Assembly (NCBI RefSeq): GCF_001428025.1
Contig: NZ_LMSC01000007.1
Span: forward strand, 817,801 to 881,800
Source: Phycicoccus sp. Soil748
GTDB lineage: Bacteria; Actinomycetota; Actinomycetes; Actinomycetales; Dermatophilaceae
DNA: 64,000 nt
Direction: 5' to 3'
Each line of letters begins with the position of its first letter. Position 1 is the stretch's first letter. Shown here one piece after another: positions 1 through 64,000 of the stretch. Below the pieces are notes generated by a model. The model was not told where the DNA came from and ran no database searches. It saw only the letters and a list, made by a program, of their open reading frames with translations. Made by a program: the position numbers and the translations under genes.

Positions 1-53
1 CGACTCACGTTATATCGCGTTGTTGGCCATGGCAAGACCCAGACCAGTCGGCA

Positions 54-99
54 GGTCGGGGAGGTAGGTCGGGGAGGTAGGTCGGGGAGGTAGGTCGGG
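54..99. repeat. 13-bp tandem repeat upstream of the ATP-grasp gene
   Basis: Three exact copies of the 13-mer GGTCGGGGAGGTA (54-66, 67-79, 80-92) are followed by a 7-bp partial copy (93-99). The array ends 12 bases before the GTG start at 112. Each copy contains GGAGG, a ribosome-binding-like core, but the last core lies about 21 bases from the start. Copy number could therefore alter the leader or the spacing of a regulatory element; that is inference. The remaining bases 1-53 hold no gene that I can support. Confidence 0.85.
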
Positions 100-111
100 C
101 AGACTGGGCCG

Positions 112-972
112 GTGACGTCGCACCGCATCGCCCTGTGCACGTGGTCCGACCCGGCCTACGTCGACCCCGAGCCGCCGCTCGTCGCCGAGCAGCTCACCGC
201 ACGCGGTCACCGGGCCGACGTCGTGGTGTGGCACGACGACGTCGATTGGAGCGCCTACGACCTCGTCGTCATCCGCTCGACGTGGGACTACTTCGAGCGG
301 CTCGAGGAGTTCCTGGCCTGGGTCGACCGCGTCGACGTCGAGAGCCGCATCGTCAACCCGCCCGCCGTCGTGCGCTGGAACGTCCACAAGGGCTACCTCG
401 CCGAGCTCGGGGCGGCGGGGGTGCCCGTTCTGCCGATGCTCGTCGTGCCGCGCGGCGCCGCGGACATCGACGCCCGGATCGCCGCGACCGGCTGGGAGCA
501 GGTGGTCGTCAAGCCGGCCGTCGACGGGGGAGCCCGCAAGGCGGCCCGGGGCGAGGCGACGTCACCCGCCCTTGTCGAGCACGCCCGGGTCGTGGTCGAG
601 CTCGGCGACGTCGTCGTGCAGCCCTACGCGCCGGGCATCGAGGACGGCGAGGTGTCGCTGTTCGTCTTCGGCGGCGAGGTCTCGCACGCCGTCCGCAAGG
701 TGCCGGCCGACGGGGACTACCGCGTCCAGGCGCACCACGGCGGTGCCGAGCACCCCCACACCGCGACTGAGGCCGAGCTGGCCACGGCCCGGGCCGCGCT
801 GGCGGTCGCCCCGGACGGCGTCACCTACGCGCGGGTGGACCTGGTGGAGCACGAGGGCGTGCCGACGGTCATGGAGCTCGAGCTCATCGAGCCGGACCTC
901 TTCCTGCGGATGGATGCCGGTGCGCTCGATCGCTACGTCGACCTCGTGGAGGCCCAGCTCCGGCCTGCCTGA
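112..972 (+). CDS. ATP-grasp domain protein (RimK/glutathione synthetase-like fold)
   Basis: 286 residues. The first ~100 residues form a pre-ATP-grasp Rossmann-like part. The ATP-grasp core follows: VVVKPAVDGG near residue 130 has the nucleotide-binding lysine and glycine loop, and the acidic metal-binding stretch MELELIEPDLFL lies near residue 250. Enzymes with this fold join a carboxylate to an amine or thiol through an acyl phosphate. The substrate here is unknown. The GTG start fits the family N-terminus but has no close Shine-Dalgarno; it sits just after the 13-bp tandem repeat. The gene converges with the DUF4191 gene two bases away, so it is probably transcribed alone. I recognise the fold but no specific gene. 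Confidence 0.8.
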   Translation: MTSHRIALCTWSDPAYVDPEPPLVAEQLTARGHRADVVVWHDDVDWSAYDLVVIRSTWDYFERLEEFLAWVDRVDVESRIVNPPAVVRWNVHKGYLAELGAAGVPVLPMLVVPRGAADIDARIAATGWEQVVVKPAVDGGARKAARGEATSPALVEHARVVVELGDVVVQPYAPGIEDGEVSLFVFGGEVSHAVRKVPADGDYRVQAHHGGAEHPHTATEAELATARAALAVAPDGVTYARVDLVEHEGVPTVMELELIEPDLFLRMDAGALDRYVDLVEAQLRPA

Positions 973-974
973 CC

Positions 975-1709
975 TCAGCGGCCGCGCATGGCCTTGCGGT
1001 CGACGCGGGCGCGCATGGGGTCGGTGCCGGCGGGGATCGGGGGACGCATGCCGCCGAGCGACTTCAGGCGCTTGTTGACCGCCGAGACCTCCTCCTTGGT
1101 CAGGACGGGCTTCATGCGGGTCAGCTTGCTGCTGAGCTTGCGCACGGGCACCTGGTCGTCGCCGTCACCCACGGAGATCGCGGTCACGGGCACACCGGGC
1201 GCCACGCGCTCGACCTTGCGGCGTTCCTGGACGATGAGCTTCTTGCGGCGCGCGTCCGGGCCCTCGGCGACCAGGACCACGCCCGGGCGACCGACGGCGC
1301 GGTACACGAACGCGGCCCCGACCATGTCCTCGGGGCGTGTGCCGCGGGCACCGTCAATGGCCACCGGCTCCTGGGAGAAGAACCATCCGCGGCGCAGCGC
1401 ACCGAGGGCAGCGCCGGCCGCGCCGGGCTGGCCCTCGAGGCTGCGGTAGGCAGCGCGCTCGGCCTTGCGGCTCAGGACCAGGGTCGCGGCGAGCAGGCCG
1501 ACGGGGATGCTGAGGACCAGCGCGTACTTCCAGTGCCCGAGGAGCAGGCCGATGACGGTGCCGACCACGACGACGGCGACGAAGGCGAACAGCATCCACC
1601 AGGGGATGGTCGGGTCGGCCTTGCTGGCCGCGCTGTAGACCTGTCGGACCTGGGCGAACCGTCCCTGCTTTGCGGGGGCGTCCGACTGCTGCTTCTCCTT
1701 GCGGGCCAT
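975..1709 (-). CDS. DUF4191 two-TM membrane protein
   Basis: 244 residues. A basic N-terminus is followed by two hydrophobic segments (about residues 37-57 and 61-79) forming a hairpin, then a ~165-residue cytoplasmic domain rich in Arg, Lys and Val. This is the actinobacterial DUF4191 architecture, a family that lies next to lipA in many actinobacteria (Rv2219 in M. tuberculosis, from memory). It starts 19 bases after the lipA stop on the same strand, so it is probably the last gene of a lipB-lipA-DUF4191 unit. Biochemical function is unknown. The neighbourhood hints at a membrane role linked to lipoylation or glutamine metabolism, but nothing in the sequence shows a catalytic site. Confidence 0.85.
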   Translation of the reverse strand: MARKEKQQSDAPAKQGRFAQVRQVYSAASKADPTIPWWMLFAFVAVVVVGTVIGLLLGHWKYALVLSIPVGLLAATLVLSRKAERAAYRSLEGQPGAAGAALGALRRGWFFSQEPVAIDGARGTRPEDMVGAAFVYRAVGRPGVVLVAEGPDARRKKLIVQERRKVERVAPGVPVTAISVGDGDDQVPVRKLSSKLTRMKPVLTKEEVSAVNKRLKSLGGMRPPIPAGTDPMRARVDRKAMRGR

Positions 1710-1728
1710 GGGGGTCAGGATACGGGTG

Positions 1729-2766
1729 TCAGGCAGGGGTTCCCAACGCGGCCGGGCGGCGGGCGGCGACCAGCGACGCAGCCTCCTGGCGGGCGGGGTC
1801 GCCCGCGGCGTCGGCGAGGTGCTGCAGGTGCTCGGGGATCTCGCGGCCCCACTTCTTCATGGCCGTCGCCCAGAGGCGGCCGGCCCGGTAGGACGAGCGC
1901 ACGAGCGGCCCCGCCATGACGCCCTTGAAGCCCATGTCCTCGGCCACCTGGCTCCAGTGCACGAACTCCTCGGGCTTGACCCAGCGGTCGATCGGGTGGT
2001 GCAGCTTGGAGGGGCGCAGGTACTGGGTGATGGTGAGGATGTCGCACCCGGCGTCGTGCAGGTCGCGGATGGCCTGCTCGACCTCGTGGTCCTCCTCGCC
2101 CATGCCGAGGATGAGGTTGGACTTGGTCACCAGCTGCGCCTCGCGGGCCATCGACAGCACCTTGAGCGACTTGTCGTAGGTGAAGGCGGGGCGGATCTGC
2201 TTGAAGATGCGCGGCACGGTCTCGAGGTTGTGCGCGAACACCTCCGGCTGGGCCTCGAAGAGCTGACCGACGAGCTCGGGCTTCGCGCCGAAGTCGGGCG
2301 GCAGGATCTCCACGCCGGTGTTGGGGTTCTTCTCGTGGATCTGGCGGATCGTCTCGGCGTAGAGCCACGCCGCGCCGTCGGGCTGGTCGTCGCGGGCGAC
2401 GCCGGTGACGGTCGAGTAGCGCAGGCCCATCTGGGCGACCGACTCGGCCACCCGGCGGGGCTCGTCACGGTCGAGGGCCTCGGGACGGCCGGTCGCGATG
2501 TCGCAGAAGTCGCAGCGGCGGGTGCAGACGTCACCACCGATGAGGAAGGTCGCCTCGCGGTCCTCCCAGCACTCGAAGATGTTGGGACAGCCGGCCTCCT
2601 GGCAGACCGTGTGCAGCCCCTCGGTCTTCACCATCGAGTGCAGCTTGGTGTACTCCGGCCCCATCTTGGCGGTCGTGCGGATCCACTCGGGCTTGCGCTC
2701 GATCGGCGTCTCGGCGTTGCGTGCCTCGACGCGCAGCAGTCGACGACCCTCGGGTGCGACAGTCAC
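1729..2766 (-). CDS. lipA: lipoyl synthase LipA
   Basis: 345 residues from the GTG at 2766. The reading frame stays open upstream, but this start has a GGGAG site seven bases away and matches the family N-terminus. LipA is a radical-SAM enzyme that inserts two sulfurs into protein-bound octanoyl groups. The auxiliary cluster cysteines are C55, C60 and C66 ([12 protein letters not shown]). The radical-SAM triad is C81, C85 and C88 (CTRRCDFC). A C-terminal RSSY motif carries the serine ligand of the auxiliary cluster. Length is normal for the family. It follows lipB with a 170-base gap holding a strong inverted repeat, and precedes the DUF4191 gene. Its acceptors include the two lipoyl domains of SucB encoded a few kb away. 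Confidence 0.97.
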
Positions 2767-2874
2767 GAAGACTCCCTTGCCTTGCGTTCGGTGCGCCGCC
2801 ACCGGCCGGTATGCCGGGGGGCACGGGCGCGCCCGGAGGTCACCGGGCGTCCTCCAAGACTACGCCTGCCCCGT

Positions 2875-2917
2875 TCGAGGTATTCCGCCACCGTCTCGTG
2901 GTAGCCGAATACCTCGA
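2875..2917. promoter_or_regulatory. perfect 11-bp inverted repeat between lipB and lipA
   Basis: Arms 2875-2885 (TCGAGGTATTC) and 2907-2917 are exact reverse complements separated by 21 bases. The spacer contains a second short stem (CCAC/GTGG). In RNA on either strand this would fold into a compound hairpin. It lies 20 bases downstream of the lipB stop and about 110 bases upstream of the lipA start. No T-run follows on the - strand, so it could be a terminator or attenuator of lipB readthrough, an mRNA stabiliser, or a bipartite operator. The AT content of the arms (GGTATTC) stands out in this GC-rich DNA. Confidence 0.7.
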
Positions 2918-2936
2918 CCCGGACGGGAGATCCGGC

Positions 2937-3572
2937 TCAGGCCGCGGCGAGGACGTCCGCGAGGTGCTTCTCGGCATACGGGAGCACGTCCTGGACGGTG
3001 ACCGCACGCCCGGCCTCGCGGCTGATCGAGCTCACCCCGGCGTCCTCGATGCCGCAGGCGATGATGTTGTCGGCCCACGAGAGGTCGGCGTCGCAGTTGA
3101 GGGCGAAGCCGTGCATCGTCACCTGCCGGCTCACGCGGACCCCGATGGCGCCGAGCTTGCGGTCGGGGCCGCGCTCGTCGGCGAGCACCCAGACGCCGCT
3201 GCGACCCTCGACCCGGACGGTCTCGACCCCGAAGTCACGGCAGGTGCGGATCATGACCTCCTCGAGCCGGCGGACGTGGGCGACCACGTCGATCGGCACA
3301 CCGTGCAGCCGCACGATGGGGTAGCCGACGAGCTGTCCGGGACCGTGCCAGGTGATGAGCCCCCCTCGGTCCACGTCGATGACGGGGGTGCCGTCGACGG
3401 GGCGCTGGTGCGGCTCGGTGCGCTTGCCGGCGGTGTAGACGGCGTGGTGCTCCAGGAGCAGGACGGTGTCCTCGCCACCGGCCACCACACCGGCATGGAC
3501 CTCGCGCTGCAGGGCCCAGGCGGCCTCGTAGTCGACGAGGTCCGGGGCGAAGCCGACGTGCTCGAAACGCAT
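2937..3572 (-). CDS. lipB: octanoyltransferase LipB
   Basis: 211 residues. LipB moves octanoate from acyl carrier protein to lipoyl domains, the first step of lipoate assembly. Visible motifs are the [17 protein letters not shown] signature (about residues 69-85), the catalytic lysine K139 in KLGAIGVRV, and the acyl-thioester cysteine C173 in the IIACG motif. The C-terminus is short but complete. It is upstream of lipA on the same strand, separated by 170 bases with an inverted repeat, so the two are co-directional but may not be uniformly co-transcribed. The peptidase E-like gene lies upstream on the same strand. Confidence 0.96.
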
Positions 3573-3616
3573 GGCTCGACCTTACGCCTGCGTCCCGGCG
3601 GCGCCGGGTCGGGCCC

Positions 3617-4342
3617 TCAGAGGCGCCGGGGCTCCAGCCGCTCCTCGACGGCGCGGTCGCCCTCACGGGTGACGACGTAGGCGCCCTTGCCGTCGACCTC
3701 CGACACCGCCTCGACCAGCTGGGTCCCGTGGTAGACGAGGCCGACCCCGTCGTCGGTGCAGTGGGTCGTCGACAGCGTGCCGTCCGCGACGAGCTGGTGG
3801 ACCAGGGGGCGACGGCGCTCCTCGGAGTCGTAGTGCACGCCGTTGCCGTAGGGGAGCAGGGCCAGGCCGTTGGTGACGGCGCGCAGCTCCGGGCCGAAGG
3901 AGTCGGTGGTGCCGCCCTCGTACCAGCAGATCGACCCGGCAGAGACGCCGGACAGCACCACACCGGCCTCCCAGGCGCGGCGGAAGATCTCGTCGAGGCC
4001 GTGCACCCGCCAGACGGCCAGCAGGTTGGCCACCGAGCCGCCGTTGACCCAGACGACGTCCTGCTGCAGCAGGTGACCCTCGATGTCCTCGACGTTCGGC
4101 ATGGAGAACAGGTTGAGGTTGGTCAGGTCGAACCCGGCGACGCCGGCCGCCTCGCCCATCCAGCTGTTGAAGTAGGCCTGGTCGCCGCCGGCCGTGCCGA
4201 GGTGGGTCACGCGTGGCGCCCGTCCGTCGACCCCGGAGAGCTCGACGGCGTGGTGCACCAGGGCGTTGAACTCCAGGCGGGTTCGGGAGCCGTAGCGGTA
4301 ACCACCGGAGGTGGCGAGGATGGTCGGCTGGTCGGCAGGCAT
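3617..4342 (-). CDS. peptidase E-like protein (family S51)
   Basis: 241 residues. Family S51 enzymes are class-I-amidotransferase-like serine peptidases; E. coli PepE cleaves Asp-X dipeptides. The nucleophile elbow GVSAGS holds S134. LGTAGG near residue 48 and VWVNGGSVANLL near residue 98 match the family core. There is no signal peptide, so it should be cytosolic. It starts 66 bases from the divergently transcribed kinase gene and ends 44 bases before lipB on the same strand. The sequence supports the family; Asp-X specificity is inferred only from relatives. Confidence 0.85.
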   Translation of the reverse strand: MPADQPTILATSGGYRYGSRTRLEFNALVHHAVELSGVDGRAPRVTHLGTAGGDQAYFNSWMGEAAGVAGFDLTNLNLFSMPNVEDIEGHLLQQDVVWVNGGSVANLLAVWRVHGLDEIFRRAWEAGVVLSGVSAGSICWYEGGTTDSFGPELRAVTNGLALLPYGNGVHYDSEERRRPLVHQLVADGTLSTTHCTDDGVGLVYHGTQLVEAVSEVDGKGAYVVTREGDRAVEERLEPRRL

Positions 4343-4408
4343 GACCCGACTCTAGGGGCCTGTGGACAACCGCCCGGGTGCCGGGTCGGGCGTCGGCAGA
4401 CTGGCCGG

Positions 4409-6007
4409 ATGGGAGCGACGGAAGGCAGCGAGGGGCAGCCGGGTGTGCCGCCGCATGTCCCGGGCTACCGGCTCGGCGACCTGCTGGGCGCCGGCGGCAC
4501 CGGCACGGTCTGGGCGGCGACCCGGGAGGCCGACGGGGCACAATGTGCGGTCAAGGTCGTCGCGGTGGGGACCGATGCCGACACCTCCGCGGCGGCACGC
4601 GAGCTCGCGGTGCTCGGCCGGGTGGACGTGGAGGGGCTCGTGGGCTTCCACGAGGCGGTCGCCCTGGGCGACGAGGGAGCGGCCTCGATCGCGCTCGTGC
4701 TCGACCACGTCGGCGGCGGCTCGCTCGAACGGGTCGTGCGCGCCCGCGGTCGGCTCAGCGTGGGCGAGTCGGTCACGGTGCTCGCCCCGGTTGCCCGCAC
4801 GTTGGCCGGACTGCACGCGCTGGGGGTCACCCACGGCGACGTCAGCCCCGCCAACGTGCTGTTCGAGCGCTCGGGCCGGCCACTGTTGGGCGACCTCGGG
4901 GTGGCGCGGCTCGCGGGCGAAGGCTGGGCAGACGCCTACGGCACCGACGGGTTCGTGGCGCCCGAGGTCCTCGACGGGGCCCCGGTGGGCCCCGCCGCCG
5001 ACGTGTATGCCGTGGGTGCCCTGGCCTGGTACTGCGTGACCGGGGCGCCACCGGGGCCTGCTGCGCTGCGGCCGCCGCTCGAGTCGCTCGTGCCGGACCT
5101 TCCCCCCGCATGGCTCGACGCGACGCGGCTGGCCCTGAGGGGCGATCCCGAGGTCCGGCCCACCGCCGCGGAGCTCGCCCTCACGTACTTCGACGCCGCC
5201 GCCTGCGAACCGCTGCGGCTCGTCGTGGGCACGGACGACACCTCGATGCTGACGCACCGGCTGCGCAACGCCCCAGCCCCCGCTCCGGCCCCGCCGTCCC
5301 GACAGGCTGAGCGTGTGGGTCTGCCGCGCGCGGCTCTGGCACGTCTACTTCACAGGGTTCGGGTCGCCCGGCCCGGGGCGCGGACGACGCGCGCGGTGGC
5401 CACCACCACGGCACTGCTCCTCCTGCTCGGCACCGGGGGCCTCATAGCGGCCGGGACGGTGGCGGCACCGCGGTGGCTGTCGCCCGACGGCCGGCGCGCG
5501 GAGCCCACGACGTCGCACGCCCGGGCGGGTGCGAGCGAAGCCCCCGGCCCGACCCCCGACCCGACGCGCGACCCGAGCCCTGCCCCTCCGTCCGACCCGC
5601 AGCTGGACCCGTCGGCGCCCCGGGACCGGGCGCAGCGGCTGATGCAGGCGCTGTCGGACCTGCGGGCGCGTGCCATGGAGTCGAGGGCGGCGGCCGACCT
5701 CGACCACCTGGACGCGCCCGGGTCACCGGCCCTCGCCGCCGACACCGCGACGCTGGCCGGCCTGCGGCAGGTGGGGCAGTCCTACGAAGGGGTGCACCTG
5801 GTCGTGCGCCGGGCCGACGCGACGACGGTCGCCCGGGGGTCCGCCACCGTCGAGGCGGTCGTGGACACCGCGGCGTACCGCGTCGTGACGGCCGGCTCGA
5901 GCAGCACCCGGGCGGCGGTGGCAGGCCAGCGGTTGAGGTTCGAGCTGGTCTGGACCGGAGATCGCTGGCTCGTGGCCCGGGTCGGCGCCGTTCCCGGGAC
6001 AGGGTGA
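4409..6007 (+). CDS. membrane Ser/Thr protein kinase with extracellular C-terminal domain
   Basis: 532 residues from the ATG at 4409; the frame is open far upstream, but the kinase domain begins only here. Kinase domain is about residues 20-270: glycine loop LGAGGTGTVW, ATP lysine K49, catalytic loop HGDVSPANV (D144, N149), and metal-binding D162 in a GDLG motif where DFG is usual. The HRD arginine is replaced by glycine, so activation-loop regulation may differ. A Pro/Ala linker leads to one transmembrane helix near 347-370, then an extracytoplasmic Pro/Asp-rich spacer and a ~120-residue C-terminal domain with no known sensor repeat (no PASTA). Divergent from the peptidase E gene. Probably an envelope-sensing kinase; ligand unknown. 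Confidence 0.85.
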   Translation: MGATEGSEGQPGVPPHVPGYRLGDLLGAGGTGTVWAATREADGAQCAVKVVAVGTDADTSAAARELAVLGRVDVEGLVGFHEAVALGDEGAASIALVLDHVGGGSLERVVRARGRLSVGESVTVLAPVARTLAGLHALGVTHGDVSPANVLFERSGRPLLGDLGVARLAGEGWADAYGTDGFVAPEVLDGAPVGPAADVYAVGALAWYCVTGAPPGPAALRPPLESLVPDLPPAWLDATRLALRGDPEVRPTAAELALTYFDAAACEPLRLVVGTDDTSMLTHRLRNAPAPAPAPPSRQAERVGLPRAALARLLHRVRVARPGARTTRAVATTTALLLLLGTGGLIAAGTVAAPRWLSPDGRRAEPTTSHARAGASEAPGPTPDPTRDPSPAPPSDPQLDPSAPRDRAQRLMQALSDLRARAMESRAAADLDHLDAPGSPALAADTATLAGLRQVGQSYEGVHLVVRRADATTVARGSATVEAVVDTAAYRVVTAGSSSTRAAVAGQRLRFELVWTGDRWLVARVGAVPGTG

Positions 6008-6031
6008 CGTGGCGACCGGGGGAGGGAGCGG

Positions 6032-6940
6032 CTAGTCCTGGGCGTCCTGCGAGAGCGCCCAGCGCAGTGCCGAGTCGATGGTGGGGTCGGCGTGGACGAA
6101 CCCCGAGGCGGGGAGGCGCTCGGCGACGACCCGCTTGCTCGTGAGGATCTCGTCGGAGAAACCGCCCAGCACCAGCTTGATCCCGAATGCAGGCGCCGGG
6201 AAGACCGCCGGCCGGTGGAGCTGCTTGCCGAGGGCCCGGGCGATGTCGAGCTGCCGGGCGGGCAGGGGAGCGACGAGGTTGACGGGCCCTTCGACCTCGG
6301 GGTGGTCGACCAGGTGCACCAGCGCAGCGACGGTGTCGCGCAACGAGATCCACGGCCACCACTGCTGCCCGCTGCCCAGCGGGCCGAGGATCCCCAACCG
6401 GGCCAGCGGCAGCATCCGGGCCAGCGCTCCGCCCTTCGGGGACAGCACGATGCCGGTGCGCGGATGGGCCACGGCGAGCCCCGCCTCGCGGGCCGGGTCG
6501 GCGGCGGCCTCCCACGCACGGACGACCTCGCTGAGGAACCCGTTGCCGAAGGAGGACTGCTCGGTGAGCACCTCGTCGCCGCGGTCGCCGTACACACCGA
6601 CCGCGGAGCCGCTCACCAGCCGCACCGGCTCCCCGAGGTCGGCGAGAGCCTTGGCGATCGTCTGCGTGCCGTCGACCCGTGAGCCGAGGATCTGCTGCTG
6701 GTAGGACGGCGTCCACCGGTGGTCGCCGACCCCGGCGCCCGCCAGGTGCACGACCGCCGTGACCCCGGTGAGGTCAGCCGGGGCGAGCAGGTGCGCGGCC
6801 GGGTCCCAACGCACCTCGTCGGGAGCCTGGACCGGGCGTCGCACGAGGCGCACCACCTCGTCCCCCCGCCCACGCAGGTATGACGACAGCGCGCTGCCGA
6901 TCAGTCCGGTGGAACCGGTGATGGCAACGCGCTGCGGCAT
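6032..6940 (-). CDS. TIGR01777-family NAD(P)-dependent epimerase-like protein
   Basis: 302 residues from the ATG at 6940, which has GGAG nine bases upstream; a longer open frame (to 6985) lacks such a site. The dinucleotide-binding loop ITGSTGLIG is at residues 7-15, and later segments match the extended short-chain dehydrogenase fold and the C-terminal DUF1731-like region. Members (E. coli YfcH, Rv2216 in M. tuberculosis from memory) often sit between the sucB/dlaT and lip genes, as here. The substrate is not known. It is 56 bases downstream of sucB on the same strand, so it may be co-transcribed with lpdA-sucB. Confidence 0.85.
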   Translation of the reverse strand: MPQRVAITGSTGLIGSALSSYLRGRGDEVVRLVRRPVQAPDEVRWDPAAHLLAPADLTGVTAVVHLAGAGVGDHRWTPSYQQQILGSRVDGTQTIAKALADLGEPVRLVSGSAVGVYGDRGDEVLTEQSSFGNGFLSEVVRAWEAAADPAREAGLAVAHPRTGIVLSPKGGALARMLPLARLGILGPLGSGQQWWPWISLRDTVAALVHLVDHPEVEGPVNLVAPLPARQLDIARALGKQLHRPAVFPAPAFGIKLVLGGFSDEILTSKRVVAERLPASGFVHADPTIDSALRWALSQDAQD

Positions 6941-6996
6941 GTCACTCCTGCGGTCGAGCGGGGTGGGCCGGACGCGCCGGCCCACCCCTCAGCGGG

Positions 6997-8904
6997 TCAG
7001 AGCCCGAGGTCGGACTCGAAGTGGCCGTCCTCGAGGCGCGTCTTCATCGTGGTGAGGAAGCGCGCCGCGTCGGCACCGTCGACGACCCGGTGGTCGTAGG
7101 ACAGGGCCAGGTAGACCATCGAGCGGATGGCGATCGTCTCGCCGCCCTCGCCGTCGGAGACCACGACCGGGCGCTTGACGACCGCGCCGGTGCCGAGGAT
7201 GGCGACGTTGGGCTGGTTGATGATCGGGGTGTCGAAGAGCGCGCCGCGGCTGCCGGTGTTGGTCAGCGTGAACGTGCCGCCGCCGAGCTCGTCGGGCCCG
7301 ATCTTGTTGGTACGGGTGCGCTCGGCGAGGTCGGCGATCTTGCGGGCCAGCCCGGCGATGTTGAGGTCACCGGCGTCCTTGATCACCGGGACGAGCAGGC
7401 CCCGCTCGGTGTCGACCGCGACGCCGAGGTTCTCGGTGCCGTGGTAGGTCACCTCGGTGCCCTCGACGCTGGAGTTGACCGACGGGTGGGCCTTGAGCGC
7501 CTCGACGGCGGCGAGCGCGAAGAACGGCAGGAAGCTGAGCTTGGTGCCCTCGCGCTGCTCGAACTCCGACTTCGCCTTGGCCCGCAGGCGCGCGATCTTC
7601 GTGACGTCGACCTCGACCACGGTGGTCAGCTGCGCGGACACCTGCAGCGACTCGACCATGCGCTTGGCGATGGTCTGGCGCAGGCGCGACATCTTCTCTG
7701 TGGTCCCGCGCTTGGGGGAGACCGCCGCGGAGCCGGCCGAGGGGGCCGAAGACGCAGCCTGAGCCGCGGAGGCAGCCGGTGCAGCAGCGGAGGCCGGTGC
7801 CGGGGCCTTGGCGGCCTCCTCGGCGGCCTTCGCCGCGTCGAGGACGTCCTGCTTGCGGATGCGGCCGCCGACGCCGGTGCCCTTGAGCGAGCCCAGGTCG
7901 ACCTTGTTCTCGGCCGCGAGCTTGCGCACCAGCGGGGTGACGTAGGACGAGGCGTCCTGGCTGTCTCCCGAGGGCTGCGCGGCCGGTGCCTGGGACTGCT
8001 GGGGTGCGGCCTGCTGAGCCGGAGCCGACTGGGCGGCGGGGGCCTGCTGCTGGGGCGCCTCCTGCTTCGGCTGCTCCTGCGGCGCCTCCTGCTTCGGGGC
8101 TTCCTCCTTCGGGGCCTCGGGCTCGGGAGCCTGCTCCTGCTTCGGCTCCTCCTGCGGGGCCGCGGCGGGGGCGCTGTCGCCGGAGCCACCGGCTGAGCCA
8201 CCGATGACGGCCAGGTCGCCGCCGACCGGGACGGTGTCGTCCTCCTGGACGAGGATCTTGGTCAGGGTGCCGGCGAACGGCGAGGGGATCTCGGTGTCGA
8301 CCTTGTCGGTGGAGACCTCGAGCAACGGCTCGTCGACCTCGACGGTGTCGCCCTCGGCCTTGAGCCAGCGGGTCACGGTGCCCTCGGTGACGGACTCGCC
8401 GAGCGCCGGCATCGTCACCGTCTCGCCGGAGCCGCCACCGGAACCGCCGTCGCCCGAACCACCCTGGGCGGCCGGAGCGGAGTCCTGCTGGCCTTGCCCC
8501 TGCTGGCCCTGCTCGGGCTCGGACGTCGACTCCTGGGGCGCCTGCTCGGTCGAGGGAGCCTCGGCCGGCGGCTCCTCGGAACCGGCGGACGCCTGCTCCT
8601 GCGAGGCCTCGGCACCAGCGTCCTGCTGCCCACCCTGCTGGTCGGACTGCTCGCCACCGCCGGAGCTGCCGTCGCCAACGACGGCGAGGTCGGCGCCGAC
8701 CGGCACCGTGTCGTCCTCCTGCGCGAGGATCTCCTGCAGCACGCCCGCGACGGGCGAGGGGATCTCCGTGTCGACCTTGTCGGTGGACACCTCGAGCAGT
8801 GGCTCGTCGACCTCGACGGTGTCGCCGACGTTCTTCAGCCAGCGCGTCACGGTGCCTTCGGTGACCGACTCACCCAGGGCCGGCATGGTCACGCGTTCAG
8901 ACAT
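6997..8904 (-). CDS. sucB: 2-oxoglutarate dehydrogenase E2, dihydrolipoamide succinyltransferase-type, with two lipoyl domains
   Basis: 635 residues. Two nearly identical lipoyl domains (about 1-77 and 161-237) carry the lipoyl-lysines K43 and K201 in DKVDT motifs. They are joined by long Gln/Pro/Ala-rich linkers. A peripheral subunit-binding domain ([25 protein letters not shown]) lies near 330-365, and the CoA acyltransferase domain fills the rest, with the catalytic histidine in SYDHRVVDG near the C-terminus. In actinobacteria this protein (DlaT/SucB) serves the pyruvate dehydrogenase complex and is annotated sucB; which ketoacid it serves here cannot be told from sequence. lpdA is immediately upstream and lipB/lipA nearby, so substrate, modifying enzymes and reoxidising enzyme cluster together. 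Confidence 0.93.
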
Positions 8905-8952
8905 GTGCCTCTATCTCCTTGTTTCGTGTTCGCTGGCGGATCAGCAGTACGT

Positions 8953-10332
8953 CTAGTTGTGGGCGTGCAGGGGCTTGCCGGCGAGCGCGAGGTGGGCCTC
9001 GCCGAGCGCCTCGTTCTGCGTCGGGTGCGCGTGGACGAGCGCGGCGACGTCCTCCGGGAACGCCTCCCAGTTGTAGATCAGCTGGGCCTCCCCGATCTGC
9101 TCGCCCATGCGGGCGCCGACCATGTGGACACCGACGACCGGGCCGTCCTTCTCGCGGACGAGCTTGACGAAGCCGGCGGTCTGCAGGATCTGGGACTTGC
9201 CGTTGCCGCCGAGGTTGTACTCGTAGGTCTCGACCTCGCCGTACTTCTCCCGGGCCTGGGCCTCGGTGAGCCCGACGGAGGCGATCTCGGGGTCGCAGTA
9301 GGTGACCCGCGGGATACCGAGCTCGTCGATCGGCGTGGGGGACAGGCCGGCGATCTCCTCGGCGACGAAGATGCCCTGGGCGAACCCTCGGTGGGCGAGC
9401 TGCAGGCCCGGCACGATGTCGCCGACGGCGTAGACACCCTCGACACCGGTGCGCAGGCGCTCGTCGGTGGTGACGAAGCCGCGGTCGAGGCGCACGCCCG
9501 CCTCGGCGTACCCGAGCCCGTCGGTGACCGGGCCGCGGCCGACGGCGACGAGCAGCAGGTCGGCCTCGATCGAGGAGCCGTCCTCGAGCGAGACCGTCAC
9601 GGTGTCACCGGACTGCGTCGCGCCCGCGAACTTCACCCCGGTCCTGAACGCGATCTTGCGCTTGCGGAACGAGCGCTCGAGCGTCTTGGAGACGGCCTCG
9701 TCCTCGGCGGCCACCAGCCGGGGCAGCGCCTCGACGATGGTGACCTCGGAGCCGAAGGAGCGGAACACCGACGCGAACTCGACGCCGATGACGCCACCGC
9801 CGAGGACCACGACACGCGGCGGGACGAAGTCGAGCGACAGCGCCTGCTCGCTGGTCATGACCCGGCCGCCGATCTCGAGGCCGGGCAGCGACTTGGCGTA
9901 TGAGCCGGTGGCGAGGACGACGTTGCGACCGGTGACCCGGCGACCGCCGACCTCGACGGTGGAACGGTCGACCAGGCGTCCCTCGCCCTCGACCAGCTCG
10001 ATCTTGTGGGCCTTGGCCAGGCCCTGCAGGCCCTTGTAGAGGCGTCCGACGACGCCGTCCTTGTAGGCGTTGACGCCGGACATGTCGATCGACTCGAACG
10101 TCGACTTCACGCCGAACTGCGCACCCTCGCGGGCGGTGTCCGCGACCTCGGCGGCGTGCAGCAGCGCCTTGGTGGGGATGCAGCCGACGTGCAGGCACGT
10201 GCCCCCGAGCTTGCCCTTCTCGACGAGGGCGACGGTGAGCCCGAGCTCGGCGGCGCGGAAGGCGCAGGCGTAGCCGCCACTACCCCCACCCAGGATGACG
10301 ACGTCGAAGGTGGTCTCGGCGTCAGCCGGCAT
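8953..10332 (-). CDS. lpdA: dihydrolipoyl dehydrogenase (E3)
   Basis: 459 residues. This flavoenzyme reoxidises dihydrolipoyl groups and passes electrons to NAD. The FAD loop VVILGGGSGGY is at 11-21, and the redox-active disulfide is C46/C51 (GGTCLHVGCIPTK). The NAD-binding loop VVLGGGVIGVEFA is near the middle. The C-terminal interface has HAHPTQNEA with the catalytic His and Glu. Start ATG has AGGGAG a few bases upstream. It is the first gene of a - strand run with sucB 48 bases downstream, and is divergent from the small gene at 10533 across 200 bases in which I see no clear promoter. Confidence 0.96.
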   Translation of the reverse strand: MPADAETTFDVVILGGGSGGYACAFRAAELGLTVALVEKGKLGGTCLHVGCIPTKALLHAAEVADTAREGAQFGVKSTFESIDMSGVNAYKDGVVGRLYKGLQGLAKAHKIELVEGEGRLVDRSTVEVGGRRVTGRNVVLATGSYAKSLPGLEIGGRVMTSEQALSLDFVPPRVVVLGGGVIGVEFASVFRSFGSEVTIVEALPRLVAAEDEAVSKTLERSFRKRKIAFRTGVKFAGATQSGDTVTVSLEDGSSIEADLLLVAVGRGPVTDGLGYAEAGVRLDRGFVTTDERLRTGVEGVYAVGDIVPGLQLAHRGFAQGIFVAEEIAGLSPTPIDELGIPRVTYCDPEIASVGLTEAQAREKYGEVETYEYNLGGNGKSQILQTAGFVKLVREKDGPVVGVHMVGARMGEQIGEAQLIYNWEAFPEDVAALVHAHPTQNEALGEAHLALAGKPLHAHN

Positions 10333-10532
10333 GCTCGCTCCCTTGCGTGGTGGGCACTGGACGGTCGTTGACGACCGGCAGCGAGGTCAGGTCGTGACCA
10401 GACGCGATCGACACAGAGCATCTTGTCACTGTTCGGCCTGCGGGGTGCAAGCAGGTCCAGCGTTCGCGGACCGCACGGCGCGTACGGCGCAGATGCCCGC
10501 CCGCGCGGGTCGCCGCCCCGTATCGTGTGGCC

Positions 10533-10868
10533 ATGGCGTGGTGGAAGCGGGGACGCAAGGGCCGGGGTCGTGGGCCCTCCGACGGACCCAACATGGCAGT
10601 CGACCAACGCGCCGTACGGGCCCACCTGGCCGACTTCGCGGCGACCCGTCGTGGGGTCGAGGCCTACGTCGAGCCGCCGACCAACGTCACCGCGACCACC
10701 GTCATCCTCATCGCGCACGACGGTGAGTGGACCCGCCGCGCGGCGGGCACGCGGCAGTCCGCCTTCGACCTGGCCGCGAGCCTGGGGGTGCCCGTGTACG
10801 ACGTGCTGCAGACCGGGTACCCGAACCGCATGCGTGAGTGGAACTCGCGCCAGCGCAAGAAGGACTGA
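10533..10868 (+). CDS. small conserved actinobacterial protein near lpdA
   Basis: 111 residues from the ATG at 10533; a GTG two codons earlier is possible. A Lys/Arg-rich N-terminus leads to an acidic/hydrophobic domain containing GVEAYVEP, VILIAHDGEWTRR and PVYDVLQTGYPNRMREWN. Proteins like this are widespread in actinobacteria beside lpdA, and are sometimes labelled oxidoreductase, but no cofactor-binding motif is visible. No signal peptide or membrane segment. Function is unknown. Confidence 0.8.
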   Translation: MAWWKRGRKGRGRGPSDGPNMAVDQRAVRAHLADFAATRRGVEAYVEPPTNVTATTVILIAHDGEWTRRAAGTRQSAFDLAASLGVPVYDVLQTGYPNRMREWNSRQRKKD

Positions 10869-10988
10869 CACCGCAGGCCGCTCGGCGGCGCAGGGCATAT
10901 GTGCTGGTGCCCGCCCGTGACGAGGTGCGAGGCTGGAGGTCCGGCGGGTCCGCACGCGGCCCGCTCCGCACGAGGAGCAGGAGTCACC

Positions 10989-11195
10989 ATGTCCAAGTCC
11001 GACGGCGCACGGTCGCAGGGGAGTGCCGGTCCCAGCGACGAGATGAAGCGCAAGTTCCGCGAGGCCCTGGACAAGAAGCGCTCGCACGCCGGCAAGGACG
11101 TCTCCGACGACCACGAGCACGGCAAGGTGGACCACGCCCAGGGCGCTGCCACCTCGGCGACGCAGCAGATGTTCCGCCGCAAGAGCGGCGGCTGA
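10989..11195 (+). CDS. DUF5302 small protein
   Basis: 68 residues. Highly charged, with a helical segment EMKRKFREALDKK, a HGKVDHAQG stretch and the terminal MFRRKSG that typifies DUF5302. The ATG at 10989 is preceded by AGGAG eight bases upstream, which decides the start although the frame is open earlier. It lies 120 bases after the previous small gene and just before a strong bidirectional terminator. Function unknown; a soluble, nucleic-acid-like or ribosome-associated role would fit its charge, but this is a guess. Confidence 0.8.
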   Translation: MSKSDGARSQGSAGPSDEMKRKFREALDKKRSHAGKDVSDDHEHGKVDHAQGAATSATQQMFRRKSGG

Positions 11196-11207
11196 GCCGC
11201 ACCGCCA

Positions 11208-11250
11208 CGCACGGAGGGGCCCGTCCGACTAGGACGGGCCCCTCTGTGCG
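11208..11250. terminator. bidirectional hairpin terminator between DUF5302 and pepA
   Basis: Arms 11208-11226 and 11232-11250 pair over 19 positions, with one G-T wobble, around a 5-base loop. The core GGGGCCCGTCC is perfectly paired. It lies between two convergent genes (stops at 11195 and 11289), so it can end transcription from both sides. There is no long T-run, as is common for actinobacterial hairpin terminators. Confidence 0.88.
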
Positions 11251-11288
11251 TCAGCGCCGGTGTGCGCTTCGCGCCTGCGTACTGTGCG

Positions 11289-12824
11289 TCAGCCGGCGTA
11301 GCCCTCGACCAGCGAGAGCAGCGTGCCGACGCCGAACCCGGTGCCGCCCTTGGGGGTGTAGCCCCACGGGGAGCCCTCGTTGAAGGAGGGGCCGGCGATG
11401 TCGACGTGTGCCCACGGCGTGCCCTCGGTGACGAACTCGCCGAGGAACAGGCCGGCCGTCAGCATGCCGCCCCAGCGCTCACCCTTGTGGGAGAGGTCGG
11501 CGACCGACGACTCGAGCTGCGGACGCAGGTCCTCCGGCAGCGGCATCGGCCAGGCGGCCTCACCGGCGGTGTCGGCGGCAGCCCGGACGCGGTCGCGGAA
11601 GGTGTCGTCGTTGGCCATGATCCCGGCGACGCGGGCGCCGAGGGCGACCATCTGGGCGCCGGTGAGGGTGGCGATGTCGACGATGGCGTCGGGGGCGGAC
11701 TCGGCGGCGAGGCAGATGCCGTCACCGAGGACCATGCGGCCCTCGGCATCGGTGTCGATGACCTCCACGGTGGTGCCGTTGCGCATGGTGACGACGTCGC
11801 CGGGGCGCTGGGCCGAGCCGCTGGGCATGTTCTCGGCGAGGCACAGGTAGCCGGTGACGGCGACCGGCAGGCCGAGCTCGGCGGCGGCGAACACGGTGGC
11901 GGCCACGGCGGCGGCGCCGGCCATGTCCGACTTCATGCTCAGCATGGAGGCCGGCGGCTTGATGCAGAGGCCGCCGGAGTCGAAGGTGATGCCCTTGCCG
12001 ACCAGGGCGACCGAGTGGGTGGCCTTGGCCGGGGCCCACGTCAGCGTGACGATGCGGGGCGGGCGCACCGAGCCCTGGCCGACCCCCACGATGCCGCCGA
12101 AGCCGCCCTTCTCGAGCGCCTTCTCGTCGAGCACCTTGACGGTGACCTTGGCCTTGCCGGCGCTGCTGCGCTCCTTGACCGAGTCGGCGAACGACTGCGG
12201 GAACAGCAGGTTGGGCGGGGTGTTGACGAGGTCGCGCGCGTAGGCCTTCGCGTCGGCGAGCACCGCGGCGCGGGTCGCGGCGGCCTTGACGGCCTTGTCC
12301 TTCGCCTGCCCGGTGACAACGGTGACGGCGCTGACGCCCTCGTCGGCGGCCTTGCCCTTGGCCGTCTTGCCCTTCGTGTCCTTGCCCGGGCCGCGCACCC
12401 CCGCGTAGCGGTAGGCCCCGAGGGCGGCGCCCTCGGCGACGGCGGCGACTGCCGCGACATCCTCGGCGGGCAGGGCGACGACGACCTTGGCGGCGTTCTT
12501 CAGCGAGCGCACGGCGGCACCGGCTGCGCGGCGCAGCACCTCGTCACCGACGCCGGCCCCGGCCCCGTCCGCGGCCGAGCCGAGCCCGGTGAGGACGACG
12601 CGGCTCGCCGCGACACCGGGGACGGCCGCGACCGTGAGGACCTCCTCGGCCTTGCCCGTGGCGTGGAGGGCGGCGAGCTGGGCCGAGAGGTGGCGCTCTG
12701 CGTCACTGGGCAGGCCGTGGCCGGCGGCCAGGGCGGCGGAGCGCTCGCCGGCGACCGTGCCGAGGACGAGGGCGTCCGCCTTGAGGTCGTGGGCGGCGCG
12801 GTCGGAAACGCTGACGGTGGTCAC
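11289..12824 (-). CDS. pepA: leucyl aminopeptidase (family M17)
   Basis: 511 residues from the GTG at 12824, which has GAAGGA seven bases upstream; longer starts would overlap the divergent gcvT start. M17 enzymes are hexameric, two-metal exopeptidases in the cytosol. The N-terminal ~180 residues form the macro-like domain, with a Lys/Thr/Gly-rich insertion ([11 protein letters not shown]). Catalytic part: [10 protein letters not shown], metal and active-site residues in [25 protein letters not shown], and [14 protein letters not shown], all intact. The gene faces gcvT divergently, the same arrangement as pepB/gcvT in mycobacteria. Confidence 0.95.
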
Positions 12825-12918
12825 GTTCGCATCCTTCGAGGTGTGTGAGGTGGTCCCTGCTGCGCGCAGGATATCCGTGCCGTCGGGACGCTGCCCGCGG
12901 GGCGGTAGCGTTCGACCC

Positions 12919-14025
12919 ATGAGCGACGCAGCCCTGAAGACCTCGCCCCTGCACGACCGGCACGTGGCCCTCGGGGCCAAGATGGCGGACTTCGGCGGCT
13001 GGGAGATGCCGATCGAGTACCCCGGCGGCGGCGTCGTCCGCGAGCACACCGCGGTCCGCACCTCCGTGGGCCTCTTCGACGTCTCGCACCTCGGCAAGGC
13101 CCGCGTGTCCGGCCCCGGCGCCCGTGACTTCGTCAACTCCTGCCTGGCCAACGACCTCGGGCGCATCCACGAGGGCAAGGCGCAGTACACGCTCTGCTGC
13201 GACGAGGACGGCGGTGTCGTCGACGACCTCATCGCCTACCTGCGCAGCGACGAGGACGTGTTCCTCATCCCCAACGCCGCCAACACCGCCGAGGTCGTGC
13301 GCCTGCTGTCCGCAGCCGCGCCCGAGGGCATCGTCGTCGAGGACCTGCACGAGTCCTACGGCGTCATCGCGGTGCAGGGCACGAAGTCCGACGAGGTGCT
13401 CGACGCCCTCGGCCTGCCGTCCGGCCACGAGTACATGTCGTTCGTCGAGACGGACTGGAACGGCCTGCCCGTCATCGTCTGCCGCACCGGCTACACCGGC
13501 GAGCGCGGCTACGAGCTCGTGCCGGCGTGGGACGTCGCGGGAGAGCTGTGGGACGCCCTCGTCGAGGCGGCGAAGCCCTACGACGGGCTGCCCTGCGGCC
13601 TCGGCGCCCGCGACACCCTGCGCACCGAGATGGGCTACGCCCTGCACGGCAACGAGCTGTCCCGCTCCATCACTCCCGTGCAGGCGCGGGTCGGCTGGGC
13701 GGTCGGCTGGAAGAAGGACACCTTCTGGGGCAAGGACGCCCTCGTCGCCGAGAAGGCAGCCGGCCCGGCCCGGGTGGCCTGGGGCCTGCTGGCCACCGGT
13801 CGCGGCATCCCGCGCGCCCACTGCGAGGTCAAGGTGGACGGCCAGGTCGTGGGCGAGGTGACGTCAGGGACCTTCAGCCCCACACTGCGCAACGGCATCG
13901 CGCTCGCCCTGCTCGCGCCGTCGGTCGCCGAGGGCGACGAGGTCGTCATCGACGTGCGCGGCCGCGAGGTCCCGGCGACCGTGGTCAAGCCCCCGTTCGT
14001 CACCGTCGACGTGCGCGAGGGCTGA
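12919..14025 (+). CDS. gcvT: aminomethyltransferase GcvT (glycine cleavage T protein)
   Basis: 368 residues from the ATG at 12919; the upstream open frame runs through the pepA start and is not used. GcvT takes the aminomethyl group from the lipoyl arm of GcvH, releases ammonia and makes methylene-tetrahydrofolate. Motifs include the N-terminal [34 protein letters not shown], the folate-pocket [12 protein letters not shown] and the [14 protein letters not shown] segment. GcvH and GcvP are not in the window, so the T gene stands alone, as often in actinobacteria. The OsmC-like gene follows after 15 bases and may be co-transcribed. Confidence 0.95.
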
Positions 14026-14040
14026 GGACCGGCGACGGGT

Positions 14041-14499
14041 ATGGCGTCGCACTCCTACCGTGCGCAGGTGCGCTGGGAGGGCTCGACAGGTGCGGGGTAC
14101 CGCGAGTACCCGCGCGCCCACTCGGCATCCGTGCCCCCGGCGCCCGAGGGTTTCGACCTGTCCGCGGACCCGCAGTTCCGCGGCGACGCCGACCTGCCCA
14201 ACCCCGAGCAGCTGCTCGTCCTCGCGGCGTCGTCGTGCCAGCTCCTGTCGTTCCTCGCGGTCGCCGCGCGGGCCGCGGTCGACGTCGTGGGCTACGCCGA
14301 TGACGCCTCGGGCGAGATGCCGCCGGACGCCAAGCCGCTGCGCATCACGCGCATCGTCCTGCGGCCGGTGGTGACGGTGCGCGGTGAGGTCGAGGTGGCG
14401 GTCGTCGAGCGGCTGCTCCACCAGGCCCACGAGGAGTGCTATGTCGCCAGCTCGCTGCGCTCGGAGGTCGTGCTGGAGCCCGAGGTCCGCCGCGCCTGA
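14041..14499 (+). CDS. OsmC/Ohr-family peroxide-detoxification-like protein
   Basis: 152 residues. OsmC-fold proteins reduce organic hydroperoxides with a pair of cysteines. C66 in LLVLAASSCQLLS and C133 in HEECYVASS match the two conserved cysteines in order and spacing. The N-terminal part (YRAQVRWEGSTGAGYREY) forms the usual beta-sheet strand set. It starts 15 bases after gcvT. Whether the substrate is a lipid peroxide, and which thiol or lipoyl donor reduces it, cannot be told; in Ohr proteins dihydrolipoyl groups are a known electron source, which would suit this locus. Confidence 0.85.
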   Translation: MASHSYRAQVRWEGSTGAGYREYPRAHSASVPPAPEGFDLSADPQFRGDADLPNPEQLLVLAASSCQLLSFLAVAARAAVDVVGYADDASGEMPPDAKPLRITRIVLRPVVTVRGEVEVAVVERLLHQAHEECYVASSLRSEVVLEPEVRRA

Positions 14500-14577
14500 G
14501 GTGCAGTCCAGGGCCCGCCGGGTAGCCAGGGCGTCGACCGTGGGGCGTTGTCGGTGGTCGCGGCTAGCGTGACCGGG

Positions 14578-15450
14578 ATGAGGTTCGGGTTCGTGGTGCC
14601 GTTCGCCGACGCGCGGGAGTTCGCCGAGCTCGCCACCCTCGGTGAGCAGCACGGGTGGGACGGCGTGTTCACGTGGGAGTCGCTGTACGGCGAGCACGCG
14701 TGGGTGACGCTGGGCGCCGCCGCGATGACCACGTCACGGATCCGGTTCGGGACCCTCCTCACCCCGGTCTCCCGCCACCGCCCGTGGGACCTCGCCTCGA
14801 TGGTGAGCACGGTCGACCGGCTCAGCGGCGGCCGCGTGGTCATGTGCGCCGGGCTCGGCGCGCTGCACCCGGGCTGGACGCGGTTCGAGCCCGACGAGGG
14901 CCGGCGGGTGCGCGCGGAGAAGCTCGACGAGGGGCTGGCGGTGCTCAGCGGCCTGCTCGGCGACGAGGAGTTCACCTTCGACGGGCGGCACTTCCCGGTG
15001 GGTCCGACCGGACCCGGTGGGCCGCCGGGCCCGCCGCCGCCGGTGCAGCGACCGCACCCTCCGGTCTGGGTCGTGGGCGCCTACCGTCGCGGCCGGGCGC
15101 GGCAGCCCTCGCTGGAGCGTGCCGCCCGCTGGGACGGGCTGCTCGTGTCGGTCGTCGGTGACGAGCCGCTGGAGCCCGGGACGGCAGTCGACCTCGAGAC
15201 CTACGGCCGGGTCGTGCAGACCGTCCGCGGCATCCGCGAGGACACCGGCCTGTCCTGGGAGGGCTACGACGTCGTGGTGGAGGCAGACAGCTCAGGCGAG
15301 TTCGTGCAGCTCGAGGGCACGCCGGCCGACTGGCAGGAGGTCGGGGCGACGTGGTGGGTCGAGAGCTGGTGGAGCGTCCCGCCGGGTCCCGAGGGGCTGG
15401 CTGAGGTGCGCCGTCGCGTCGAGGCCGGCCCGCCGAGTGGGCCCGGCTGA
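14578..15450 (+). CDS. LLM-class flavin-dependent oxidoreductase
   Basis: 290 residues from the ATG at 14578. Luciferase-like TIM-barrel start MRFGFVVPFADAREFAELA, followed by GWDGVFTWES, and the typical TLLTPVSRHRPWDLASMVSTVDRLSGGR segment (given here by its key residues in 60-95) that binds flavin or F420. A Pro/Gly run (PTGPGGPPGPPPP, about 144-156) interrupts the barrel. F420 or FMN as cofactor and the substrate are undetermined. It is convergent with the ABC gene, with stops nine bases apart inside a small hairpin. Confidence 0.85.
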   Translation: MRFGFVVPFADAREFAELATLGEQHGWDGVFTWESLYGEHAWVTLGAAAMTTSRIRFGTLLTPVSRHRPWDLASMVSTVDRLSGGRVVMCAGLGALHPGWTRFEPDEGRRVRAEKLDEGLAVLSGLLGDEEFTFDGRHFPVGPTGPGGPPGPPPPVQRPHPPVWVVGAYRRGRARQPSLERAARWDGLLVSVVGDEPLEPGTAVDLETYGRVVQTVRGIREDTGLSWEGYDVVVEADSSGEFVQLEGTPADWQEVGATWWVESWWSVPPGPEGLAEVRRRVEAGPPSGPG

Positions 15451-15462
15451 CCCGGGGGTCAG
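15447..15462. terminator. short hairpin across convergent stop codons
   Basis: CTGACCC (15447-15453) and GGGTCAG (15456-15462) are perfect complements that span the stop codons of the converging LLM and ABC genes. The formal loop is two bases, so a real stem would be one pair shorter. It is a plausible weak bidirectional terminator, but could be chance in this GC-rich DNA. Confidence 0.35.
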
Positions 15463-17129
15463 GCCGGGGTGCGGCCTACGGCTGCCACGAGCCGGTCCAC
15501 CGTGAGGTAGGGCAGCGGCCGGACGACCTTGGCCACCTGAGGGGCGAAGGCGGGGGAGTCGAGCAGGACCGTGGTGCTCGGGCCGTCGGCCACCAGCTCG
15601 CCCTCGGCGAGGACCGCCACCCGGGTCGCCACCTCCGCGGCCAGCTCCACGTCGTGCGTGGCCAGAACCACGGCGACCCCGTCCTTCGCGGCACGCCGCA
15701 GGAGCACCGCCAGCCGGCCCTTCGCGCCGTAGTCGAGCCCCCGGGTCGGCTCGTCCAGCAGCACGACCTCGACCTCCCCGGCGAGCACAGGGCCCAGGAC
15801 CGTCGCGAGGACGAGGCACATCTGCTGGCCCTGCGACAGCTCGCTCGGGCGCCGGGCGTGGTCGAGGTCCGGGGAGAGGTCGCGCAGCACGTCCGCAGTG
15901 GTGCCGTGCGTGAGGGCGTGCTCGAGGTCGGCAGCGTCCAATAGGTCGGAGACCGTGCGGTCTGGCGCCGCCTGGCGCAGGACCGCGCCGGGGTCCTGCG
16001 GCGACAGGGCCACCTGCACCGTGCGGCCGGTGCTGCTCGACGGGAGCGCGCGCACGCGACCCGTGGTGGGTCGCAGGCTGCCCGTCAGCGCGTGGAGCAG
16101 GGTCGACTTGCCGGCGCCGTTGCGCCCCATGAGCGCCACCACCTCACCGGGGGACACCGCGAGGTCGAGGCCCCGCAGCGCCACGGCACCGTCGCGCACG
16201 ACCCCGAGGCCGCTGGCGGAGATGACCGGCGTCCCGGATGCCGGCGTGCGTGCGGAAGGGTCCGATGCCGATGCCGATGCCGATGCCGATGCGGGTGCGG
16301 ATCCTGACGCCCATGCGGCCGCGGCGGCCTCCAGGGTGGCGGGCAGGTCGCGTGCGGCCCGGCGGGCGTCCCTGACCGAGAGGGGCAGCGGGTCCCAGCC
16401 CAGCGCCCGGCCGAGGGCCACCAGCGGGGGGTGGATGCTCGAGACCGCCATCGCCTGCGCCGGTGAGAGCAGCGCGCTCGTGCCGTCACCGCCGACGAGC
16501 AGGACCGAGTCGGCGTGGTGGACGACCCGCTCGAGGCGGTGCTCGGAGAGCAGCACGGTGACGCCGACGTCGTGCACCAGCCGGTGGAGCGCAGCCAGGA
16601 CGTCCTCGGCGGCGACCGGGTCCAAGGCAGACGTGGGCTCGTCGAGCACCAGGACGCGAGGACCTGCGACGAGGGCCGCAGCGATGGCGACGCGCTGCTG
16701 CTCGCCGCCGGAGAGCCGGTCGAGCGGGCGGGCGCGCAGCGGCGTCAGGGCGAGCAGGTCGAGGGCCTCCTCGACCCGCCGCCGACCGCCGTGCGCGTCG
16801 TGCGCGCCGGGGCGGACGTGGCGCGCGACCTCGCCCTCAACCGTGTCGGCGGCGAACACCGAGGCCGGGTCCTGCGGCACCCAGCCCACCAGCGCGGCGA
16901 GGGCACCGGCGTCCAGGTCACGAGGGTCCACACCGTCCACGAGCACCCGGCCTGACGTCACGCAACGGCGGGCGTGCTCGCCGTCGCCCAAGCACCGCAG
17001 CAGCGAGGTCTTGCCAGAGCCGGTGGGCCCGACGACCAGCACGAGCTCGCCCTCGGGGACCTCGAGGGTCACGTCCCGCAGCGCCGGCCGCGCGCCGTAC
17101 GCCACGCTCACCCGCTCGAGGACGATCAC
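15459..17129 (-). CDS. fused two-domain ECF-type ABC transporter ATPase
   Basis: 556 residues with two ATP-binding cassettes in one chain. NBD1: Walker A GPTGSGKT at 34-41, signature LSGGEQQRV at 139-147, Walker B VLVLDEPTSALD. NBD2: Walker A GRNGAGKS at 335-342, an atypical signature LSQGQ, Walker B VVLLDEPTRGLD. They are joined by a linker with an Ala/Ser stretch encoded by a hexanucleotide repeat. This matches the fused EcfA1/EcfA2 ATPases of energy-coupling-factor vitamin or metal importers. No S or T membrane component is adjacent, so the partner and cargo are unknown. The start follows the family N-terminus. Confidence 0.88.
   Translation of the reverse strand: MIVLERVSVAYGARPALRDVTLEVPEGELVLVVGPTGSGKTSLLRCLGDGEHARRCVTSGRVLVDGVDPRDLDAGALAALVGWVPQDPASVFAADTVEGEVARHVRPGAHDAHGGRRRVEEALDLLALTPLRARPLDRLSGGEQQRVAIAAALVAGPRVLVLDEPTSALDPVAAEDVLAALHRLVHDVGVTVLLSEHRLERVVHHADSVLLVGGDGTSALLSPAQAMAVSSIHPPLVALGRALGWDPLPLSVRDARRAARDLPATLEAAAAAWASGSAPASASASASASDPSARTPASGTPVISASGLGVVRDGAVALRGLDLAVSPGEVVALMGRNGAGKSTLLHALTGSLRPTTGRVRALPSSSTGRTVQVALSPQDPGAVLRQAAPDRTVSDLLDAADLEHALTHGTTADVLRDLSPDLDHARRPSELSQGQQMCLVLATVLGPVLAGEVEVVLLDEPTRGLDYGAKGRLAVLLRRAAKDGVAVVLATHDVELAAEVATRVAVLAEGELVADGPSTTVLLDSPAFAPQVAKVVRPLPYLTVDRLVAAVGRTPA
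16262..16291. repeat. hexanucleotide repeat (CCGATG x5) inside the ABC ATPase gene
   Basis: Five exact copies of CCGATG occur in the linker between the two ATPase domains, read on the - strand as alternating Ala-Ser. Being in frame, gain or loss of units would lengthen or shorten the linker without a frameshift. Confidence 0.9.
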
Positions 17130-17224
17130 AACGTCGAACCGTCGCAGCCGGTCCCGCGGGTGTCAAAGCCGGCCGCGGGCCGAGGAGCGAGGCGACGGTC
17201 GGTGGCGCCGCCTACAGTGACGCC

Positions 17225-17440
17225 ATGAGCGATGCGTGGACGTGGACCTATCTCGACGCCGACGGACGGGAGATGTCGGGGGAGCAGCTCGTGACGACGG
17301 CGTTCCCGTCGCAGTCCGACGCCGAGAACTGGTTCGGGGAGACCTGGCACGAGCTCGGCGAGGCGGGCGTCGACGCCGTCGTGCTGCACCACGAGGGAAG
17401 CGTCGTCTACGGCCCGATGAGCCTGCGCGCCGCCGAGTAG
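17225..17440 (+). CDS. small conserved hypothetical protein
   Basis: 71 residues, acidic, beginning MSDAWTWTYLDADG and containing SQSDAENWFGETWHEL. Similar short proteins occur in many actinobacteria; no catalytic motif, signal or membrane segment is visible. The sequence pattern suggests an alpha/beta fold with a surface helix. It is convergent with the DUF3043 gene, the stops one base apart, and divergent from the ABC gene across 95 bases. Confidence 0.7.
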   Translation: MSDAWTWTYLDADGREMSGEQLVTTAFPSQSDAENWFGETWHELGEAGVDAVVLHHEGSVVYGPMSLRAAE

Positions 17441-17441
17441 G

Positions 17442-18023
17442 TCAGGCGGGGAACTCGCCGCGCTTGACGAGCACGCGCGGCATCCGCGAGCGGCGGATCT
17501 GGAAGCCGCGCATCACGGCGTACATGGCCAGCCCGCGGCCCACCTTGTCGGCGCCGAACTTCGCGACGAGGCGCTGCTTGAGGCGGCGCCACATGAGCCA
17601 CGAGTCGATCGCCGCGGCGAAGAGCAGGCCGTAAACGCCGATCGACACGGCGGCGAAGACCCACGGCAGCTTCAGGAACGACAGCGCCAGGACGACGATC
17701 ATCACCGGGAGCATGATCTCGCCGAGGTTCCAGCGCGCGTCGACGTAGTCGCGGATGTAGCGGCGCACGGGGCCCTTGTCGCGGGCAGGCAGGTGCGCGT
17801 CGTCACCGGTCGCCATGGCCTGCCGCTGCAGCAGGGCCGCCTCCCGACGCTTGGCGCGGTCGAGGTTCTTGGCCTCCTTGCGGTCCGCGACGACGAGAGG
17901 ACGCTTGCGAGCCGCCTCCTGGTCCCGGCGCTTGGGCGTGGGCCGGTTCTTGGCGCCCTCGCGGGGCGTGCGGTCGAGCGTGGAGGTCTGCTGCTCGTTG
18001 AGGGTCTTCTGGCGTCCGAACAC
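17442..18023 (-). CDS. DUF3043 membrane protein
   Basis: 193 residues from the GTG at 18023. An N-terminal 100-residue soluble part is rich in Lys, Arg and Gln (coiled-coil-like, DRKEAKNLDRAKRREAALL). A hydrophobic hairpin follows (about 107-125 and 129-148), then a basic tail. This is the actinobacterial DUF3043 layout. The GTG choice is by homologous N-terminus (MFGRQKTLNEQQ). The M20 peptidase gene is divergent 70 bases away. No activity is known; it may interact with nucleic acid or phospholipid by charge. Confidence 0.82.
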   Translation of the reverse strand: MFGRQKTLNEQQTSTLDRTPREGAKNRPTPKRRDQEAARKRPLVVADRKEAKNLDRAKRREAALLQRQAMATGDDAHLPARDKGPVRRYIRDYVDARWNLGEIMLPVMIVVLALSFLKLPWVFAAVSIGVYGLLFAAAIDSWLMWRRLKQRLVAKFGADKVGRGLAMYAVMRGFQIRRSRMPRVLVKRGEFPA

Positions 18024-18093
18024 GTGCCCACTGTATGCCGCGACGGCACCTTCCCCGGAATCGTCCGAGGAGGCACCCGTTAGGCTCCCCGCC

Positions 18094-19458
18094 GTGACCG
18101 ACGACGTGCTCAGCCCCGACCAGGTTTCCGCCCTCAAGGCCACGGTGGCCGACCTCATGCCCGGCCTGCGCGCCGACCTCGAGGCGCTCACCCGGATCCC
18201 GAGCGTCAGCCTCGACGCCTTCGACCAGGCCCACGTGGAGGCCAGCGCGGAGGCGACCGCCGAGCTGCTGCGCGCCGAGGGCCTCCAGGTCGAGATCGTC
18301 CGCGAGGGTGGCCGACCCGCCGTCATCGGGCACATCGACGGGCCCGAGGGTGCCCCGACCGTGATGCTCTACGCCCACCACGACGTGCAGCCGCCCGGCG
18401 ACGACAAGGACTGGGACAGCGCACCCTTCGAGCCGACCGAGCGCGACGGGCGGCTCTACGGCCGCGGTGCCGCCGACGACAAGGCCGGGATCATGGCCCA
18501 CCTCGCCGCGCTGCGCGCCCACCGCGACCGGCTGCCCGTCGGCGTCACCGTCTTCGTCGAGGGCGAGGAGGAGATCGGCTCCGACTCCCTGCCGACGATC
18601 CTCGAGCGCCACGGCGAGAAGCTGCGCGCCGACGCCATCGTCCTGGCGGACTCGACCAACTGGGCCATCGGTGAGCCCGCCCTGACCACGACCCTGCGGG
18701 GCCTCATCCGCGTCGTCGTCACCGTCACGACCCTCGACCACGGCATCCACTCCGGCATGTTCGGCGGTGCCGTCCCCGACGCGGTCACGGCGCTGGTGCG
18801 CCTGCTCGCGACCCTGCACGACGACGCCGGCGACGTCGCCATCGCGGGCCTGCGCTCCGGTACGGCGAGCCAGCTCGACTTCGACGAGGCCCGCCTGCGC
18901 GAGGAGTCGGGGCTGCTCGACGGCGTCGAGGTCATCGGCACCGGCTCGCTGCTCGACCGCATCTGGGCGAAGCCGACCGCCACCGTCATCGGCATCGACG
19001 CACCGTCGGTCGCGAAGTCGTCCAACACCCTGGTGCCGACCGCGAGCGCGAAGGTCTCGATCCGGCTCGCCCCCGACGAGGACCCGATGGACGCCTATGC
19101 GGCGGTGCAGCGGCACGTCGAGGCCAACATCCCGTGGGGTGCCAAGGTCGAGGTGCACCTCGACGACCAGGGCTCGGGCTTCGCCGCGGACGCCGACGGA
19201 CCGGTCTACGACCAGGCCCGCGCGGCGTTCACCGACGCCTGGGGCGTCGAGCCGGTCGACATCGGCGTGGGCGGCTCGATCCCGTTCGTCGCGGCGTTCG
19301 CCGAGAAGTTCCCGCAGGCCGCCATCCTCGTCACCGGCGTCGAGGACCCTGACACCCGCGCCCACGGTGCCAACGAGTCGCTCCACCTCGGCGAGTTCGA
19401 GAAGGTGTGCGCCGCCGAGGCGCTGCTCCTCGCCCGCCTGGGGGCCATGCCCCGCTGA
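18094..19458 (+). CDS. M20-family dipeptidase
   Basis: 454 residues from the GTG at 18094. M20 enzymes are di-zinc amino- and dipeptidases. Metal site and catalytic residues appear in YAHHDVQPPGD (His, Asp), GRGAADDKAG (bridging Asp), EGEEEIGSDS (Glu base and Glu ligand), ADSTNW, and the C-terminal HGANESLHLGE (His). The internal dimerisation domain lies about 205-355. No signal peptide, so cytosolic. The 46-base gap to the thiol-transferase gene on the same strand suggests a loose operon. Confidence 0.9.
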   Translation: MTDDVLSPDQVSALKATVADLMPGLRADLEALTRIPSVSLDAFDQAHVEASAEATAELLRAEGLQVEIVREGGRPAVIGHIDGPEGAPTVMLYAHHDVQPPGDDKDWDSAPFEPTERDGRLYGRGAADDKAGIMAHLAALRAHRDRLPVGVTVFVEGEEEIGSDSLPTILERHGEKLRADAIVLADSTNWAIGEPALTTTLRGLIRVVVTVTTLDHGIHSGMFGGAVPDAVTALVRLLATLHDDAGDVAIAGLRSGTASQLDFDEARLREESGLLDGVEVIGTGSLLDRIWAKPTATVIGIDAPSVAKSSNTLVPTASAKVSIRLAPDEDPMDAYAAVQRHVEANIPWGAKVEVHLDDQGSGFAADADGPVYDQARAAFTDAWGVEPVDIGVGGSIPFVAAFAEKFPQAAILVTGVEDPDTRAHGANESLHLGEFEKVCAAEALLLARLGAMPR

Positions 19459-19504
19459 GCCTGCCGCGCTGCGACCCGGGCACGGTCCGGTTAGGTTCGT
19501 GGCC

Positions 19505-20524
19505 ATGGTGACCACCACGGCCAAGGGCTATGTCGAACCCTCGTACGAGCGCGACACCCGCTACATCGACGACCGCATCACCGTCTCCGGCGACGGCGAG
19601 CGCGAGTGGCCCGTGGAGGCCGGTCGCTACCGCCTCGTCGCGGCCCGGGCCTGTCCCTGGGCCAACCGCACCATCATCGTGCGGCGTCTGCTCGGGCTCG
19701 AGGACGCGATCTCCCTGGGGTTGTGCGGACCGACGCACGACGAGGACAGCTGGACGTTCGACCTCGACCCCGGCGGGGTGGACCCGGTGCTCGGGATCCC
19801 GCGGCTCAAGGACGCCTACGAGGCGCGTCAGCCGGGCTATCCCCGTGGCATCACCGTCCCCGCCCTCGTGGAGGTGGACAGCGGCGAGGTCGTCACCAAC
19901 GACTTCGCCCAGATGACGCTGGACTTCTCCACGCAGTGGGGCGCCCACCACCGCGAGGGTGCGCCCGACCTCTACCCCGAGGACCTGCGCGAGGAGATGG
20001 ACGAGGTGATGCAGCGCGTCTACACCGAGGTCAACAACGGGGTCTACCGCTGTGGCTTCGCGGGCACGCAGGAGGCCTACGACCAGGCGTACGACCGCCT
20101 CTTCACCGCGCTCGACTGGCTCGAGGACCGCCTCACCGACCGGCGCTACCTGATGGGTGGCTCCATCACCGAGGCCGATGTGCGGCTGTTCACGACCCTG
20201 GCGCGGTTCGACCCGGTCTACCACGGCCACTTCAAGTCCAACCGGTCCAAGCTCAGCGAGATGCCGGTGCTGTGGGCCTACGCCCGGGACCTGTTCCAGA
20301 CGCCCGGGTTCGGCGACACCACCGACTTCGCGCAGATCAAGCGGCACTACTACGTGGGCCACCACGACATCAACCCGACCGGCATCGTCCCGGCCGGCCC
20401 CGACCTGTCCGGCTGGCTGACCGAGCACGGGCGCGAGGCCCTGGGCGGTCGACCGTTCGGTGGCGGCACCCCGCCGGGGCCGGTGCGCGAGGGGGAGGCC
20501 GTCGCTTCCGAGGGCCGGCCGTGA
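19505..20524 (+). CDS. Xi-class glutathione transferase / glutathionyl-hydroquinone reductase homologue
   Basis: 339 residues. N-terminal thioredoxin-like domain with the catalytic C50 in ACPWANR, the Xi-class CPWA motif. The helical domain follows, including LMGGSITEADVRLFTTLARFDPVY, diagnostic for this class. These enzymes remove thiol adducts from hydroquinones. Actinobacteria usually make mycothiol rather than glutathione, so the in vivo thiol is likely mycothiol (established chemistry of the phylum, not visible here). The stop overlaps the next gene's GTG start by four bases (GTGA), so the two are translationally coupled. Confidence 0.9.
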   Translation: MVTTTAKGYVEPSYERDTRYIDDRITVSGDGEREWPVEAGRYRLVAARACPWANRTIIVRRLLGLEDAISLGLCGPTHDEDSWTFDLDPGGVDPVLGIPRLKDAYEARQPGYPRGITVPALVEVDSGEVVTNDFAQMTLDFSTQWGAHHREGAPDLYPEDLREEMDEVMQRVYTEVNNGVYRCGFAGTQEAYDQAYDRLFTALDWLEDRLTDRRYLMGGSITEADVRLFTTLARFDPVYHGHFKSNRSKLSEMPVLWAYARDLFQTPGFGDTTDFAQIKRHYYVGHHDINPTGIVPAGPDLSGWLTEHGREALGGRPFGGGTPPGPVREGEAVASEGRP

Positions 20525-21756
20525 GCGGCCGCGCCCATGACGTCGTGGTCTACGGCGCCACGGGTTTCGTCGGACGCCTGCTGGCCGAGTACCTCGCCGA
20601 GCACGCTCCCTCCGGCACCCGCATCGCCCTGGCCGGTCGTTCCCGCACCCGGCTCGAGGAGGCCAGGCGCGGGCTCCCCGCGGCCGCCCGTGACTGGCCC
20701 GTCCTGGTGGCCGACGCCACGGACGAGGCGGCACTGGAGGAGCTGGCCGCCTCGACCACCGTCGTCGCGACGACCGTCGGCCCCTACCTCCGGTACGGCC
20801 TCCCGCTGGCCCTGGCGTGTGCCCGGACGGGCACCCACTACGCCGACCTCACGGGCGAGGTGCTGTTCGTGCGCAGGGTCATCGACGCCTGCGACGACCT
20901 CGCCCGCAGCACGGGTGCGCGCATCGTCACGGCCTGCGGCTACGACTCGGTCCCGTCGGACCTGGGAGTCCACCTGCTGCACCAGCGGGCCCGCCACGAC
21001 GCCGCCGGGGCCCTGCTCGACACCACCCTGCACGCGAGGGCCAGGGGAGGGCTGAGCGGTGGCACCATCGACTCCTCCAGGGCCCAGGTCGAGGCCGTCG
21101 AGGCCGACCGTCGCGCACTGAAGGTGCTGTTCGACCCGTACGCCCTGAGCCCCGAACGCGCTGCCGAGCCCGACCTGGGCAAGGAGCGTGACGTCACGAC
21201 CGTCTTCGAGGACGCGCAGACCGGTGACTGGGTCGGGCCGTTCGTCATGGCGGCGTTCAACTCGCGAATCGTCAGGCGCAGCAACGCCCTTCGCGGCCAC
21301 GCGTACGGGCGCCGCTTCCGCTACCGGGAGGTGAACGCCTTCGGTCGGGGTGCCCGTGGCCACCGCCGCGCCCTCGTGCAGAGCGCCGCACTGGGTCTGG
21401 CGATGAAGGCCATGGCCGACCCGCGCACGCGTCCCCTCGTCGACCGCCTAGCCCCGTCGCCCGGCCAGGGGCCGAGCGAGCAGACCCGGCGCACCGGGTG
21501 GTTCTCGATGACCCTGCGCACCACCACCGAGACCGGGCGCCGCTACGTCGCCACCGTGCGCGCCCAGGGCGACCCCGGGTATGCCGCGACGGCGGTCATG
21601 CTGGGGGAGTCGGCGCTCGCGTTGGCGCTCGACGGCGACCGGCTGCCGGCCGCCGCAGGGGTCCTCACCCCGGCGACCGCCATCGGCGACGTGCTGGTCG
21701 AACGTCTGCGCGCACGTGACTTCGCCCTCACCGTGGAGGAGCTGCCCACCGCCTGA
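20521..21756 (+). CDS. trans-acting enoyl reductase-like / saccharopine dehydrogenase-family protein
   Basis: 411 residues. N-terminal dinucleotide loop VVVYGATGFVGRLLAEYL and LAGRSRTRLEEA match the saccharopine dehydrogenase NADP-binding superfamily. Conserved downstream parts are TVGPYLRYGLPLALAC, HYADLTGE and ACGYDSVPSDLGV, as in mycobacterial Rv2449c-type and trans-acting enoyl reductase proteins. The mycobacterial Rv2953 acts with polyketide synthases, but no such synthase is here, so substrate is unknown. GTGA overlap couples it to the thiol-transferase gene; a quinone- or enone-related reduction would suit the pair (inference). Confidence 0.82.
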   Translation: MSGRAHDVVVYGATGFVGRLLAEYLAEHAPSGTRIALAGRSRTRLEEARRGLPAAARDWPVLVADATDEAALEELAASTTVVATTVGPYLRYGLPLALACARTGTHYADLTGEVLFVRRVIDACDDLARSTGARIVTACGYDSVPSDLGVHLLHQRARHDAAGALLDTTLHARARGGLSGGTIDSSRAQVEAVEADRRALKVLFDPYALSPERAAEPDLGKERDVTTVFEDAQTGDWVGPFVMAAFNSRIVRRSNALRGHAYGRRFRYREVNAFGRGARGHRRALVQSAALGLAMKAMADPRTRPLVDRLAPSPGQGPSEQTRRTGWFSMTLRTTTETGRRYVATVRAQGDPGYAATAVMLGESALALALDGDRLPAAAGVLTPATAIGDVLVERLRARDFALTVEELPTA

Positions 21757-21954
21757 CCTGCTCAGACGCGGCCACGCCGCCGCACCGCCGCGCGGTGCGT
21801 GTCAGGGCGCCGGCTGCCGGACCGATAGGGTGGGAGCACCGGCCCGCACAGTTCTGCCTCGGGCCGTGGCTTGTGATCATGCTCTTGCGCTGCGAACCCA
21901 GTGTCGGGTCGCGCCGGGCGGAACACCCCTTTGACTGTTCTGGAGTACCCACCT

Positions 21955-23502
21955 GTGTCTGTCGACACCACCTTCCCGAGCCTCGGCGTCCCCGACGCCC
22001 TGGCCACCGTCCTCGCCGCCCGCGGCATCACGGTTCCCACCCCCATCCAGGCCGCGACGCTGCCCGACTCCCTCGCGGGCCGGGACGTCCTCGGCCGCGG
22101 CCGGACCGGTTCCGGCAAGACCTACGCCTTCGTGCTGCCCCTGCTGGCGCGCCTCGCCGCAGGCCGGACGGCCCGGCAGCCGAGGCGCCCCCGTGCGCTC
22201 GTGCTGGCGCCGACCCGTGAGCTCGTCACCCAGATCCAGGCCGCCATGGCGCCGCTGGCCGAGCCCCTCGGCATCACCTCGCTGACGATCTTCGGTGGTG
22301 TCGGCCAGAACCCCCAGGTCGCTGCGCTGCGCAAGGGTGTCGACGTCGTGCTCGCCTGCCCGGGACGCCTCGAGGACCTGCTCCAGCAGGGCGCGCTCAC
22401 CCTCGACGGGGTCGAGGTGACGGTCCTCGACGAGGCCGACCACATGGCCGACCTGGGCTTCCTGCCCGGCGTCAAGCGGATCATGGACAAGACGCCCAAG
22501 CAGGGGCAGCGGCTGCTGTTCTCGGCCACCCTCGACGCCGGCATCGACGTCATCGTCAAGCGTTACCTGTCCAATCCCGTGACGCACCAAGCTGATTCGG
22601 CCCAGTCGCCGGTCGCGACCATGGCGCACCACATCTTCCACGTGCACCGCGACGCGCGGCTCGACGTGCTGCTCGACCTCACCTCCGCCCCGGGGCGCAA
22701 GGTCGTGTTCACCCGCACCAAGCACGGTGCCAAGAAGCTGGCCAAGCAGCTCAACGCCTCCGGTGTGCCGGCCGTGGAGCTGCACGGCAACCTCGGCCAG
22801 GGCGCCCGCGACCGCAACATGGCGGCGTTCCACGAGGGCAAGGCGTCCACGCTGGTCGCCACCGACATCGCCGCGCGGGGAATCCACGTGGACGACGTCT
22901 CCCTGGTCATCCACGCCGACCCGCCGGTCGAGCACAAGGCCTATCTGCACCGCTCCGGTCGCACCGCCCGCGCCGGCAACGACGGCACCGTCATCACGCT
23001 GATGACCGACGACCAGGTCGCCGACGTGCGCATGCTGACCAGCAAGGCCGGCATCAAGGCCAGGACCACGCGCCTCGGCGTCGGCCACCCCATGCTCCTC
23101 GAGGTCGCCCCGGGCGAGCGGGTCGCCACCGGCGGCCTGACCCTGGTCGCGCCGGCCCAGCCGTCCGGCTCGGGTCGCTCCGGCGGCGGGCAGTCACGAC
23201 GCGGCGGTTCCGGGCGCTCGGGTGGTCAGGGCGGCGGCGGACGGCGCTCTGGAGCCCAGGGCTCCGGCGGGCAGGGCCCGGGCCGGACCTCCGGGTCCAA
23301 GGCAGCAGGCGCCGGTCGGTCCGGCTCCGCGACGTCGGGAGCCAAGACCCCGGGAGCCAAGTCCTCGGGTGGGCAGCGTTCCGGCGGTCGCGCTCTGGGC
23401 GGCTCCACCACCGCGTACTCCACGTCCACGGGCTCCGGCTCGTCCGGCGGCGCCGCCGCGTTCTCCGCGGGCAGCCGCGCCGGCACCCGCCGAGGACGCT
23501 GA
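21955..23502 (+). CDS. DEAD-box RNA helicase with low-complexity GSR-rich tail
   Basis: 515 residues from the GTG at 21955, which has GGAG nine bases upstream. The upstream 198-base gap holds no gene and may be a leader. Motifs in order: Q-motif region TPIQAATL, motif I RTGSGKT, Ia PTRELV, II DEAD in VLDEADHMADLGF, III SAT, and VI HRSGRTARAG. The last ~125 residues are Gly/Ser/Arg/Gln-rich and probably disordered RNA-binding sequence. Homologues help ribosome assembly, mRNA turnover and cold adaptation. Convergent with nadA; a terminator hairpin follows. Confidence 0.93.
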   Translation: MSVDTTFPSLGVPDALATVLAARGITVPTPIQAATLPDSLAGRDVLGRGRTGSGKTYAFVLPLLARLAAGRTARQPRRPRALVLAPTRELVTQIQAAMAPLAEPLGITSLTIFGGVGQNPQVAALRKGVDVVLACPGRLEDLLQQGALTLDGVEVTVLDEADHMADLGFLPGVKRIMDKTPKQGQRLLFSATLDAGIDVIVKRYLSNPVTHQADSAQSPVATMAHHIFHVHRDARLDVLLDLTSAPGRKVVFTRTKHGAKKLAKQLNASGVPAVELHGNLGQGARDRNMAAFHEGKASTLVATDIAARGIHVDDVSLVIHADPPVEHKAYLHRSGRTARAGNDGTVITLMTDDQVADVRMLTSKAGIKARTTRLGVGHPMLLEVAPGERVATGGLTLVAPAQPSGSGRSGGGQSRRGGSGRSGGQGGGGRRSGAQGSGGQGPGRTSGSKAAGAGRSGSATSGAKTPGAKSSGGQRSGGRALGGSTTAYSTSTGSGSSGGAAAFSAGSRAGTRRGR

Positions 23503-23858
23503 ACCACGCCGTACGGGGGCGCTGAACCGCGGCGTACGAGGACGCGGTCCCCGACACCGCACCGTCCTGGACGCGGCGGTCCCCGTCACCGCACCGCCCC
23601 CACGGGCGGTGACGGGGACAGCCCCCCGTGGCAGGTGCCGCGGCCGGGATGAGTCGGCCGGACCCGCCCCCCGAACGTGACGCCTCCTCGGACAGCTCGA
23701 GACCGGTGTGCACGGGTGGCGGGGAGCCTCGTGCCGCCCGTACAGGTCACCAAGTCTGGGCCTGCTGCACGGCGGCTGCCTCCCGCATCCGGACTAGTCC
23801 GCCGCGGCGCGGCTCGACGGCTCAGCAGCCCTCCGGGGCTCAGCAGGCCACCGGCGGC
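23503..23858. other. 356-base intergenic gap between helicase and nadA
   Basis: No credible gene. It begins with a 23-bp imperfect direct repeat (23497-23519 and 23520-23542) that starts at the helicase stop codon, followed by a 14-bp perfect hairpin at 23579-23619. The rest (23620-23858) is GC-rich non-coding sequence with a diluted CTCAGCAG/GGGCTCAG pattern near 23820-23860 and no recognisable element. Confidence 0.6.
23579..23619. terminator. 14-bp hairpin terminator after the helicase
   Basis: Arms 23579-23592 (GTCCCCGTCACCGC) and 23606-23619 are perfect complements with a 13-base loop. It lies 76 bases after the helicase stop and 240 bases before the nadA stop, so it serves mainly the helicase mRNA but can act on both strands. 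Confidence 0.8.
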
Positions 23859-25055
23859 TCAGTCCTTCGAGGTCTCCCCGGGCAGGGCGAGCATCTGGTC
23901 CAGCGCCACGCGGGCGTGGTGCGCGACCTCGGGGTCGACCCGGATCGGGTTGACCACCCGACCCTCGACGAGGGACTCCAGGGTCCACACCAGGTGCGGC
24001 AGGTCGATGCGGTTCATCGTCGAGCAGTAGCAGACGTTCTTCTCGAGGAAGGCGATCCTCTGCTTCGGGAACATCGCGCCGAGGCGCCGCACGAGGTTGA
24101 GCTCGGTACCGACGACCCAGGACGTGCCGTCTGGGGCGGCCGCGATGGTCTTGATGATCTTCTCCGTGGAGCCGACCTCGTCGGCCGCCTCGACGACCTC
24201 GTGGCGGCACTCGGGGTGCACGATGACCTTGACGTCCGGGATCTCCCGCCGTGCCTGCTCGACGGCCTCGAGCGAGAACCGCCCGTGCACCGAGCAGTGC
24301 CCGCGCCACAGGATCATCGTCGCGGCCTCGAGCTCTGCCCGGGTCAGCCCGCCCATCGGGCGGTGCGGGTCGAACACCACGCAGCCGTCGAGCGATCCGC
24401 CGAGGTCGCGCACGAACGTGTTGCGCCCGAGGTGCTGGTCGGGCAGGAACAGCACCTTGCCGCCCTCGCCGGCCTGCTCCAGGGCCCAGGTCAGGGCCGT
24501 CCTGGCGTTGGATGACGTGCAGATGGTGCCGCCGTGGCGCCCGGTGAACGCCTTGATCGCGGCGGAGGAGTTCATGTAGGTCACCGGCACGGTCCGGTCG
24601 GCGACGCCCGCCTCGACGAGGTCGTCCCACGCGTCCTCGACCTGCCGGATCGCTGCCATGTCGGCCATGGAGCACCCTGCGGCGAGGTCGGGGAGGATGA
24701 CCGTCTGGTCGTCGCCGGTGAGGATGTCGGCCGACTCGGCCATGAAGTGCACGCCGCAGAACACGATGTACGGCGCGGTCGGCCGGGCCGCAGCGTCCTT
24801 GGCCAGCTTGAAGGAGTCGCCGGTGACGTCGGCGAACTCGATGACCTCGTCGCGCTGGTAGTGGTGCCCGAGGACGAACACGCGGTCGCCGAGGGCCGTC
24901 TTCGCCGCGCGGGCGCGGGCGACCAGGTCCGGGTCGGACGCGGCGGGGAGCTCGCCGGGGCACTCGACCCCGCGCTCGGTGTGCAGCTCACGCCCCCGGC
25001 CCAGCACGAGCAGGGGCAGCGGCGTGGCGGGGGAGGCGTCCGTGGTGGTGCTCAC
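23859..25055 (-). CDS. nadA: quinolinate synthase NadA
   Basis: 398 residues from the GTG at 25055. NadA condenses iminoaspartate with dihydroxyacetone phosphate to quinolinate using a [4Fe-4S] cluster, the first dedicated step of de novo NAD synthesis. Likely cluster ligands of this long (Bacillus-type) form are C100 (VFCGVHFMAE), C254 (RGHCSVHGRF) and one of C342/C344 (NVCYCSTMN). Substrate motifs HHYQRDEV and YMNSSAAIKA are present. nadB and nadC are not in the window. The esterase gene is divergent across 172 bases. Confidence 0.95.
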   Translation of the reverse strand: MSTTTDASPATPLPLLVLGRGRELHTERGVECPGELPAASDPDLVARARAAKTALGDRVFVLGHHYQRDEVIEFADVTGDSFKLAKDAAARPTAPYIVFCGVHFMAESADILTGDDQTVILPDLAAGCSMADMAAIRQVEDAWDDLVEAGVADRTVPVTYMNSSAAIKAFTGRHGGTICTSSNARTALTWALEQAGEGGKVLFLPDQHLGRNTFVRDLGGSLDGCVVFDPHRPMGGLTRAELEAATMILWRGHCSVHGRFSLEAVEQARREIPDVKVIVHPECRHEVVEAADEVGSTEKIIKTIAAAPDGTSWVVGTELNLVRRLGAMFPKQRIAFLEKNVCYCSTMNRIDLPHLVWTLESLVEGRVVNPIRVDPEVAHHARVALDQMLALPGETSKD

Positions 25056-25227
25056 GCGGGCATCGTATGCCGTGCCGGCAGTGGTCCCGTCCCGCCGTCT
25101 CCGGGGATGGTCACAGCCGGCGTCCAGCACGCTCCCAGCCACCTGTCGCACCGTGGGGGACCGGGGCACCGGAGAGCCTCCCGGCACGTGCCGGGGCCGG
25201 GGCCGGGGCCCCGATCGGAGGTCGTCG

Positions 25228-26334
25228 GTGGCACTCACGTCCACAGGGCTGCTGGTGGTGCTCGGCCTGCTGGCGCTCGCGGTGTTCGCGGCGCTGGTGC
25301 TCGGGCGCCCACGGCTGCGCCGCCGGGGTGCGCAGATGGCGACGCGCGCCGTCTCCGTGCTCGTCCTCAACGTCCTCGTCCTCTCGCTCGCCGGAGCCGC
25401 CCTCAACGACCAGTTCGGCTTCTACGTGAGCTGGTCGGACCTGGCCGGCGCGCGCTCGCCGGTCACGGTCACCCACCACGGCGCCTCGGCCAGGAAGGCC
25501 GCCACCGCCGCGCTGGGGCACGGGGTGGACGTGGGCGGTGCGTTCTCCGCGGCCACCCTCGCCGCGGGCCGCATCCAGCACCTCGACGTCGTGGGGACCC
25601 ACAGCGGGGTGCACGCCCCGGTCAGCGTGCTCCTCCCCGCCGGCTACTCCGCGTCGTCCAGCACGCGGTACCCCGTGATCGAGGCACTGCACGGGTTCCC
25701 CGGCAGCAGCACCTCCTGGCTCACCGGGATGCGGGTCCAGCAGGCCCTCGACGGGCTCGTCGCGTCGCGCACCATCCGGCCGTCGATCGTCGTGATGCCG
25801 CAGATCAACATCCCGGGCAACATCGACGGCGAGTGCGTCAACGGCCCGCGCGGGACGCCGCAGGTGGAGACGTGGCTCGCCAAGGACGTCCCGGAGTACG
25901 TCGCCGGCCACTTCCGCGTCGACACCCGACGGTCGTCCTGGGCCGTCGCGGGCTACTCCGAGGGCGGGTGGTGCGCCGCCATGGTGGGGCTGCGGCACCC
26001 CGACGTCTTCGGCGGCGACATCGTGTTCAGCGGGTCGTTCCAGCCCGAGTTCACCCGGGCGTACCGGCCGTTCGGAACCACCACGCCGGCCCGGTACGAC
26101 CTCATCCGGCTGGCGCGGACCGCGCCGCCGCCGTTGGCCATGTGGGTCCAGTCCGCGAAGCCGGACGGCTACTCCTACCCGCAGACGGCGCGGTTCCTCA
26201 AGGCGGTGCGGGCGCCGCTGTCGGTGACGACCGACCTGCTCAAGACCGGGGGACACCGCGAACCCCTGTGGGCGGCCGAGCTGCCGACCGCGCTCACCTG
26301 GCTGGCGCACAACGTCCCGGGGTTCGCGGCGTGA
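25228..26334 (+). CDS. membrane-anchored alpha/beta hydrolase-fold esterase (esterase D / antigen 85-like superfamily)
   Basis: 368 residues from the GTG at 25228, preceded by GGAGG six bases upstream. Two N-terminal hydrophobic segments (about 4-26 and 41-58) are followed by an extracytoplasmic domain. The catalytic domain shows ALHGFPGSSTSWL (oxyanion region), the nucleophile GYSEGGW, and a C-terminal histidine in TGGHREPLW. The fold resembles putative esterases that include corynebacterial mycolyltransferases and S-formylglutathione hydrolases. With no mycolate genes in view, a wall-polymer or lipid esterase is more likely than a mycolyltransferase. Confidence 0.8.
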   Translation: MALTSTGLLVVLGLLALAVFAALVLGRPRLRRRGAQMATRAVSVLVLNVLVLSLAGAALNDQFGFYVSWSDLAGARSPVTVTHHGASARKAATAALGHGVDVGGAFSAATLAAGRIQHLDVVGTHSGVHAPVSVLLPAGYSASSSTRYPVIEALHGFPGSSTSWLTGMRVQQALDGLVASRTIRPSIVVMPQINIPGNIDGECVNGPRGTPQVETWLAKDVPEYVAGHFRVDTRRSSWAVAGYSEGGWCAAMVGLRHPDVFGGDIVFSGSFQPEFTRAYRPFGTTTPARYDLIRLARTAPPPLAMWVQSAKPDGYSYPQTARFLKAVRAPLSVTTDLLKTGGHREPLWAAELPTALTWLAHNVPGFAA

Positions 26335-26360
26335 CCCCGGGCGGCGGTGGCCGGGTACAC

Positions 26361-26582
26361 CTAGAGGGGGTGGATCTTGCTGCTGTTGAGCGCCACGCTG
26401 ACGGTGCTCTGCCCGAACCGGACCTCCATGCGGTCACCGGTGATCCGGAGCACGGAACCCAGTCCGTGACGGTCGTGGGTGACCCTGTCGTTGACCGCGA
26501 AGTCGTGCAGCTCGGGGGTCGGCTGGGCCTGGAACGGGCTGTTCTTCAGGACGGGTTTCTTGGCGGGCTGACGGGGGCGCAT
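26361..26582 (-). CDS. small basic protein with CarD/TRCF-like Tudor-type domain
   Basis: 73 residues from the ATG at 26582, which has GGAGGAG upstream at good spacing; a longer open frame exists but lacks such a site. The Lys/Pro-rich N-terminus is followed by FAVNDRVTHDRHGLGSVLRITGDRMEVRFG, an SH3/Tudor-like barrel like the N-terminal part of CarD and the RNA polymerase-interacting domain of Mfd. Function is inferred only from that resemblance. Divergent from glycerate kinase across 218 bases. Confidence 0.72.
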   Translation of the reverse strand: MRPRQPAKKPVLKNSPFQAQPTPELHDFAVNDRVTHDRHGLGSVLRITGDRMEVRFGQSTVSVALNSSKIHPL

Positions 26583-26800
26583 TGGTCCAGTCTCCTCCAC
26601 TTCGGCCGGGTCTGGTGACGCGAGGGGTGCCTGATTCGTCTTGCTCGAACCTGCCGGCACCCCTGGCCCGGCAGGCGCCAGGGAGTGGAGAGGCGCCGTA
26701 CGCGCCGCTGACCTGCGCAAACGTCCGAAAAGCAGCCCTTGCCGGGCGTCCGCGGCCCTCGCGGCACCCGGCTCCCACCGGCCGGTGGAAGGATGGGCGC

Positions 26801-27967
26801 GTGCACGTCGTCATCGCCCCGGACTGCTTCACCGGCACCCTCACCGCCCAGCAGGCCGCGCAGGCCATGGCCGACGGCTGGGCCCAGACCGCACCGCAGG
26901 ACCTGCTGACCCTGCTGCCCCTGTCGGACGGCGGCCCGGGCTTCCTCGACGTGCTGGGCTCGGCGCTCCCGGAGGCGCAGACCCTGGCCGTCACCGTCGC
27001 CGACCCCCTGGGTCGGGAGGTGCCCGCCGCCGTGCTCGTGGTCGAGGACGGCGCGCGACGCACCGCGTACGTCGAGTCCGCCCAGTCCGCCGGGCTCCAC
27101 CTGCTCGACGCGGGCGAGCGCAACCCCGCCCTGACCAGCACGTGGGGAGTGGGCCAGCTGCTCGAGGCGGCGCTGTCCATGGGGGCCACGCGCATCGTCG
27201 TGGGGCTGGGCGGCAGCGCCACCAACGACGGGGGAGCAGGGCTGCTCGCGGCGCTCGGCGTCGGCCGCCCCGAGGACCTGGCCCGGGGCGGACTCCAGCT
27301 CGGCGACCTGCGCGACGACGCACTGTCCGGTCTGGACTCGGTGCGGGAGCGGTTCGCCGGCGTGGAGCTGGTGCTGGCCAGCGACGTCGAGTCGCCGCTG
27401 CTCGGCCTGCAGGGCGCCTCGGCGGTGTTCGCGCCGCAGAAGGGGGCCTCGCCCGAGCTCGCGCAGGCCCTCGAGGGCGCGCTGGGCAGGTACGTCGAGG
27501 TGGTGCGCCGCAGCCTTCCCGAGACGACCGACCTGCTCACGGGCAAGCCGGTGCGCCTGGACAAGCAGCCGGGCGCCGGCGCGGCGGGCGGGCTCGGCTA
27601 CGCGCTCTACCTGCTGGGCGGCCGTCGCGTGAGCGGGGTGGGGGAGGTGCTGTCCGCGGTCGGGTTCCGCGACCTGCTGGCGGCCGCCGACCTGGTCGTC
27701 ACCGGCGAGGGCAGCTTCGACTGGCAGAGCCTGCAGGGCAAGGTCGTGGCGGGCGTCGCCGCGGTGGCCCTCGAGACCGCGACGCCGAGCATCGTCATCG
27801 CCGGCCAGACCCTCGTGGGCCGCCGTGAGGCGATGACCCTGGGGCTGTCGGGCACCTATGCCGTGGCCACGTCACGCGAGCAGGTCGAGGCGGCCATGGC
27901 CGACCCGGTCGGCACGCTGGCGGCGCGCACCGCCCGCGTCGCGGCCACCTGGTCCCCCCAGCGGTAG
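26801..27967 (+). CDS. glycerate kinase (GarK/GlxK family)
   Basis: 388 residues from the GTG at 26801, preceded by GAAGGA. Glycerate 2-kinase of the GarK family phosphorylates glycerate to enter glycolysis. Family motifs: APDCFTGTLTAQQA at the N-terminus, LPLSDGGPGFLDVL, VGLGGSATNDGGAGLL near 129-143, and KQPGAGAAGGLGYAL near 258. Length is normal. The M. tuberculosis orthologue is next to erpA, as here (103 bases upstream of erpA, same strand). Confidence 0.9.
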   Translation: MHVVIAPDCFTGTLTAQQAAQAMADGWAQTAPQDLLTLLPLSDGGPGFLDVLGSALPEAQTLAVTVADPLGREVPAAVLVVEDGARRTAYVESAQSAGLHLLDAGERNPALTSTWGVGQLLEAALSMGATRIVVGLGGSATNDGGAGLLAALGVGRPEDLARGGLQLGDLRDDALSGLDSVRERFAGVELVLASDVESPLLGLQGASAVFAPQKGASPELAQALEGALGRYVEVVRRSLPETTDLLTGKPVRLDKQPGAGAAGGLGYALYLLGGRRVSGVGEVLSAVGFRDLLAAADLVVTGEGSFDWQSLQGKVVAGVAAVALETATPSIVIAGQTLVGRREAMTLGLSGTYAVATSREQVEAAMADPVGTLAARTARVAATWSPQR

Positions 27968-27991
27968 GCACGACGTACAGTGGTGTGCGCG

Positions 27992-28005
27992 GGGGAACAT
28001 TCCCC
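27992..28005. promoter_or_regulatory. inverted repeat upstream of erpA
   Basis: GGGGAA (27992-27997) and TTCCCC (28000-28005) are perfect arms with a 2-base CA spacer, centred about 73 bases upstream of the erpA ATG and 31 bases after the glycerate kinase stop. This size and position suit an operator for a dimeric regulator overlapping a promoter, but no matching -35/-10 is obvious. Chance occurrence is possible. Confidence 0.4.
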
Positions 28006-28070
28006 GCACCCCGTGGGTTGGCACCGATGGTCAGCCGACCCCCGACCACCGACATGAAGGACGCATCACG

Positions 28071-28460
28071 ATGAGTGTTCAGGACCAGACCGCTCCGGCC
28101 AGCACCACGGCTCCGGCCGAGGCCGCCGAGACGACCCACGGCGTCCTCCTCTCCGACGTCGCCGCCGCCAAGGTCAAGTCCCTGCTCGAGCAGGAGGGTC
28201 GCGACGACCTCCGGCTGCGTGTGGGTGTGCAGCCCGGTGGCTGCTCCGGCTTGATCTACCAGCTCTACTTCGACGAGCGCACCCTCGACGGTGACCTCGT
28301 CCGTGACTTCGACGGTGTCGAGGTCGTCGTCGACCGCATGAGCGCCCCCTACCTCGAGGGCGCCAGCATCGACTTCGCCGACACCATCGAGAAGCAGGGC
28401 TTCACGATCGACAACCCCAACGCCGGCAGCTCCTGCGCCTGCGGCGACTCGTTCAGCTGA
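28071..28460 (+). CDS. erpA: iron-sulfur cluster insertion protein ErpA (HesB/IscA family)
   Basis: 129 residues from the ATG at 28071 with GAAGGA nine bases upstream. A-type carrier that hands Fe-S clusters to targets. The three conserved cysteines are C58 (GGCSG), C122 and C124 (SCACG). The N-terminal ~22 residues are an Ala/Thr-rich extension. Upstream is the inverted repeat at 27992-28005, and a strong terminator follows at 28485-28516. Candidate clients in this window are LipA, NadA and the Rieske protein QcrA; that link is inference. Confidence 0.94.
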   Translation: MSVQDQTAPASTTAPAEAAETTHGVLLSDVAAAKVKSLLEQEGRDDLRLRVGVQPGGCSGLIYQLYFDERTLDGDLVRDFDGVEVVVDRMSAPYLEGASIDFADTIEKQGFTIDNPNAGSSCACGDSFS

Positions 28461-28484
28461 GCCACCGCGGCGCCTGCCGCACCT

Positions 28485-28516
28485 CGAAGGGCCCCACTGC
28501 GCGGTGGGGCCCTTCG
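28485..28516. terminator. 13-bp hairpin terminator after erpA
   Basis: Arms 28485-28497 and 28504-28516 are perfect complements (core GGGCCCCAC) with a 6-base loop. It lies 24 bases after the erpA stop and 57 before the stop of the convergent flavodoxin-fold gene, so it can serve both. Confidence 0.87.
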
Positions 28517-28572
28517 TCGTGTCCGCCGTACGGCGCGCGCCCAGCCGGCCTCGCCGGGGCGGCCACGCCCGG

Positions 28573-29313
28573 TCAGCGGTACTCGGGGTTGGGGTGCTCG
28601 GGGTTGGGGTGCTCGGGGAAGTCGAAGCGCGCCCCGGCGTCCCACTCGGTGCGCTGGTTGCCGCCGACGGGGAACCCGCCCGCCGCCTTGAACATGGCGG
28701 CGAGGTGCATGAGGTTCCACGTCATGAAGGTGGTGTTGCGCTGGGTGAACTCGTTCTCCGGGCCTCCGCTGCCGGGGTCGAGGTACGAAGGCCCGGGACC
28801 CGCCTCGCCGATCCACCCCGCGTCGGCGCCCGGCGGGATGCTGAACCCGATGTGCTGCAGGCTGTAGAGGATGTTGGACGCACAGTGCTTGATGCCGTCC
28901 TCGTTGCCGGTGATGACCGCGCCACCGACCTTGCCGTAGTAGACGTACTGCCCCGCGGCGTTGGTCATCGAGGAGCCGGCGTACAACCGCTCGATCACCT
29001 TCTTGGTCACCGAGGAGTTGTCGCCGAGCCAGATGGGGCCGGCGAGGACGAGGATGTCGGCGTCGAGGATCCGGGCGAACAGCAGGGGCCACTCGTCGCG
29101 GTCCCACCCGTGCTCGGTCATGTCGAGGTAGACGCCGGTGGCGATGTCGTGGTCGATCGCCCGGACGACCTCCACCTCGACACCGTGGCTGGTCATGATC
29201 GCCGCACTGTTGTCGATGATGCCCTGGGTGTTGCTCTGCTCGGGAGAGCGCTTGAGCGTGCAGTTGACGAACATGGCGCGCAGTCCGGAGAAGTCGTGCT
29301 CGAGGTCGGTCAT
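28573..29313 (-). CDS. flavodoxin-fold NAD(P)H-dependent reductase-like protein
   Basis: 246 residues from the ATG at 29313 (GGAGG upstream). The N-terminal strand RAMFVNCTLKRSPEQSNT is a flavodoxin-like phosphate-binding loop for FMN. Other features are ILVLAGPIWLGDNSS and GGAVITGNEDG, as in NADPH-dependent FMN reductases. The C-terminus ends in a repeat PEHPN-PEHPN-PEYR, coded by a 15-bp direct repeat. Electron acceptor unknown; roles in quinone or iron-related reduction are typical for the fold. Confidence 0.85.
   Translation of the reverse strand: MTDLEHDFSGLRAMFVNCTLKRSPEQSNTQGIIDNSAAIMTSHGVEVEVVRAIDHDIATGVYLDMTEHGWDRDEWPLLFARILDADILVLAGPIWLGDNSSVTKKVIERLYAGSSMTNAAGQYVYYGKVGGAVITGNEDGIKHCASNILYSLQHIGFSIPPGADAGWIGEAGPGPSYLDPGSGGPENEFTQRNTTFMTWNLMHLAAMFKAAGGFPVGGNQRTEWDAGARFDFPEHPNPEHPNPEYR
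28581..28618. repeat. 15-bp direct repeat at the 3' end of the flavodoxin-fold gene
   Basis: Two near-exact 15-bp units (28581-28595 and 28596-28610) and an 8-base partial third (28611-28618) encode the terminal Pro/His/Glu-rich repeat. Being in frame it changes only tail length. Confidence 0.8.
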
Positions 29314-29381
29314 GGCCAAATGTTCCTCCCGCCGCCGCACCTCGGCAACGCCCACCGCGCCGACCGGGTAGGTTGCCGGAC

Positions 29382-30368
29382 GTGCAGATAGCCATCACCG
29401 GGTCCATCGCCACCGACCACCTCATGACCTTCAAGGGCAGGTTCCGCGACTCGCTGGTCGTCGAGCAGCTCGACAAGGTGTCGCTGTCGTTCCTCGCTGA
29501 CGACCTCGAGGTCCGCAGGGGAGGCGTGGCCGCCAACATCGCGTTCGGCATGGCCAACCTCGGGCAGCGCCCGATCCTGGTCGGCGCGGTCGGTGAGGAC
29601 TTCGCCGACTACCGCAGCTGGCTGGAGCGCAACGGCGTCGACTGCACCTCGGTCCACGTCTCGGACTCCAAGCACACCGCCCGCTTCGTCTGCACCACCG
29701 ACGAGGACATGGCCCAGATCGCGACCTTCTACGCCGGCGCCATGAGCGAGGCCCGCGCCATCGAGCTCGGGCCCATCGCCGACCGGGTGGGCGGCCTGGA
29801 CCTCGTGGTCATCGGGGCCAACGACCCCGAGGCGATGCTCCGCCACACCCGCGAGTGCCGTTCGCGGGGCATCCCGTTCGCGGCCGACCCGAGCCAGCAG
29901 CTCGCGTTCGCCGACGGCGAGACCATCCGCCAGCTCATCGACGGCGCCGACTACCTGCTGACCAACGAGTACGAGGCGGCGCTGACCTCCCAGAAGACGG
30001 GGTGGAGCGCGGAGGAGATCGCCGACCGCGTCACCACCCGCGTCACGACCAAGGGCAAGGACGGCGTGGTCATCGAGCGCCGGGGCGAGGAGCCGGTCGA
30101 GGTGCACGTCGCCCGCGAGGTCCGTCGCGCCGACCCGACGGGTGTGGGCGACGCCTTCCGCGCCGGCTTCCTCACCGGCCTCGCTGCCGACCTCGGGCTG
30201 CGGCACGCGGCCGAGCTCGGGTCGATGCTGGCCACCTACGTGATCGAGACGGTGGGCACGCAGGAGTACACCCTCGGCAAGGCGAGCTTCCTGCAGCGCC
30301 TCGCCGACGCCTACGGCCAGTCCTCCGCCGACGCCATCGAGCCCCACATCGCCTGCGTGGCGCCCTGA
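29382..30368 (+). CDS. PfkB-family sugar kinase, adenosine kinase-like
   Basis: 328 residues from the GTG at 29382 (homologues begin MQIA, so the TTG at 29373 is not used). PfkB fold: GSIATDHLM, the RRGGVAANIAFGMANLG segment near 50 for substrate, and the DPTGVGDAFRAGFLTGL signature (catalytic Asp) near 252. It resembles actinobacterial AdoK (Rv2202c, next to ctaC and erpA in M. tuberculosis, from memory), which phosphorylates adenosine to AMP. Substrate is therefore inferred by orthology. The aat gene follows by three bases. Confidence 0.88.
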   Translation: MQIAITGSIATDHLMTFKGRFRDSLVVEQLDKVSLSFLADDLEVRRGGVAANIAFGMANLGQRPILVGAVGEDFADYRSWLERNGVDCTSVHVSDSKHTARFVCTTDEDMAQIATFYAGAMSEARAIELGPIADRVGGLDLVVIGANDPEAMLRHTRECRSRGIPFAADPSQQLAFADGETIRQLIDGADYLLTNEYEAALTSQKTGWSAEEIADRVTTRVTTKGKDGVVIERRGEEPVEVHVAREVRRADPTGVGDAFRAGFLTGLAADLGLRHAAELGSMLATYVIETVGTQEYTLGKASFLQRLADAYGQSSADAIEPHIACVAP

Positions 30369-30371
30369 CCC

Positions 30372-31052
30372 GTGAGGGACCCCATCGAACCGCTCCCGAC
30401 GTCGTGGGAGTTCGACCTGACGGAGGTCGAGGCCGGGGAGGACCTGGTCGCGGTCGGGGGTGACCTGCGCGCCGGCACGTTGCTCGAGGCCTACCGCAGC
30501 GGGGTCTTCCCCATGGGTCTCGGCGAGCACGGCGCCCGGCCGCTGGGCTGGTGGTCGCCGGACCCCCGCGGTGTCCTGCTGCCCGGGGCGGCTCACGCGA
30601 GCCGCTCGCTGCGCCGGTCCCTGCGTCACTTCGAGATGCGGGTCGACACCGCCTTCGACGAGGTGCTCGCCGCGTGCGCCGACCCCACCCGCGACGGTCG
30701 CTGGATCACGCCTGAGATCGTCGACGCCTACACCGAGCTGCACGCCCTGGGCTGGGCCCACAGCATCGAGACCTGGCGCGACGGCGAGCTCGTGGGAGGG
30801 CTCTACGGCCTCGCGGTCGGTGGCCTGTTCGCGGGGGAGTCGATGTTCCACCGGGAGACCGATGCGTCCAAGGCCGCGGTGCTGGCCATGGCGGGCTTCG
30901 TCTTCGCCGACGGCGACCCGCGCCGGATCATCGACGTGCAGTGGGCCACCGACCACCTGCGCACCCTCGGCATCGTCTCGATACCCCGCGAGGACTACCT
31001 CGAGCGGCTCGACGCCGCCCTGGACCTCGCGCCGCCCACCTTCACGGCCTGA
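30372..31052 (+). CDS. aat: leucyl/phenylalanyl-tRNA-protein transferase
   Basis: 226 residues, GTG start three bases after the kinase stop, so co-transcribed. It adds Leu or Phe from charged tRNA to N-terminal Arg or Lys, an N-end-rule mark for ClpS/ClpAP degradation. Motifs: DLVAVGGDL, LLEAYRSGVFPMG, WWSPDPRGVLLP, and the catalytic-domain GELVGGLYGLAVGGLFAGESMF. Neither ClpS nor ClpA is in the window. Confidence 0.94.
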   Translation: MRDPIEPLPTSWEFDLTEVEAGEDLVAVGGDLRAGTLLEAYRSGVFPMGLGEHGARPLGWWSPDPRGVLLPGAAHASRSLRRSLRHFEMRVDTAFDEVLAACADPTRDGRWITPEIVDAYTELHALGWAHSIETWRDGELVGGLYGLAVGGLFAGESMFHRETDASKAAVLAMAGFVFADGDPRRIIDVQWATDHLRTLGIVSIPREDYLERLDAALDLAPPTFTA

Positions 31053-31092
31053 GGGCGGGGCGGTCCGGAGCGGTCAGCGCCGCCCGGAGCGG

Positions 31093-31380
31093 TCAGGGCG
31101 GCGCGGTCACCCTGACGCGGTACGCCGCGTAGCTGTTTCCGTCGTCGGCCGTGACCGACCGCGCGCCGAGGTAGTCCTGTCCGCGCATGCGGCACCACGC
31201 AGGGACGTCCGCGGCGGCCGCCGCGTCCGTGGCCCACACCTCCACGACGGTGCCGGGGGAGGCGTCGCGGGCGTGCTGGGCGAGGCGGATGACCGGTACG
31301 GGGCAGGCTAGCCCTCGGGCGTCCACGACCTCGACGTCGCGCTCGTGCGCTGCCGCCGTGCCCGGACCGGTGCCGCTCAC
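31093..31380 (-). CDS. TusA-family sulfur carrier/sulfurtransferase-like protein
   Basis: 95 residues from the GTG at 31380. A small one-domain TusA-like protein with the persulfide cysteine C26 in ARGLACPVPVIRLA (the CPxP motif). The N-terminal 15 residues are an extension. Its start overlaps the stop of the upstream desulfurase-like gene by three bases (GTGA), so the two are translationally coupled, and in several actinobacteria the same pair is fused. TusA proteins relay sulfur to tRNA thiolation or molybdenum cofactor; which sink it uses here is unknown. Confidence 0.85.
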   Translation of the reverse strand: MSGTGPGTAAAHERDVEVVDARGLACPVPVIRLAQHARDASPGTVVEVWATDAAAAADVPAWCRMRGQDYLGARSVTADDGNSYAAYRVRVTAPP

Positions 31381-32672
31381 AGGTGCTCGGCCCCCAGCTC
31401 GGCGCGGACAGCGGCCACCGCGGGCGCCACCTGCGCGGCGAAGGCGCGGACGTCCTCGGCTCGGTGCGGCGCCACGGAGGCGAGCGGCAGGGTCACGCGG
31501 ACGTTGCCGTGCGTCAGGGCGCCCATGGCGGCCAGCACGTGGCTCGGCTCCAGCGTGCTGGAGGTGCACGCGGACCCCGAGGCGACCGCGAAGCCGCGCC
31601 GGTCCAGCTCGCGCACCAGCGCCTCCCCGTCGGCGTACAGCGCGGAGAAGGTCACGACGTGGGGGAGGCGGTCCTGCGGGTCGCCCACCACCTCGACGTC
31701 CGGCACCGCGGCCGCGGCCTCGCGGACGAGGTCGACCAGGGCGCGTGCCTGCGCCGCGTCGGCCTCCCGGTCGGATGCCGTCTGCTGCCACGCCTCGGCG
31801 GCGGCGAGGGCGAGCGGCACCCACGGGTGGTGGCGTGAGGGGCCGTTGAGCCCGGCGTCGGGGTCGACCGGTCCGGGGCGCAGCCACCGGGTGCGCGACG
31901 GCACCACGAGCACGCCCACACCGCCGGGGCCGCCCCAGGACAGGGCGTCACCGGCGAGGACGTCGTAGTCGACGGGCGGTGCCACGCGGCCGAGGGACGA
32001 CTGGGCGTCGACGGCCAGCGGCACGCCGGCGGCGCGACAGGCCTCGAGCGCCGCCCCGAGGGGCTGGATCGTGCCGACCTCACCGTTGGCGTGCTGCAGG
32101 AAGGCGGCGACGGTCCCGGGCAGCGAGACGGCAGTGGGCCAGGCCTTGAGGTCGACCCGGCCGAGGTGGTCCACGGCCACCTCTTCGACGAGGTCGGCGT
32201 CGCCGGCGAGGGCCGCCGCGTGGCGCGCCGGGACCAGCACCGCGGAGTGCTCGACCGCCGAGGCGACCACGCGAGCCCCCCGGCGGCGGGCGGCGTGCGT
32301 GAGGCCCTGCGCCATCCAGCGCACGGCGGTGGGCCCGTCCGGGGCGAAGGCGACCTCCTCGGCCCGCACGCCCAGGCCCTCGGCGAGGACGGCCCTCGCG
32401 TCGTCGAGCAGCCGGCGGGCCGTGCGTCCCTCCCGGTGGAGCCGGCGCGGGTCGGCCCAGCCGGCGTCGACCGCGGCGGCGAGCGTCTCCCGGGCCACCG
32501 GGTGCATCGGGCCGGGGGAGGCGTCGAGCAGGACGCGACGACCGCCCTCACCGGCTCGTGCACGACCGCCGTCGCCGGCACCCCTTCGGGCGCCGTCGGC
32601 ACGGCCTGCCGAGGCGCTGCCGGGGGCACCCTCGGAGGCGTCGCCGGGGCCGTCGGGGAGGGGGTTCGCCAC
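31377..32672 (-). CDS. degenerate cysteine desulfurase (NifS/IscS-like class V aminotransferase) lacking the PLP lysine
   Basis: 431 residues. The fold matches cysteine desulfurases: ASPGPMHP near 51, EHSAVL at 141-146 (H142, the PLP-ring-stacking His), HANGEVG at 194-200 (N196), VDAQSSLGR at 221-229 (D222 present). The active cysteine loop SGSACTSSTLEPSHV has C369. But in the PLP segment GDALSWGGPGGVG (241-253) the usual His-Lys pair is replaced by L244-S245, and the Gln three residues after D222 is S225. Without the Schiff-base lysine it should not do normal desulfuration. An N-terminal Gly/Ala/Arg-rich extension (~45 residues) is unusual. Coupled by GTGA to the TusA-like gene. A scaffold or sulfur-transfer role is possible. 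Confidence 0.87.
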   Translation of the reverse strand: MANPLPDGPGDASEGAPGSASAGRADGARRGAGDGGRARAGEGGRRVLLDASPGPMHPVARETLAAAVDAGWADPRRLHREGRTARRLLDDARAVLAEGLGVRAEEVAFAPDGPTAVRWMAQGLTHAARRRGARVVASAVEHSAVLVPARHAAALAGDADLVEEVAVDHLGRVDLKAWPTAVSLPGTVAAFLQHANGEVGTIQPLGAALEACRAAGVPLAVDAQSSLGRVAPPVDYDVLAGDALSWGGPGGVGVLVVPSRTRWLRPGPVDPDAGLNGPSRHHPWVPLALAAAEAWQQTASDREADAAQARALVDLVREAAAAVPDVEVVGDPQDRLPHVVTFSALYADGEALVRELDRRGFAVASGSACTSSTLEPSHVLAAMGALTHGNVRVTLPLASVAPHRAEDVRAFAAQVAPAVAAVRAELGAEHL

Positions 32673-32768
32673 ACCCCGACGTTAGCCGCACCCTGCCCGG
32701 ACGAGCCGCATGGGCTGGAGTAGGGTTTGCGCTTGATGGCCCATCACTGTTTCGAAGAAGGTGCACCG

Positions 32769-33665
32769 TTGCGTCAGCACGACGTCTCTGCGCCGCGCCC
32801 TCACCGGCGGCGGTCCGTTAGCAGGAGATCCACCACGGCCCTCGGCCTGGCGGTCGTCGCCCTCGCCCTGTCCGGCTGTGCCGGCCGGGTCCAGGACGGC
32901 TTCCTCCCGCGTGCCGCCAGCGAGAACGGCGAGCACGTCACCCGGCTGTGGAACGGCGCCTGGATCGCCGCCCTCGCCGTGGGTGTGCTCGTCTGGGGCC
33001 TCATCCTGTGGTGCGTCGTGGCCTACCGCCGCAAGAAGGACGACACCACCCTCCCGGTGCAGCTGCGCTACAACGTGCCGATGGAGATCCTCTACACGGT
33101 CGTCCCGGTCTTCATGATCGCGGTGCTCTTCTACTACACCGCCCGTGACGAGGCCACGCTGCTCGACACCTCCAAGCACCCCGACGTCGTGGTCAACGTC
33201 GTCGGCAAGAAGTGGAGCTGGGACTTCAACTACGTCAACGAGCAGACCTACGAGACCGGCACCCAGGCCGAGCTCACGGGCCAGCCCGGTGCCGAGAAGA
33301 ACCTCCCCACGCTCTACCTGCCGGTCAACAAGCGCACCGAGTTCGTGCTCACCGCGCGCGACGTCATCCACTCCTTCTGGGTGCCGGCGTTCCTGCAGAA
33401 GCTGGACATGATCCCGGGCCGGGTCAACCGGTTCCAGGTCGTCCCGACCGAGATCGGCGAGTTCAAGGGCAAGTGCGCCGAGCTGTGCGGCGCATACCAC
33501 TCGCAGATGCTCTTCAACGTCAAGGTCGTGTCGCAGGCCGACTACGAGGCGCACATCTCCCAGCTGAAGGCCGCAGGCAACGACGGCCAGCTGGACAACA
33601 GCCTCAGCACCAAGAAGGTCATGCCCAACCAGCAGGACATCCTCAAGGACTCAGGGACCAAGTGA
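32769..33665 (+). CDS. ctaC: cytochrome c oxidase subunit II (aa3-type)
   Basis: 298 residues if translation starts at the TTG at 32769, which has GAAGAAGG at seven bases; an ATG at 32736 gives a longer product with a poorer site. The N-terminus is a lipoprotein signal with lipobox ALSGC (C37). Two transmembrane helices (about 63-85 and 106-127) anchor a periplasmic-side CuA domain, whose copper ligands are in [12 protein letters not shown], with another His in RDVIHSFW. CuA accepts electrons from the bc1 diheme cytochrome. Stop overlaps the ctaD start by one base (TGATG). First gene of ctaC-ctaD-ctaF. Confidence 0.95.
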
Positions 33666-35464
33666 TGGCAGCCGCAACCGAGTCGACCTCGACCTACTTC
33701 CGCTCGACGGAGGCGACCGCGACCCGCCGGCTCACCAAGGGCCAGACGGTCGTGAAGTGGATCACGACGACCGACCACAAGGTCATCGGCAACCTCTACT
33801 TCATCACCTCCTTCATCTTCTTCATGTTCGGCGGTGTGCTCGCGCTGCTGATCCGCGCCGAGCTGTTCCAGCCGGGCCTGCAGATCGTGGACAACCCCGA
33901 GCAGTACAACCAGCTGTTCACCATGCACGGCACGATCATGCTGCTGCTGTTCGCGACGCCCCTGTTCGCCGGCTTCGCCAACGCCCTCATGCCGATCCAG
34001 ATCGGCGCGCCCGACGTGGCGTTCCCGCGGCTCAACATGTTCGCCTACTGGCTCTACCTCTTCGGTGGCCTCATCGCCTCGGCCGGCTTCCTGACCCCGA
34101 GCGGTGCCGCGTCCTTCGGCTGGTTCGCCTACGCGCCGCTGTCCGACGCGTCCAACAGCCCCGGCCTCGGTGGCGACCTGTGGGTCTTCGGCCTCGCGCT
34201 CGGTGGTTTCGGCACGATCCTCGGCGCCGTCAACTTCATCACCACGATCATCTGCATGCGCGCGCCCGGCATGACGATGTTCCGGATGCCGATCTTCACC
34301 TGGACCATCCTCATCACCTCCCTGCTGGTGCTGATGGCCTTCCCGGTGCTCGCCTCCGCGCTCCTGGCGCTCGGCGCGGACCGCAAGTTCGGTGCCCACG
34401 TGTTCGACCCCAGCAACGGTGGGCCCATGCTGTGGCAACACCTGTTCTGGTTCTTCGGGCACCCAGAGGTCTACATCATCGCCCTGCCGTTCTTCGGCAT
34501 CATCTCCGAGATCCTGCCGGTGTTCTCGCGCAAGCCGATCTTCGGCTACAAGACCCTGGTCTTCGCCACCATCGGCATCGCGGCCCTGTCGGTCACCGTC
34601 TGGGCGCACCACATGTACGCCACCGGTCAGGTGCTCCTGCCCTTCTTCTCGGTCATGACGATGTTGATCGCCGTGCCCACCGGTGTGAAGTTCTTCAACT
34701 GGATCGGCACGATGTGGGGCGGCAAGCTCTCGTTCGAGACGCCGATGCTCTGGGCGATCGGCTTCCTCGTGACGTTCCTGTTCGGCGGCCTGACGGGCAT
34801 CATCCTGTCCAGCCCCGCCCTGGACTTCCACCTCTCCGACAGCTACTTCGTCGTCGCCCACTTCCACTACGTCGTGTTCGGCACCGTGGTGTTCGCGATG
34901 TTCGCCGGGTTCTACTTCTGGTGGCCGAAGTTCACCGGGCGCATGCTCGACGAGACGCTCGGCAAGATCCACTTCTGGATGCTGTTCATCGGCTTCCACA
35001 CCACGTTCCTCATCCAGCACGTGCTGGGTGTCGACGGCATGCCGCGCCGCTACGCCGACTACCTGCCCGAGGACGGCTTCACCTGGGAGAACCAGGTGTC
35101 GACCTACGGCTCGTTCCTGCTGGCCGCCTCGACGCTGCCCTTCCTCTACAACGTGTGGAAGACGTGGCGCACGGCCCCGCTCGTGGAGACCGGCGACCCG
35201 TGGGGCTACGGCGCCTCGCTGGAGTGGGCGACCTCCTGCCCGCCGCCGCGGCACAACTTCGACACCATCCCGCGCATCCGCTCGGAGCGTCCGGCGTTCG
35301 ACCTGCACCACCCGGAGGCAGCTCCCGGGGGTGGGCTCCAGGCCGACCCCGACACGCTGACGCGGATCATCGGCCCCGCCGAGGTGTCCGAGGACGAGCA
35401 CGGCCACCGCACCGGTGAGTACGACCAGGACCTGCACCCCCGGTTCCACGAGGAGCGCGACTGA
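33665..35464 (+). CDS. ctaD: cytochrome c oxidase subunit I (aa3-type)
   Basis: 599 residues. Twelve-helix core of the terminal oxidase. Heme/copper ligands visible: low-spin heme His in FTMHGTIML, the CuB site [10 protein letters not shown] with the His and crosslinking Tyr, the His pair in VWAHHMY, and HFHYV for heme a3 and heme a. Proton-channel residues of the D channel are expected in the N-terminal half and were not individually mapped. The acidic tail (about 550-599) is typical of actinobacteria. Start ATG overlaps the ctaC stop. In M. tuberculosis ctaD is elsewhere; here it is inside the operon. Confidence 0.97.
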
Positions 35465-35466
35465 CC

Positions 35467-35868
35467 ATGAAGATCGAGTACAAGCTCTTCGTCATCCTCG
35501 CTGCCTTCTTCGCGCCGGTGGGCCTGGCCTACGGCATCTTCACCCACTGGAAGGAGCCCGTCGGCCCCGCCGGCCTGTTCCTCTCCTCCGGGCTCGGGAT
35601 CATGGTGGCCTTCTACCTGTGGGCCACCGCCCGCCGGCTCCCCGAGCGCCCCGAGGACAACCCCAGTGGTGAGATCGCCGAGCAGGAGGGCGAGTACGGC
35701 TTCTTCAGCCCGCACTCCTGGTGGCCGCTGCCCCTGGCCGCCGGTGCCGCGGTGTGCTTCCTCGGTGTCGCCGTCGGGTGGTGGCTGTTCATCATCGGTG
35801 CCGCCTTCGGCGTCGTGGCGCTCGTCGGCTGGACGTTCGAGTACTTCAAGGGCCCGCACGCAGTCTGA
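35467..35868 (+). CDS. ctaF: cytochrome c oxidase subunit IV (actinobacterial)
   Basis: 133 residues starting two bases after the ctaD stop. Four predicted transmembrane segments (about 6-24, 36-51, 82-96, 102-120). This small subunit is specific to the actinobacterial bc1-aa3 supercomplex. A terminator follows at 35881-35920, ending the ctaCDF unit. Confidence 0.92.
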   Translation: MKIEYKLFVILAAFFAPVGLAYGIFTHWKEPVGPAGLFLSSGLGIMVAFYLWATARRLPERPEDNPSGEIAEQEGEYGFFSPHSWWPLPLAAGAAVCFLGVAVGWWLFIIGAAFGVVALVGWTFEYFKGPHAV

Positions 35869-35880
35869 GCGCAGCCTGAA

Positions 35881-35920
35881 CGACAGGCGTCCCACCGCAC
35901 GGCGGCGAGGGCGCCTGTCG
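35881..35920 (+). terminator. hairpin terminator after ctaCDF
   Basis: CGACAGGCG (35881-35889) pairs with CGCCTGTCG (35912-35920). With further TCC/GGG pairing including one G-T wobble the stem reaches 12 positions around a ~16-base loop. It lies 13 bases after the ctaF stop. Confidence 0.75.
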
Positions 35921-36114
35921 GCGTTGGGGGCCGGCCGGCAGCGTACGATGGGCACGCGGTCCGCGGGGTGGACCGTGAACCGCCAACCTGACGGAGTCCC
36001 CAGGCGTCTGTCCAGGTGTGGGTGCTCCACGGCACGTGCCGTACCGCGCCCACGGTGGACCGAGTACGAGCAGGAGGCGCCGCGCGGCGGCGCAGGGACA
36101 CAGGGAGCTTTGAC

Positions 36115-37353
36115 GTGGTGGGTAGGTCACTTCGGATGCGCGGCGCCGCCGGCGTCCTCGCAGCGGTCTTCGCCGCGGCGCTGGTCGCGGGCTGCCAGGG
36201 CAGCCCTGCCAGCCCCGGCACGAGCGCTGCCGGCACCGCCGCGGCAGCCGGGGACACGCCCTCCTCCTCGTCGAGCTCGACCCCCACGACCGTGCCCGCC
36301 GAGCTCCAGGTCAGCCCTGCTGACCAGGCCACCGGGGTGCGCCCGGACGCGTCCGTCACCGTCAAGGCGGTCACCGGTGAGCTCGGTACGGTGCGCGTGA
36401 CCGGTCCCGACGGCGCCCCGGTCCCGGGACGGGTCGTGCAGGGCGCGTGGACGTCGACGGCCCTGCTGGCGCCCAGCACCTCCTACACGGTCACCGTCTC
36501 GGCCAAGGGCGAGGACGGCAGCCCGTCGACGACCACCTCGACGTTCAGCACCCTCAAGCCCAAGGTCACGGCCACCTACGGCATCCTCTACGCCGGCCAG
36601 ACGGTCGGCGTCGGCATGCCCGTCAGCATCCAGTTCGACTCCGCCGTCGCGTCCAAGGCGATGCGCGCCGCGGTCGAGAAGCGGGTCAGTGTCACCACGA
36701 CGCCCAAGCAGGCGGGTGCCTGGGGCTGGCTCGACGACCGGCAGCTGATGTGGCGCCCGGCCACCTACTGGCAGCCCGGGACGACCGTGTCCGTCAAGGC
36801 ACCCCTCACCGGCCTGCAGACCGGCCCGGACAAGTGGATCGCGAACGACGACTCGGCAGGCTTCACGGTGGGGTCGACGATGGTCTCGACCGTCGACATC
36901 AAGGCCCACACCATGACCGTCCGGCGTGACGGCAAGGTCCTCAAGGTCATCCCCGTGAGCACCGGGCGTCCCGGCAAGCTCACCGAGACCCGGTCGGGCA
37001 CCAAGGTCATCATCCGCAAGGAGGGTGAGGTCACCATGGACTCCACCACCCTCGGCATCCCCAAGGGCAAGCCCGGCTACTACAAGGAGGTCACCCAGTC
37101 CAACCTCCGCGTGACCTGGACGGGGGAGTACCTCCACTCGGCGCCGTGGTCGGTGGCCTCCCAGGGCAACGCCAACGTCAGCCACGGCTGCGTCAACATG
37201 TCGCCGGCCAACGCCAAGTGGATGTTCGACGCCTCCAAGGTCGGCGACGTCGTGAAGTTCACCGGCTCCAACCGGCCGTTCCTGCCCACGGAGGGCATCG
37301 GGGTCTGGCAGTACACCTTCGACGGGTGGAAGGCGCAGAGCGCCCTCACGTGA
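36115..37353 (+). CDS. L,D-transpeptidase lipoprotein with Ig-like domain
   Basis: 412 residues from the GTG at 36115, with GGGAG seven bases upstream. Lipobox VAGC (C27) after a hydrophobic signal; a Ser/Thr/Pro linker; then one or two Ig-like domains (about 70-260, beginning LQVSPADQATGVRPDASVTVKA) and a C-terminal YkuD catalytic domain with HSAPWS and SHGCVNMSP (catalytic Cys). Such LdtMt2-type enzymes make 3-3 peptidoglycan crosslinks and tolerate some beta-lactams. A ~194-base leader (35921-36114) precedes it, with no element I could identify. Stop overlaps the next gene by GTGA. Confidence 0.93.
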   Translation: MVGRSLRMRGAAGVLAAVFAAALVAGCQGSPASPGTSAAGTAAAAGDTPSSSSSSTPTTVPAELQVSPADQATGVRPDASVTVKAVTGELGTVRVTGPDGAPVPGRVVQGAWTSTALLAPSTSYTVTVSAKGEDGSPSTTTSTFSTLKPKVTATYGILYAGQTVGVGMPVSIQFDSAVASKAMRAAVEKRVSVTTTPKQAGAWGWLDDRQLMWRPATYWQPGTTVSVKAPLTGLQTGPDKWIANDDSAGFTVGSTMVSTVDIKAHTMTVRRDGKVLKVIPVSTGRPGKLTETRSGTKVIIRKEGEVTMDSTTLGIPKGKPGYYKEVTQSNLRVTWTGEYLHSAPWSVASQGNANVSHGCVNMSPANAKWMFDASKVGDVVKFTGSNRPFLPTEGIGVWQYTFDGWKAQSALT

Positions 37354-38366
37354 CCGGGCAGACGCGGCGAGGGCACGGGCTGACGGGGCGGGTGCTCGCC
37401 TCGCGGGCCCTGGTGCCCGGCGTCCTGGTCGCCGGGCTCGCGGTGGCGGGCTGCAGCGGCCCCGGAACGGGGTCCGACGCGTCGTCGACCGCCACAGCCC
37501 GGGCCTCGGGGTCGTCCAGCGGCACTGCCCAGCCGCCCGCCGCGACATCCGCGACGGCCGGTGGCCCCTCGGCCACGCCGTCGGCGCGGAGCGTGGTCGA
37601 CAAGCTCCTCGTCGTGGTGGTGGAGAACCACTCGCTGGCGCAGATGCAGGCGGCCATGCCGTACACCTCCGGCCTCGCGCGCCAGTACGGCTATGCCACC
37701 CACTACACCGCCACCCGGCACCCGTCGCTGCCCAACTACCTGGCCATGGTCTCGGGGAGCACCCACGGTGTCGCCGACGATGCCGCCCCCGCGGCGCACG
37801 CGGTGCCCGGTCCGACCGTTTTCGGCGCGGCCCTCGCCAAGGGACGGACCGCGGCGGTCTACGTCGACGGCATGGCGACCCCGTGTGAGCTCGCCAGTGC
37901 GGGGGACTACGCGGTCAAGCACAACCCGTGGCCGTACTTCGTCGACGAGCGGGCCCAGTGCGCGCGCCACAACCTGCCGCTGGCGGCGTTCGACACCGCC
38001 GTCCGCACGGGGACCCTCCCGAACGCCGGCATGCTGCTGCCCGACCTGTGCCACGACGCGCACAACTGCCCCCTGGCGACTGCTGACAGCTGGTTCGCGG
38101 CCCGGATGAAGGACATCCAGGCCGGGCCGGACTGGCGCTCGGGACGCCTCGCCGTGGTCCTCACCGCCGACGAGGACGACCACTCCGCCGGCAACGTCGT
38201 GCTCACCGTGGTCGCCCACCCCTCACTGCGCGGTGTGGTCGTCACCACGCCGTTGACCCACTACTCGCTGACCCGGCTCTACGCCGAGGTGACCGGCACC
38301 GCGCCGCTCGGGTATGCCGCGTCGGCACCTTCGATGGTCAAGGCGTTCGGCCTGCGCGTGCGCTGA
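37350..38366 (+). CDS. acid phosphatase-like phosphoesterase lipoprotein (phospholipase C superfamily)
   Basis: 338 residues from the GTG at 37350 (GTGA overlap with the L,D-transpeptidase). Lipobox VAGC after the signal and a Ser/Thr/Ala linker. Catalytic part: VVVVENHSL (metal-binding Asn-His), TATRHPSLPNYLAMVSG (characteristic of acid phosphatase/phospholipase C-like enzymes), DGMATPCE, and LTADEDDH. It should act outside the membrane on phosphate esters. Substrate unknown. The wall-enzyme partner suggests a shared envelope role. Confidence 0.85.
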   Translation: MTGQTRRGHGLTGRVLASRALVPGVLVAGLAVAGCSGPGTGSDASSTATARASGSSSGTAQPPAATSATAGGPSATPSARSVVDKLLVVVVENHSLAQMQAAMPYTSGLARQYGYATHYTATRHPSLPNYLAMVSGSTHGVADDAAPAAHAVPGPTVFGAALAKGRTAAVYVDGMATPCELASAGDYAVKHNPWPYFVDERAQCARHNLPLAAFDTAVRTGTLPNAGMLLPDLCHDAHNCPLATADSWFAARMKDIQAGPDWRSGRLAVVLTADEDDHSAGNVVLTVVAHPSLRGVVVTTPLTHYSLTRLYAEVTGTAPLGYAASAPSMVKAFGLRVR

Positions 38367-38367
38367 C

Positions 38368-38718
38368 CTAGCCCCAGCCGAGCGCGTGGAGCCGTGCGTC
38401 GTCGATGCCGAAGTGGTGGGCGATCTCGTGCACGACGGTGATGGCGATCTCGTCGAGCAGCTCGTCCCGGTCCTCGCACATGCGGGTGAGCGGCCCGCGG
38501 TAGATCGTGATGCGATCAGGGAGCGCCCCGGCCCACCCGTCACCGCGCTCGGTCAGGGGAGTGCCGTCGTAGACGCCCAGGAGGTCCGGATCGTCGGGCG
38601 GTGGCTCGTCCTCGACGAGGAAGACGACGTTGTCGAGCAGCGCCATCAGCTCCGGCGGGACCTCGTCCAGGGCGTCGCCGACCGCCTCCTCGAACTCCTG
38701 GACCCCCATCTCCACCAC
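38368..38718 (-). CDS. small zincin-like metallopeptidase
   Basis: 116 residues. Zinc motif HEIAHHFG near residue 96, fitting the DUF1025/MPN-like minimal zincin family common in actinobacteria. An N-terminal EEAVGDALDEVPPEL and VFLVEDEPPPDDPDLLG are conserved in the family. Start is a GTG at 38718 (an ATG three codons on is possible). It lies downstream of qcrB on the same strand behind a strong hairpin, so it probably has its own promoter. Converges with the phosphoesterase gene, one base apart. Confidence 0.85.
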   Translation of the reverse strand: MVEMGVQEFEEAVGDALDEVPPELMALLDNVVFLVEDEPPPDDPDLLGVYDGTPLTERGDGWAGALPDRITIYRGPLTRMCEDRDELLDEIAITVVHEIAHHFGIDDARLHALGWG

Positions 38719-38782
38719 GGTCCCAGCCTGCCACGGGTGCCGGGGGACCTGGCACGAGGACCTTGGGACGGGGCCGGGAACG

Positions 38783-38820
38783 CCGTGTGCCGCCTGCTCG
38801 GGCGAGCAGGCGGCACACGG
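38783..38820 (-). terminator. near-perfect 17-18 bp hairpin downstream of qcrB
   Basis: Arms 38783-38800 and 38803-38820 are exact reverse complements. With a minimal loop the stem is 17 pairs around GGGC. It lies 36 bases after the qcrB stop and ends the ctaE-qcrCAB operon, shielding the zincin gene. Confidence 0.88.
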
Positions 38821-38856
38821 GGTGCGGGGAGGTGGTTCCCAGCCGTCAGGTGGGCG

Positions 38857-40617
38857 TCAGGGACGCTTGGGGGGCTCCCGGCGGGCGCTCTCCAGAGCCG
38901 GGCGCGAGCCCGACTCCTCGTGCGGGGCCTCCTCGATGGCCTCGAGGGCATGGCCGTCGTGGTGGGCGGCAGCCAGCTCGGCCGGGGTGACCGGGTCGAT
39001 GCGGTCCTCGAAGTAGAACCGCGACAGGGCGGCGCGGACCTTGTCCTTGCGCGCGGTGGGGGAGACCACCCCGTGCTCGTCGGTGCCGGCGGTGAGCTGC
39101 AGCGGCTCGTGCTTGTCGTGCTGCACCAGCAGCCAGCGGGTGTACTCGTCGAGCGGCTCGTGCTGCTCGAAGAACCGGCCGTCGGCGGTGCGCACGATGC
39201 GTCCGGTCTCGCGGCCGTGCAGGACCAGGTCGCGGTCACGGCGCTGCAGCGAGAGGCAGATGCGCTTGGTGACCCAGAACGCGATCGGCGGGGCCACGAA
39301 GAACGCCGCACGCAGGATGTGCGTGATGTCGTTGATCGACAGCCCCAGCTTGATCGCCATCAGGTCGTTGCCGGCGGCGAACATCAGGACGCCGTACGCC
39401 GTCAGGCCAGCCATGCCCAGGCCGGTGCGGGTCGGGTTGTTGCGCGGGCGGTCGAGCAGGTGGTGCTCGCGCTCGTCACCGGTCACCCAGCGCTCGAGGA
39501 ACGGGTAGGCGGCCATGAGCCCGTACATCACGGGGATGAGCAGGATGGCGCCGATCATGACGTTGAAGGAGAACGTGAACCCGAAGGCGTTGAACTCCAG
39601 CCAGCCCGGCAGCAGTCGCAGCGCACCGTCGGCGAAACCCATGTACCAGTCCGGCTGGGAGCCGGCGGTGACCGGCGACGGGTCGTAGGGCCCGTACGCC
39701 CAGATCGGGTTGATGGTGACCAGGGCGGCGATGAGGGCCAGCACACCGAAGACGATGAAGAAGAACCCACCGGCCTTGGCGGCGTACACCGGCATCACGG
39801 GGAAGCCCACGACGTTGTCGTTGGTCTTGCCCGGCCCGGGGAACTGGGTGTGCTTGTGCACGAAGACGAGGCCGATGTGGGCCACGAACAGGCCGACGAG
39901 GATCGCGGGCAGCAGGAGCACGTGCACGGAGTACAGGCGGGGGATGATCGCCTCGCCGGGGAAGGGGCCGTCGAAGACGAAGTAGGACAGGTAGGAGCCG
40001 ATGACCGGCACCGAGCGCATGAAGCCCTCGGCGGCGCGCAGGCCCGTGCCGGACAGCAGGTCGTCGGGGAGGGAGTAGCCGGCGAAGCCCTCGACCAGCG
40101 CCAGCATCGACAGGATGCAGCCGATGACCCAGTTGATCTCACGCGGCTTGCGGAACGCACCGGTGAAGAACACGCGCAGCATGTGCACGGACAGGGCCAC
40201 GATGAACATCAGGGCGGCCCAGTGGTGGATCTGGCGGATGAGCAGGCCACCGCGGATGTCGAAGGAGATGTTGACCGTCGACTGGTAGGCCTCGGACATG
40301 GTCACGCCACGCAGCGGCAGGTAGGAGCCGTCGTAGACGACCTGCCCAGCGCTCGGCACGAACCAGAACGTGAGGAACGTGCCCGAGATCAGGCAGATGA
40401 TCATCGAGTACATGGCGACTTCGCCGAGCATGAAGGACCAGTGGTCGGGGAAGACCTTCTTCATGAGGTAGCCGATGGGCTTCGCGGCACCCGTGCGGTC
40501 GTCGAGCCAGCCCGCGACCCCGCCCACGGCCTTCAGGCCGGCGGCCGGAGGGGCCTCGGTCCTGGCGTCGTCAGCGCGGAGCCGGTCGGCACCGCGGGAG
40601 GTCTGTGTGGTGCTCAT
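38857..40617 (-). CDS. qcrB: cytochrome bc1 complex cytochrome b subunit
   Basis: 586 residues. Fused cytochrome b/IV-like core with a long actinobacterial C-terminal tail. Heme-ligand histidines are in the paired helix segments IRQIHHWAAL and SVHML on one side, and RLYSVHVLLLP with VFVHKH on the other. It forms the quinol site of the bc1 complex, transferring electrons to the Rieske protein and diheme QcrC. The start ATG overlaps the qcrA stop (ATGA). A hydrophilic C-terminal domain (about 430-586) with repeats of charged residues is typical in actinobacteria. Confidence 0.96.
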   Translation of the reverse strand: MSTTQTSRGADRLRADDARTEAPPAAGLKAVGGVAGWLDDRTGAAKPIGYLMKKVFPDHWSFMLGEVAMYSMIICLISGTFLTFWFVPSAGQVVYDGSYLPLRGVTMSEAYQSTVNISFDIRGGLLIRQIHHWAALMFIVALSVHMLRVFFTGAFRKPREINWVIGCILSMLALVEGFAGYSLPDDLLSGTGLRAAEGFMRSVPVIGSYLSYFVFDGPFPGEAIIPRLYSVHVLLLPAILVGLFVAHIGLVFVHKHTQFPGPGKTNDNVVGFPVMPVYAAKAGGFFFIVFGVLALIAALVTINPIWAYGPYDPSPVTAGSQPDWYMGFADGALRLLPGWLEFNAFGFTFSFNVMIGAILLIPVMYGLMAAYPFLERWVTGDEREHHLLDRPRNNPTRTGLGMAGLTAYGVLMFAAGNDLMAIKLGLSINDITHILRAAFFVAPPIAFWVTKRICLSLQRRDRDLVLHGRETGRIVRTADGRFFEQHEPLDEYTRWLLVQHDKHEPLQLTAGTDEHGVVSPTARKDKVRAALSRFYFEDRIDPVTPAELAAAHHDGHALEAIEEAPHEESGSRPALESARREPPKRP

Positions 40618-41708
40618 GCGTGTCCACGCTCCCAGAAGCTCGGGCCGACAGCCTCGCGGAACGGGGAGTCGGCCACCAGGTAACCCTCGGAATCAACGGT
40701 GATCTTCAGCTGCGGCAGCGGTCGCTTGGCCGGGCCGAAGATGACCTTGCAGTCCTGCGTCACGTCGAACGTCGACTGGTGGCAGGGACACAGCAGGTGG
40801 TGCGTCTGCTGCTCGTACAGACCCACGGGGCAGCCCACGTGGGTGCAGATCTTGGAGTAGGCGACGATGCCCTCGTGGCCCCAGTCGCGCTCCTTCTGGG
40901 GCTTGATGTCCTCGGGGTTGAGGCGCATGAGCAGGACGGCGGCCTTGGCCTTGTCCTCCAGCACGTGCTCGGAGTCCTTGATCGACTCGGGCAGCACGTG
41001 GAAGACCGACCCGATGGTGACCTGGTCGGCGCGGATCGGGGTGCGCTCGGGGTCGCGGACCAGCCGGTCGCCCTTCTTCCACATCGTCTTGGAGAGCGCG
41101 TCCTTGGGGACCGGGCCGAGCCCGGCCGCGAGCGGCACGACGAGGGTGATGGGGGGCAGCGCCAGCGCGCCGAGCAGGGAGTACTTGATCAGCGGGCGCC
41201 GGCCGAGCTGGGCCTTCTCGCCGCCCTGGGTGAGCTCGGAGACCACGCGCTGGCGGTCCTCGTCGCTCGCGCGCTGGGTGTGGCGGTACTCGACCGACTC
41301 CTCGTCGGGCATGAGCGTCTTGGCCCAGTGGACCGCACCGACGCCGACGCCGAGCAGGGCGATCGCCATGCAGACGCCGATGACGACGTTGTAGAGGCTC
41401 GTCCGCCCGATGCCGGGGATGAACGTCGTGCTCTCGCGGTCGATCGCGAAGAACGCGACGACGAACACGATGGTGAACAGGCTGGACAGGCCGAACAGGG
41501 TCGCGACCTGCTTCTCGGCCCGCTTGGCGGCCTTCTCGTCGTGGTCGGCCATGCGGGCGACGTGAGGCGGCAGGCCGGGGTTCTCGAAGCGCTCGGGGAG
41601 GCCCCCGGTGCCCTCGATGTGACCCTGGTCCAGACGGACGGCGGTGGCGCCGTAGCCGTCGGAGTCGTGGCCGACGACCTCGCCGTGGGGCGTGCCGTTA
41701 TCGCTCAT
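40614..41708 (-). CDS. qcrA: Rieske iron-sulfur subunit of the bc1 complex
   Basis: 364 residues. Three N-terminal transmembrane helices (about 70-87, 101-124, 176-195), as in actinobacterial QcrA, then the [2Fe-2S] domain with cluster motifs CTHVGC and CPCHQS (two Cys, two His). A long hydrophilic insert between helices and cluster is normal for this phylum. Overlaps qcrB by ATGA; 85 bases from qcrC. Fe-S loading may depend on ErpA encoded in this window (inference). Confidence 0.95.
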   Translation of the reverse strand: MSDNGTPHGEVVGHDSDGYGATAVRLDQGHIEGTGGLPERFENPGLPPHVARMADHDEKAAKRAEKQVATLFGLSSLFTIVFVVAFFAIDRESTTFIPGIGRTSLYNVVIGVCMAIALLGVGVGAVHWAKTLMPDEESVEYRHTQRASDEDRQRVVSELTQGGEKAQLGRRPLIKYSLLGALALPPITLVVPLAAGLGPVPKDALSKTMWKKGDRLVRDPERTPIRADQVTIGSVFHVLPESIKDSEHVLEDKAKAAVLLMRLNPEDIKPQKERDWGHEGIVAYSKICTHVGCPVGLYEQQTHHLLCPCHQSTFDVTQDCKVIFGPAKRPLPQLKITVDSEGYLVADSPFREAVGPSFWERGHA

Positions 41709-41793
41709 CGTGAGATCGGTCCTGTCGCGTCGCAGTCGTGGGTTCCATGGTGCGCCTTCGGCGCAGAAGTGGCCATCGGATGTGACCTGCTCA

Positions 41794-42576
41794 TCACGCG
41801 GCCTTCTTCCCGAGCCACACGGCGAAGGCGACCATGATGCCGAGCCCGAACACCCAGACGAACAGGCCCTCGGAGACCGGCCCGAGGTTGCCGAGGTTCA
41901 TGCCGCCGACGTTCTCCTCCTTGTCGACCGCGTGGAGGTAGGCGACGATGTCGTTCTTGGACTCGGGGGCGATGTTGGTGTCGTTGAACACCGGCATCGA
42001 CTGCGGCCCGCTGACCATCGCCTCGTAGATGTGCTTGCCCTCGACGTCACGCAGGCTCGGCGCGTACTTGCCCCGGGTCAGCGCCCCGCCGGAGCCGGCG
42101 AAGTTGTGGCACATCGCGCAGTTGACGCGGAAGAGCTCGGCGCCCTTGGCGACGTCGCCGCCCTTGCCGCTGCTGACGTCGGCGTCAGGGATTGCGGGGC
42201 CGGGGGCCAGCGAGGCGACGTATGCGGCGAGCGCGGAGATCTCCTCGTCGCTGAACTGCTTGCGCTTCCGAGGTGCCTGCACGTCCGGGGCGGCCATCGG
42301 CATGCGGCCGGTGCCCACCTGGAAGTCGACGGAGGCGGCACCGACACCGGCGAGGCTCGGGCCCGCCTTGGTGCCCTGCGCCTGCAGGCCGTGGCACGTG
42401 GCGCAGTTGGCGAGGAAGAGCTTCTTGCCGTCCTGGACCTGGCTGGCGGCAGCCGGGGCGGCGTCGGCCTGCTTCGGCGAGAGGAACGAGTAGGCGACGC
42501 CGGTCACGACGAGGCCGAGCAGCAGGAGCAGGGCGATCGCGGCGGGGTGTCGTCTGCGGGCGGCCAGGGCGTTCAC
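41794..42576 (-). CDS. qcrC: diheme cytochrome c subunit of the bc1 complex
   Basis: 260 residues. N-terminal signal/anchor (about 12-32), then two c-type heme sites CATCH and CAMCH with Met ligands in downstream regions, and a C-terminal transmembrane helix. The diheme c1 bridges bc1 and the CuA of CtaC, replacing soluble cytochrome c in actinobacteria. Start is the GTG at 42576. It lies between ctaE and qcrA in one operon. Confidence 0.95.
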   Translation of the reverse strand: MNALAARRRHPAAIALLLLLGLVVTGVAYSFLSPKQADAAPAAASQVQDGKKLFLANCATCHGLQAQGTKAGPSLAGVGAASVDFQVGTGRMPMAAPDVQAPRKRKQFSDEEISALAAYVASLAPGPAIPDADVSSGKGGDVAKGAELFRVNCAMCHNFAGSGGALTRGKYAPSLRDVEGKHIYEAMVSGPQSMPVFNDTNIAPESKNDIVAYLHAVDKEENVGGMNLGNLGPVSEGLFVWVFGLGIMVAFAVWLGKKAA

Positions 42577-42661
42577 GGGGCGGTCCTGTCGGTGGGGGCG
42601 GTCAGGGCGGTCTGGGTGAGGCTCACGTCGGGGTTCTCGGGGTGGCTCACGTCGGGCTGCG

Positions 42662-43336
42662 TCACTGCAGCAGGTAGATCGTGGCGAACAGCGCGATCCA
42701 CACGACGTCGACGAAGTGCCAGTAGTAGGAGGTCACGACCGCGCCCGCGGCCTGCGCGTGGCTGTAGTGCCGGGTCGTGAAGGTGCGGCCGATGATGAGC
42801 AGGAAGGCCAGGAGGCCGCCGGTCACGTGCAGGGCGTGGAAGCCGGTGGTGAGGTAGAAGACCGAGCCGTAGGCGTCGGACGACAGGGTGATGCCCTCGT
42901 GGACGAGCTCGGAGTACTCGAGCACCTGCCCGGAGACGAAGATCGCCCCGAAGATGTAGGTCAGGACGTACCACTCGCGCATGCCCCACTCCTTGAGGGA
43001 GAACAGGCTCGCGGTGCCGCGGTGCGGCTTGCCGTGCTCGGCAGCGTGGACGCCCAGCTGGCACCACACCGAGGAGATCACGAGGATGACCGTGTTGACG
43101 GTGGCGTAGGGGACGTTGAGCACGTCCGTCTTCACCTGCCACAGGTCCGGCTCGACCGAGCGGATCGTGAAGTACATCGCGAACAGGCCCGCGAAGAACA
43201 TCAGCTCGCTGGAGAGCCAGACGATCGTGCCCACCGACACCATGTTGGGTCGGGAGACCGGACCGTGTCCGGGAATGCTCCCGGCGGAGCGGGAGGGTTC
43301 GCTGGTCACTGCGGATGCTGTCGCCACGAGCGCCAT
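42662..43336 (-). CDS. ctaE: cytochrome c oxidase subunit III
   Basis: 224 residues from the ATG at 43336 (the Shine-Dalgarno is weak, and an in-frame GTG at 43327 is possible). Five transmembrane helices of the short actinobacterial CtaE, with [39 protein letters not shown] and [12 protein letters not shown]. It is the first gene of ctaE-qcrC-qcrA-qcrB. A 153-base divergent gap to the receiver-like gene presumably holds both promoters, though none is clear. Confidence 0.95.
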
Positions 43337-43489
43337 TATTGCCCATTGCGCAACAGGCACGCCTCCGACCCCCCGACGGGTGGCGAAGCAGGTCCCGGTA
43401 TGCCGCCGGGAGGCTCGTCCCGGCCCGTGGCGCCGGCTCGCGGCGGCCACTCGGCGGTCGGGCGGACACGCACCGGTAGCATCGGCGCC

Positions 43490-43942
43490 ATGACCGCTTC
43501 GCACGCGACCGCTGCCGACACCCCGACCTCTGCGGGCACCTCCGTCCGCAAGATCTCGGTGCTCCTCTACAGCGACGACCGCACGACCCGCGACGCCGTG
43601 CGTGTCAACGTCGGACGCCGTCCCGCGCGGGACGTCGAGGTCGCGACGTGGCGCGAGTGCGCCACCGCGGCGGCCGTCATCGAGGCCGTGGAGTCGGCCT
43701 CCTTCGACGTGCTGGTGCTCGACGGCGAGGCGGCCCCCGTCGGCGGCCTCGGCCTGTGCCGCCAGCTCAAGAGCGAGATCTTCCAGTGCCCCCCGGTGCT
43801 CGTGCTCACCGGACGTCCCCAGGACGGCTGGCTCGCGACGTGGTCCCTGGCCGACCTGGCCGTGCCGCACCCGCTCGACCCCATCGCCCTGGCTGCTGCC
43901 GTGGCGGAGCTGGGTCGGCGCGGACGCCCGACCGCCTCCTGA
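43490..43942 (+). CDS. stand-alone receiver-like domain protein with degenerate lysine
   Basis: 150 residues from the ATG at 43490. Response-regulator fold: acidic pair D29-D30 (YSDD), phospho-acceptor D78 (VLVLDGE), switch threonine T107 (LTGR), but the usual Lys after the last strand is H127 (VPHPLDP). There is no output domain. Loss of the Lys generally weakens phosphorylation-dependent switching, so this may be a pseudo-receiver. It sits five bases before trpD and is divergent from ctaE. Confidence 0.8.
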
Positions 43943-43947
43943 CCGGG

Positions 43948-45024
43948 GTGTCCAGCCCCGTGGCCCCCGCAGGCGACACGCAGGCCGGGCCCACCTGGCC
44001 CGACCTGCTCACCCGGCTGATCGCCGGCCATGACCTGACGACGCCGCAGGCCGCCTGGGCCATGGACCAGGTGATGGCTGGTGAGGCGTCCCCGGTGCAG
44101 GTGGCCGGCTTCCTCGTCGCGCTGCGCTCCAAGGGCGAGACGGTCGAGGAGCTCCGTGGGCTCGCCGACGTGATGCTGGCGCACGCCAACCGCATCGAGG
44201 TCCCCGGCCCGAGCCTCGACATCGTGGGCACCGGAGCCGACCGGTCCAACACCGTGAACATCTCGACCATGGCCGCCGTCGTCATCGCCGCGAGCGGTAT
44301 CCGGGTGGTCAAGCACGGCAACCGTGCGGCCTCCTCGTCCTCGGGCTCGGCGGACGTCCTCGAGGCGCTAGGGGTCAGCCTGACGCTGTCGCCCGAGCGC
44401 GTGCGGCAGGTGGCCCACGAGGCGGGGATCACCTTCTGCTTCGCCCAGGCCTTCCACCCGGCCATGAAGCACGCCGCGGCGGCGCGCAGCGGGCTCGGCG
44501 TCGGCACGACGTTCAACGTGCTGGGGCCGCTCACCAACCCCGCCCAGCCCACGTATGCCGCCGTCGGTGTCGCCGACCCGCGTATGGCGCCGCTCATGGC
44601 CGGCGTCTTCGCCGGCCGCGGCAAGGACGCGGCCGTCTTCCGCGGCGACGACGGGCTCGACGAGCTGACCCTCAGCACGACGTCGACGGTGTGGTGGGTC
44701 AGGGACGGAGCCGTCACGAAGCGGGTGCTCGACCCGGTCGACCTCGGCCTGGAGCGTCAGCCCATCGAGGCGCTGCGGGGAGCCGACGCCGCCCACAACG
44801 CCGCCGTGGCACGGGACCTGTTCGCCGGGGCGCGCGGCGCCGTCCGCGACGCGGTGGTCCTCAACGCCGGGATCGCCCTGGCGCTGACCGTGCCAGACCG
44901 TGGCCCGGGTGACGCCGACTTCGTCGCCGGTGTGCGCGCCGGCATGGACCGGGCCGAGCAGGCGCTCGACTCCGGCGCCGCGCAGCGGCAGCTGCAGACC
45001 TGGGCCGACGCGACGGGCGCCTGA
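43948..45024 (+). CDS. trpD: anthranilate phosphoribosyltransferase
   Basis: 358 residues from the GTG at 43948. TrpD joins anthranilate to phosphoribosyl pyrophosphate in tryptophan synthesis. Motifs: PRPP-binding [15 protein letters not shown] (Gly-rich loop), [27 protein letters not shown] and the catalytic-end DELT. No other trp gene is here; a lone trpD beside ctaE is the mycobacterial arrangement (Rv2192c). Five bases after the receiver-like stop, so co-transcribed. Convergent with the large membrane protein gene. Confidence 0.95.
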
Positions 45025-45056
45025 GCGCCGGTTCACGTCAGCCCAGGTCGGTCAGG

Positions 45057-47567
45057 TCAGGTCAGGGAGGACAGCCAGCTCAGCGCCTGGCGGGCGTTCT
45101 CGCGGCGCTGCTCGTAGCGCGCCCCGACCATGAGCAGCAGGACGCCCAGCGTGCCGAGGGTGAGGAAGCGCGGGGCGTGCAGGGTGAACGGCCCGAGCTG
45201 GGTGACCGCCACGAGTCCCGCCGCAGCCGCTCCGACGACCACGAGCGCCTGCCAACGGCGCCAGGCGCCGACCACGAGGACGGCCACTGCGGCGGTCACC
45301 GTCAGCAGGGCCCGGGGGAGGTCGTCGCTGACCGCGGTGGCCGCGGCCGACGGCACGAGCGCCACCAGCAGCGCTGGTCCGGCCACCGTCCACGAGCCGT
45401 CACCCAGCTCGCGGTGCGACCACAGCCCGGCGGCCAGCAGCAGCGCCGCACAGGGCAGCGTGTAGGCCTCCAGCCGCATCACGTCCGCCTCGAGCAGCTC
45501 GACCCAGACGGCGGTGGTGAGGCCTGCGACCCCCACCGCCGCGAGGGCGCGGCGGTGGGGGAGCGCGGCGTACACGACGGCCAGGACGCCGTAGGTCGCG
45601 GCCGATCCTGAGGCGGCGTGCGGCCAGCCGCGGTCGAGGGCGAGGGTGACGGTGGTGACGGCGACCAGCCCGGCGACGATGGCCAGCACCGCCTCCTCCG
45701 GGCGCTCGCGCAGCCAGATGGCCAGCGTCGCCAGCAGCGCCGCAGCCAGGGCGAGCAGGATCCACTGCACGTCGGGGGAGGCGAGGCCGCCCACCAGCCA
45801 CAGGGACGACGTGCCGGTGACGGCCGACACCCCGGCCGCGACGGGGCGGAGGCGTGGGCGCAGCACTGCCGTCGCGGCGGCAGCCGCGGCCAGGACGGCG
45901 AGCGAGGCCGCGGCATACCCGTCGGGCAGCGGCGTGGAGGCTGCCAGCGCCAGCCCGAAGGAGAGCGCGGCGACCACTCCGGTGGTCTGCTCGTCCGGCC
46001 GCCCACGGCGGGCCAGGGCGAACGCGCTGAGCACGGCTGCGTATGCGGTCACGGCGACGACCTGGGTGCCGGGCGAGCGGAGCTGGCCGGCGACGGCCAC
46101 GGCGAACAGCAGCGCCAGCGCGCTCACGCCCGCCGCGGGGACCAACCAGCGGGGGCGCAGGACCGCGGCCGCGGCCGCCAGCGTCGCGGTGGCGACCAGG
46201 GTGGCGATGGTGGGGACGTCGGCGTGGTGCAGCACCGCCAGCGCGACCAGGACGAGCTCGCCCGCTGCCACCTGCCCGAGCAGCCACAGGTCGCCGAGCG
46301 ACTGTCGCGCCGGTCGCAGGGCGAGCAGGCCGGCGCCGACGGCCGCCACGAGCCCCGAGAGCAGGGCCGTCCCGACCGGCCCCACCTGCGACCCGAGGCC
46401 GAGGACCGCGGCGGGACCGGCAGCCGTGGTCACCAGCGCCACCAGGGTCACGGCGCGCCAGTCCCCGGACACCGGCCGGGCCGACCAGTCGGCCCTGACG
46501 GCGGCCCGCGACCCGAGCACGCCGGCCCGGACCGCGACGACGCTGCGCACGACGAAGGCGCCACCGACGCAGAGCGCCACGAGCACCGCGACGCACGCGA
46601 GGCCGCTGGCGGTGGGACCGGCGATGTCCGCGCCGAAGCGCTCCGGGCGGGTGTCCCGCAAGGCGCCAACGAACGCGGTGGCCAGGGCGACCGCGCTCCA
46701 CAGCGACGCCGGGCCGCCGGCCGCCCTCCGGGTCAGGCCCAGCGAGCCCGGCAGCGCGACCCGGGCTGCGCCGAAGGCAGCCGCCCCGAGCAGGGCCAGC
46801 GACGCAGCCCCGGCAGGGCCGTGCGCGAACGACACGACCCCGGCCCAGGCGACCGAGGCAGCAGCGAGCGAGGTCAGGGCGTAGGCGGCGATGCGACGGT
46901 CGACCCGGTGCAGCGCCGCGAGCCCGGTGGCCACCAGCAGGCCGGTGACGACCGTGTAGCCGCGCCCGCTCACGAGGTCGAGTCCGAAGAGGCCGAAGCG
47001 ACGCGCCGCCGAGACGTCGAGGAGCAGCAGGCCGGCCGCGACGAGGGCGAGGGCCTCGGCGCTGCTCGGCAGGGCGCGGCGGGAGACGTAGAGGGAGGAG
47101 TAGACGGCCAGGCCGGTGAAGCCGCCCATGACGACCATCTGGCCGTAGGGGCCGATGACGAACCAGGCGAATGCGAGCGCGATGGAGGCTGCCACCAGGA
47201 CGAGCAGGACCCCGACGGCGAGCAGGGTCTGCTGGGTCGTCCACCGGCGACGAGGCGCCGACAGCGGGGCCGCGGGCCCTGTGGTGCCGGCCGCCCCCAG
47301 GTCCTGCGGACCAGCACTCTGCAGGTCGGACGTCTGCGGCCCGGGGAGGGCCGAGCCGAGCCGGCTCGGTGCGGGGACCGTGGTGGTGCCTCGGGCGCGC
47401 AGGGCGCCGATGAGGGCCAGGCGCTCGGTCTGCAGGGAGGCCAGCTGCTGGTCGAGCTGCCAGAGCTGGACCGCCTCGGGGCCGGTCAGGGGCAGCTGGC
47501 AGGCAGGGCACACCACTGGGGAGGGCGGAAGGGTGGCGCCGCAGGACGGGCAGGGGATCGGGGGCAT
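45057..47567 (-). CDS. multispanning membrane protein with N-terminal zinc ribbon (SCO7613-like)
   Basis: 836 residues. An N-terminal zinc ribbon has C6, C9, C20 and C23, and a helical stretch QLWQLDQQLASLQTERLALIGAL follows. The remaining ~700 residues are some 20 hydrophobic helices rich in Ala, Leu and Val, with no catalytic motif. Its order (zinc ribbon, linker, many TM) matches SCO7613-type actinobacterial membrane proteins. Function unknown. Convergent with trpD. Confidence 0.78.
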   Translation of the reverse strand: MPPIPCPSCGATLPPSPVVCPACQLPLTGPEAVQLWQLDQQLASLQTERLALIGALRARGTTTVPAPSRLGSALPGPQTSDLQSAGPQDLGAAGTTGPAAPLSAPRRRWTTQQTLLAVGVLLVLVAASIALAFAWFVIGPYGQMVVMGGFTGLAVYSSLYVSRRALPSSAEALALVAAGLLLLDVSAARRFGLFGLDLVSGRGYTVVTGLLVATGLAALHRVDRRIAAYALTSLAAASVAWAGVVSFAHGPAGAASLALLGAAAFGAARVALPGSLGLTRRAAGGPASLWSAVALATAFVGALRDTRPERFGADIAGPTASGLACVAVLVALCVGGAFVVRSVVAVRAGVLGSRAAVRADWSARPVSGDWRAVTLVALVTTAAGPAAVLGLGSQVGPVGTALLSGLVAAVGAGLLALRPARQSLGDLWLLGQVAAGELVLVALAVLHHADVPTIATLVATATLAAAAAVLRPRWLVPAAGVSALALLFAVAVAGQLRSPGTQVVAVTAYAAVLSAFALARRGRPDEQTTGVVAALSFGLALAASTPLPDGYAAASLAVLAAAAAATAVLRPRLRPVAAGVSAVTGTSSLWLVGGLASPDVQWILLALAAALLATLAIWLRERPEEAVLAIVAGLVAVTTVTLALDRGWPHAASGSAATYGVLAVVYAALPHRRALAAVGVAGLTTAVWVELLEADVMRLEAYTLPCAALLLAAGLWSHRELGDGSWTVAGPALLVALVPSAAATAVSDDLPRALLTVTAAVAVLVVGAWRRWQALVVVGAAAAGLVAVTQLGPFTLHAPRFLTLGTLGVLLLMVGARYEQRRENARQALSWLSSLT

Positions 47568-47676
47568 CGGTCCTCCAGGAACGGGCGCGCTGGTGCGCGT
47601 GGTGTCCCCGAGTGTGTCGGGGCGGGCGCCCCCACGGATGAGGAGTCGTACTCAGATCGGCCGAACGGCCGTGCCC

Positions 47677-47961
47677 TCAGTCGCCGTCGAGCCCGAGGCT
47701 GAACGCGGCCTCGAGGTCGTGCTTGGAGTAGGTGCGGAACGCGATGTGGGTGTTGGTGCCCGTGACGCCCTGGACCTTGTTGAGCCGGCCGGCGATGACG
47801 TCGTGCAGGTCCTCGTGGGCTCGGACGCGCACCAGGGCGATGAGGTCGGCGTCACCGGCCACCGAGTAGACCTCGCTGACCCCCTCGAGCTCGGCGATGG
47901 CCTCGGCCACCTCGGGGATCCGGTCGACTTCGGCGTTGATGAGGACGATGGCGGAGATCAC
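47677..47961 (-). CDS. stand-alone Lrp/AsnC ligand-binding (RAM) domain protein
   Basis: 94 residues from the GTG at 47961. It has only the regulatory RAM fold (VISAIVLINAEVDRIPEVAEAI, TGTNTHIAF) and no DNA-binding helix-turn-helix. Single-domain RAM proteins can sense amino acids. It lies 86 bases downstream of the DnaQ/UvrC-like gene, separated by a 10-bp tandem repeat, and 109 bases upstream of the membrane protein gene. Whether the ligand is an amino acid is untested. Confidence 0.85.
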   Translation of the reverse strand: MISAIVLINAEVDRIPEVAEAIAELEGVSEVYSVAGDADLIALVRVRAHEDLHDVIAGRLNKVQGVTGTNTHIAFRTYSKHDLEAAFSLGLDGD

Positions 47962-48000
47962 GCGCCCACTGTATCGGCGGTGGTCGCGGCCGCGAGGCTG

Positions 48001-48037
48001 GTCGCGGTGAGTCGCGGTGAGTCGCGGTGAGTCGCGG
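48001..48037. repeat. 10-bp tandem repeat (GTCGCGGTGA) in an intergenic region
   Basis: Three exact 10-bp units (48001-48010, 48011-48020, 48021-48030) and a 7-base partial copy (48031-48037), between the stop of the exonuclease-like gene and the RAM domain start on the - strand. Copy number could vary and change spacing or secondary structure of the transcript. Confidence 0.88.
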
Positions 48038-48047
48038 CCGGCGGTGG

Positions 48048-49763
48048 TCAGGAGGCTGCGACGAAGACCGGCGCCTCGCGGCGTTCGGCCGGTCCCTCCA
48101 GCTCGGCTCGTGCCCCTGCCGCTCCACCCACCGGGCACGTCCACGCCCCCTCGACGTCGACGATGCGCACGCCGGGCTGCTCCAGCCACCGCAGCACCTT
48201 CTCGGTCTCCTCGGGGATCGCGGCCGGGGCGGGCCACGGCGCCGGCAGGACGACCTCGGCGGTGTCGCGGACGGCCTTGACGTAGGGCATCGGGTCGGCG
48301 CCGCGGGGGGACACGGTGCTCGCCGCCAGCCGCCCGTGCCGGACGACGACGACCTCCCAGCCGCCCACGGCGGCGGGCCGGGCGGCGACCAGCTCAGGGC
48401 TCGCAGCCAGGGGCGCGATGCGCTGGGCGCGCGCCATACCCCGCACGAGCGCGAGGAGGCGGTCGCGCAGGGTGCCGGCGTCCTCGTAGCGCTCCTGGTC
48501 GGCGAGGGTGCCCATCCGGGCGCGCAACGCCTGCACGACGGTGCGCGAGTCGCCCACGAGCGCGTGCTCGGCGACCTGGACCACCCGGCCGTAGTCCGCC
48601 ACGCTCTGGGCGCCCGTGCACGGGGCCCCGCAACGGCCCATGTCGGCCAGGGCGCACGAGCCGACCCTGCGGGTGGGGGACAGGCGCTGCACGCACTGGC
48701 GCAGCGGGACGACCTCGTGGACCGCGGCGACGGCCGCCTCGGCCGACGCGCGGCTGCCGAAGGGCCCGATGTAGCGGGCGCCGTCGGGGCGCACCTCGCG
48801 CACGATGGACAGTCTCGGGAACGCCTCCACGGTGAGCTTGACCCACGTCGCGCGCTCGGGCGTCTTGGACCGGCGGTTGTAGCGCGGCTTGTGCTCGGCG
48901 ATGAGCCGCAGCTCGCGGACCTCCGCCTCGAGGGTGGTCGCACACACGACCGGGGTCACGCTCTCGGCGAGCCGGACCATCTCGGCCATGCGGGTGCGGT
49001 GCTCGGAGGCGGTGAAGTAGCTGCGGACCCGGGTGCGGATGTTGACCGACGTGCCGACGTAGAGGACCCGGCCGTCGCCGTCCTTGAACATGTAGACCCC
49101 GGGGGCGTCGGGCAGGCCGTCGGCGAGCCAGCGCTTGCGACGCTGCGCCGGGCTCACCCGGGAGGTGTAGCTCGTGAGCTCCTCGAGGGTGTGCACGCCG
49201 AGGCTGCCGACGCGCCCGATCAGCGCGTGCAGGACGTCGACGGTGGCGCGGGCGTCGTGCAGCGCCCGGTGGTCGGGCGTGGTGGTGGCGCCGAAGAGGG
49301 CGGCGAGGGTCGACAGCTTGTGGTTGCGCGCCTCGTCGCGGGGGACGAGCTGGCGCGCGAGGTGGACGGTGTCGAGGACGGTGTGCCGTGGCCACTCGAT
49401 GCCCTGCAGCTGGGCGGCCATCTTGAGGAAGCCGATGTCGAAGCGGGCGTTGTGGGCGACCAGTGCCGTGCCCTGCGCGAACTCCATGAACGCGGGCAGC
49501 GCCGACTCGATGCGCGGGGCGTCGGCGACCATCGCCGTGGTGATCCCGGTGAGCGCCTGGATGAACGGCGGGATGGGCACGTGGGGGTTGACGAGTGTCT
49601 GGAACTCTCCGAGCACGACCCCGCCGCGCACCTTGACCGCGCCGATCTCGGTGATGGCCGAGTCGGCCGGGCTGCCGCCGGTGGTCTCGAGGTCGACGAC
49701 GACGAAGGTGACGTCGGCCAGCGCCGTCCCCAGGTCGTCGAAGGTGCCCTGGACCATCTGCAT
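48048..49763 (-). CDS. DnaQ-like exonuclease fused to GIY-YIG (UvrC-like) nuclease domain
   Basis: 571 residues. N-terminal DEDD exonuclease (about 15-180): D24/E26 in VVVDLETTG, D in HNARFDIGF, and HDARATVD near the end. Then a GIY-YIG domain (about 205-300): GVYMFKDGDGRVLYVGTSVNIRTRV. A UvrC-like Cys region (RRVGSCALADMGRCGAPC) and a UvrB-binding-like helical part (ADQERYEDAGTLRDRLLALV) follow. The same fusion occurs in M. tuberculosis Rv2191. Likely a DNA repair nuclease; E. coli Cho-like second incision nuclease is the nearest functional idea. Confidence 0.88.
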   Translation of the reverse strand: MQMVQGTFDDLGTALADVTFVVVDLETTGGSPADSAITEIGAVKVRGGVVLGEFQTLVNPHVPIPPFIQALTGITTAMVADAPRIESALPAFMEFAQGTALVAHNARFDIGFLKMAAQLQGIEWPRHTVLDTVHLARQLVPRDEARNHKLSTLAALFGATTTPDHRALHDARATVDVLHALIGRVGSLGVHTLEELTSYTSRVSPAQRRKRWLADGLPDAPGVYMFKDGDGRVLYVGTSVNIRTRVRSYFTASEHRTRMAEMVRLAESVTPVVCATTLEAEVRELRLIAEHKPRYNRRSKTPERATWVKLTVEAFPRLSIVREVRPDGARYIGPFGSRASAEAAVAAVHEVVPLRQCVQRLSPTRRVGSCALADMGRCGAPCTGAQSVADYGRVVQVAEHALVGDSRTVVQALRARMGTLADQERYEDAGTLRDRLLALVRGMARAQRIAPLAASPELVAARPAAVGGWEVVVVRHGRLAASTVSPRGADPMPYVKAVRDTAEVVLPAPWPAPAAIPEETEKVLRWLEQPGVRIVDVEGAWTCPVGGAAGARAELEGPAERREAPVFVAAS

Positions 49764-49817
49764 GGGAGTGACGGTATGTCGGTGGTGTGACAGCCCGTCG
49801 CAGGCGCGCCCGCCGCG

Positions 49818-50732
49818 CTAGCCGCCGGTGGGGGTCAGCTTGTAGTGCAGCCTCAGGACCGTGGACGACCAGAGCTGCAGCAGGTGGTCCGTGCGCAGGA
49901 CCCCCTCGTCGTCGACGTGGACGCGGAAGAGCTCGTGGATCGGGAGGCGGGCGGCGTGGGTACGTGCCCCAGTCGTGTTCCCGGCCCCGTTCGCAGTCCT
50001 GTCCCCGGTCCTGTACCCGGTGCCGGCGTTGCGCTCGCCGACCAGGACGTAGGCGCCGTCCTGGCCGAACCTGCCTGCAGGAGAACGCAGCTCGAGCCCG
50101 CCCCCGGGCAGGACGGACGGCCGGAGGAACACCTGGACGTTGCCGGCCTCGAGCGGGAAGGCGACGTGCACGCTCGGCTGGCGGGAGCCGGGCAGGGTGC
50201 GGCTGGAGTAGCAGCCGCTGTAGACGTACCCGCCGGTCGAGCGCAGCGTGCGCAGCCAGCCGGCGGCGCGCTGCCGGCCGGAAGGGTCGAGGATCGTCAC
50301 GACCCGGCTGTCCATGCCACGGGCCACGTCGAGGGGACGGGTTGGCAGGGCGAGCTGGTGGACCCGGCGCCCGAAGTACCGCGAGACGAGTTCGCCCCCG
50401 GGCTGGAACAGGGCGTTCCACTGGGTCCACACCTCCATCCGCCACCGTGCGGTGTGCTCGTAGAAGTCCTTCACCTCGGGCCGCAGGTCGGCGGCGCGGA
50501 AGGTGGGCCCGTCGAGGGCGGACAGGTCCGGCAGCAGGCCGGCGCCAGGCTCCTCCTGCAGCGTGCCGCCGACCCGGGCTGCCTCAGCCGCGAGCCAGCG
50601 GTCGCCGATGGTGGCCCCGTCGTGCACGGGTGCCTCCAGCCAGCGCTCGCTGCCCAGGAGGTCGACGGGTCGCCCCACGGTGCGCCAGAACGTCCGGGTC
50701 ACCCGGTCCAGCCGCGGCATCAGCGAGCTCAC
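49818..50732 (-). CDS. conserved hypothetical protein with a low-complexity insert
   Basis: 304 residues from the GTG at 50732; a GTG at 50741 and an ATG at 50720 are alternatives, none with a good Shine-Dalgarno. A globular domain contains FYEHTARWRMEVWTQWN, RRVHQLALPTRPLDVARGMDSRV and AGWLRTLRST, which I do not recognise as a named family. A Thr/Gly/Asn/Arg-rich insert (NAGTGYRTGDRTANGAG) near 235 is low-complexity and coded by a 12-bp direct repeat (49996-50007, 50008-50019). No signal peptide. Function unknown. Confidence 0.6.
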   Translation of the reverse strand: MSSLMPRLDRVTRTFWRTVGRPVDLLGSERWLEAPVHDGATIGDRWLAAEAARVGGTLQEEPGAGLLPDLSALDGPTFRAADLRPEVKDFYEHTARWRMEVWTQWNALFQPGGELVSRYFGRRVHQLALPTRPLDVARGMDSRVVTILDPSGRQRAAGWLRTLRSTGGYVYSGCYSSRTLPGSRQPSVHVAFPLEAGNVQVFLRPSVLPGGGLELRSPAGRFGQDGAYVLVGERNAGTGYRTGDRTANGAGNTTGARTHAARLPIHELFRVHVDDEGVLRTDHLLQLWSSTVLRLHYKLTPTGG

Positions 50733-50866
50733 GCGCGTCACTGTGCCAGAGGGATGCGGAGGGGGGAGGAGGTTTGGTGCGGAGGGCGTTGTCGGTGGCT
50801 TCTCGTACCGTCGTCGGCAGGTGGAAGACATCCACCCGTGGTGCCGAACAGGAAGGGGTGATCGCG

Positions 50867-51088
50867 ATGATCATCGACTGCCAGAGCTGCCCCGTGCGTG
50901 ACCTGCACTGTGACGACTGCATGGTCACGGCGCTGCTCACCCCCACGACGTCCGAGCTCCCCCTCGACGCGGCCGAGCGCGCGGCCGTCACCCGGTTCGC
51001 CGCGGTCGGCCTCGTGTCCGCCGTCGAGGCCGGGTCGGTCACCGCGCGGCGGGAGCCGTGGGCGGCGCACGCCCGCGCCGTCGGCTGA
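50867..51088 (+). CDS. small cysteine-rich protein, zinc-ribbon-like
   Basis: 73 residues from the ATG at 50867 (GGAAGG upstream; an in-frame GTG two codons earlier is possible). The N-terminus has C5, C8, C15 and C18 (CQSC...CDDC), a likely metal site. The rest is an amphipathic helix (LDAAERAAVTRFAAVGLVSAVEAG). Such proteins are small and conserved in actinobacteria with unknown role. It stands alone 102 bases before the lipoprotein gene. Confidence 0.72.
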   Translation: MIIDCQSCPVRDLHCDDCMVTALLTPTTSELPLDAAERAAVTRFAAVGLVSAVEAGSVTARREPWAAHARAVG

Positions 51089-51190
51089 GGCCGCGCGTCC
51101 AGGACCGCCGGGCTGCCAGGCACCTCACCGCTGGCGCGACTCCCGGGCCGGCGGCGCACCCGATCCGGCCGGGCTGCCTACGATGGCGGC

Positions 51191-52510
51191 GTGCGACGGA
51201 GAGCGGGCCACGCCTACCGAGCGGCGCTGGCCGCGCTGACGGCCGTCGCGCTCGCCGGGGCGTGCTCCTCGCCCTCGCGTCCCGCTGCGCCACCGCGGAC
51301 CGCTGCCGCCTCCTCGGCCCAGCAGAACGCCGCGGCGCCGACGGTCGAGCGCGAGGACGCCCTGGCGGCGCTGCTCACCCGCCGGGCCGCCGCCGTCCGG
51401 GCCCACGACCGGGCCGCGTTCGCCGCGACCCTCGACAGCACCACCTCCGGGTTCGGGCTGCGCCAGCTCGCCCAGTACGACGCCCTCGTACGACTGCCCC
51501 TGGGGACCTTCACCTACGGCACCCCGGAACCGGCGCCTGCGCTCGGCCCCGACCGGGTGGCCCAGCTCGGACCCGACGCCTGGGTGGCCCGGGTGGCGGG
51601 GCGCTACGGCTTCGCGGGCTACGACACCTCAACACGGGAGTTCGAGTCGTACTTCACCGCCGTACGGCGCGGCAGCCGGTGGAAGCTCGCCGACGACACC
51701 GATGGCGGCACCCAGGTGCAGCTGTGGGACCTGCCCCGGCTGACGGTGCTGCGCAGCGGGACCACCCTGGTGGTCGGCTCGGGGCCGGCGAACAGGTTGC
51801 GTCCGTACCTCGGCCTCGGCGACCTGGCGGTCTCACGCGTCCGGTCGGTCTGGTCGTCGGGCTGGAACGCCCGGCTGGTGCTGGTCGTCCCCGCCACCGC
51901 GGCGCAGATGGCCGAGCAGGTCGGCCAGGACGCGCGGCAGGTGTCACAGGTCGCGGCGGTGACGGACGGCCCGATCGCCACCACCGGACGGGCCGGCGCG
52001 GACCGGGTGGTGGTCAACCCCGGCGCCTTCGCGACGCTGGAGGTCAAGGGCAGGCAGGTCGTCGTCACCCACGAGGCGACGCACGTGGCGGTCAGGGCGA
52101 CGACCGACCGCCCGGTGCCGCTGTGGCTCTCCGAGGGCCTGGCCGACTACGTGGGCTACCGCGACATCGGGGCCACGCGTCAGCAGGTGGCAGCCGCGCT
52201 GCTCGACCGGGTGCGGGCAGGCGCCGGCCCGAAGGCCCTGCCGGGACCGGCCGACTTCGACCCGGGCCGTTCGACCATCGCCCCCAGCTACAACGCCGCC
52301 TGGCTCGCGGTGTGCCGGATCGTGGACCGCCGGGGCGAGGCGGGGCTCGTGAAGTACTACCGGGCGGTGGCGACCACCCCGCGCGGCACCCACTCCGCCG
52401 GTGACCCCGACGCCAACGCGAGGGCGGCGTTCCCCGCCGTCCTCGGCACGACGGAGGCTGCCTTCACCCGCGACTGGGTCGCCTACCTGCGGCGACTGGC
52501 CGGCTCCTGA
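51191..52510 (+). CDS. lipoprotein with peptidase MA-like (HExxH) domain
   Basis: 439 residues. Lipobox AGAC (C25). An N-terminal segment of helices (about 55-150), then a barrel-like part, and the zinc motif HEATH near residue 295 (HExxH with Glu) followed by WLSEGLADYVGY, the third ligand Glu, as in gluzincin peptidase MA-like proteins. Probably a secreted, lipid-anchored metallopeptidase. It is convergent with the glycosyltransferase-like gene 53 bases away. Confidence 0.83.
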   Translation: MRRRAGHAYRAALAALTAVALAGACSSPSRPAAPPRTAAASSAQQNAAAPTVEREDALAALLTRRAAAVRAHDRAAFAATLDSTTSGFGLRQLAQYDALVRLPLGTFTYGTPEPAPALGPDRVAQLGPDAWVARVAGRYGFAGYDTSTREFESYFTAVRRGSRWKLADDTDGGTQVQLWDLPRLTVLRSGTTLVVGSGPANRLRPYLGLGDLAVSRVRSVWSSGWNARLVLVVPATAAQMAEQVGQDARQVSQVAAVTDGPIATTGRAGADRVVVNPGAFATLEVKGRQVVVTHEATHVAVRATTDRPVPLWLSEGLADYVGYRDIGATRQQVAAALLDRVRAGAGPKALPGPADFDPGRSTIAPSYNAAWLAVCRIVDRRGEAGLVKYYRAVATTPRGTHSAGDPDANARAAFPAVLGTTEAAFTRDWVAYLRRLAGS

Positions 52511-52544
52511 CCCACGTGGCCTGCTGTACACGCGGCAGGCGCGG

Positions 52545-52572
52545 ACCGGGCCAGCCGGCCGGTCAGCCCGGT
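52545..52572 (+). terminator. weak hairpin after the lipoprotein gene
   Basis: ACCGGGC (52545-52551) and GCCCGGT (52566-52572) are perfect 7-bp arms with a 14-base loop, starting 35 bases after the lipoprotein stop. They overlap the last codons of the convergent glycosyltransferase-like gene. A second 7-bp stem (52584-52590 with 52595-52601) lies inside that gene end. Confidence 0.4.
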
Positions 52573-54062
52573 GAGGGCACGCGCCCACCCTCCGGGGTGG
52601 GTGCTTCTTCGTGGGCGCGTGTCTGCGGTTCTCCGCCGACCACGCGGTCGAGCTGCGGAGCGGCGGCCAGGGAGAGGACGACGAGGGCGCCGACGAGCCA
52701 GAACTGGTTGTAGAACGCCTGCTTGTTGACCAGGTTGGCGACGAGCAGCACCAGCGCCAGCCAGCGCAGCAGGGCGTCGAGCGGCGGCTGCCGTCGCCAG
52801 ACCGTCGCCGCCACCGCGGCGAGCGTGCCCAGCACGACGACGCCGGTGACGTAGAAGGGCAGGGTCACGCCGAAGGTGTTGAGCGCCAACAGGTAGAGCG
52901 TGTTGGCGAACTTGATGGGGTGGAACGACAGCAGCAGTGTGATGGTGTCGTGGACGAAGTCCGCGGGGCTGGCGAGGAACCACGGCGCGATCAGGACCCC
53001 TGTGAGGGCGCCGGTGGCGACGGTCCGGCGCCACCCGAAGGGGCGCCAGAGGAGCAGCACGGGCAGCAGCAGAGCCAGGTGCTGCTTGCTGGCACAGGCC
53101 AGGGCGAGGGGGACCACGGCCCACCACGCGTGTCCACGGCGGACCAGTACGGCCCACCCCACGAGGCCCGCGAACAGGAGCGGCTCGGTCCAGGCCTGGT
53201 CGAGCTGGGTGAGGGTGCCCGGCGCGAACAGCAGCAGCGCCGCGACGGCCGCTGCCGTCCAGACCGGAGGCAGCGCACCCGCCGTCGGAGCGACCACGGG
53301 GGTGGCGACCGGCCCCGGAGAGATCGCATCTGGGAAAGCCGGACTCGGCGAGGCTGTCCCCCGCGAGGCCGCACCCGCCGAGACCGCGCCCGGCACGTGC
53401 AGCGTGAGGAAGAAGACCCCGGCCACCGCCAGCAGCGTCCAGGCCGTGAGCGCCCAGCGCACGTCCCCGGCGAGCCAGCGGCCGGGAGCGAGCAGGGCCG
53501 CTGTCCACGGCAGGTAGGTGAAGGCGTCCTGGATGCCGGGGGAGCCGGTCCAGCGCATGGCGTAGAAGTTCTCGCCTCGGGCCAGGGCGTCGCTCGCCTG
53601 CTGCAGGGTGACCCAGACGTCGATGCGAGGCCGCGGGGACGAGAGCACCGCGGTGGCGGCGGCCACGACGTACGCGAGGACCGCGGTGCCCCCTGCCGCG
53701 CGGGCACTGCGTCGCGAGGTCGTCCCCGGGGAACCGAGCAGCGCGGCCACGGCGAGGGGGCCCACGACGAGCGCGCTGGTCGCGACGGCGAGCCCGGTGG
53801 GGGAGAGGTAGCTGAAGAGGGGGACGAGGAGGGTGGCCAGGGCCGACCCCGCAAGCATCAGCACGACCGCCGGACGGGTCAGCTCGACGCGCCAGCCACG
53901 CCACTGCCACAGGGCCAGCGCGACGGTCGCCACCGTGAGGGTGGCCACGATCGGGACGCGGTAGCGCACGACGCTCCACTGCAGGACGGTGAAGAACACC
54001 AGCCACGCCACCGCGAACACGGTGGCGTGGCTGGGTCGTGAGGTCGGCGCGCCGGTGGGCAT
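52563..54062 (-). CDS. polytopic membrane glycosyltransferase-like protein (GT-C/GT87-like)
   Basis: 499 residues with about ten hydrophobic helices. PRIDVWVTLQQASDALARGENFYA lies in an extracytoplasmic loop (about 145-168), followed by TYLPWTAALLAP; this DxW...YP pattern matches polyprenol-phosphate mannosyltransferases such as mycobacterial Rv2181. A Pro/Ala/Ser-rich insert lies near 225-250. Rv2181 elongates alpha-1,2-mannose on lipoarabinomannan, so lipoglycan assembly is plausible. Gene order (near fadD15) is conserved from memory. Substrate unproven. Confidence 0.75.
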   Translation of the reverse strand: MPTGAPTSRPSHATVFAVAWLVFFTVLQWSVVRYRVPIVATLTVATVALALWQWRGWRVELTRPAVVLMLAGSALATLLVPLFSYLSPTGLAVATSALVVGPLAVAALLGSPGTTSRRSARAAGGTAVLAYVVAAATAVLSSPRPRIDVWVTLQQASDALARGENFYAMRWTGSPGIQDAFTYLPWTAALLAPGRWLAGDVRWALTAWTLLAVAGVFFLTLHVPGAVSAGAASRGTASPSPAFPDAISPGPVATPVVAPTAGALPPVWTAAAVAALLLFAPGTLTQLDQAWTEPLLFAGLVGWAVLVRRGHAWWAVVPLALACASKQHLALLLPVLLLWRPFGWRRTVATGALTGVLIAPWFLASPADFVHDTITLLLSFHPIKFANTLYLLALNTFGVTLPFYVTGVVVLGTLAAVAATVWRRQPPLDALLRWLALVLLVANLVNKQAFYNQFWLVGALVVLSLAAAPQLDRVVGGEPQTRAHEEAPTPEGGRVPSPG

Positions 54063-54078
54063 GCCTAGACCGTAGAGG

Positions 54079-55878
54079 TCACTCCCGGCCGCCGGAGTAG
54101 AGGGCCTCCACCTGGTCGTGGAAGTCCTTCATGACGATGTTGCGCTTGAGCTTCAGGCTGGGCGTGAGGTAGCCGTTCTCCTCGGTGAAGTCACCCTCGA
54201 GCACCGCGAACTTGCGGATCGACTCGGCCTTGGACACCGACTTGTTGGCGTCGTCGACGGCGTCCTGCAGGGCCTTGAGGACCGTCTCGTCGGTGCGGGC
54301 CTGCTCGAAGCTGACCCCGGCGATGCCGTTGTTCTTGGCCCAGGCGGGGTACATCTCCTCGTCGAGGGTGAGCAGCGCGGCGATGAACGGCTTCTGGTCG
54401 CCCACGACGATGCACTGGGAGACCAGGGGGTGCGCGCGGAGCCGGTCCTCGAGGGCTGCGGGAGCGACGTTCTTGCCGCCGGCGGTCACCAGGAGCTCCT
54501 TCTTGCGCCCGGTGATGCGCAGGTAGCCGTCCTCGTCGAGCTCGCCGAGGTCGCCGGTGTGGAACCAGCCGTCCTCGATCGCGCCCGCGGTCGCGTCGGC
54601 GTTGTTGTGGTAGCTCGCGAAGACGTTGTTGCCGCGGATGAGGATCTCGCCGTCGTCGGCGATGCGGATGCCGACGCCCGGGAGCGGGGCCCCGACGGTG
54701 CCGATCTTGACGCGGTCGGGGACGTTGACCGTGGCGGGCGCCGTGGTCTCGGTGAGGCCGTAGCCCTCGAGGACGGTGACGCCGATGCCGCGGAAGAAGT
54801 GGCCCAGGCGGGTGCCGAGCGGCGCGCCGCCGGACACGGCATACATGACCCGGCCACCCATGGCGGCTCGCAGCTTGGAGTAGACCAGCTTGTCGAACAC
54901 CTTGTGCCGCAGCGACAACCCGAAGCCGGCGCCACCGGTGTCCTGCGCGGTCGACCAGGCGATGGCCGTGTCGGCAGCGGTCGTGAAGATCTTGCCGCGG
55001 CCCTCGGCGGTGGCCTTGGCCTCGGCCGAGTTGTAGATCTTCTCGAACACCCGCGGCACGGACAGGATGAACGTGGGCTTGAACTCGCCGAAGTCCTCGA
55101 GGAGGTTCTTGATGTCGGCGGTGTGGCCCATCTTCGCCTCGCCGGCGACGCAGAGGACCTGGATGAACCGGGCGAAGACGTGCGCGAGCGGCAGGAACAG
55201 CAGCGTCGAGGCGTCGTCGGCCTTGACCACGTCCTTGAGCTTGGTGATGGCGTTGTCGGCCAGCGCCATGAAGTTGTCGTGGGTGAGCTGCACGCCCTTG
55301 GGGCGCCCGGTGGTGCCCGAGGTGTAGATGATCGTCGCGATGCTGCCGCGGTCGACACCGGCCGTGGCCTCGGCCAGCTGCTCGTCGCTCACCCCGGCGC
55401 CGGACGCCTCGAGCTCCTCCATGGCCCCCGCGTCGACCTGCCACACGTGCTGCAGCCCGGGCAGCTGGTCGCGGACCTCGTCGAGCGTCGCCTGGTGGGA
55501 GGGGGTCTCGAGCATGATGCCGCAGGCCCCGGAGTCGGTGAGGATCCACGCCACCTGCTCCGCCGACGAGGTCTCGTAGATCGGCACGGTGACCGCACCC
55601 GCGGTCCAGATGGCGAAGTCGGTGAGGGTCCACTCGTAGCGGGTCTTGCACATGATGGCGACACGGTCACCGGGGGCGATGCCTGCCGCGACGAGCCCCT
55701 TGGCCACTGCCCGGACGTCGTCGTTGAACTGTGCCGCCGTGACGTCGACCCAGCCGCCGCCCTCCTTGCGGGAGAACGCGATGAACGAGGGGTTGGTGGC
55801 GGCGTTGCGCGCCGGCAGGTCGGCGAGACTGCCCTTCGTCGTGGGCTCGACGAGTGGGGGCGCGACGTGTTCCTGCAC
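54079..55878 (-). CDS. long-chain acyl-CoA synthetase (FadD15-like)
   Basis: 599 residues from the GTG at 55878, with AAAGGAG six bases upstream. AMP-forming ligase: P-loop IIYTSGTTGRPKGVQLTH, substrate-pocket VSGGAPLGTRLGHFF, core EGYGLTETTAPATVN, and C-terminal GWFHTGDLGELDEDGYLRITGR with catalytic K in KLKRN. Activates fatty acids as CoA thioesters. Orthologue of Rv2187 by position. Starts next to the glycosyltransferase-like gene on the same strand and is divergent from the SRPBCC-like gene. Confidence 0.94.
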   Translation of the reverse strand: MQEHVAPPLVEPTTKGSLADLPARNAATNPSFIAFSRKEGGGWVDVTAAQFNDDVRAVAKGLVAAGIAPGDRVAIMCKTRYEWTLTDFAIWTAGAVTVPIYETSSAEQVAWILTDSGACGIMLETPSHQATLDEVRDQLPGLQHVWQVDAGAMEELEASGAGVSDEQLAEATAGVDRGSIATIIYTSGTTGRPKGVQLTHDNFMALADNAITKLKDVVKADDASTLLFLPLAHVFARFIQVLCVAGEAKMGHTADIKNLLEDFGEFKPTFILSVPRVFEKIYNSAEAKATAEGRGKIFTTAADTAIAWSTAQDTGGAGFGLSLRHKVFDKLVYSKLRAAMGGRVMYAVSGGAPLGTRLGHFFRGIGVTVLEGYGLTETTAPATVNVPDRVKIGTVGAPLPGVGIRIADDGEILIRGNNVFASYHNNADATAGAIEDGWFHTGDLGELDEDGYLRITGRKKELLVTAGGKNVAPAALEDRLRAHPLVSQCIVVGDQKPFIAALLTLDEEMYPAWAKNNGIAGVSFEQARTDETVLKALQDAVDDANKSVSKAESIRKFAVLEGDFTEENGYLTPSLKLKRNIVMKDFHDQVEALYSGGRE

Positions 55879-55989
55879 GGAGACTCCTTTGACGGCGGCA
55901 CTGCCTCGGACCTCCAGCCTACCCACCGGTAGCACGCCTGCGGGCGACAGGCACGTCGGGCGGGGGTGACGTGCGGAACACTGGTGCCC

Positions 55990-56340
55990 GTGAGGTCCCG
56001 ACGCATCGACATCGTCGACGAGACCTTCGTCGACGCCGCCCCCGCCCTCGTGCGCCGCCAGCTCGACGACTTCGCGTGGGCCGACCAGGTGTGGCCGCAC
56101 CTCCACCGGCAGGTGGTCCGCGACCGCGGGTTGAAGGGGCTGCGCTGGCGGGTCACCGGGCAGGTCGTCGGCGAGATGGAGGTGTGGATCGAGCCGTGGT
56201 GGGACGGCGCGGTCGTGCACCACTACGTGCGGGGCACCAGGGGTGATGGAGCACCTCGCGACGTGGCCCTGCGCCACACCCTGCGGTGGAAGCGTGCGGT
56301 CCACGGACTGAAGGACCGGCTCGAAGGGAAGTCGTTGTAG
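55990..56340 (+). CDS. SRPBCC-like / polyketide cyclase-like small protein
   Basis: 116 residues from the GTG at 55990 (55984 is also in frame). Starts VRSRRIDIVDETFVDA and continues with LVRRQLDDFAWADQVWPHLHRQVVRD, consistent with a START/SRPBCC helix-grip fold though somewhat short. Paired with a full SRPBCC gene ten bases later. Position corresponds to Rv2186c. Function unknown; the fold binds hydrophobic ligands. Confidence 0.7.
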   Translation: MRSRRIDIVDETFVDAAPALVRRQLDDFAWADQVWPHLHRQVVRDRGLKGLRWRVTGQVVGEMEVWIEPWWDGAVVHHYVRGTRGDGAPRDVALRHTLRWKRAVHGLKDRLEGKSL

Positions 56341-56350
56341 CCTTCGGCGC

Positions 56351-56797
56351 ATGGCCGACCGCACGGAGTCCAGCATCGACATCGCCGCGACCCCCGGCGA
56401 GGTCCTCGACGTCATCGCGGACTTCGACAGCTACCCGGAGTGGGCCACCGAGGTCAAGAAGGTCAGCGTGCTCACCGAGGAGGGCGACGGCTGGGCAGAC
56501 CAGGTGCAGTTCACCCTCGACGCCGGCGCGATCAAGGACACCTACGTCCTGGACTACCAGTGGGACGTGCACCAGGACGGGACCGGCGTGGTCTCGTGGT
56601 CGCTCGTGGAGGCGACCGTCCTCAAGGCGATGAACGGCTCCTACACGCTGGCCGCGCGAGGCGCCGACGGGACCACCGTCACCTACCGGCTCGCCGTCGA
56701 CGTGAAGATCCCCATGCTCGGCATGCTCAAGCGCAAGGCCGAGAAGGTCATCATCGACACCGCGCTCAAGGAGCTCAAGAAGCGCGTCGAGGGCTGA
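56351..56797 (+). CDS. SRPBCC/START-family protein (TB16.3-like)
   Basis: 148 residues. Typical helix-grip fold: N-terminal ATPGEVLDVIADFDSYPEW, a central sheet, and a long C-terminal helix AEKVIIDTALKELKKRV. Members bind hydrophobic ligands in a cavity. Orthologue of Rv2185c (TB16.3) by order. Ten bases from the previous gene and 26 from the ArsA-like ATPase. Confidence 0.88.
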   Translation: MADRTESSIDIAATPGEVLDVIADFDSYPEWATEVKKVSVLTEEGDGWADQVQFTLDAGAIKDTYVLDYQWDVHQDGTGVVSWSLVEATVLKAMNGSYTLAARGADGTTVTYRLAVDVKIPMLGMLKRKAEKVIIDTALKELKKRVEG

Positions 56798-56823
56798 GCC
56801 GGCACCGGCCGGTCACCGCACCC

Positions 56824-58032
56824 ATGCGCGTCATCCTCTTCACCGGCAAGGGTGGGGTCGGCAAGACCACCACCGCCGCGGCCACCGCGGTGCGGGCTGC
56901 CCGCGAGGGCGTCAAGACCCTCGTGATGTCCACCGACGCCGCCCACTCCCTCGGCGACACCCTCGGGGTCGCGCTCGGGGGGTCGTCCGCCGGGAGCCCC
57001 GTCGAGGTCGAGCCCGGGCTGTCCGCGTTGCAGGTGAGCCCACCCCACCTGCTGGGGGAGTCCTGGCGCGTGGTGCAGGACTACCTGCTGTCGCTGCTCG
57101 ACACCCTCGGCATCGACCCCGTCGTGGCCGAGGAGCTCACCCGGCTCCCGGGCGCCGAGGAGGTCGCGGCGCTGCTCGAGCTCCGGGCGCAGGTGGAGTC
57201 CGGCCCGTGGGACCTCGTCGTCGTCGACTGCGCCCCGACCGCCGAGACCCTGCGCCTCCTCGCCCTCCCCGAAGCCCTCGCCTGGCACCTCGACCGGCTC
57301 CTGCCGGCCCAGCGCGGCCTGATCCGGACCCTGCGGCCGGCAGCCGCTGCGGCTGCCGGGATGCCCCTGCCCGCGCCCGAGGTCGTCGAGGCGGTCACCG
57401 GCTGGCAGCGGCAGATGCGCCGCGTGCAGCGCATCCTCACCGGCGACGAGACCTCGGTGCGCCTGGTGCTGACCCCCGAGCGGGTCGTCATCGCCGAGTC
57501 GCGGCGCACCTGGACGTCGCTGTCGTTGTACGGGTTCGTCGTCGACGCCGTCGTGGTCAACCGGCTCTTCCCGGACGCCGGTGTGTCGGAGCCGGACGCG
57601 TGGCGCGCGTCCTGGAACGCGGCCCAGCGCACGGGGCTGGTCGAGGTGCGCGAGTCCTTCGCCGGCCTCCCTGTCGTCCTCACGCCGTACCTCGCCGCCG
57701 AGCCGATCGGCGCCGACGCGCTCGCGACGTTGGCCCAGGCGCAGGCAGGGGACGAGGGGACCGACCTGCTCGCCCCGGTCGCCCACCGCGGTATGCGGGT
57801 GGAGCGCACGCCAGAGGGCTTCACGCTCACGCTTCCCCTGCCGCTGGCGCACGCCAAGGACCTCGGGCTGCAGCGCCGAGACGAGGAGCTGCTCGTCGCC
57901 GTCGGTGAGCACCGTCGTGTGCTCACGCTCCCGGCGGCTCTGCAACGATGCGTGGTCGACGGGGCCTCCGTGCGCGACGGGATGCTGCGGGTCCGCTTCG
58001 TCCCCGACGAGGAGGTGTGGCCGCGTGGCTGA
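56824..58032 (+). CDS. ArsA-family ATPase
   Basis: 402 residues. P-loop KGGVGKTT at residues 9-16, switch MSTDAAHSLGDTLG, and DLVVVDCAPTAETLRLL with the DxAP(T)G-like nucleotide motif. Then an ArsA/GET3-type domain (VIAESRRTWTSLSLYGFVVDAVVVNRLFP). A C-terminal HSP20-like beta domain is suggested by FTLTLPLPLAHAKDL and RRDEELLVAVGEHRRVLTLPAAL. No arsenite-binding cysteines are evident, so it is more like a Get3-type or general ATPase. Orthologue of Rv2184c. Its last codons overlap the next gene by eight bases. Confidence 0.9.
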   Translation: MRVILFTGKGGVGKTTTAAATAVRAAREGVKTLVMSTDAAHSLGDTLGVALGGSSAGSPVEVEPGLSALQVSPPHLLGESWRVVQDYLLSLLDTLGIDPVVAEELTRLPGAEEVAALLELRAQVESGPWDLVVVDCAPTAETLRLLALPEALAWHLDRLLPAQRGLIRTLRPAAAAAAGMPLPAPEVVEAVTGWQRQMRRVQRILTGDETSVRLVLTPERVVIAESRRTWTSLSLYGFVVDAVVVNRLFPDAGVSEPDAWRASWNAAQRTGLVEVRESFAGLPVVLTPYLAAEPIGADALATLAQAQAGDEGTDLLAPVAHRGMRVERTPEGFTLTLPLPLAHAKDLGLQRRDEELLVAVGEHRRVLTLPAALQRCVVDGASVRDGMLRVRFVPDEEVWPRG

Positions 58033-58597
58033 CGACACTGGCCGTCCCGGACCGCCGCCGGTGGGTTCCGTGGCGGAGGAGGCCGCGCGGCTGCTCGACG
58101 CCCTCGGGGGCTGGGCCAGCACCCACGGGTATGCCGCGCCCGACGACGCTCGTGACCCGGGCGCCGCCACGGACGAGACCACCGCCGACGGGACCAGCGC
58201 GACCAGCGGGGCGGACGGTGCTGACCACGGGTCCGGCCACGCGTCGGGCCACGGCTCGGCTCAGGCCTCGGGACAGTGCCCCCACTGTGGGGCCGCCAAC
58301 GGCGCCGGTACGGCGCTGACCTGCCAGTGGTGCCCGGTCTGCCAGGGCCTGGGGCTGCTGCGGTCCGTGCGCCCCGAGACCGTCGACCGCCTGGCCGACC
58401 TCGCGGCGACCCTGACGGTCGCGCTGCGCGACATCGCGACGCACGGACGGCAGGGCAACGCGGCGGGGACCGGCGCCGGCGCGGGCACAGCGCGGGGTGG
58501 GACGGAGCGTGCCACCGGAGCCGCGACGGGCAACCGCGCCGGCCGGGTGCAGGACATCACCATCGAGGACGAGGACCAAGGGAGCGCAACGGTATGA
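58025..58597 (+). CDS. low-complexity protein with a Cys-rich zinc-binding core
   Basis: 190 residues from the GTG at 58025 (overlaps the ArsA stop). A Pro/Asp/Ala/Ser/His-rich N-terminal part (GADHGSGHASGHGSAQASGQ) leads to C85, C88, C100, C103 and C106 (CPHCG... CQWCPVCQ), a probable zinc or metal site. A helix DLAATLTVALRDIAT follows, then a Gly/Thr-rich disordered tail ending VQDITIEDED. Rv2183c occupies the same place. Its stop overlaps the first ROK gene by ATGA. Confidence 0.75.
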   Translation: MADDTGRPGPPPVGSVAEEAARLLDALGGWASTHGYAAPDDARDPGAATDETTADGTSATSGADGADHGSGHASGHGSAQASGQCPHCGAANGAGTALTCQWCPVCQGLGLLRSVRPETVDRLADLAATLTVALRDIATHGRQGNAAGTGAGAGTARGGTERATGAATGNRAGRVQDITIEDEDQGSATV

Positions 58598-59550
58598 CGG
58601 TCACGATCGGCGTGGACATCGGCGGCACCAAGATCGCTGCCGGTGTCGTCTCGGCGACGGGAGAGATCCTCGCCCGCAGCCGCCGGGACACCCCCGCGCA
58701 GGACCCTGACCAGATCGCCCACGACGTCGCCGACGTCGTCCGCGAGCTCGCCGCACCGCGCAGCGACGTCGTGGCGGTCGGTGTCGCCTGCGCCGGGTTC
58801 ATCGACCGCACCGGCTCGACCGTCCTGTTCGCCCCCAACCTGGCGTGGCGCGACGAGCCGCTGAAGATGCGCCTCGAGGCCCTCGTCGACCAGCCGGTCA
58901 CCATCGAGAACGACGCCAACGCCGCCGCCTGGGGCGAGTTCCGCCACGGCGCCGCGTACGAGGCCGACGACATGGTGCTGGTCACCGTCGGCACCGGCAT
59001 CGGGGGCGGTGTCGTCGTCGACTCGAGGTTGCTGCGCGGGGCCTACGGCATCGGCGGCGAGCTCGGCCACATGCGCGTGGTGCCCGACGGCATCCGGTGC
59101 GGCTGCGGCAACCGCGGCTGCTGGGAGGTCTACGCCTCCGGCAACGCCCTGGTCCGCGAGGCCCGTGAGCTCGTGGCGTCGGGCTCCCCGCTCGGCGCTG
59201 CGCTGTCCGACGCCTGCGGCGGTGACCCGGCAGCCCTGCGCGGCCACGACGTCACGGCCGTCGCCCAGGCCGGTGACCCTGCCGCGACCGAGCTGCTCGC
59301 CGACCTCGGCCGCTGGCTCGGGGAGGGCGCGGCCTCGGTGGCGGCGATCCTGGACCCGGAGCTCATCGTCATCGGCGGCGGCGTGGTCGCGGCCGGTGAC
59401 CTCCTCCTCGGCTCGGCGCGGGCTGCGTACGGTCGCCAGCTCACTGGCCGGGGGCACCGGCCGGTGGCCGAGATCGTGCCGGCTGCGCTCGGCAACGACG
59501 CGGGCCTCATCGGCGCCGCGGCCCTTGCGGCAGAAGGGATCGGATCATGA
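58594..59550 (+). CDS. ROK-family sugar kinase (glucokinase-like), first copy
   Basis: 318 residues. N-terminal phosphate loop VDIGGTKIAAGV, substrate part VACAGFID, EHIEND-like segment IENDANAAAWGEF, and the zinc motif CGCGNRGCWE. ROK kinases phosphorylate sugars; exact sugar is unclear. Start by ATGA overlap with the upstream gene, and ATGA overlap again with the second ROK copy. The two copies share a 32-base identical stretch in the zinc-motif-to-ARGNAL region. Confidence 0.9.
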   Translation: MTVTIGVDIGGTKIAAGVVSATGEILARSRRDTPAQDPDQIAHDVADVVRELAAPRSDVVAVGVACAGFIDRTGSTVLFAPNLAWRDEPLKMRLEALVDQPVTIENDANAAAWGEFRHGAAYEADDMVLVTVGTGIGGGVVVDSRLLRGAYGIGGELGHMRVVPDGIRCGCGNRGCWEVYASGNALVREARELVASGSPLGAALSDACGGDPAALRGHDVTAVAQAGDPAATELLADLGRWLGEGAASVAAILDPELIVIGGGVVAAGDLLLGSARAAYGRQLTGRGHRPVAEIVPAALGNDAGLIGAAALAAEGIGS

Positions 59551-60512
59551 GTGAGCGGCTCGCGGTCGGCATCGACATCGGCGGCACCAAGGTGGCGGGG
59601 GGCCTCGTCGCGCAGAACGGCACGGTCGTCGCCCGGGCCCGGCGCGACACCCCCCACCGCTCCAAGAGTCCCGGGGTGGTGGAGGACACGATCGTCGAGG
59701 TGGTGAGCGAGCTGCTCGACCTCGCCGAGGACCCGGTGGTCGCCGTGGGCATCGGCGCAGCGGGCTTCGTCGCGGCGGACCGGGCCACGGTCGTCTTCGC
59801 CCCGCACCTGTCGTGGCGCGGCGAGCCGCTCGAGGCCAACCTCCAGCGCCGCGTACCGGTCCCGATCTCGGTCGACAACGACGCCAACGCCGCCGCGTGG
59901 GCGGAGTGGCGCTTCGGGGCCGCGCAGGGCGAGACGCACCTCATGATGATCACGCTGGGCACCGGCATCGGCGGTGCGCTGCTGTTCGACGGGCAGGTGG
60001 TCCGGGGCAGGTACGGCATCGCCGGCGAGTTCGGCCACATGCAGGTGGTGCCGGGCGGCCAGCGCTGCGAGTGCGGCAACCGCGGGTGCTGGGAGCAGTA
60101 CGCCTCCGGCAACGCCCTGGTCCGCGAGGCGCGCTCGCTCATGACCGCCAACAGCCCGGTGGCCTCCGACCTGCTCGACCGCGTCGAGGGCGACCCGATG
60201 GCGCTCACCGGTCCGCTGATCACCCAGGCAGCGCGGGAGGGCGACCCGACCGCGACCGAGCTGCTCGGCGAGATCGGCCAGTGGCTGGGCATCGGCATCG
60301 CCAACCTCGCGGCGGCGTTCGACCCGGGCACGTTCGTCATCGGGGGCGGCGTGAGCGCCGCGGGCGACCTGCTGCTCGCCCCCGCCCGGGCCACGTTCCG
60401 CCGGCACCTCACCGGACGCGGGTACCGGCCGGAGGCCCAGATCGTCGCCGCCCAGCTGGGCAACGACGCCGGCCTCATCGGCGCCGCGGACCTGGCCCGT
60501 CGCGACACATGA
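59547..60512 (+). CDS. ROK-family sugar kinase (glucokinase-like), second copy
   Basis: 321 residues. Same order of motifs as the first copy: IDIGGTKVAGGL, DNDANAAAWAEW, CECGNRGCWEQYASGNAL, and GNDAGLIGAADLA at the end. Conservation between the two is high near the zinc site but the N-termini and C-termini differ, suggesting ancient duplication with divergence. ATGA overlaps on both sides. Which one is the main glucokinase is unresolved. Confidence 0.9.
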   Translation: MSERLAVGIDIGGTKVAGGLVAQNGTVVARARRDTPHRSKSPGVVEDTIVEVVSELLDLAEDPVVAVGIGAAGFVAADRATVVFAPHLSWRGEPLEANLQRRVPVPISVDNDANAAAWAEWRFGAAQGETHLMMITLGTGIGGALLFDGQVVRGRYGIAGEFGHMQVVPGGQRCECGNRGCWEQYASGNALVREARSLMTANSPVASDLLDRVEGDPMALTGPLITQAAREGDPTATELLGEIGQWLGIGIANLAAAFDPGTFVIGGGVSAAGDLLLAPARATFRRHLTGRGYRPEAQIVAAQLGNDAGLIGAADLARRDT

Positions 60513-61198
60513 GCACGGTGCGGGTGGCGTCCTACAACCTCAAGGACCTCACCCTCGACCGGCACGCCGCGAGCCGCGTCGTGCGGGCCATCGACCCGGA
60601 CGTGCTGTGCCTGCAGGAGGTGCCGCGGCGGCTGTTCGCCTCCTGGCGCGTGTCCGCCTTCGCGGCCGAGTGCGGGATGTACTGGTCGGGTCGGCACCGG
60701 GGGAGCGGCGGCACCACGGTGTTCACCTCCCTGCGCGTCGACGTGCGCGAGTCCCACCACCACCGGCTGCGGGTCGCCGCCCTCAAGCGCACCCGCGGGT
60801 ATGCCGTCATCGCCGTCGCCCCGGCAGGTCACCCGCCGCTGGTGGTCGCCTCGGTGCACCTGAGCCTCGACGCGGCCGAGCGCGAGCGGCACGCCGGCCA
60901 GATCCTTCGGGCCGTCTCCGGCGGCGGGCCCGTCCTGCTGGCGGGCGACCTCAACGAGGGGGAGACCGGACGGGCCTGGCAGCGGTTCGCCGAGCCCCTG
61001 CGGCTCGTGTCGCCGACCGCGCCGACCTACCCGGCCCCGTCGCCGCGCAGGCTGCTCGACGTCGTGTTCGCCTCGCCCGGCCTCACGGTTTTGCCGCACC
61101 GGGACGTCGCCCTGGACGAGATGGACGTCGTGGCGGCCAGCGACCACCGGCCGGTCTGGGTCGACCTCGACCTCGGGCCGGTCAGCGCCCGGGGCTAG
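60509..61198 (+). CDS. endonuclease/exonuclease/phosphatase (EEP) family protein
   Basis: 229 residues. EEP fold: ASYNLKD near the start, LCLQEVPRRL (catalytic Glu), VVASVHLSLD, GDLNEGE and SDHRPVW (His-Asp). Members cleave phosphodiesters or phosphomonoesters. It overlaps the second ROK kinase by ATGA and ends on CTAG shared with the opposite gene. Function in the operon is unknown; a sugar-phosphate or nucleic-acid phosphatase would suit the kinase neighbours (inference). Confidence 0.87.
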   Translation: MSTVRVASYNLKDLTLDRHAASRVVRAIDPDVLCLQEVPRRLFASWRVSAFAAECGMYWSGRHRGSGGTTVFTSLRVDVRESHHHRLRVAALKRTRGYAVIAVAPAGHPPLVVASVHLSLDAAERERHAGQILRAVSGGGPVLLAGDLNEGETGRAWQRFAEPLRLVSPTAPTYPAPSPRRLLDVVFASPGLTVLPHRDVALDEMDVVAASDHRPVWVDLDLGPVSARG

Positions 61199-61710
61199 AC
61201 CCTCGCGCCGTTGTCGGGGCCGTCCTCGTCGCGGTCACGCGGCTGGCGCAGCACGAGCAGGACGAAGCCGCCCACCGTCAGGCCGAGCGCGCCGAGGGTC
61301 CACCAGTCGCTCACGTCGGGCCGGAACATCACGAGCCACAGGAGCAGCACCGGACCGGCGACGAGGCCGACGATGATGCCCCAGAACTGGTGGTCCTCCT
61401 GGGGCGGCAGCGGGGCCGTCGGGAAGGGCTCGAAGTGCTCGTCGTCCTCGGAGTCGGCGAGCTCGGCCGGCTCGGCGTGCTCGGCACCGCCCTCGCGGTC
61501 CTGCGGGGTCGGCTCGGGGTGCTGCTCGGCGCCGCGCCACACGACGAACGGGCGCGTCGGCGGCGGGTTGACGCCCTGGCCGGAGTCCGACGGCTCGGGG
61601 TCGAGCGGGGGGTTGACGCCGCGGTGCTCCGGCTTGTCCGGCAGCGACTGGACGTCGTCCCAGTGCGCGACGATGTCCGCGAACTGCGCGTCCACGTCCT
61701 TGTCGCCCAT
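61195..61710 (-). CDS. small two-TM membrane protein with acidic N-terminus
   Basis: 171 residues. The first ~105 residues are hydrophilic and rich in Pro, Glu and Asp. Two transmembrane helices at about 110-128 and 133-153. No recognised domain. It shares its stop (CTAG) with the EEP gene in the opposite direction. Possibly a scaffold or regulator at the membrane; function unknown. Confidence 0.65.
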   Translation of the reverse strand: MGDKDVDAQFADIVAHWDDVQSLPDKPEHRGVNPPLDPEPSDSGQGVNPPPTRPFVVWRGAEQHPEPTPQDREGGAEHAEPAELADSEDDEHFEPFPTAPLPPQEDHQFWGIIVGLVAGPVLLLWLVMFRPDVSDWWTLGALGLTVGGFVLLVLRQPRDRDEDGPDNGARV

Positions 61711-61736
61711 GGGCTCTTCCTTCCCGGGGGAGCGGA

Positions 61737-62501
61737 CTAGCTCAGCCGCTCGATGAACTCCACCGACTCCCCAAAGATACGTGGCGCGTCATGGTCGAGG
61801 GTAGCCACGTGGTAGCTGTCGTGCAGCACCTTCTCGGTGACGTCGGTGCTCGAGATCCGCGAGAGCAGCAGCGCCGAGCTCGAGGCGGGCACCACGTGGT
61901 CGTCGGTGGAGTGCCACAGCAGCACCGGCTGGGTGACCTCGGGCAGGTCGCGGACCACCGTGGCCCACAGCTTGGTCTGCGACCACAGGGCCTTGAGGGG
62001 GATCCGGTCGTAGCAGACCTCGTCCTGGCCGGGCTTCTTGATGTCGTTGCCGATGCCGGGCAGGGAGGGCAGCACGGCCTGGAGGGCGGGCAGGGCCCGC
62101 AGGCGCGCGTCCTCGACCTTGTAGGCCGGGTTGACGAGCATCAGCCCGCGGACGCGCGGGCCGTGCTCCTCGGCCAGCCGGGTCACGAGCGCGCCGCCCA
62201 TCGACAGCCCGCCGACGAAGACCCGGTCGCACTTCTCGTCGAGCTCACGGAACGCGGCGTCCACGGCGGCGTACCAGTCCTGCCACCGGGTGCGGTTCAT
62301 CTCCTGCCACGTCGTCCCGTGGCCGGGCAGCCGCGGGACGCGGACGGTGTAGCCGGCCGCGGCGAGGTGCTGTCCCCACGGCGTCATGCTGCGCGGGCTG
62401 CCGGTGAACCCGTGGGCGAGGACCACCCCGGTGGCGCCCTTGCCGGACCCCTTCCGGGGGCCGTCGTGGGAGTAGGGCTCGGCGCCGGGACGGACGGACA
62501 C
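61737..62501 (-). CDS. alpha/beta hydrolase (carboxylesterase/monoacylglycerol lipase-like)
   Basis: 254 residues from the GTG at 62501 (GGAG upstream). Hydrolase motifs: HGFTGSPRSM (oxyanion region), nucleophile GLSMGG, catalytic acid in LLWHSTDDHVVPASS and His in DSYHVATLDHD. Similar to the thermostable carboxylesterase Est30 family. 26 bases separate its stop from the start of the small membrane protein gene on the same strand; it diverges from the acyltransferase gene. It may act on short acyl or lipid esters; substrate is not visible. Confidence 0.87.
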   Translation of the reverse strand: MSVRPGAEPYSHDGPRKGSGKGATGVVLAHGFTGSPRSMTPWGQHLAAAGYTVRVPRLPGHGTTWQEMNRTRWQDWYAAVDAAFRELDEKCDRVFVGGLSMGGALVTRLAEEHGPRVRGLMLVNPAYKVEDARLRALPALQAVLPSLPGIGNDIKKPGQDEVCYDRIPLKALWSQTKLWATVVRDLPEVTQPVLLWHSTDDHVVPASSSALLLSRISSTDVTEKVLHDSYHVATLDHDAPRIFGESVEFIERLS

Positions 62502-62653
62502 GGGGGCTCCTGGGGGCGGCAGGCGGCGGTGGGCCGGGGGCGGCGCGGGACGACCCGGCGAGGCGCCGAGTCGGGTTGGCGCGCATCCTCGCATGCAGGT
62601 TTGCGGGCGTCGAGAGTGCCGTAGAGTGCACCGCGTCACATGGAGGTGAACGG

Positions 62654-63562
62654 TTGTTCTACTGGGTTCTCAAGACGGTCGTGCTCGGCCCGATCCTCAA
62701 GCTGCTGTTCCGTCCGTGGGTCGAGGGCGAGGAGAACATCCCCGAGGACGGGGCGGCCATCTTCGCCAGCAACCACCTGTCGTTCTCCGACTCGATCTTC
62801 CTGCCGCTGGTGGTCCCTCGCCGGATGACGTTCCTGGCGAAGTCGGACTACTTCACCGGCCGTGGCATCAAGGGCCGGCTCACGGCCGCCTTCTTCCGCG
62901 GTGTCGGCCAGCTGCCCGTCGACCGCTCCGGCGGCCGCGCAGGTGAGGCGGCCCTGCGCTCCGGCCTGCGGGTGCTTCGCCGCGGCGAGCTGCTCGGCAT
63001 CTACCCCGAGGGCACCCGGAGCCCCGACGGCCGCCTCTACCGGGGCCGCACCGGTGTCGCCCGGATGGCCCTCGAGGGCGGGGTGAAGGTGCTCCCCGTC
63101 GCCATGATCGGCACCGACAAGGCCCAGCCGAGCGGCAAGAAGATCCCGCGGCTGATGCGCATCGGGATCAAGATCGGTGCACCGTTGGACTTCTCGCGCT
63201 ACGAGGGCATGGAGGACGACCGGTTCGTCCTGCGCTCGATCACCGACGAGATCATGTACGAGCTCATGCTCCTGTCGGGCCAGGAGTACGTCGACATGTA
63301 TGCCACCTCGATGAAGGACCGCATCCTCGCCGCAGCCAAGACCAAGGCGCGGGAGATCCAGGAGGCGGCCCTGCCCGGGTCGGCGGCCAAGGAGCTCGAG
63401 GAGGCGCTCGACGCCCACGACGACGAGGCCATCCGCAAGGCCCGCCGCCGCGTGGACGACGCCGCCGCGGACATCGACGAGAACACCGAGCGCGGTGGCG
63501 GCCCCGAGGCCGAGGGCGACGAGGACGCGGCCGGCGGACGCCGCCGTCGCCGCGCCAGCTGA
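62654..63562 (+). CDS. 1-acyl-sn-glycerol-3-phosphate acyltransferase (PlsC-like)
   Basis: 302 residues from the TTG at 62654, chosen because GGAGG lies seven bases upstream and the protein then begins with a hydrophobic anchor. Acyltransferase motifs are NHLSFSDS (HX4D) and YPEGTRSPDG. A long C-terminal Arg/Asp/Gly-rich helix-like extension (about 230-302) is unusual. Orthologue of Rv2182c by order. Acylates lysophosphatidate or a similar phospholipid precursor. Four bases before the sensor kinase gene. Confidence 0.9.
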   Translation: MFYWVLKTVVLGPILKLLFRPWVEGEENIPEDGAAIFASNHLSFSDSIFLPLVVPRRMTFLAKSDYFTGRGIKGRLTAAFFRGVGQLPVDRSGGRAGEAALRSGLRVLRRGELLGIYPEGTRSPDGRLYRGRTGVARMALEGGVKVLPVAMIGTDKAQPSGKKIPRLMRIGIKIGAPLDFSRYEGMEDDRFVLRSITDEIMYELMLLSGQEYVDMYATSMKDRILAAAKTKAREIQEAALPGSAAKELEEALDAHDDEAIRKARRRVDDAAADIDENTERGGGPEAEGDEDAAGGRRRRRAS

Positions 63563-63565
63563 GCG

Positions 63566-64000
63566 ATGACCGGGGGCCGCAGCCGCGCGCTGGCGCGGGC
63601 CGTCTCCGGGCCGGACGGACAGCCTGAGGTCGTCTCCGCGTTCTGGAAGGGCATCGACGTCTTCCGCCCGATCGCGCTGGGGTATGCGGCGTACTCGCTG
63701 TGGGACCGACCCCACGACCTCGTCAGACCGGCCCTGGCGTGGGTGGTCCTGGCGGTGCTCGGCCTGTGGACCGTGTTCCTCGTGTTCTACCGGCGGCGCC
63801 GGCTGTGGCTGGTGGTGGCGGAGCTCGGGCTCGCCTCGGTGGCGATCCTGGCCACCCGGCTGGTCGACTCCGCCGAGGCGATCGAGGCCGGGTCCCGCAC
63901 CCTGCCGACGTTCTGGCCCGCCGCCGGCGTCGTGTCTGCGGCGGTCCTGCTCGGCCGTCGGGGCGGCATACCGGCCGCGGTGCTGATCGGCGTGGTCGAC
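63566..64000 (+). CDS. MacS-type sensor histidine kinase (N-terminal part, cut by window end)
   Basis: The frame from the ATG at 63566 stays open to the end of the window (145 codons) and has no stop there. It reads MTGGRSRALARAVSG, then FWKGIDVFRPIALGYAAYSLW and a set of TM helices. This matches DUF5931 at the N-terminus of actinobacterial MacS-family sensor kinases. The kinase core is outside the window. It starts four bases after the acyltransferase stop, so they are likely co-transcribed. Confidence 0.8.
   Translation, partial: MTGGRSRALARAVSGPDGQPEVVSAFWKGIDVFRPIALGYAAYSLWDRPHDLVRPALAWVVLAVLGLWTVFLVFYRRRRLWLVVAELGLASVAILATRLVDSAEAIEAGSRTLPTFWPAAGVVSAAVLLGRRGGIPAAVLIGVVD

Follow-up and report, generated by a model that had tools for sequence, protein, structure and literature searches.

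Loss of the PLP Lysine Across an Actinobacterial Subfamily of Usually TusA-Coupled Cysteine Desulfurase-Like Proteins

The described systems that come closest to the gene pair considered here are found in E. coli and in archaea. E. coli IscS, which has Lys206, is active as a PLP enzyme. In the accessible text of PMC9978102, its K206A variant is reported to have zero desulfurase activity, though some PLP stays in the protein, and the activity is absent in H104Q as well. A loop of the SSGSACTS type is described as the signature of class I cysteine desulfurases in the available part of PMC8300815, and the accessible part of PMC2854127 describes TusA as docking against the Cys328 loop of IscS, with its Cys19 ca 4 Å from Cys328. 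Natural loss of the lysine has been reported in archaea. According to the accessible text of PMC7585200, A. fulgidus IscS is inactive because the Lys is replaced by Asp, and it gives a Cys ligand to a [2Fe-2S] cluster; the same text has the lysine also missing in Methanosarcina acetivorans IscS1.

In the present work, we examine a bacterial gene pair in a stretch of 64,000 nucleotides from Phycicoccus sp. Soil748, the whole of which is called the window below. Both genes lie on the minus strand. The first (31377..32672) encodes a Lys-less cysteine desulfurase-like protein of 431 residues (Aminotran_5, NifS/IscS type), assigned from its translation and from Pfam, NCBIfam and PDB matches, with a conserved core (residues 46-431) at 32537-31380. 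The second (31093..31380) encodes a TusA-family sulfur carrier of 95 residues (PF01206), with the acceptor Cys26 in CPVP. The junction between them reads CTGTGAGC, in which the TGA stop of the desulfurase-like gene and the GTG start of tusA share GTGA (31377..31380), and the overlap claimed in the original prediction is thereby borne out.

The aminotransferase class V domain of the first protein is recognized by Pfam above its cut-off (PF00266, E 4.3e-27), while the scores against the NCBIfam models are below theirs: 155.5 bits against an equivalog cut-off of 530.75 for NifS (TIGR03402) and 101.9 against 643.2 for IscS (TIGR02006). A PDB search returned IscS matches, the top two of which are A. 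fulgidus IscS entries. The class I cysteine loop (SSGSACTS type) is present as ASGSACTSSTLEP, and Cys369 (TGC codon, 31566..31568, minus strand), which corresponds to the mobile-loop Cys328 of IscS, sits within ASGSACTSSTLEPSHV. The TusA protein scores 59.3 bits against the 28.6-bit cut-off of PF01206 (E 3e-16), with its acceptor Cys in the CPxP motif, and is the sole PF01206 match in its genome at E ≤ 0.01; for the E. coli-type equivalog NF001423 it falls below the cut-off, at 38.9 against 78 bits.

For comparison, distinct orthologous sequences were sorted by the lysine-site residue itself into 85 Lys-bearing and 122 Lys-less ones. In the window protein, Ser245 (TCC codon, 31938..31940, minus strand) aligns gap-free with the PLP lysine, i.e. 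IscS Lys206, in the motif GDALSWGGP. The same columns read mostly SAHKWGGP in the Lys-bearing orthologs; where related genomes have ordinary desulfurases, these show xGHKxGG or xAHKxGG there. Besides Ser for Lys, there is Leu244 for His and Asp242 (GAC codon, 31947..31949, minus strand) for the phosphate-site Ser, so that the PLP-contact positions corresponding to Thr76, His104, Gln183, Ser203 and His205 of IscS are occupied by Pro114, His142 (kept), Ser225, Asp242 and Leu244. Asp222, the residue that contacts the PLP ring nitrogen (IscS Asp180), is present, and so is Arg392 (CGC codon, 31497..31499, minus strand), the counterpart of Arg354, which in IscS binds the substrate carboxylate. The IscS numbering was taken from the HMMER alignment to the PDB match, with the equivalents of Asn155 and Ser203 counted by hand.

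The original prediction had placed H142, N196, D222, S225, L244, S245 and C369 of this protein, and C26 of TusA, correctly. Two of its assignments stand in part. N196 is present, but as the pocket asparagine it was rejected: it equals IscS Asn154, and the HMMER alignment puts position 197, a Gly, at pocket Asn155. The retained His142 holds for the window, but across the subfamily it is found in only 43 of the 122 Lys-less orthologs.

A check for a substitute lysine in the pocket found none. The lone Lys of the window protein is at position 176, far from the lysine motif, and 93 of the 122 Lys-less orthologs have no Lys at all in the core. A shifted pocket lysine was rejected as well, as no alignment column holds Lys in more than 4 of the 122. 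It should be pointed out that the family is Lys-poor, with 25 of the 85 Lys-bearing orthologs having no core Lys besides the catalytic one, and the lack of lysine elsewhere in the protein is therefore no signal by itself. The missing PLP lysine in the window protein is a real observation.

That Lys is absent in 122 of 122 sequences follows from the sorting, and the evidence for the spread of the loss comes instead from groups that were chosen by kinship. Orthologs were found in 29 of 58 related genomes (the window's included), all 29 without the lysine. An order-wide search found the ortholog in 102 of 396 genomes, with 103 matches at E ≤ 1e-75, and in each of the 81 matches that were read the lysine is absent (Asp 46, Ser 23, Thr 6, Ala 5, Gly 1). 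A class-wide search at E ≤ 1e-60 matched 228 of 394 genomes, the weak end of which may include ordinary desulfurases. At the level of the phylum, 59 of 396 genomes were matched at E ≤ 1e-70, and 27 further loci were read, 16 of them from other classes, all with the lysine. Three loci (L028, at a contig end and with Asp; L030, an ordinary desulfurase; L212, of 100 bases) and duplicates were left out before counting.

The Lys-less named records belong to Intrasporangiaceae, Cellulomonadaceae, Promicromonosporaceae, Sanguibacteraceae and Jonesiaceae, and Micrococcales contribute 29 Lys-less and zero Lys-bearing sequences among the named records; altogether the gene is retained in seven families of the window's order. 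The Lys-bearing set comes from Streptomycetaceae, Nocardioidaceae, Kribbellaceae, Micromonosporaceae and others. Three members from outside the order are Lys-less, namely L051 (Nocardioides sp. AX2bis), with His, and L223 and L233, both with Ala. Since the lysine is absent in all 81 order matches read and is kept outside the order at the same locus, bar three losses, its loss is a subfamily trait of the actinobacterial desulfurase-TusA pair. The original prediction had raised this idea, and it is confirmed by the orthologs, including the naturally fused L019, L041 and L179. Two members of the Lys-less set, L037 and L083, are unplaced metagenome bins; L083, though titled Proteobacteria, clusters with the order in our tree.

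A quick method was used for this tree, which comprises 61 family rows (less than 66% mutual identity, out of 207) together with 9 ordinary desulfurases; the columns of the lysine and of the pocket were excluded. The lysine label needs 4 changes on it, and well-supported branches force at least 3. The rows of the order form two groups whose union is without resolution, and the simplest reading, given the Lys-bearing outgroup and basal rows, is one loss in the order and three elsewhere. The motif of L051 is GSSHHWGGP, with His for the lysine inside a Lys-bearing lineage and with Thr114, His142, Ser242 and His244 intact; the loss there is apparently recent and separate. L223 and L233 (genomes G262 and G077) have GAQAFGG and GAEAWGG, with Gly for the phosphate-site Ser, the loop Cys kept and TusA adjacent.

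We now consider what else has changed along with the lysine. Its place is taken by Asp in 60 of the 122 Lys-less sequences, by Ser in 40, Ala in 12, Thr in 7 and others in 3. In the Lys-bearing set, Lys, Ser242 and His142 are found in 85 of 85 and Thr114 in 84. Left in the Lys-less set are Thr114 in 50, His142 in 43, Ser242 in 7, His244 in 1 and Gln225 in none, and position 242 has become Asp in 102 of the 122. The four residues Cys369, Asn196, Asp222 and Arg392, on the other hand, are kept in 122 of 122, with Cys369 and Arg392 also in 85 of 85 Lys-bearing orthologs, and the SGSAC motif is present in 121 of the Lys-less ones. In 80 loci (32 of the 122 Lys-less) the conservation of the loop is biased, because these came from search patterns that contain it; recounted without them, Cys369 is found in 90 of 90 Lys-less and 42 of 42 Lys-bearing sequences.

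A column-wise comparison gives the same picture. Of the 58 columns that are at least 98% fixed in the 85 Lys-bearing sequences, seven drop below 60% in the Lys-less ones: G113, T114, H142, S143, S242, K245 and V252. These comprise 4 of the 5 PLP-contact columns and 3 of the 53 others (Fisher p 4e-4, with phylogeny ignored and K245 among the four by definition). Position 196 was used in the PLP list in place of 197, but neither is among the 58 fixed columns, and the Fisher counts therefore stand. The PLP site has thus been taken apart selectively; the loop with its cysteine is retained, and in most cases so is TusA.

One could imagine that the protein remains a working PLP enzyme, either by binding the cofactor non-covalently or by using a different residue in the role of the lysine. 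The complete retention of Asp222 and Arg392 fits such a scenario, as does the PLP that stays in IscS K206A (accessible text of PMC9978102), and L051, a separate loss, even has His at the lysine site and an otherwise intact set of contact residues. The replacements listed above do not, however, amount to a conserved base, of the 122 sequences only 1 retains the His preceding the lysine, 7 the phosphate-site Ser and 43 His142, and both K206A and H104Q are without desulfurase activity in the same text. We consider a working PLP enzyme to be very unlikely. Since Asp222 and Arg392 are kept in all 122 sequences, some ligand may still bind the old pocket.

The Lys-less gene is under purifying selection. 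The dN/dS values are 0.09-0.30 in 15 hand-picked Lys-less pairs, as compared to 0.07-0.35 in 6 Lys-bearing pairs, and 39 columns are at least 98% fixed across the 122 Lys-less sequences. A decaying gene that has been retained by chance near ctaC would account for the lost catalytic residues, for the 20 of 122 orthologs without an adjacent TusA, and for the locus L211, in which the loop is altered and the TusA has no acceptor Cys. This explanation is rejected by the dN/dS values, by the fixed columns and by the loss of residues being selective, not general; retention of the gene in seven families also speaks against it, and we regard its probability as negligible. The earlier argument that the retained cysteine loop speaks against simple decay is supported by the same dN/dS range and by the loop being among the most conserved parts of the protein.

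The TusA gene is adjacent or fused in all 85 Lys-bearing orthologs (10 fused) and in 102 of the 122 Lys-less ones (3 fused), and the acceptor Cys is present in 85 of 85 and 101 of 102 of these partners, respectively. A 4-nt GTGA or ATGA overlap is seen in 57 of the 85 and 87 of the 122. Among the 58 relatives, PF01206 (E ≤ 1e-8) has a match in all 29 genomes that carry the desulfurase-like gene and in 5 of the 29 that do not (Fisher p 2e-11), and counted by genus in 18 of 18 and 5 of 29 (p 7e-9), with phylogeny ignored in both tests. In two of the 29 the match is less direct: G044 has just one, a TusA domain located elsewhere within a frame of 909 aa, and G047 has one inside a frame of 826 aa plus another at the edge of a contig that truncates the desulfurase gene too.

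The tie to TusA in the original prediction finds partial support in these genome counts, and there is evidence against an exclusive TusA relay. No adjacent TusA was found in 20 of the 122 Lys-less orthologs by BLAST and by inspection of the longest frame per reading frame within some 700 bases downstream, and Cys369 is kept in all 20. TusA is thus not the sole reason for keeping the cysteine, and in at least some lineages Cys369 must serve something besides an adjacent TusA. Whole-genome searches of these 20 gave a TusA domain in a frame of more than 800 residues in 6 cases and weak TusA-like matches elsewhere in 11; in the remaining 3 (G491, G468 and the 73%-complete G451) they found no TusA. 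The members without an adjacent TusA are relaxed at residues 372 and 374, just after the cysteine, and at H388, which would be compatible with a lost TusA contact; these three positions were chosen post hoc from a ranked list, and the TusA losses are few and related. The sites known from the IscS-TusA contact are weakly informative: Trp45 corresponds to Arg (R83) and Glu49 to a variable position (87), while the place of Asp52 is mostly Asp (D90; 101 of 122 Lys-less and 72 of 85 Lys-bearing).

Some further observations on the TusA side can be added. A second TusA cysteine, Cys63 (codon 31192-31194, minus strand), is present in 85 of 85 partners of Lys-bearing proteins, whereas of the 102 partners of Lys-less ones only 38 have it, a difference that counts against the relay favoured below. 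In L211, a second copy in genome G552, the acceptor Cys of TusA is replaced by Asn and the desulfurase loop reads GCGCTCGRHPSGP; the lone TusA without the acceptor Cys therefore adjoins the lone Lys-less protein without the SGSAC motif. Genomes without an adjacent TusA also contain a separate TusA-like family (L259-L269), with its conserved cysteine in CARLL, often GGDLGCARLL, and not in CPxP. In L252-L255, L257 and L258, from genomes of family f10, the TusA domain lies within open frames of 833-911 residues, which are perhaps, as a guess, a fused reductase.

The surroundings of the pair bear on another possibility, that Cys369 does not transfer sulfur but ligates a nascent Fe-S cluster shared with a partner of HesB/ErpA type or SufU. 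In the window, the region 27858-35868 holds HesB, pfkB, aat, ctaC, ctaD and ctaF around the pair, with the HesB/ErpA-type Fe-S carrier gene at 27858..28460 (plus strand, PF01521) and the divergent ctaC, for cytochrome c oxidase subunit II, at 32727..33665 (plus strand, Pfam COX2). Across 75 distinct named loci, of which 43 are Lys-bearing and 32 Lys-less, ctaC is found in 74 and HesB in 67; BLAST also matched TusA in all 43 of the former and in 30 of the 32 latter. As HesB, pfkB and the cta genes are near the pair in most Lys-bearing loci too, the pair lies inside an old actinobacterial block. The aat gene was matched in 11 of 32 Lys-less and in only 1 of 43 Lys-bearing loci.

For the cluster scaffold one can cite a HesB gene neighbouring 31 of the 32 named Lys-less loci, Asp as the commonest residue at the lysine site (60 of 122), the cysteine being kept in 20 of 20 cases without adjacent TusA, and the best PDB matches, A. 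fulgidus IscS, which have Asp (SSNDIYG, 4eb5 and others) or Lys (SSNKIYG, 4r5f) at this place and for which the cluster ligand quoted in the opening was reported (PMC7585200, accessible text). However, HesB also neighbours 36 of 43 Lys-bearing loci, and the link is therefore not specific to the Lys-less proteins. The regular partner is moreover TusA, a sulfur carrier, and not IscU, and the genome's only NifU_N/SufU-type match adjoins SufS. On balance, an Fe-S scaffold, although the foremost competitor of the reading favoured below, appears unlikely.

The genome of the window has other means of obtaining sulfur. It encodes a SufS (516 bits) beside SufU and a NifS-like enzyme beside MnmA, so that cysteine desulfuration is provided for by enzymes encoded elsewhere; a scan of the open reading frames around the pair itself saw no further desulfurase. 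The explanation we favour, although we would put its chances at no better than even, is that the protein is a PLP-free pseudo-desulfurase whose Cys369 would hold sulfur or pass it on, in most cases for TusA, with another desulfurase of the cell as the supplier. An ancestral actinobacterial desulfurase of IscS/NifS type, partnered by TusA, has lost the PLP lysine and most of the cofactor site. Judging from the IscS mutants, cysteine cleavage would be lost with it. Selection still acts on the fold, on the mobile loop with the cysteine and, in most cases, on the coupling to TusA. Cys369 would then take up a persulfide from a donor in trans, most likely SufS together with SufU, or else the NifS-like protein encoded next to mnmA, and hand it to Cys26 of TusA, the protein acting as a docking and relay platform. 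In the lineages without adjacent TusA, it would have to serve another acceptor or hold a cluster.

The presence of Lys-containing desulfurases in the same genome would also suit a mixed dimer, in which the Lys-less protein is an inactive subunit that offers its cysteine loop or a TusA-docking face to an active one. Serine palmitoyltransferase, which has a non-catalytic subunit, provides an analogy. In the IscS-TusA complex, as far as the accessible part of PMC2854127 describes it, TusA is bound by one subunit, while its sulfur arrives from the loop of the second. However, the remaining match within the same genome shows only 36% identity to the window protein, which makes a shared dimer interface only putative, and the desulfurases in question are encoded away from the pair. 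We find an inactive subunit of this kind improbable.

The relay by a PLP-free protein can be given a more specific form, namely a persulfide transferase, in which the old pocket would bind cysteine persulfide or a low-molecular-weight thiol persulfide and the sulfur would pass via Cys369 to TusA. In this view, a desulfurase would have become a PLP-free sulfur handler throughout one bacterial order and in at least two further events in its vicinity, the cofactor site being dismantled and the loop cysteine and the substrate-side arginine remaining fixed. We consider this proposal as a whole possible but rather doubtful.

These proteins amount to an extensive natural collection of Lys-less desulfurases; a dedicated TusA gene accompanies most of them, and Lys-bearing sisters occupy the same locus, which makes it possible to test whether the desulfurase cysteine loop can act as a sulfur relay without PLP chemistry. 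Proteins of this kind that are labelled cysteine desulfurase in annotations are probably not desulfurases, and the cytochrome c oxidase genes and HesB beside the pair in both lineages point to an unexplained sulfur need near respiratory oxidase genes.

A literature search, with slight reach into subscription journals and with most matches judged by a title-level view, found no description of Lys-less actinobacterial desulfurases. Lys-less IscS is already known from archaea; what appears to be new, in the sense of not having been found described, is an order-wide bacterial version that is usually coupled to TusA and has Lys-bearing sisters at the same locus. Compared to E. coli IscS-TusA (3LVJ), the window pair has the same class I cysteine loop and, in TusA, a CPxP motif with the acceptor Cys, but the desulfurase-like protein does not have the lysine of the active E. 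coli enzyme. The E. coli tusA gene, we presume, is neither adjacent to nor overlapping with the IscS gene. The best PDB match, A. fulgidus IscS (4eb5, 4eb7, 4hvk), is like the window protein of IscS type, with the PLP lysine naturally lost and the loop Cys kept. It differs in being archaeal, in having IscU as partner and in its proposed role as a cluster ligand (PMC7585200, accessible text), while the window protein is bacterial, usually partnered by TusA, and part of an order-wide loss. Closest of all in locus and partner are the Lys-bearing actinobacterial desulfurase-TusA pairs beside ctaC in Streptomyces, Kitasatospora, Nocardioides, Kribbella and Catellatospora, often with a GTGA overlap or a fusion and with 46-56% identity to the window protein. 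As these keep Lys, Ser242 and His142, they are probably active desulfurases.
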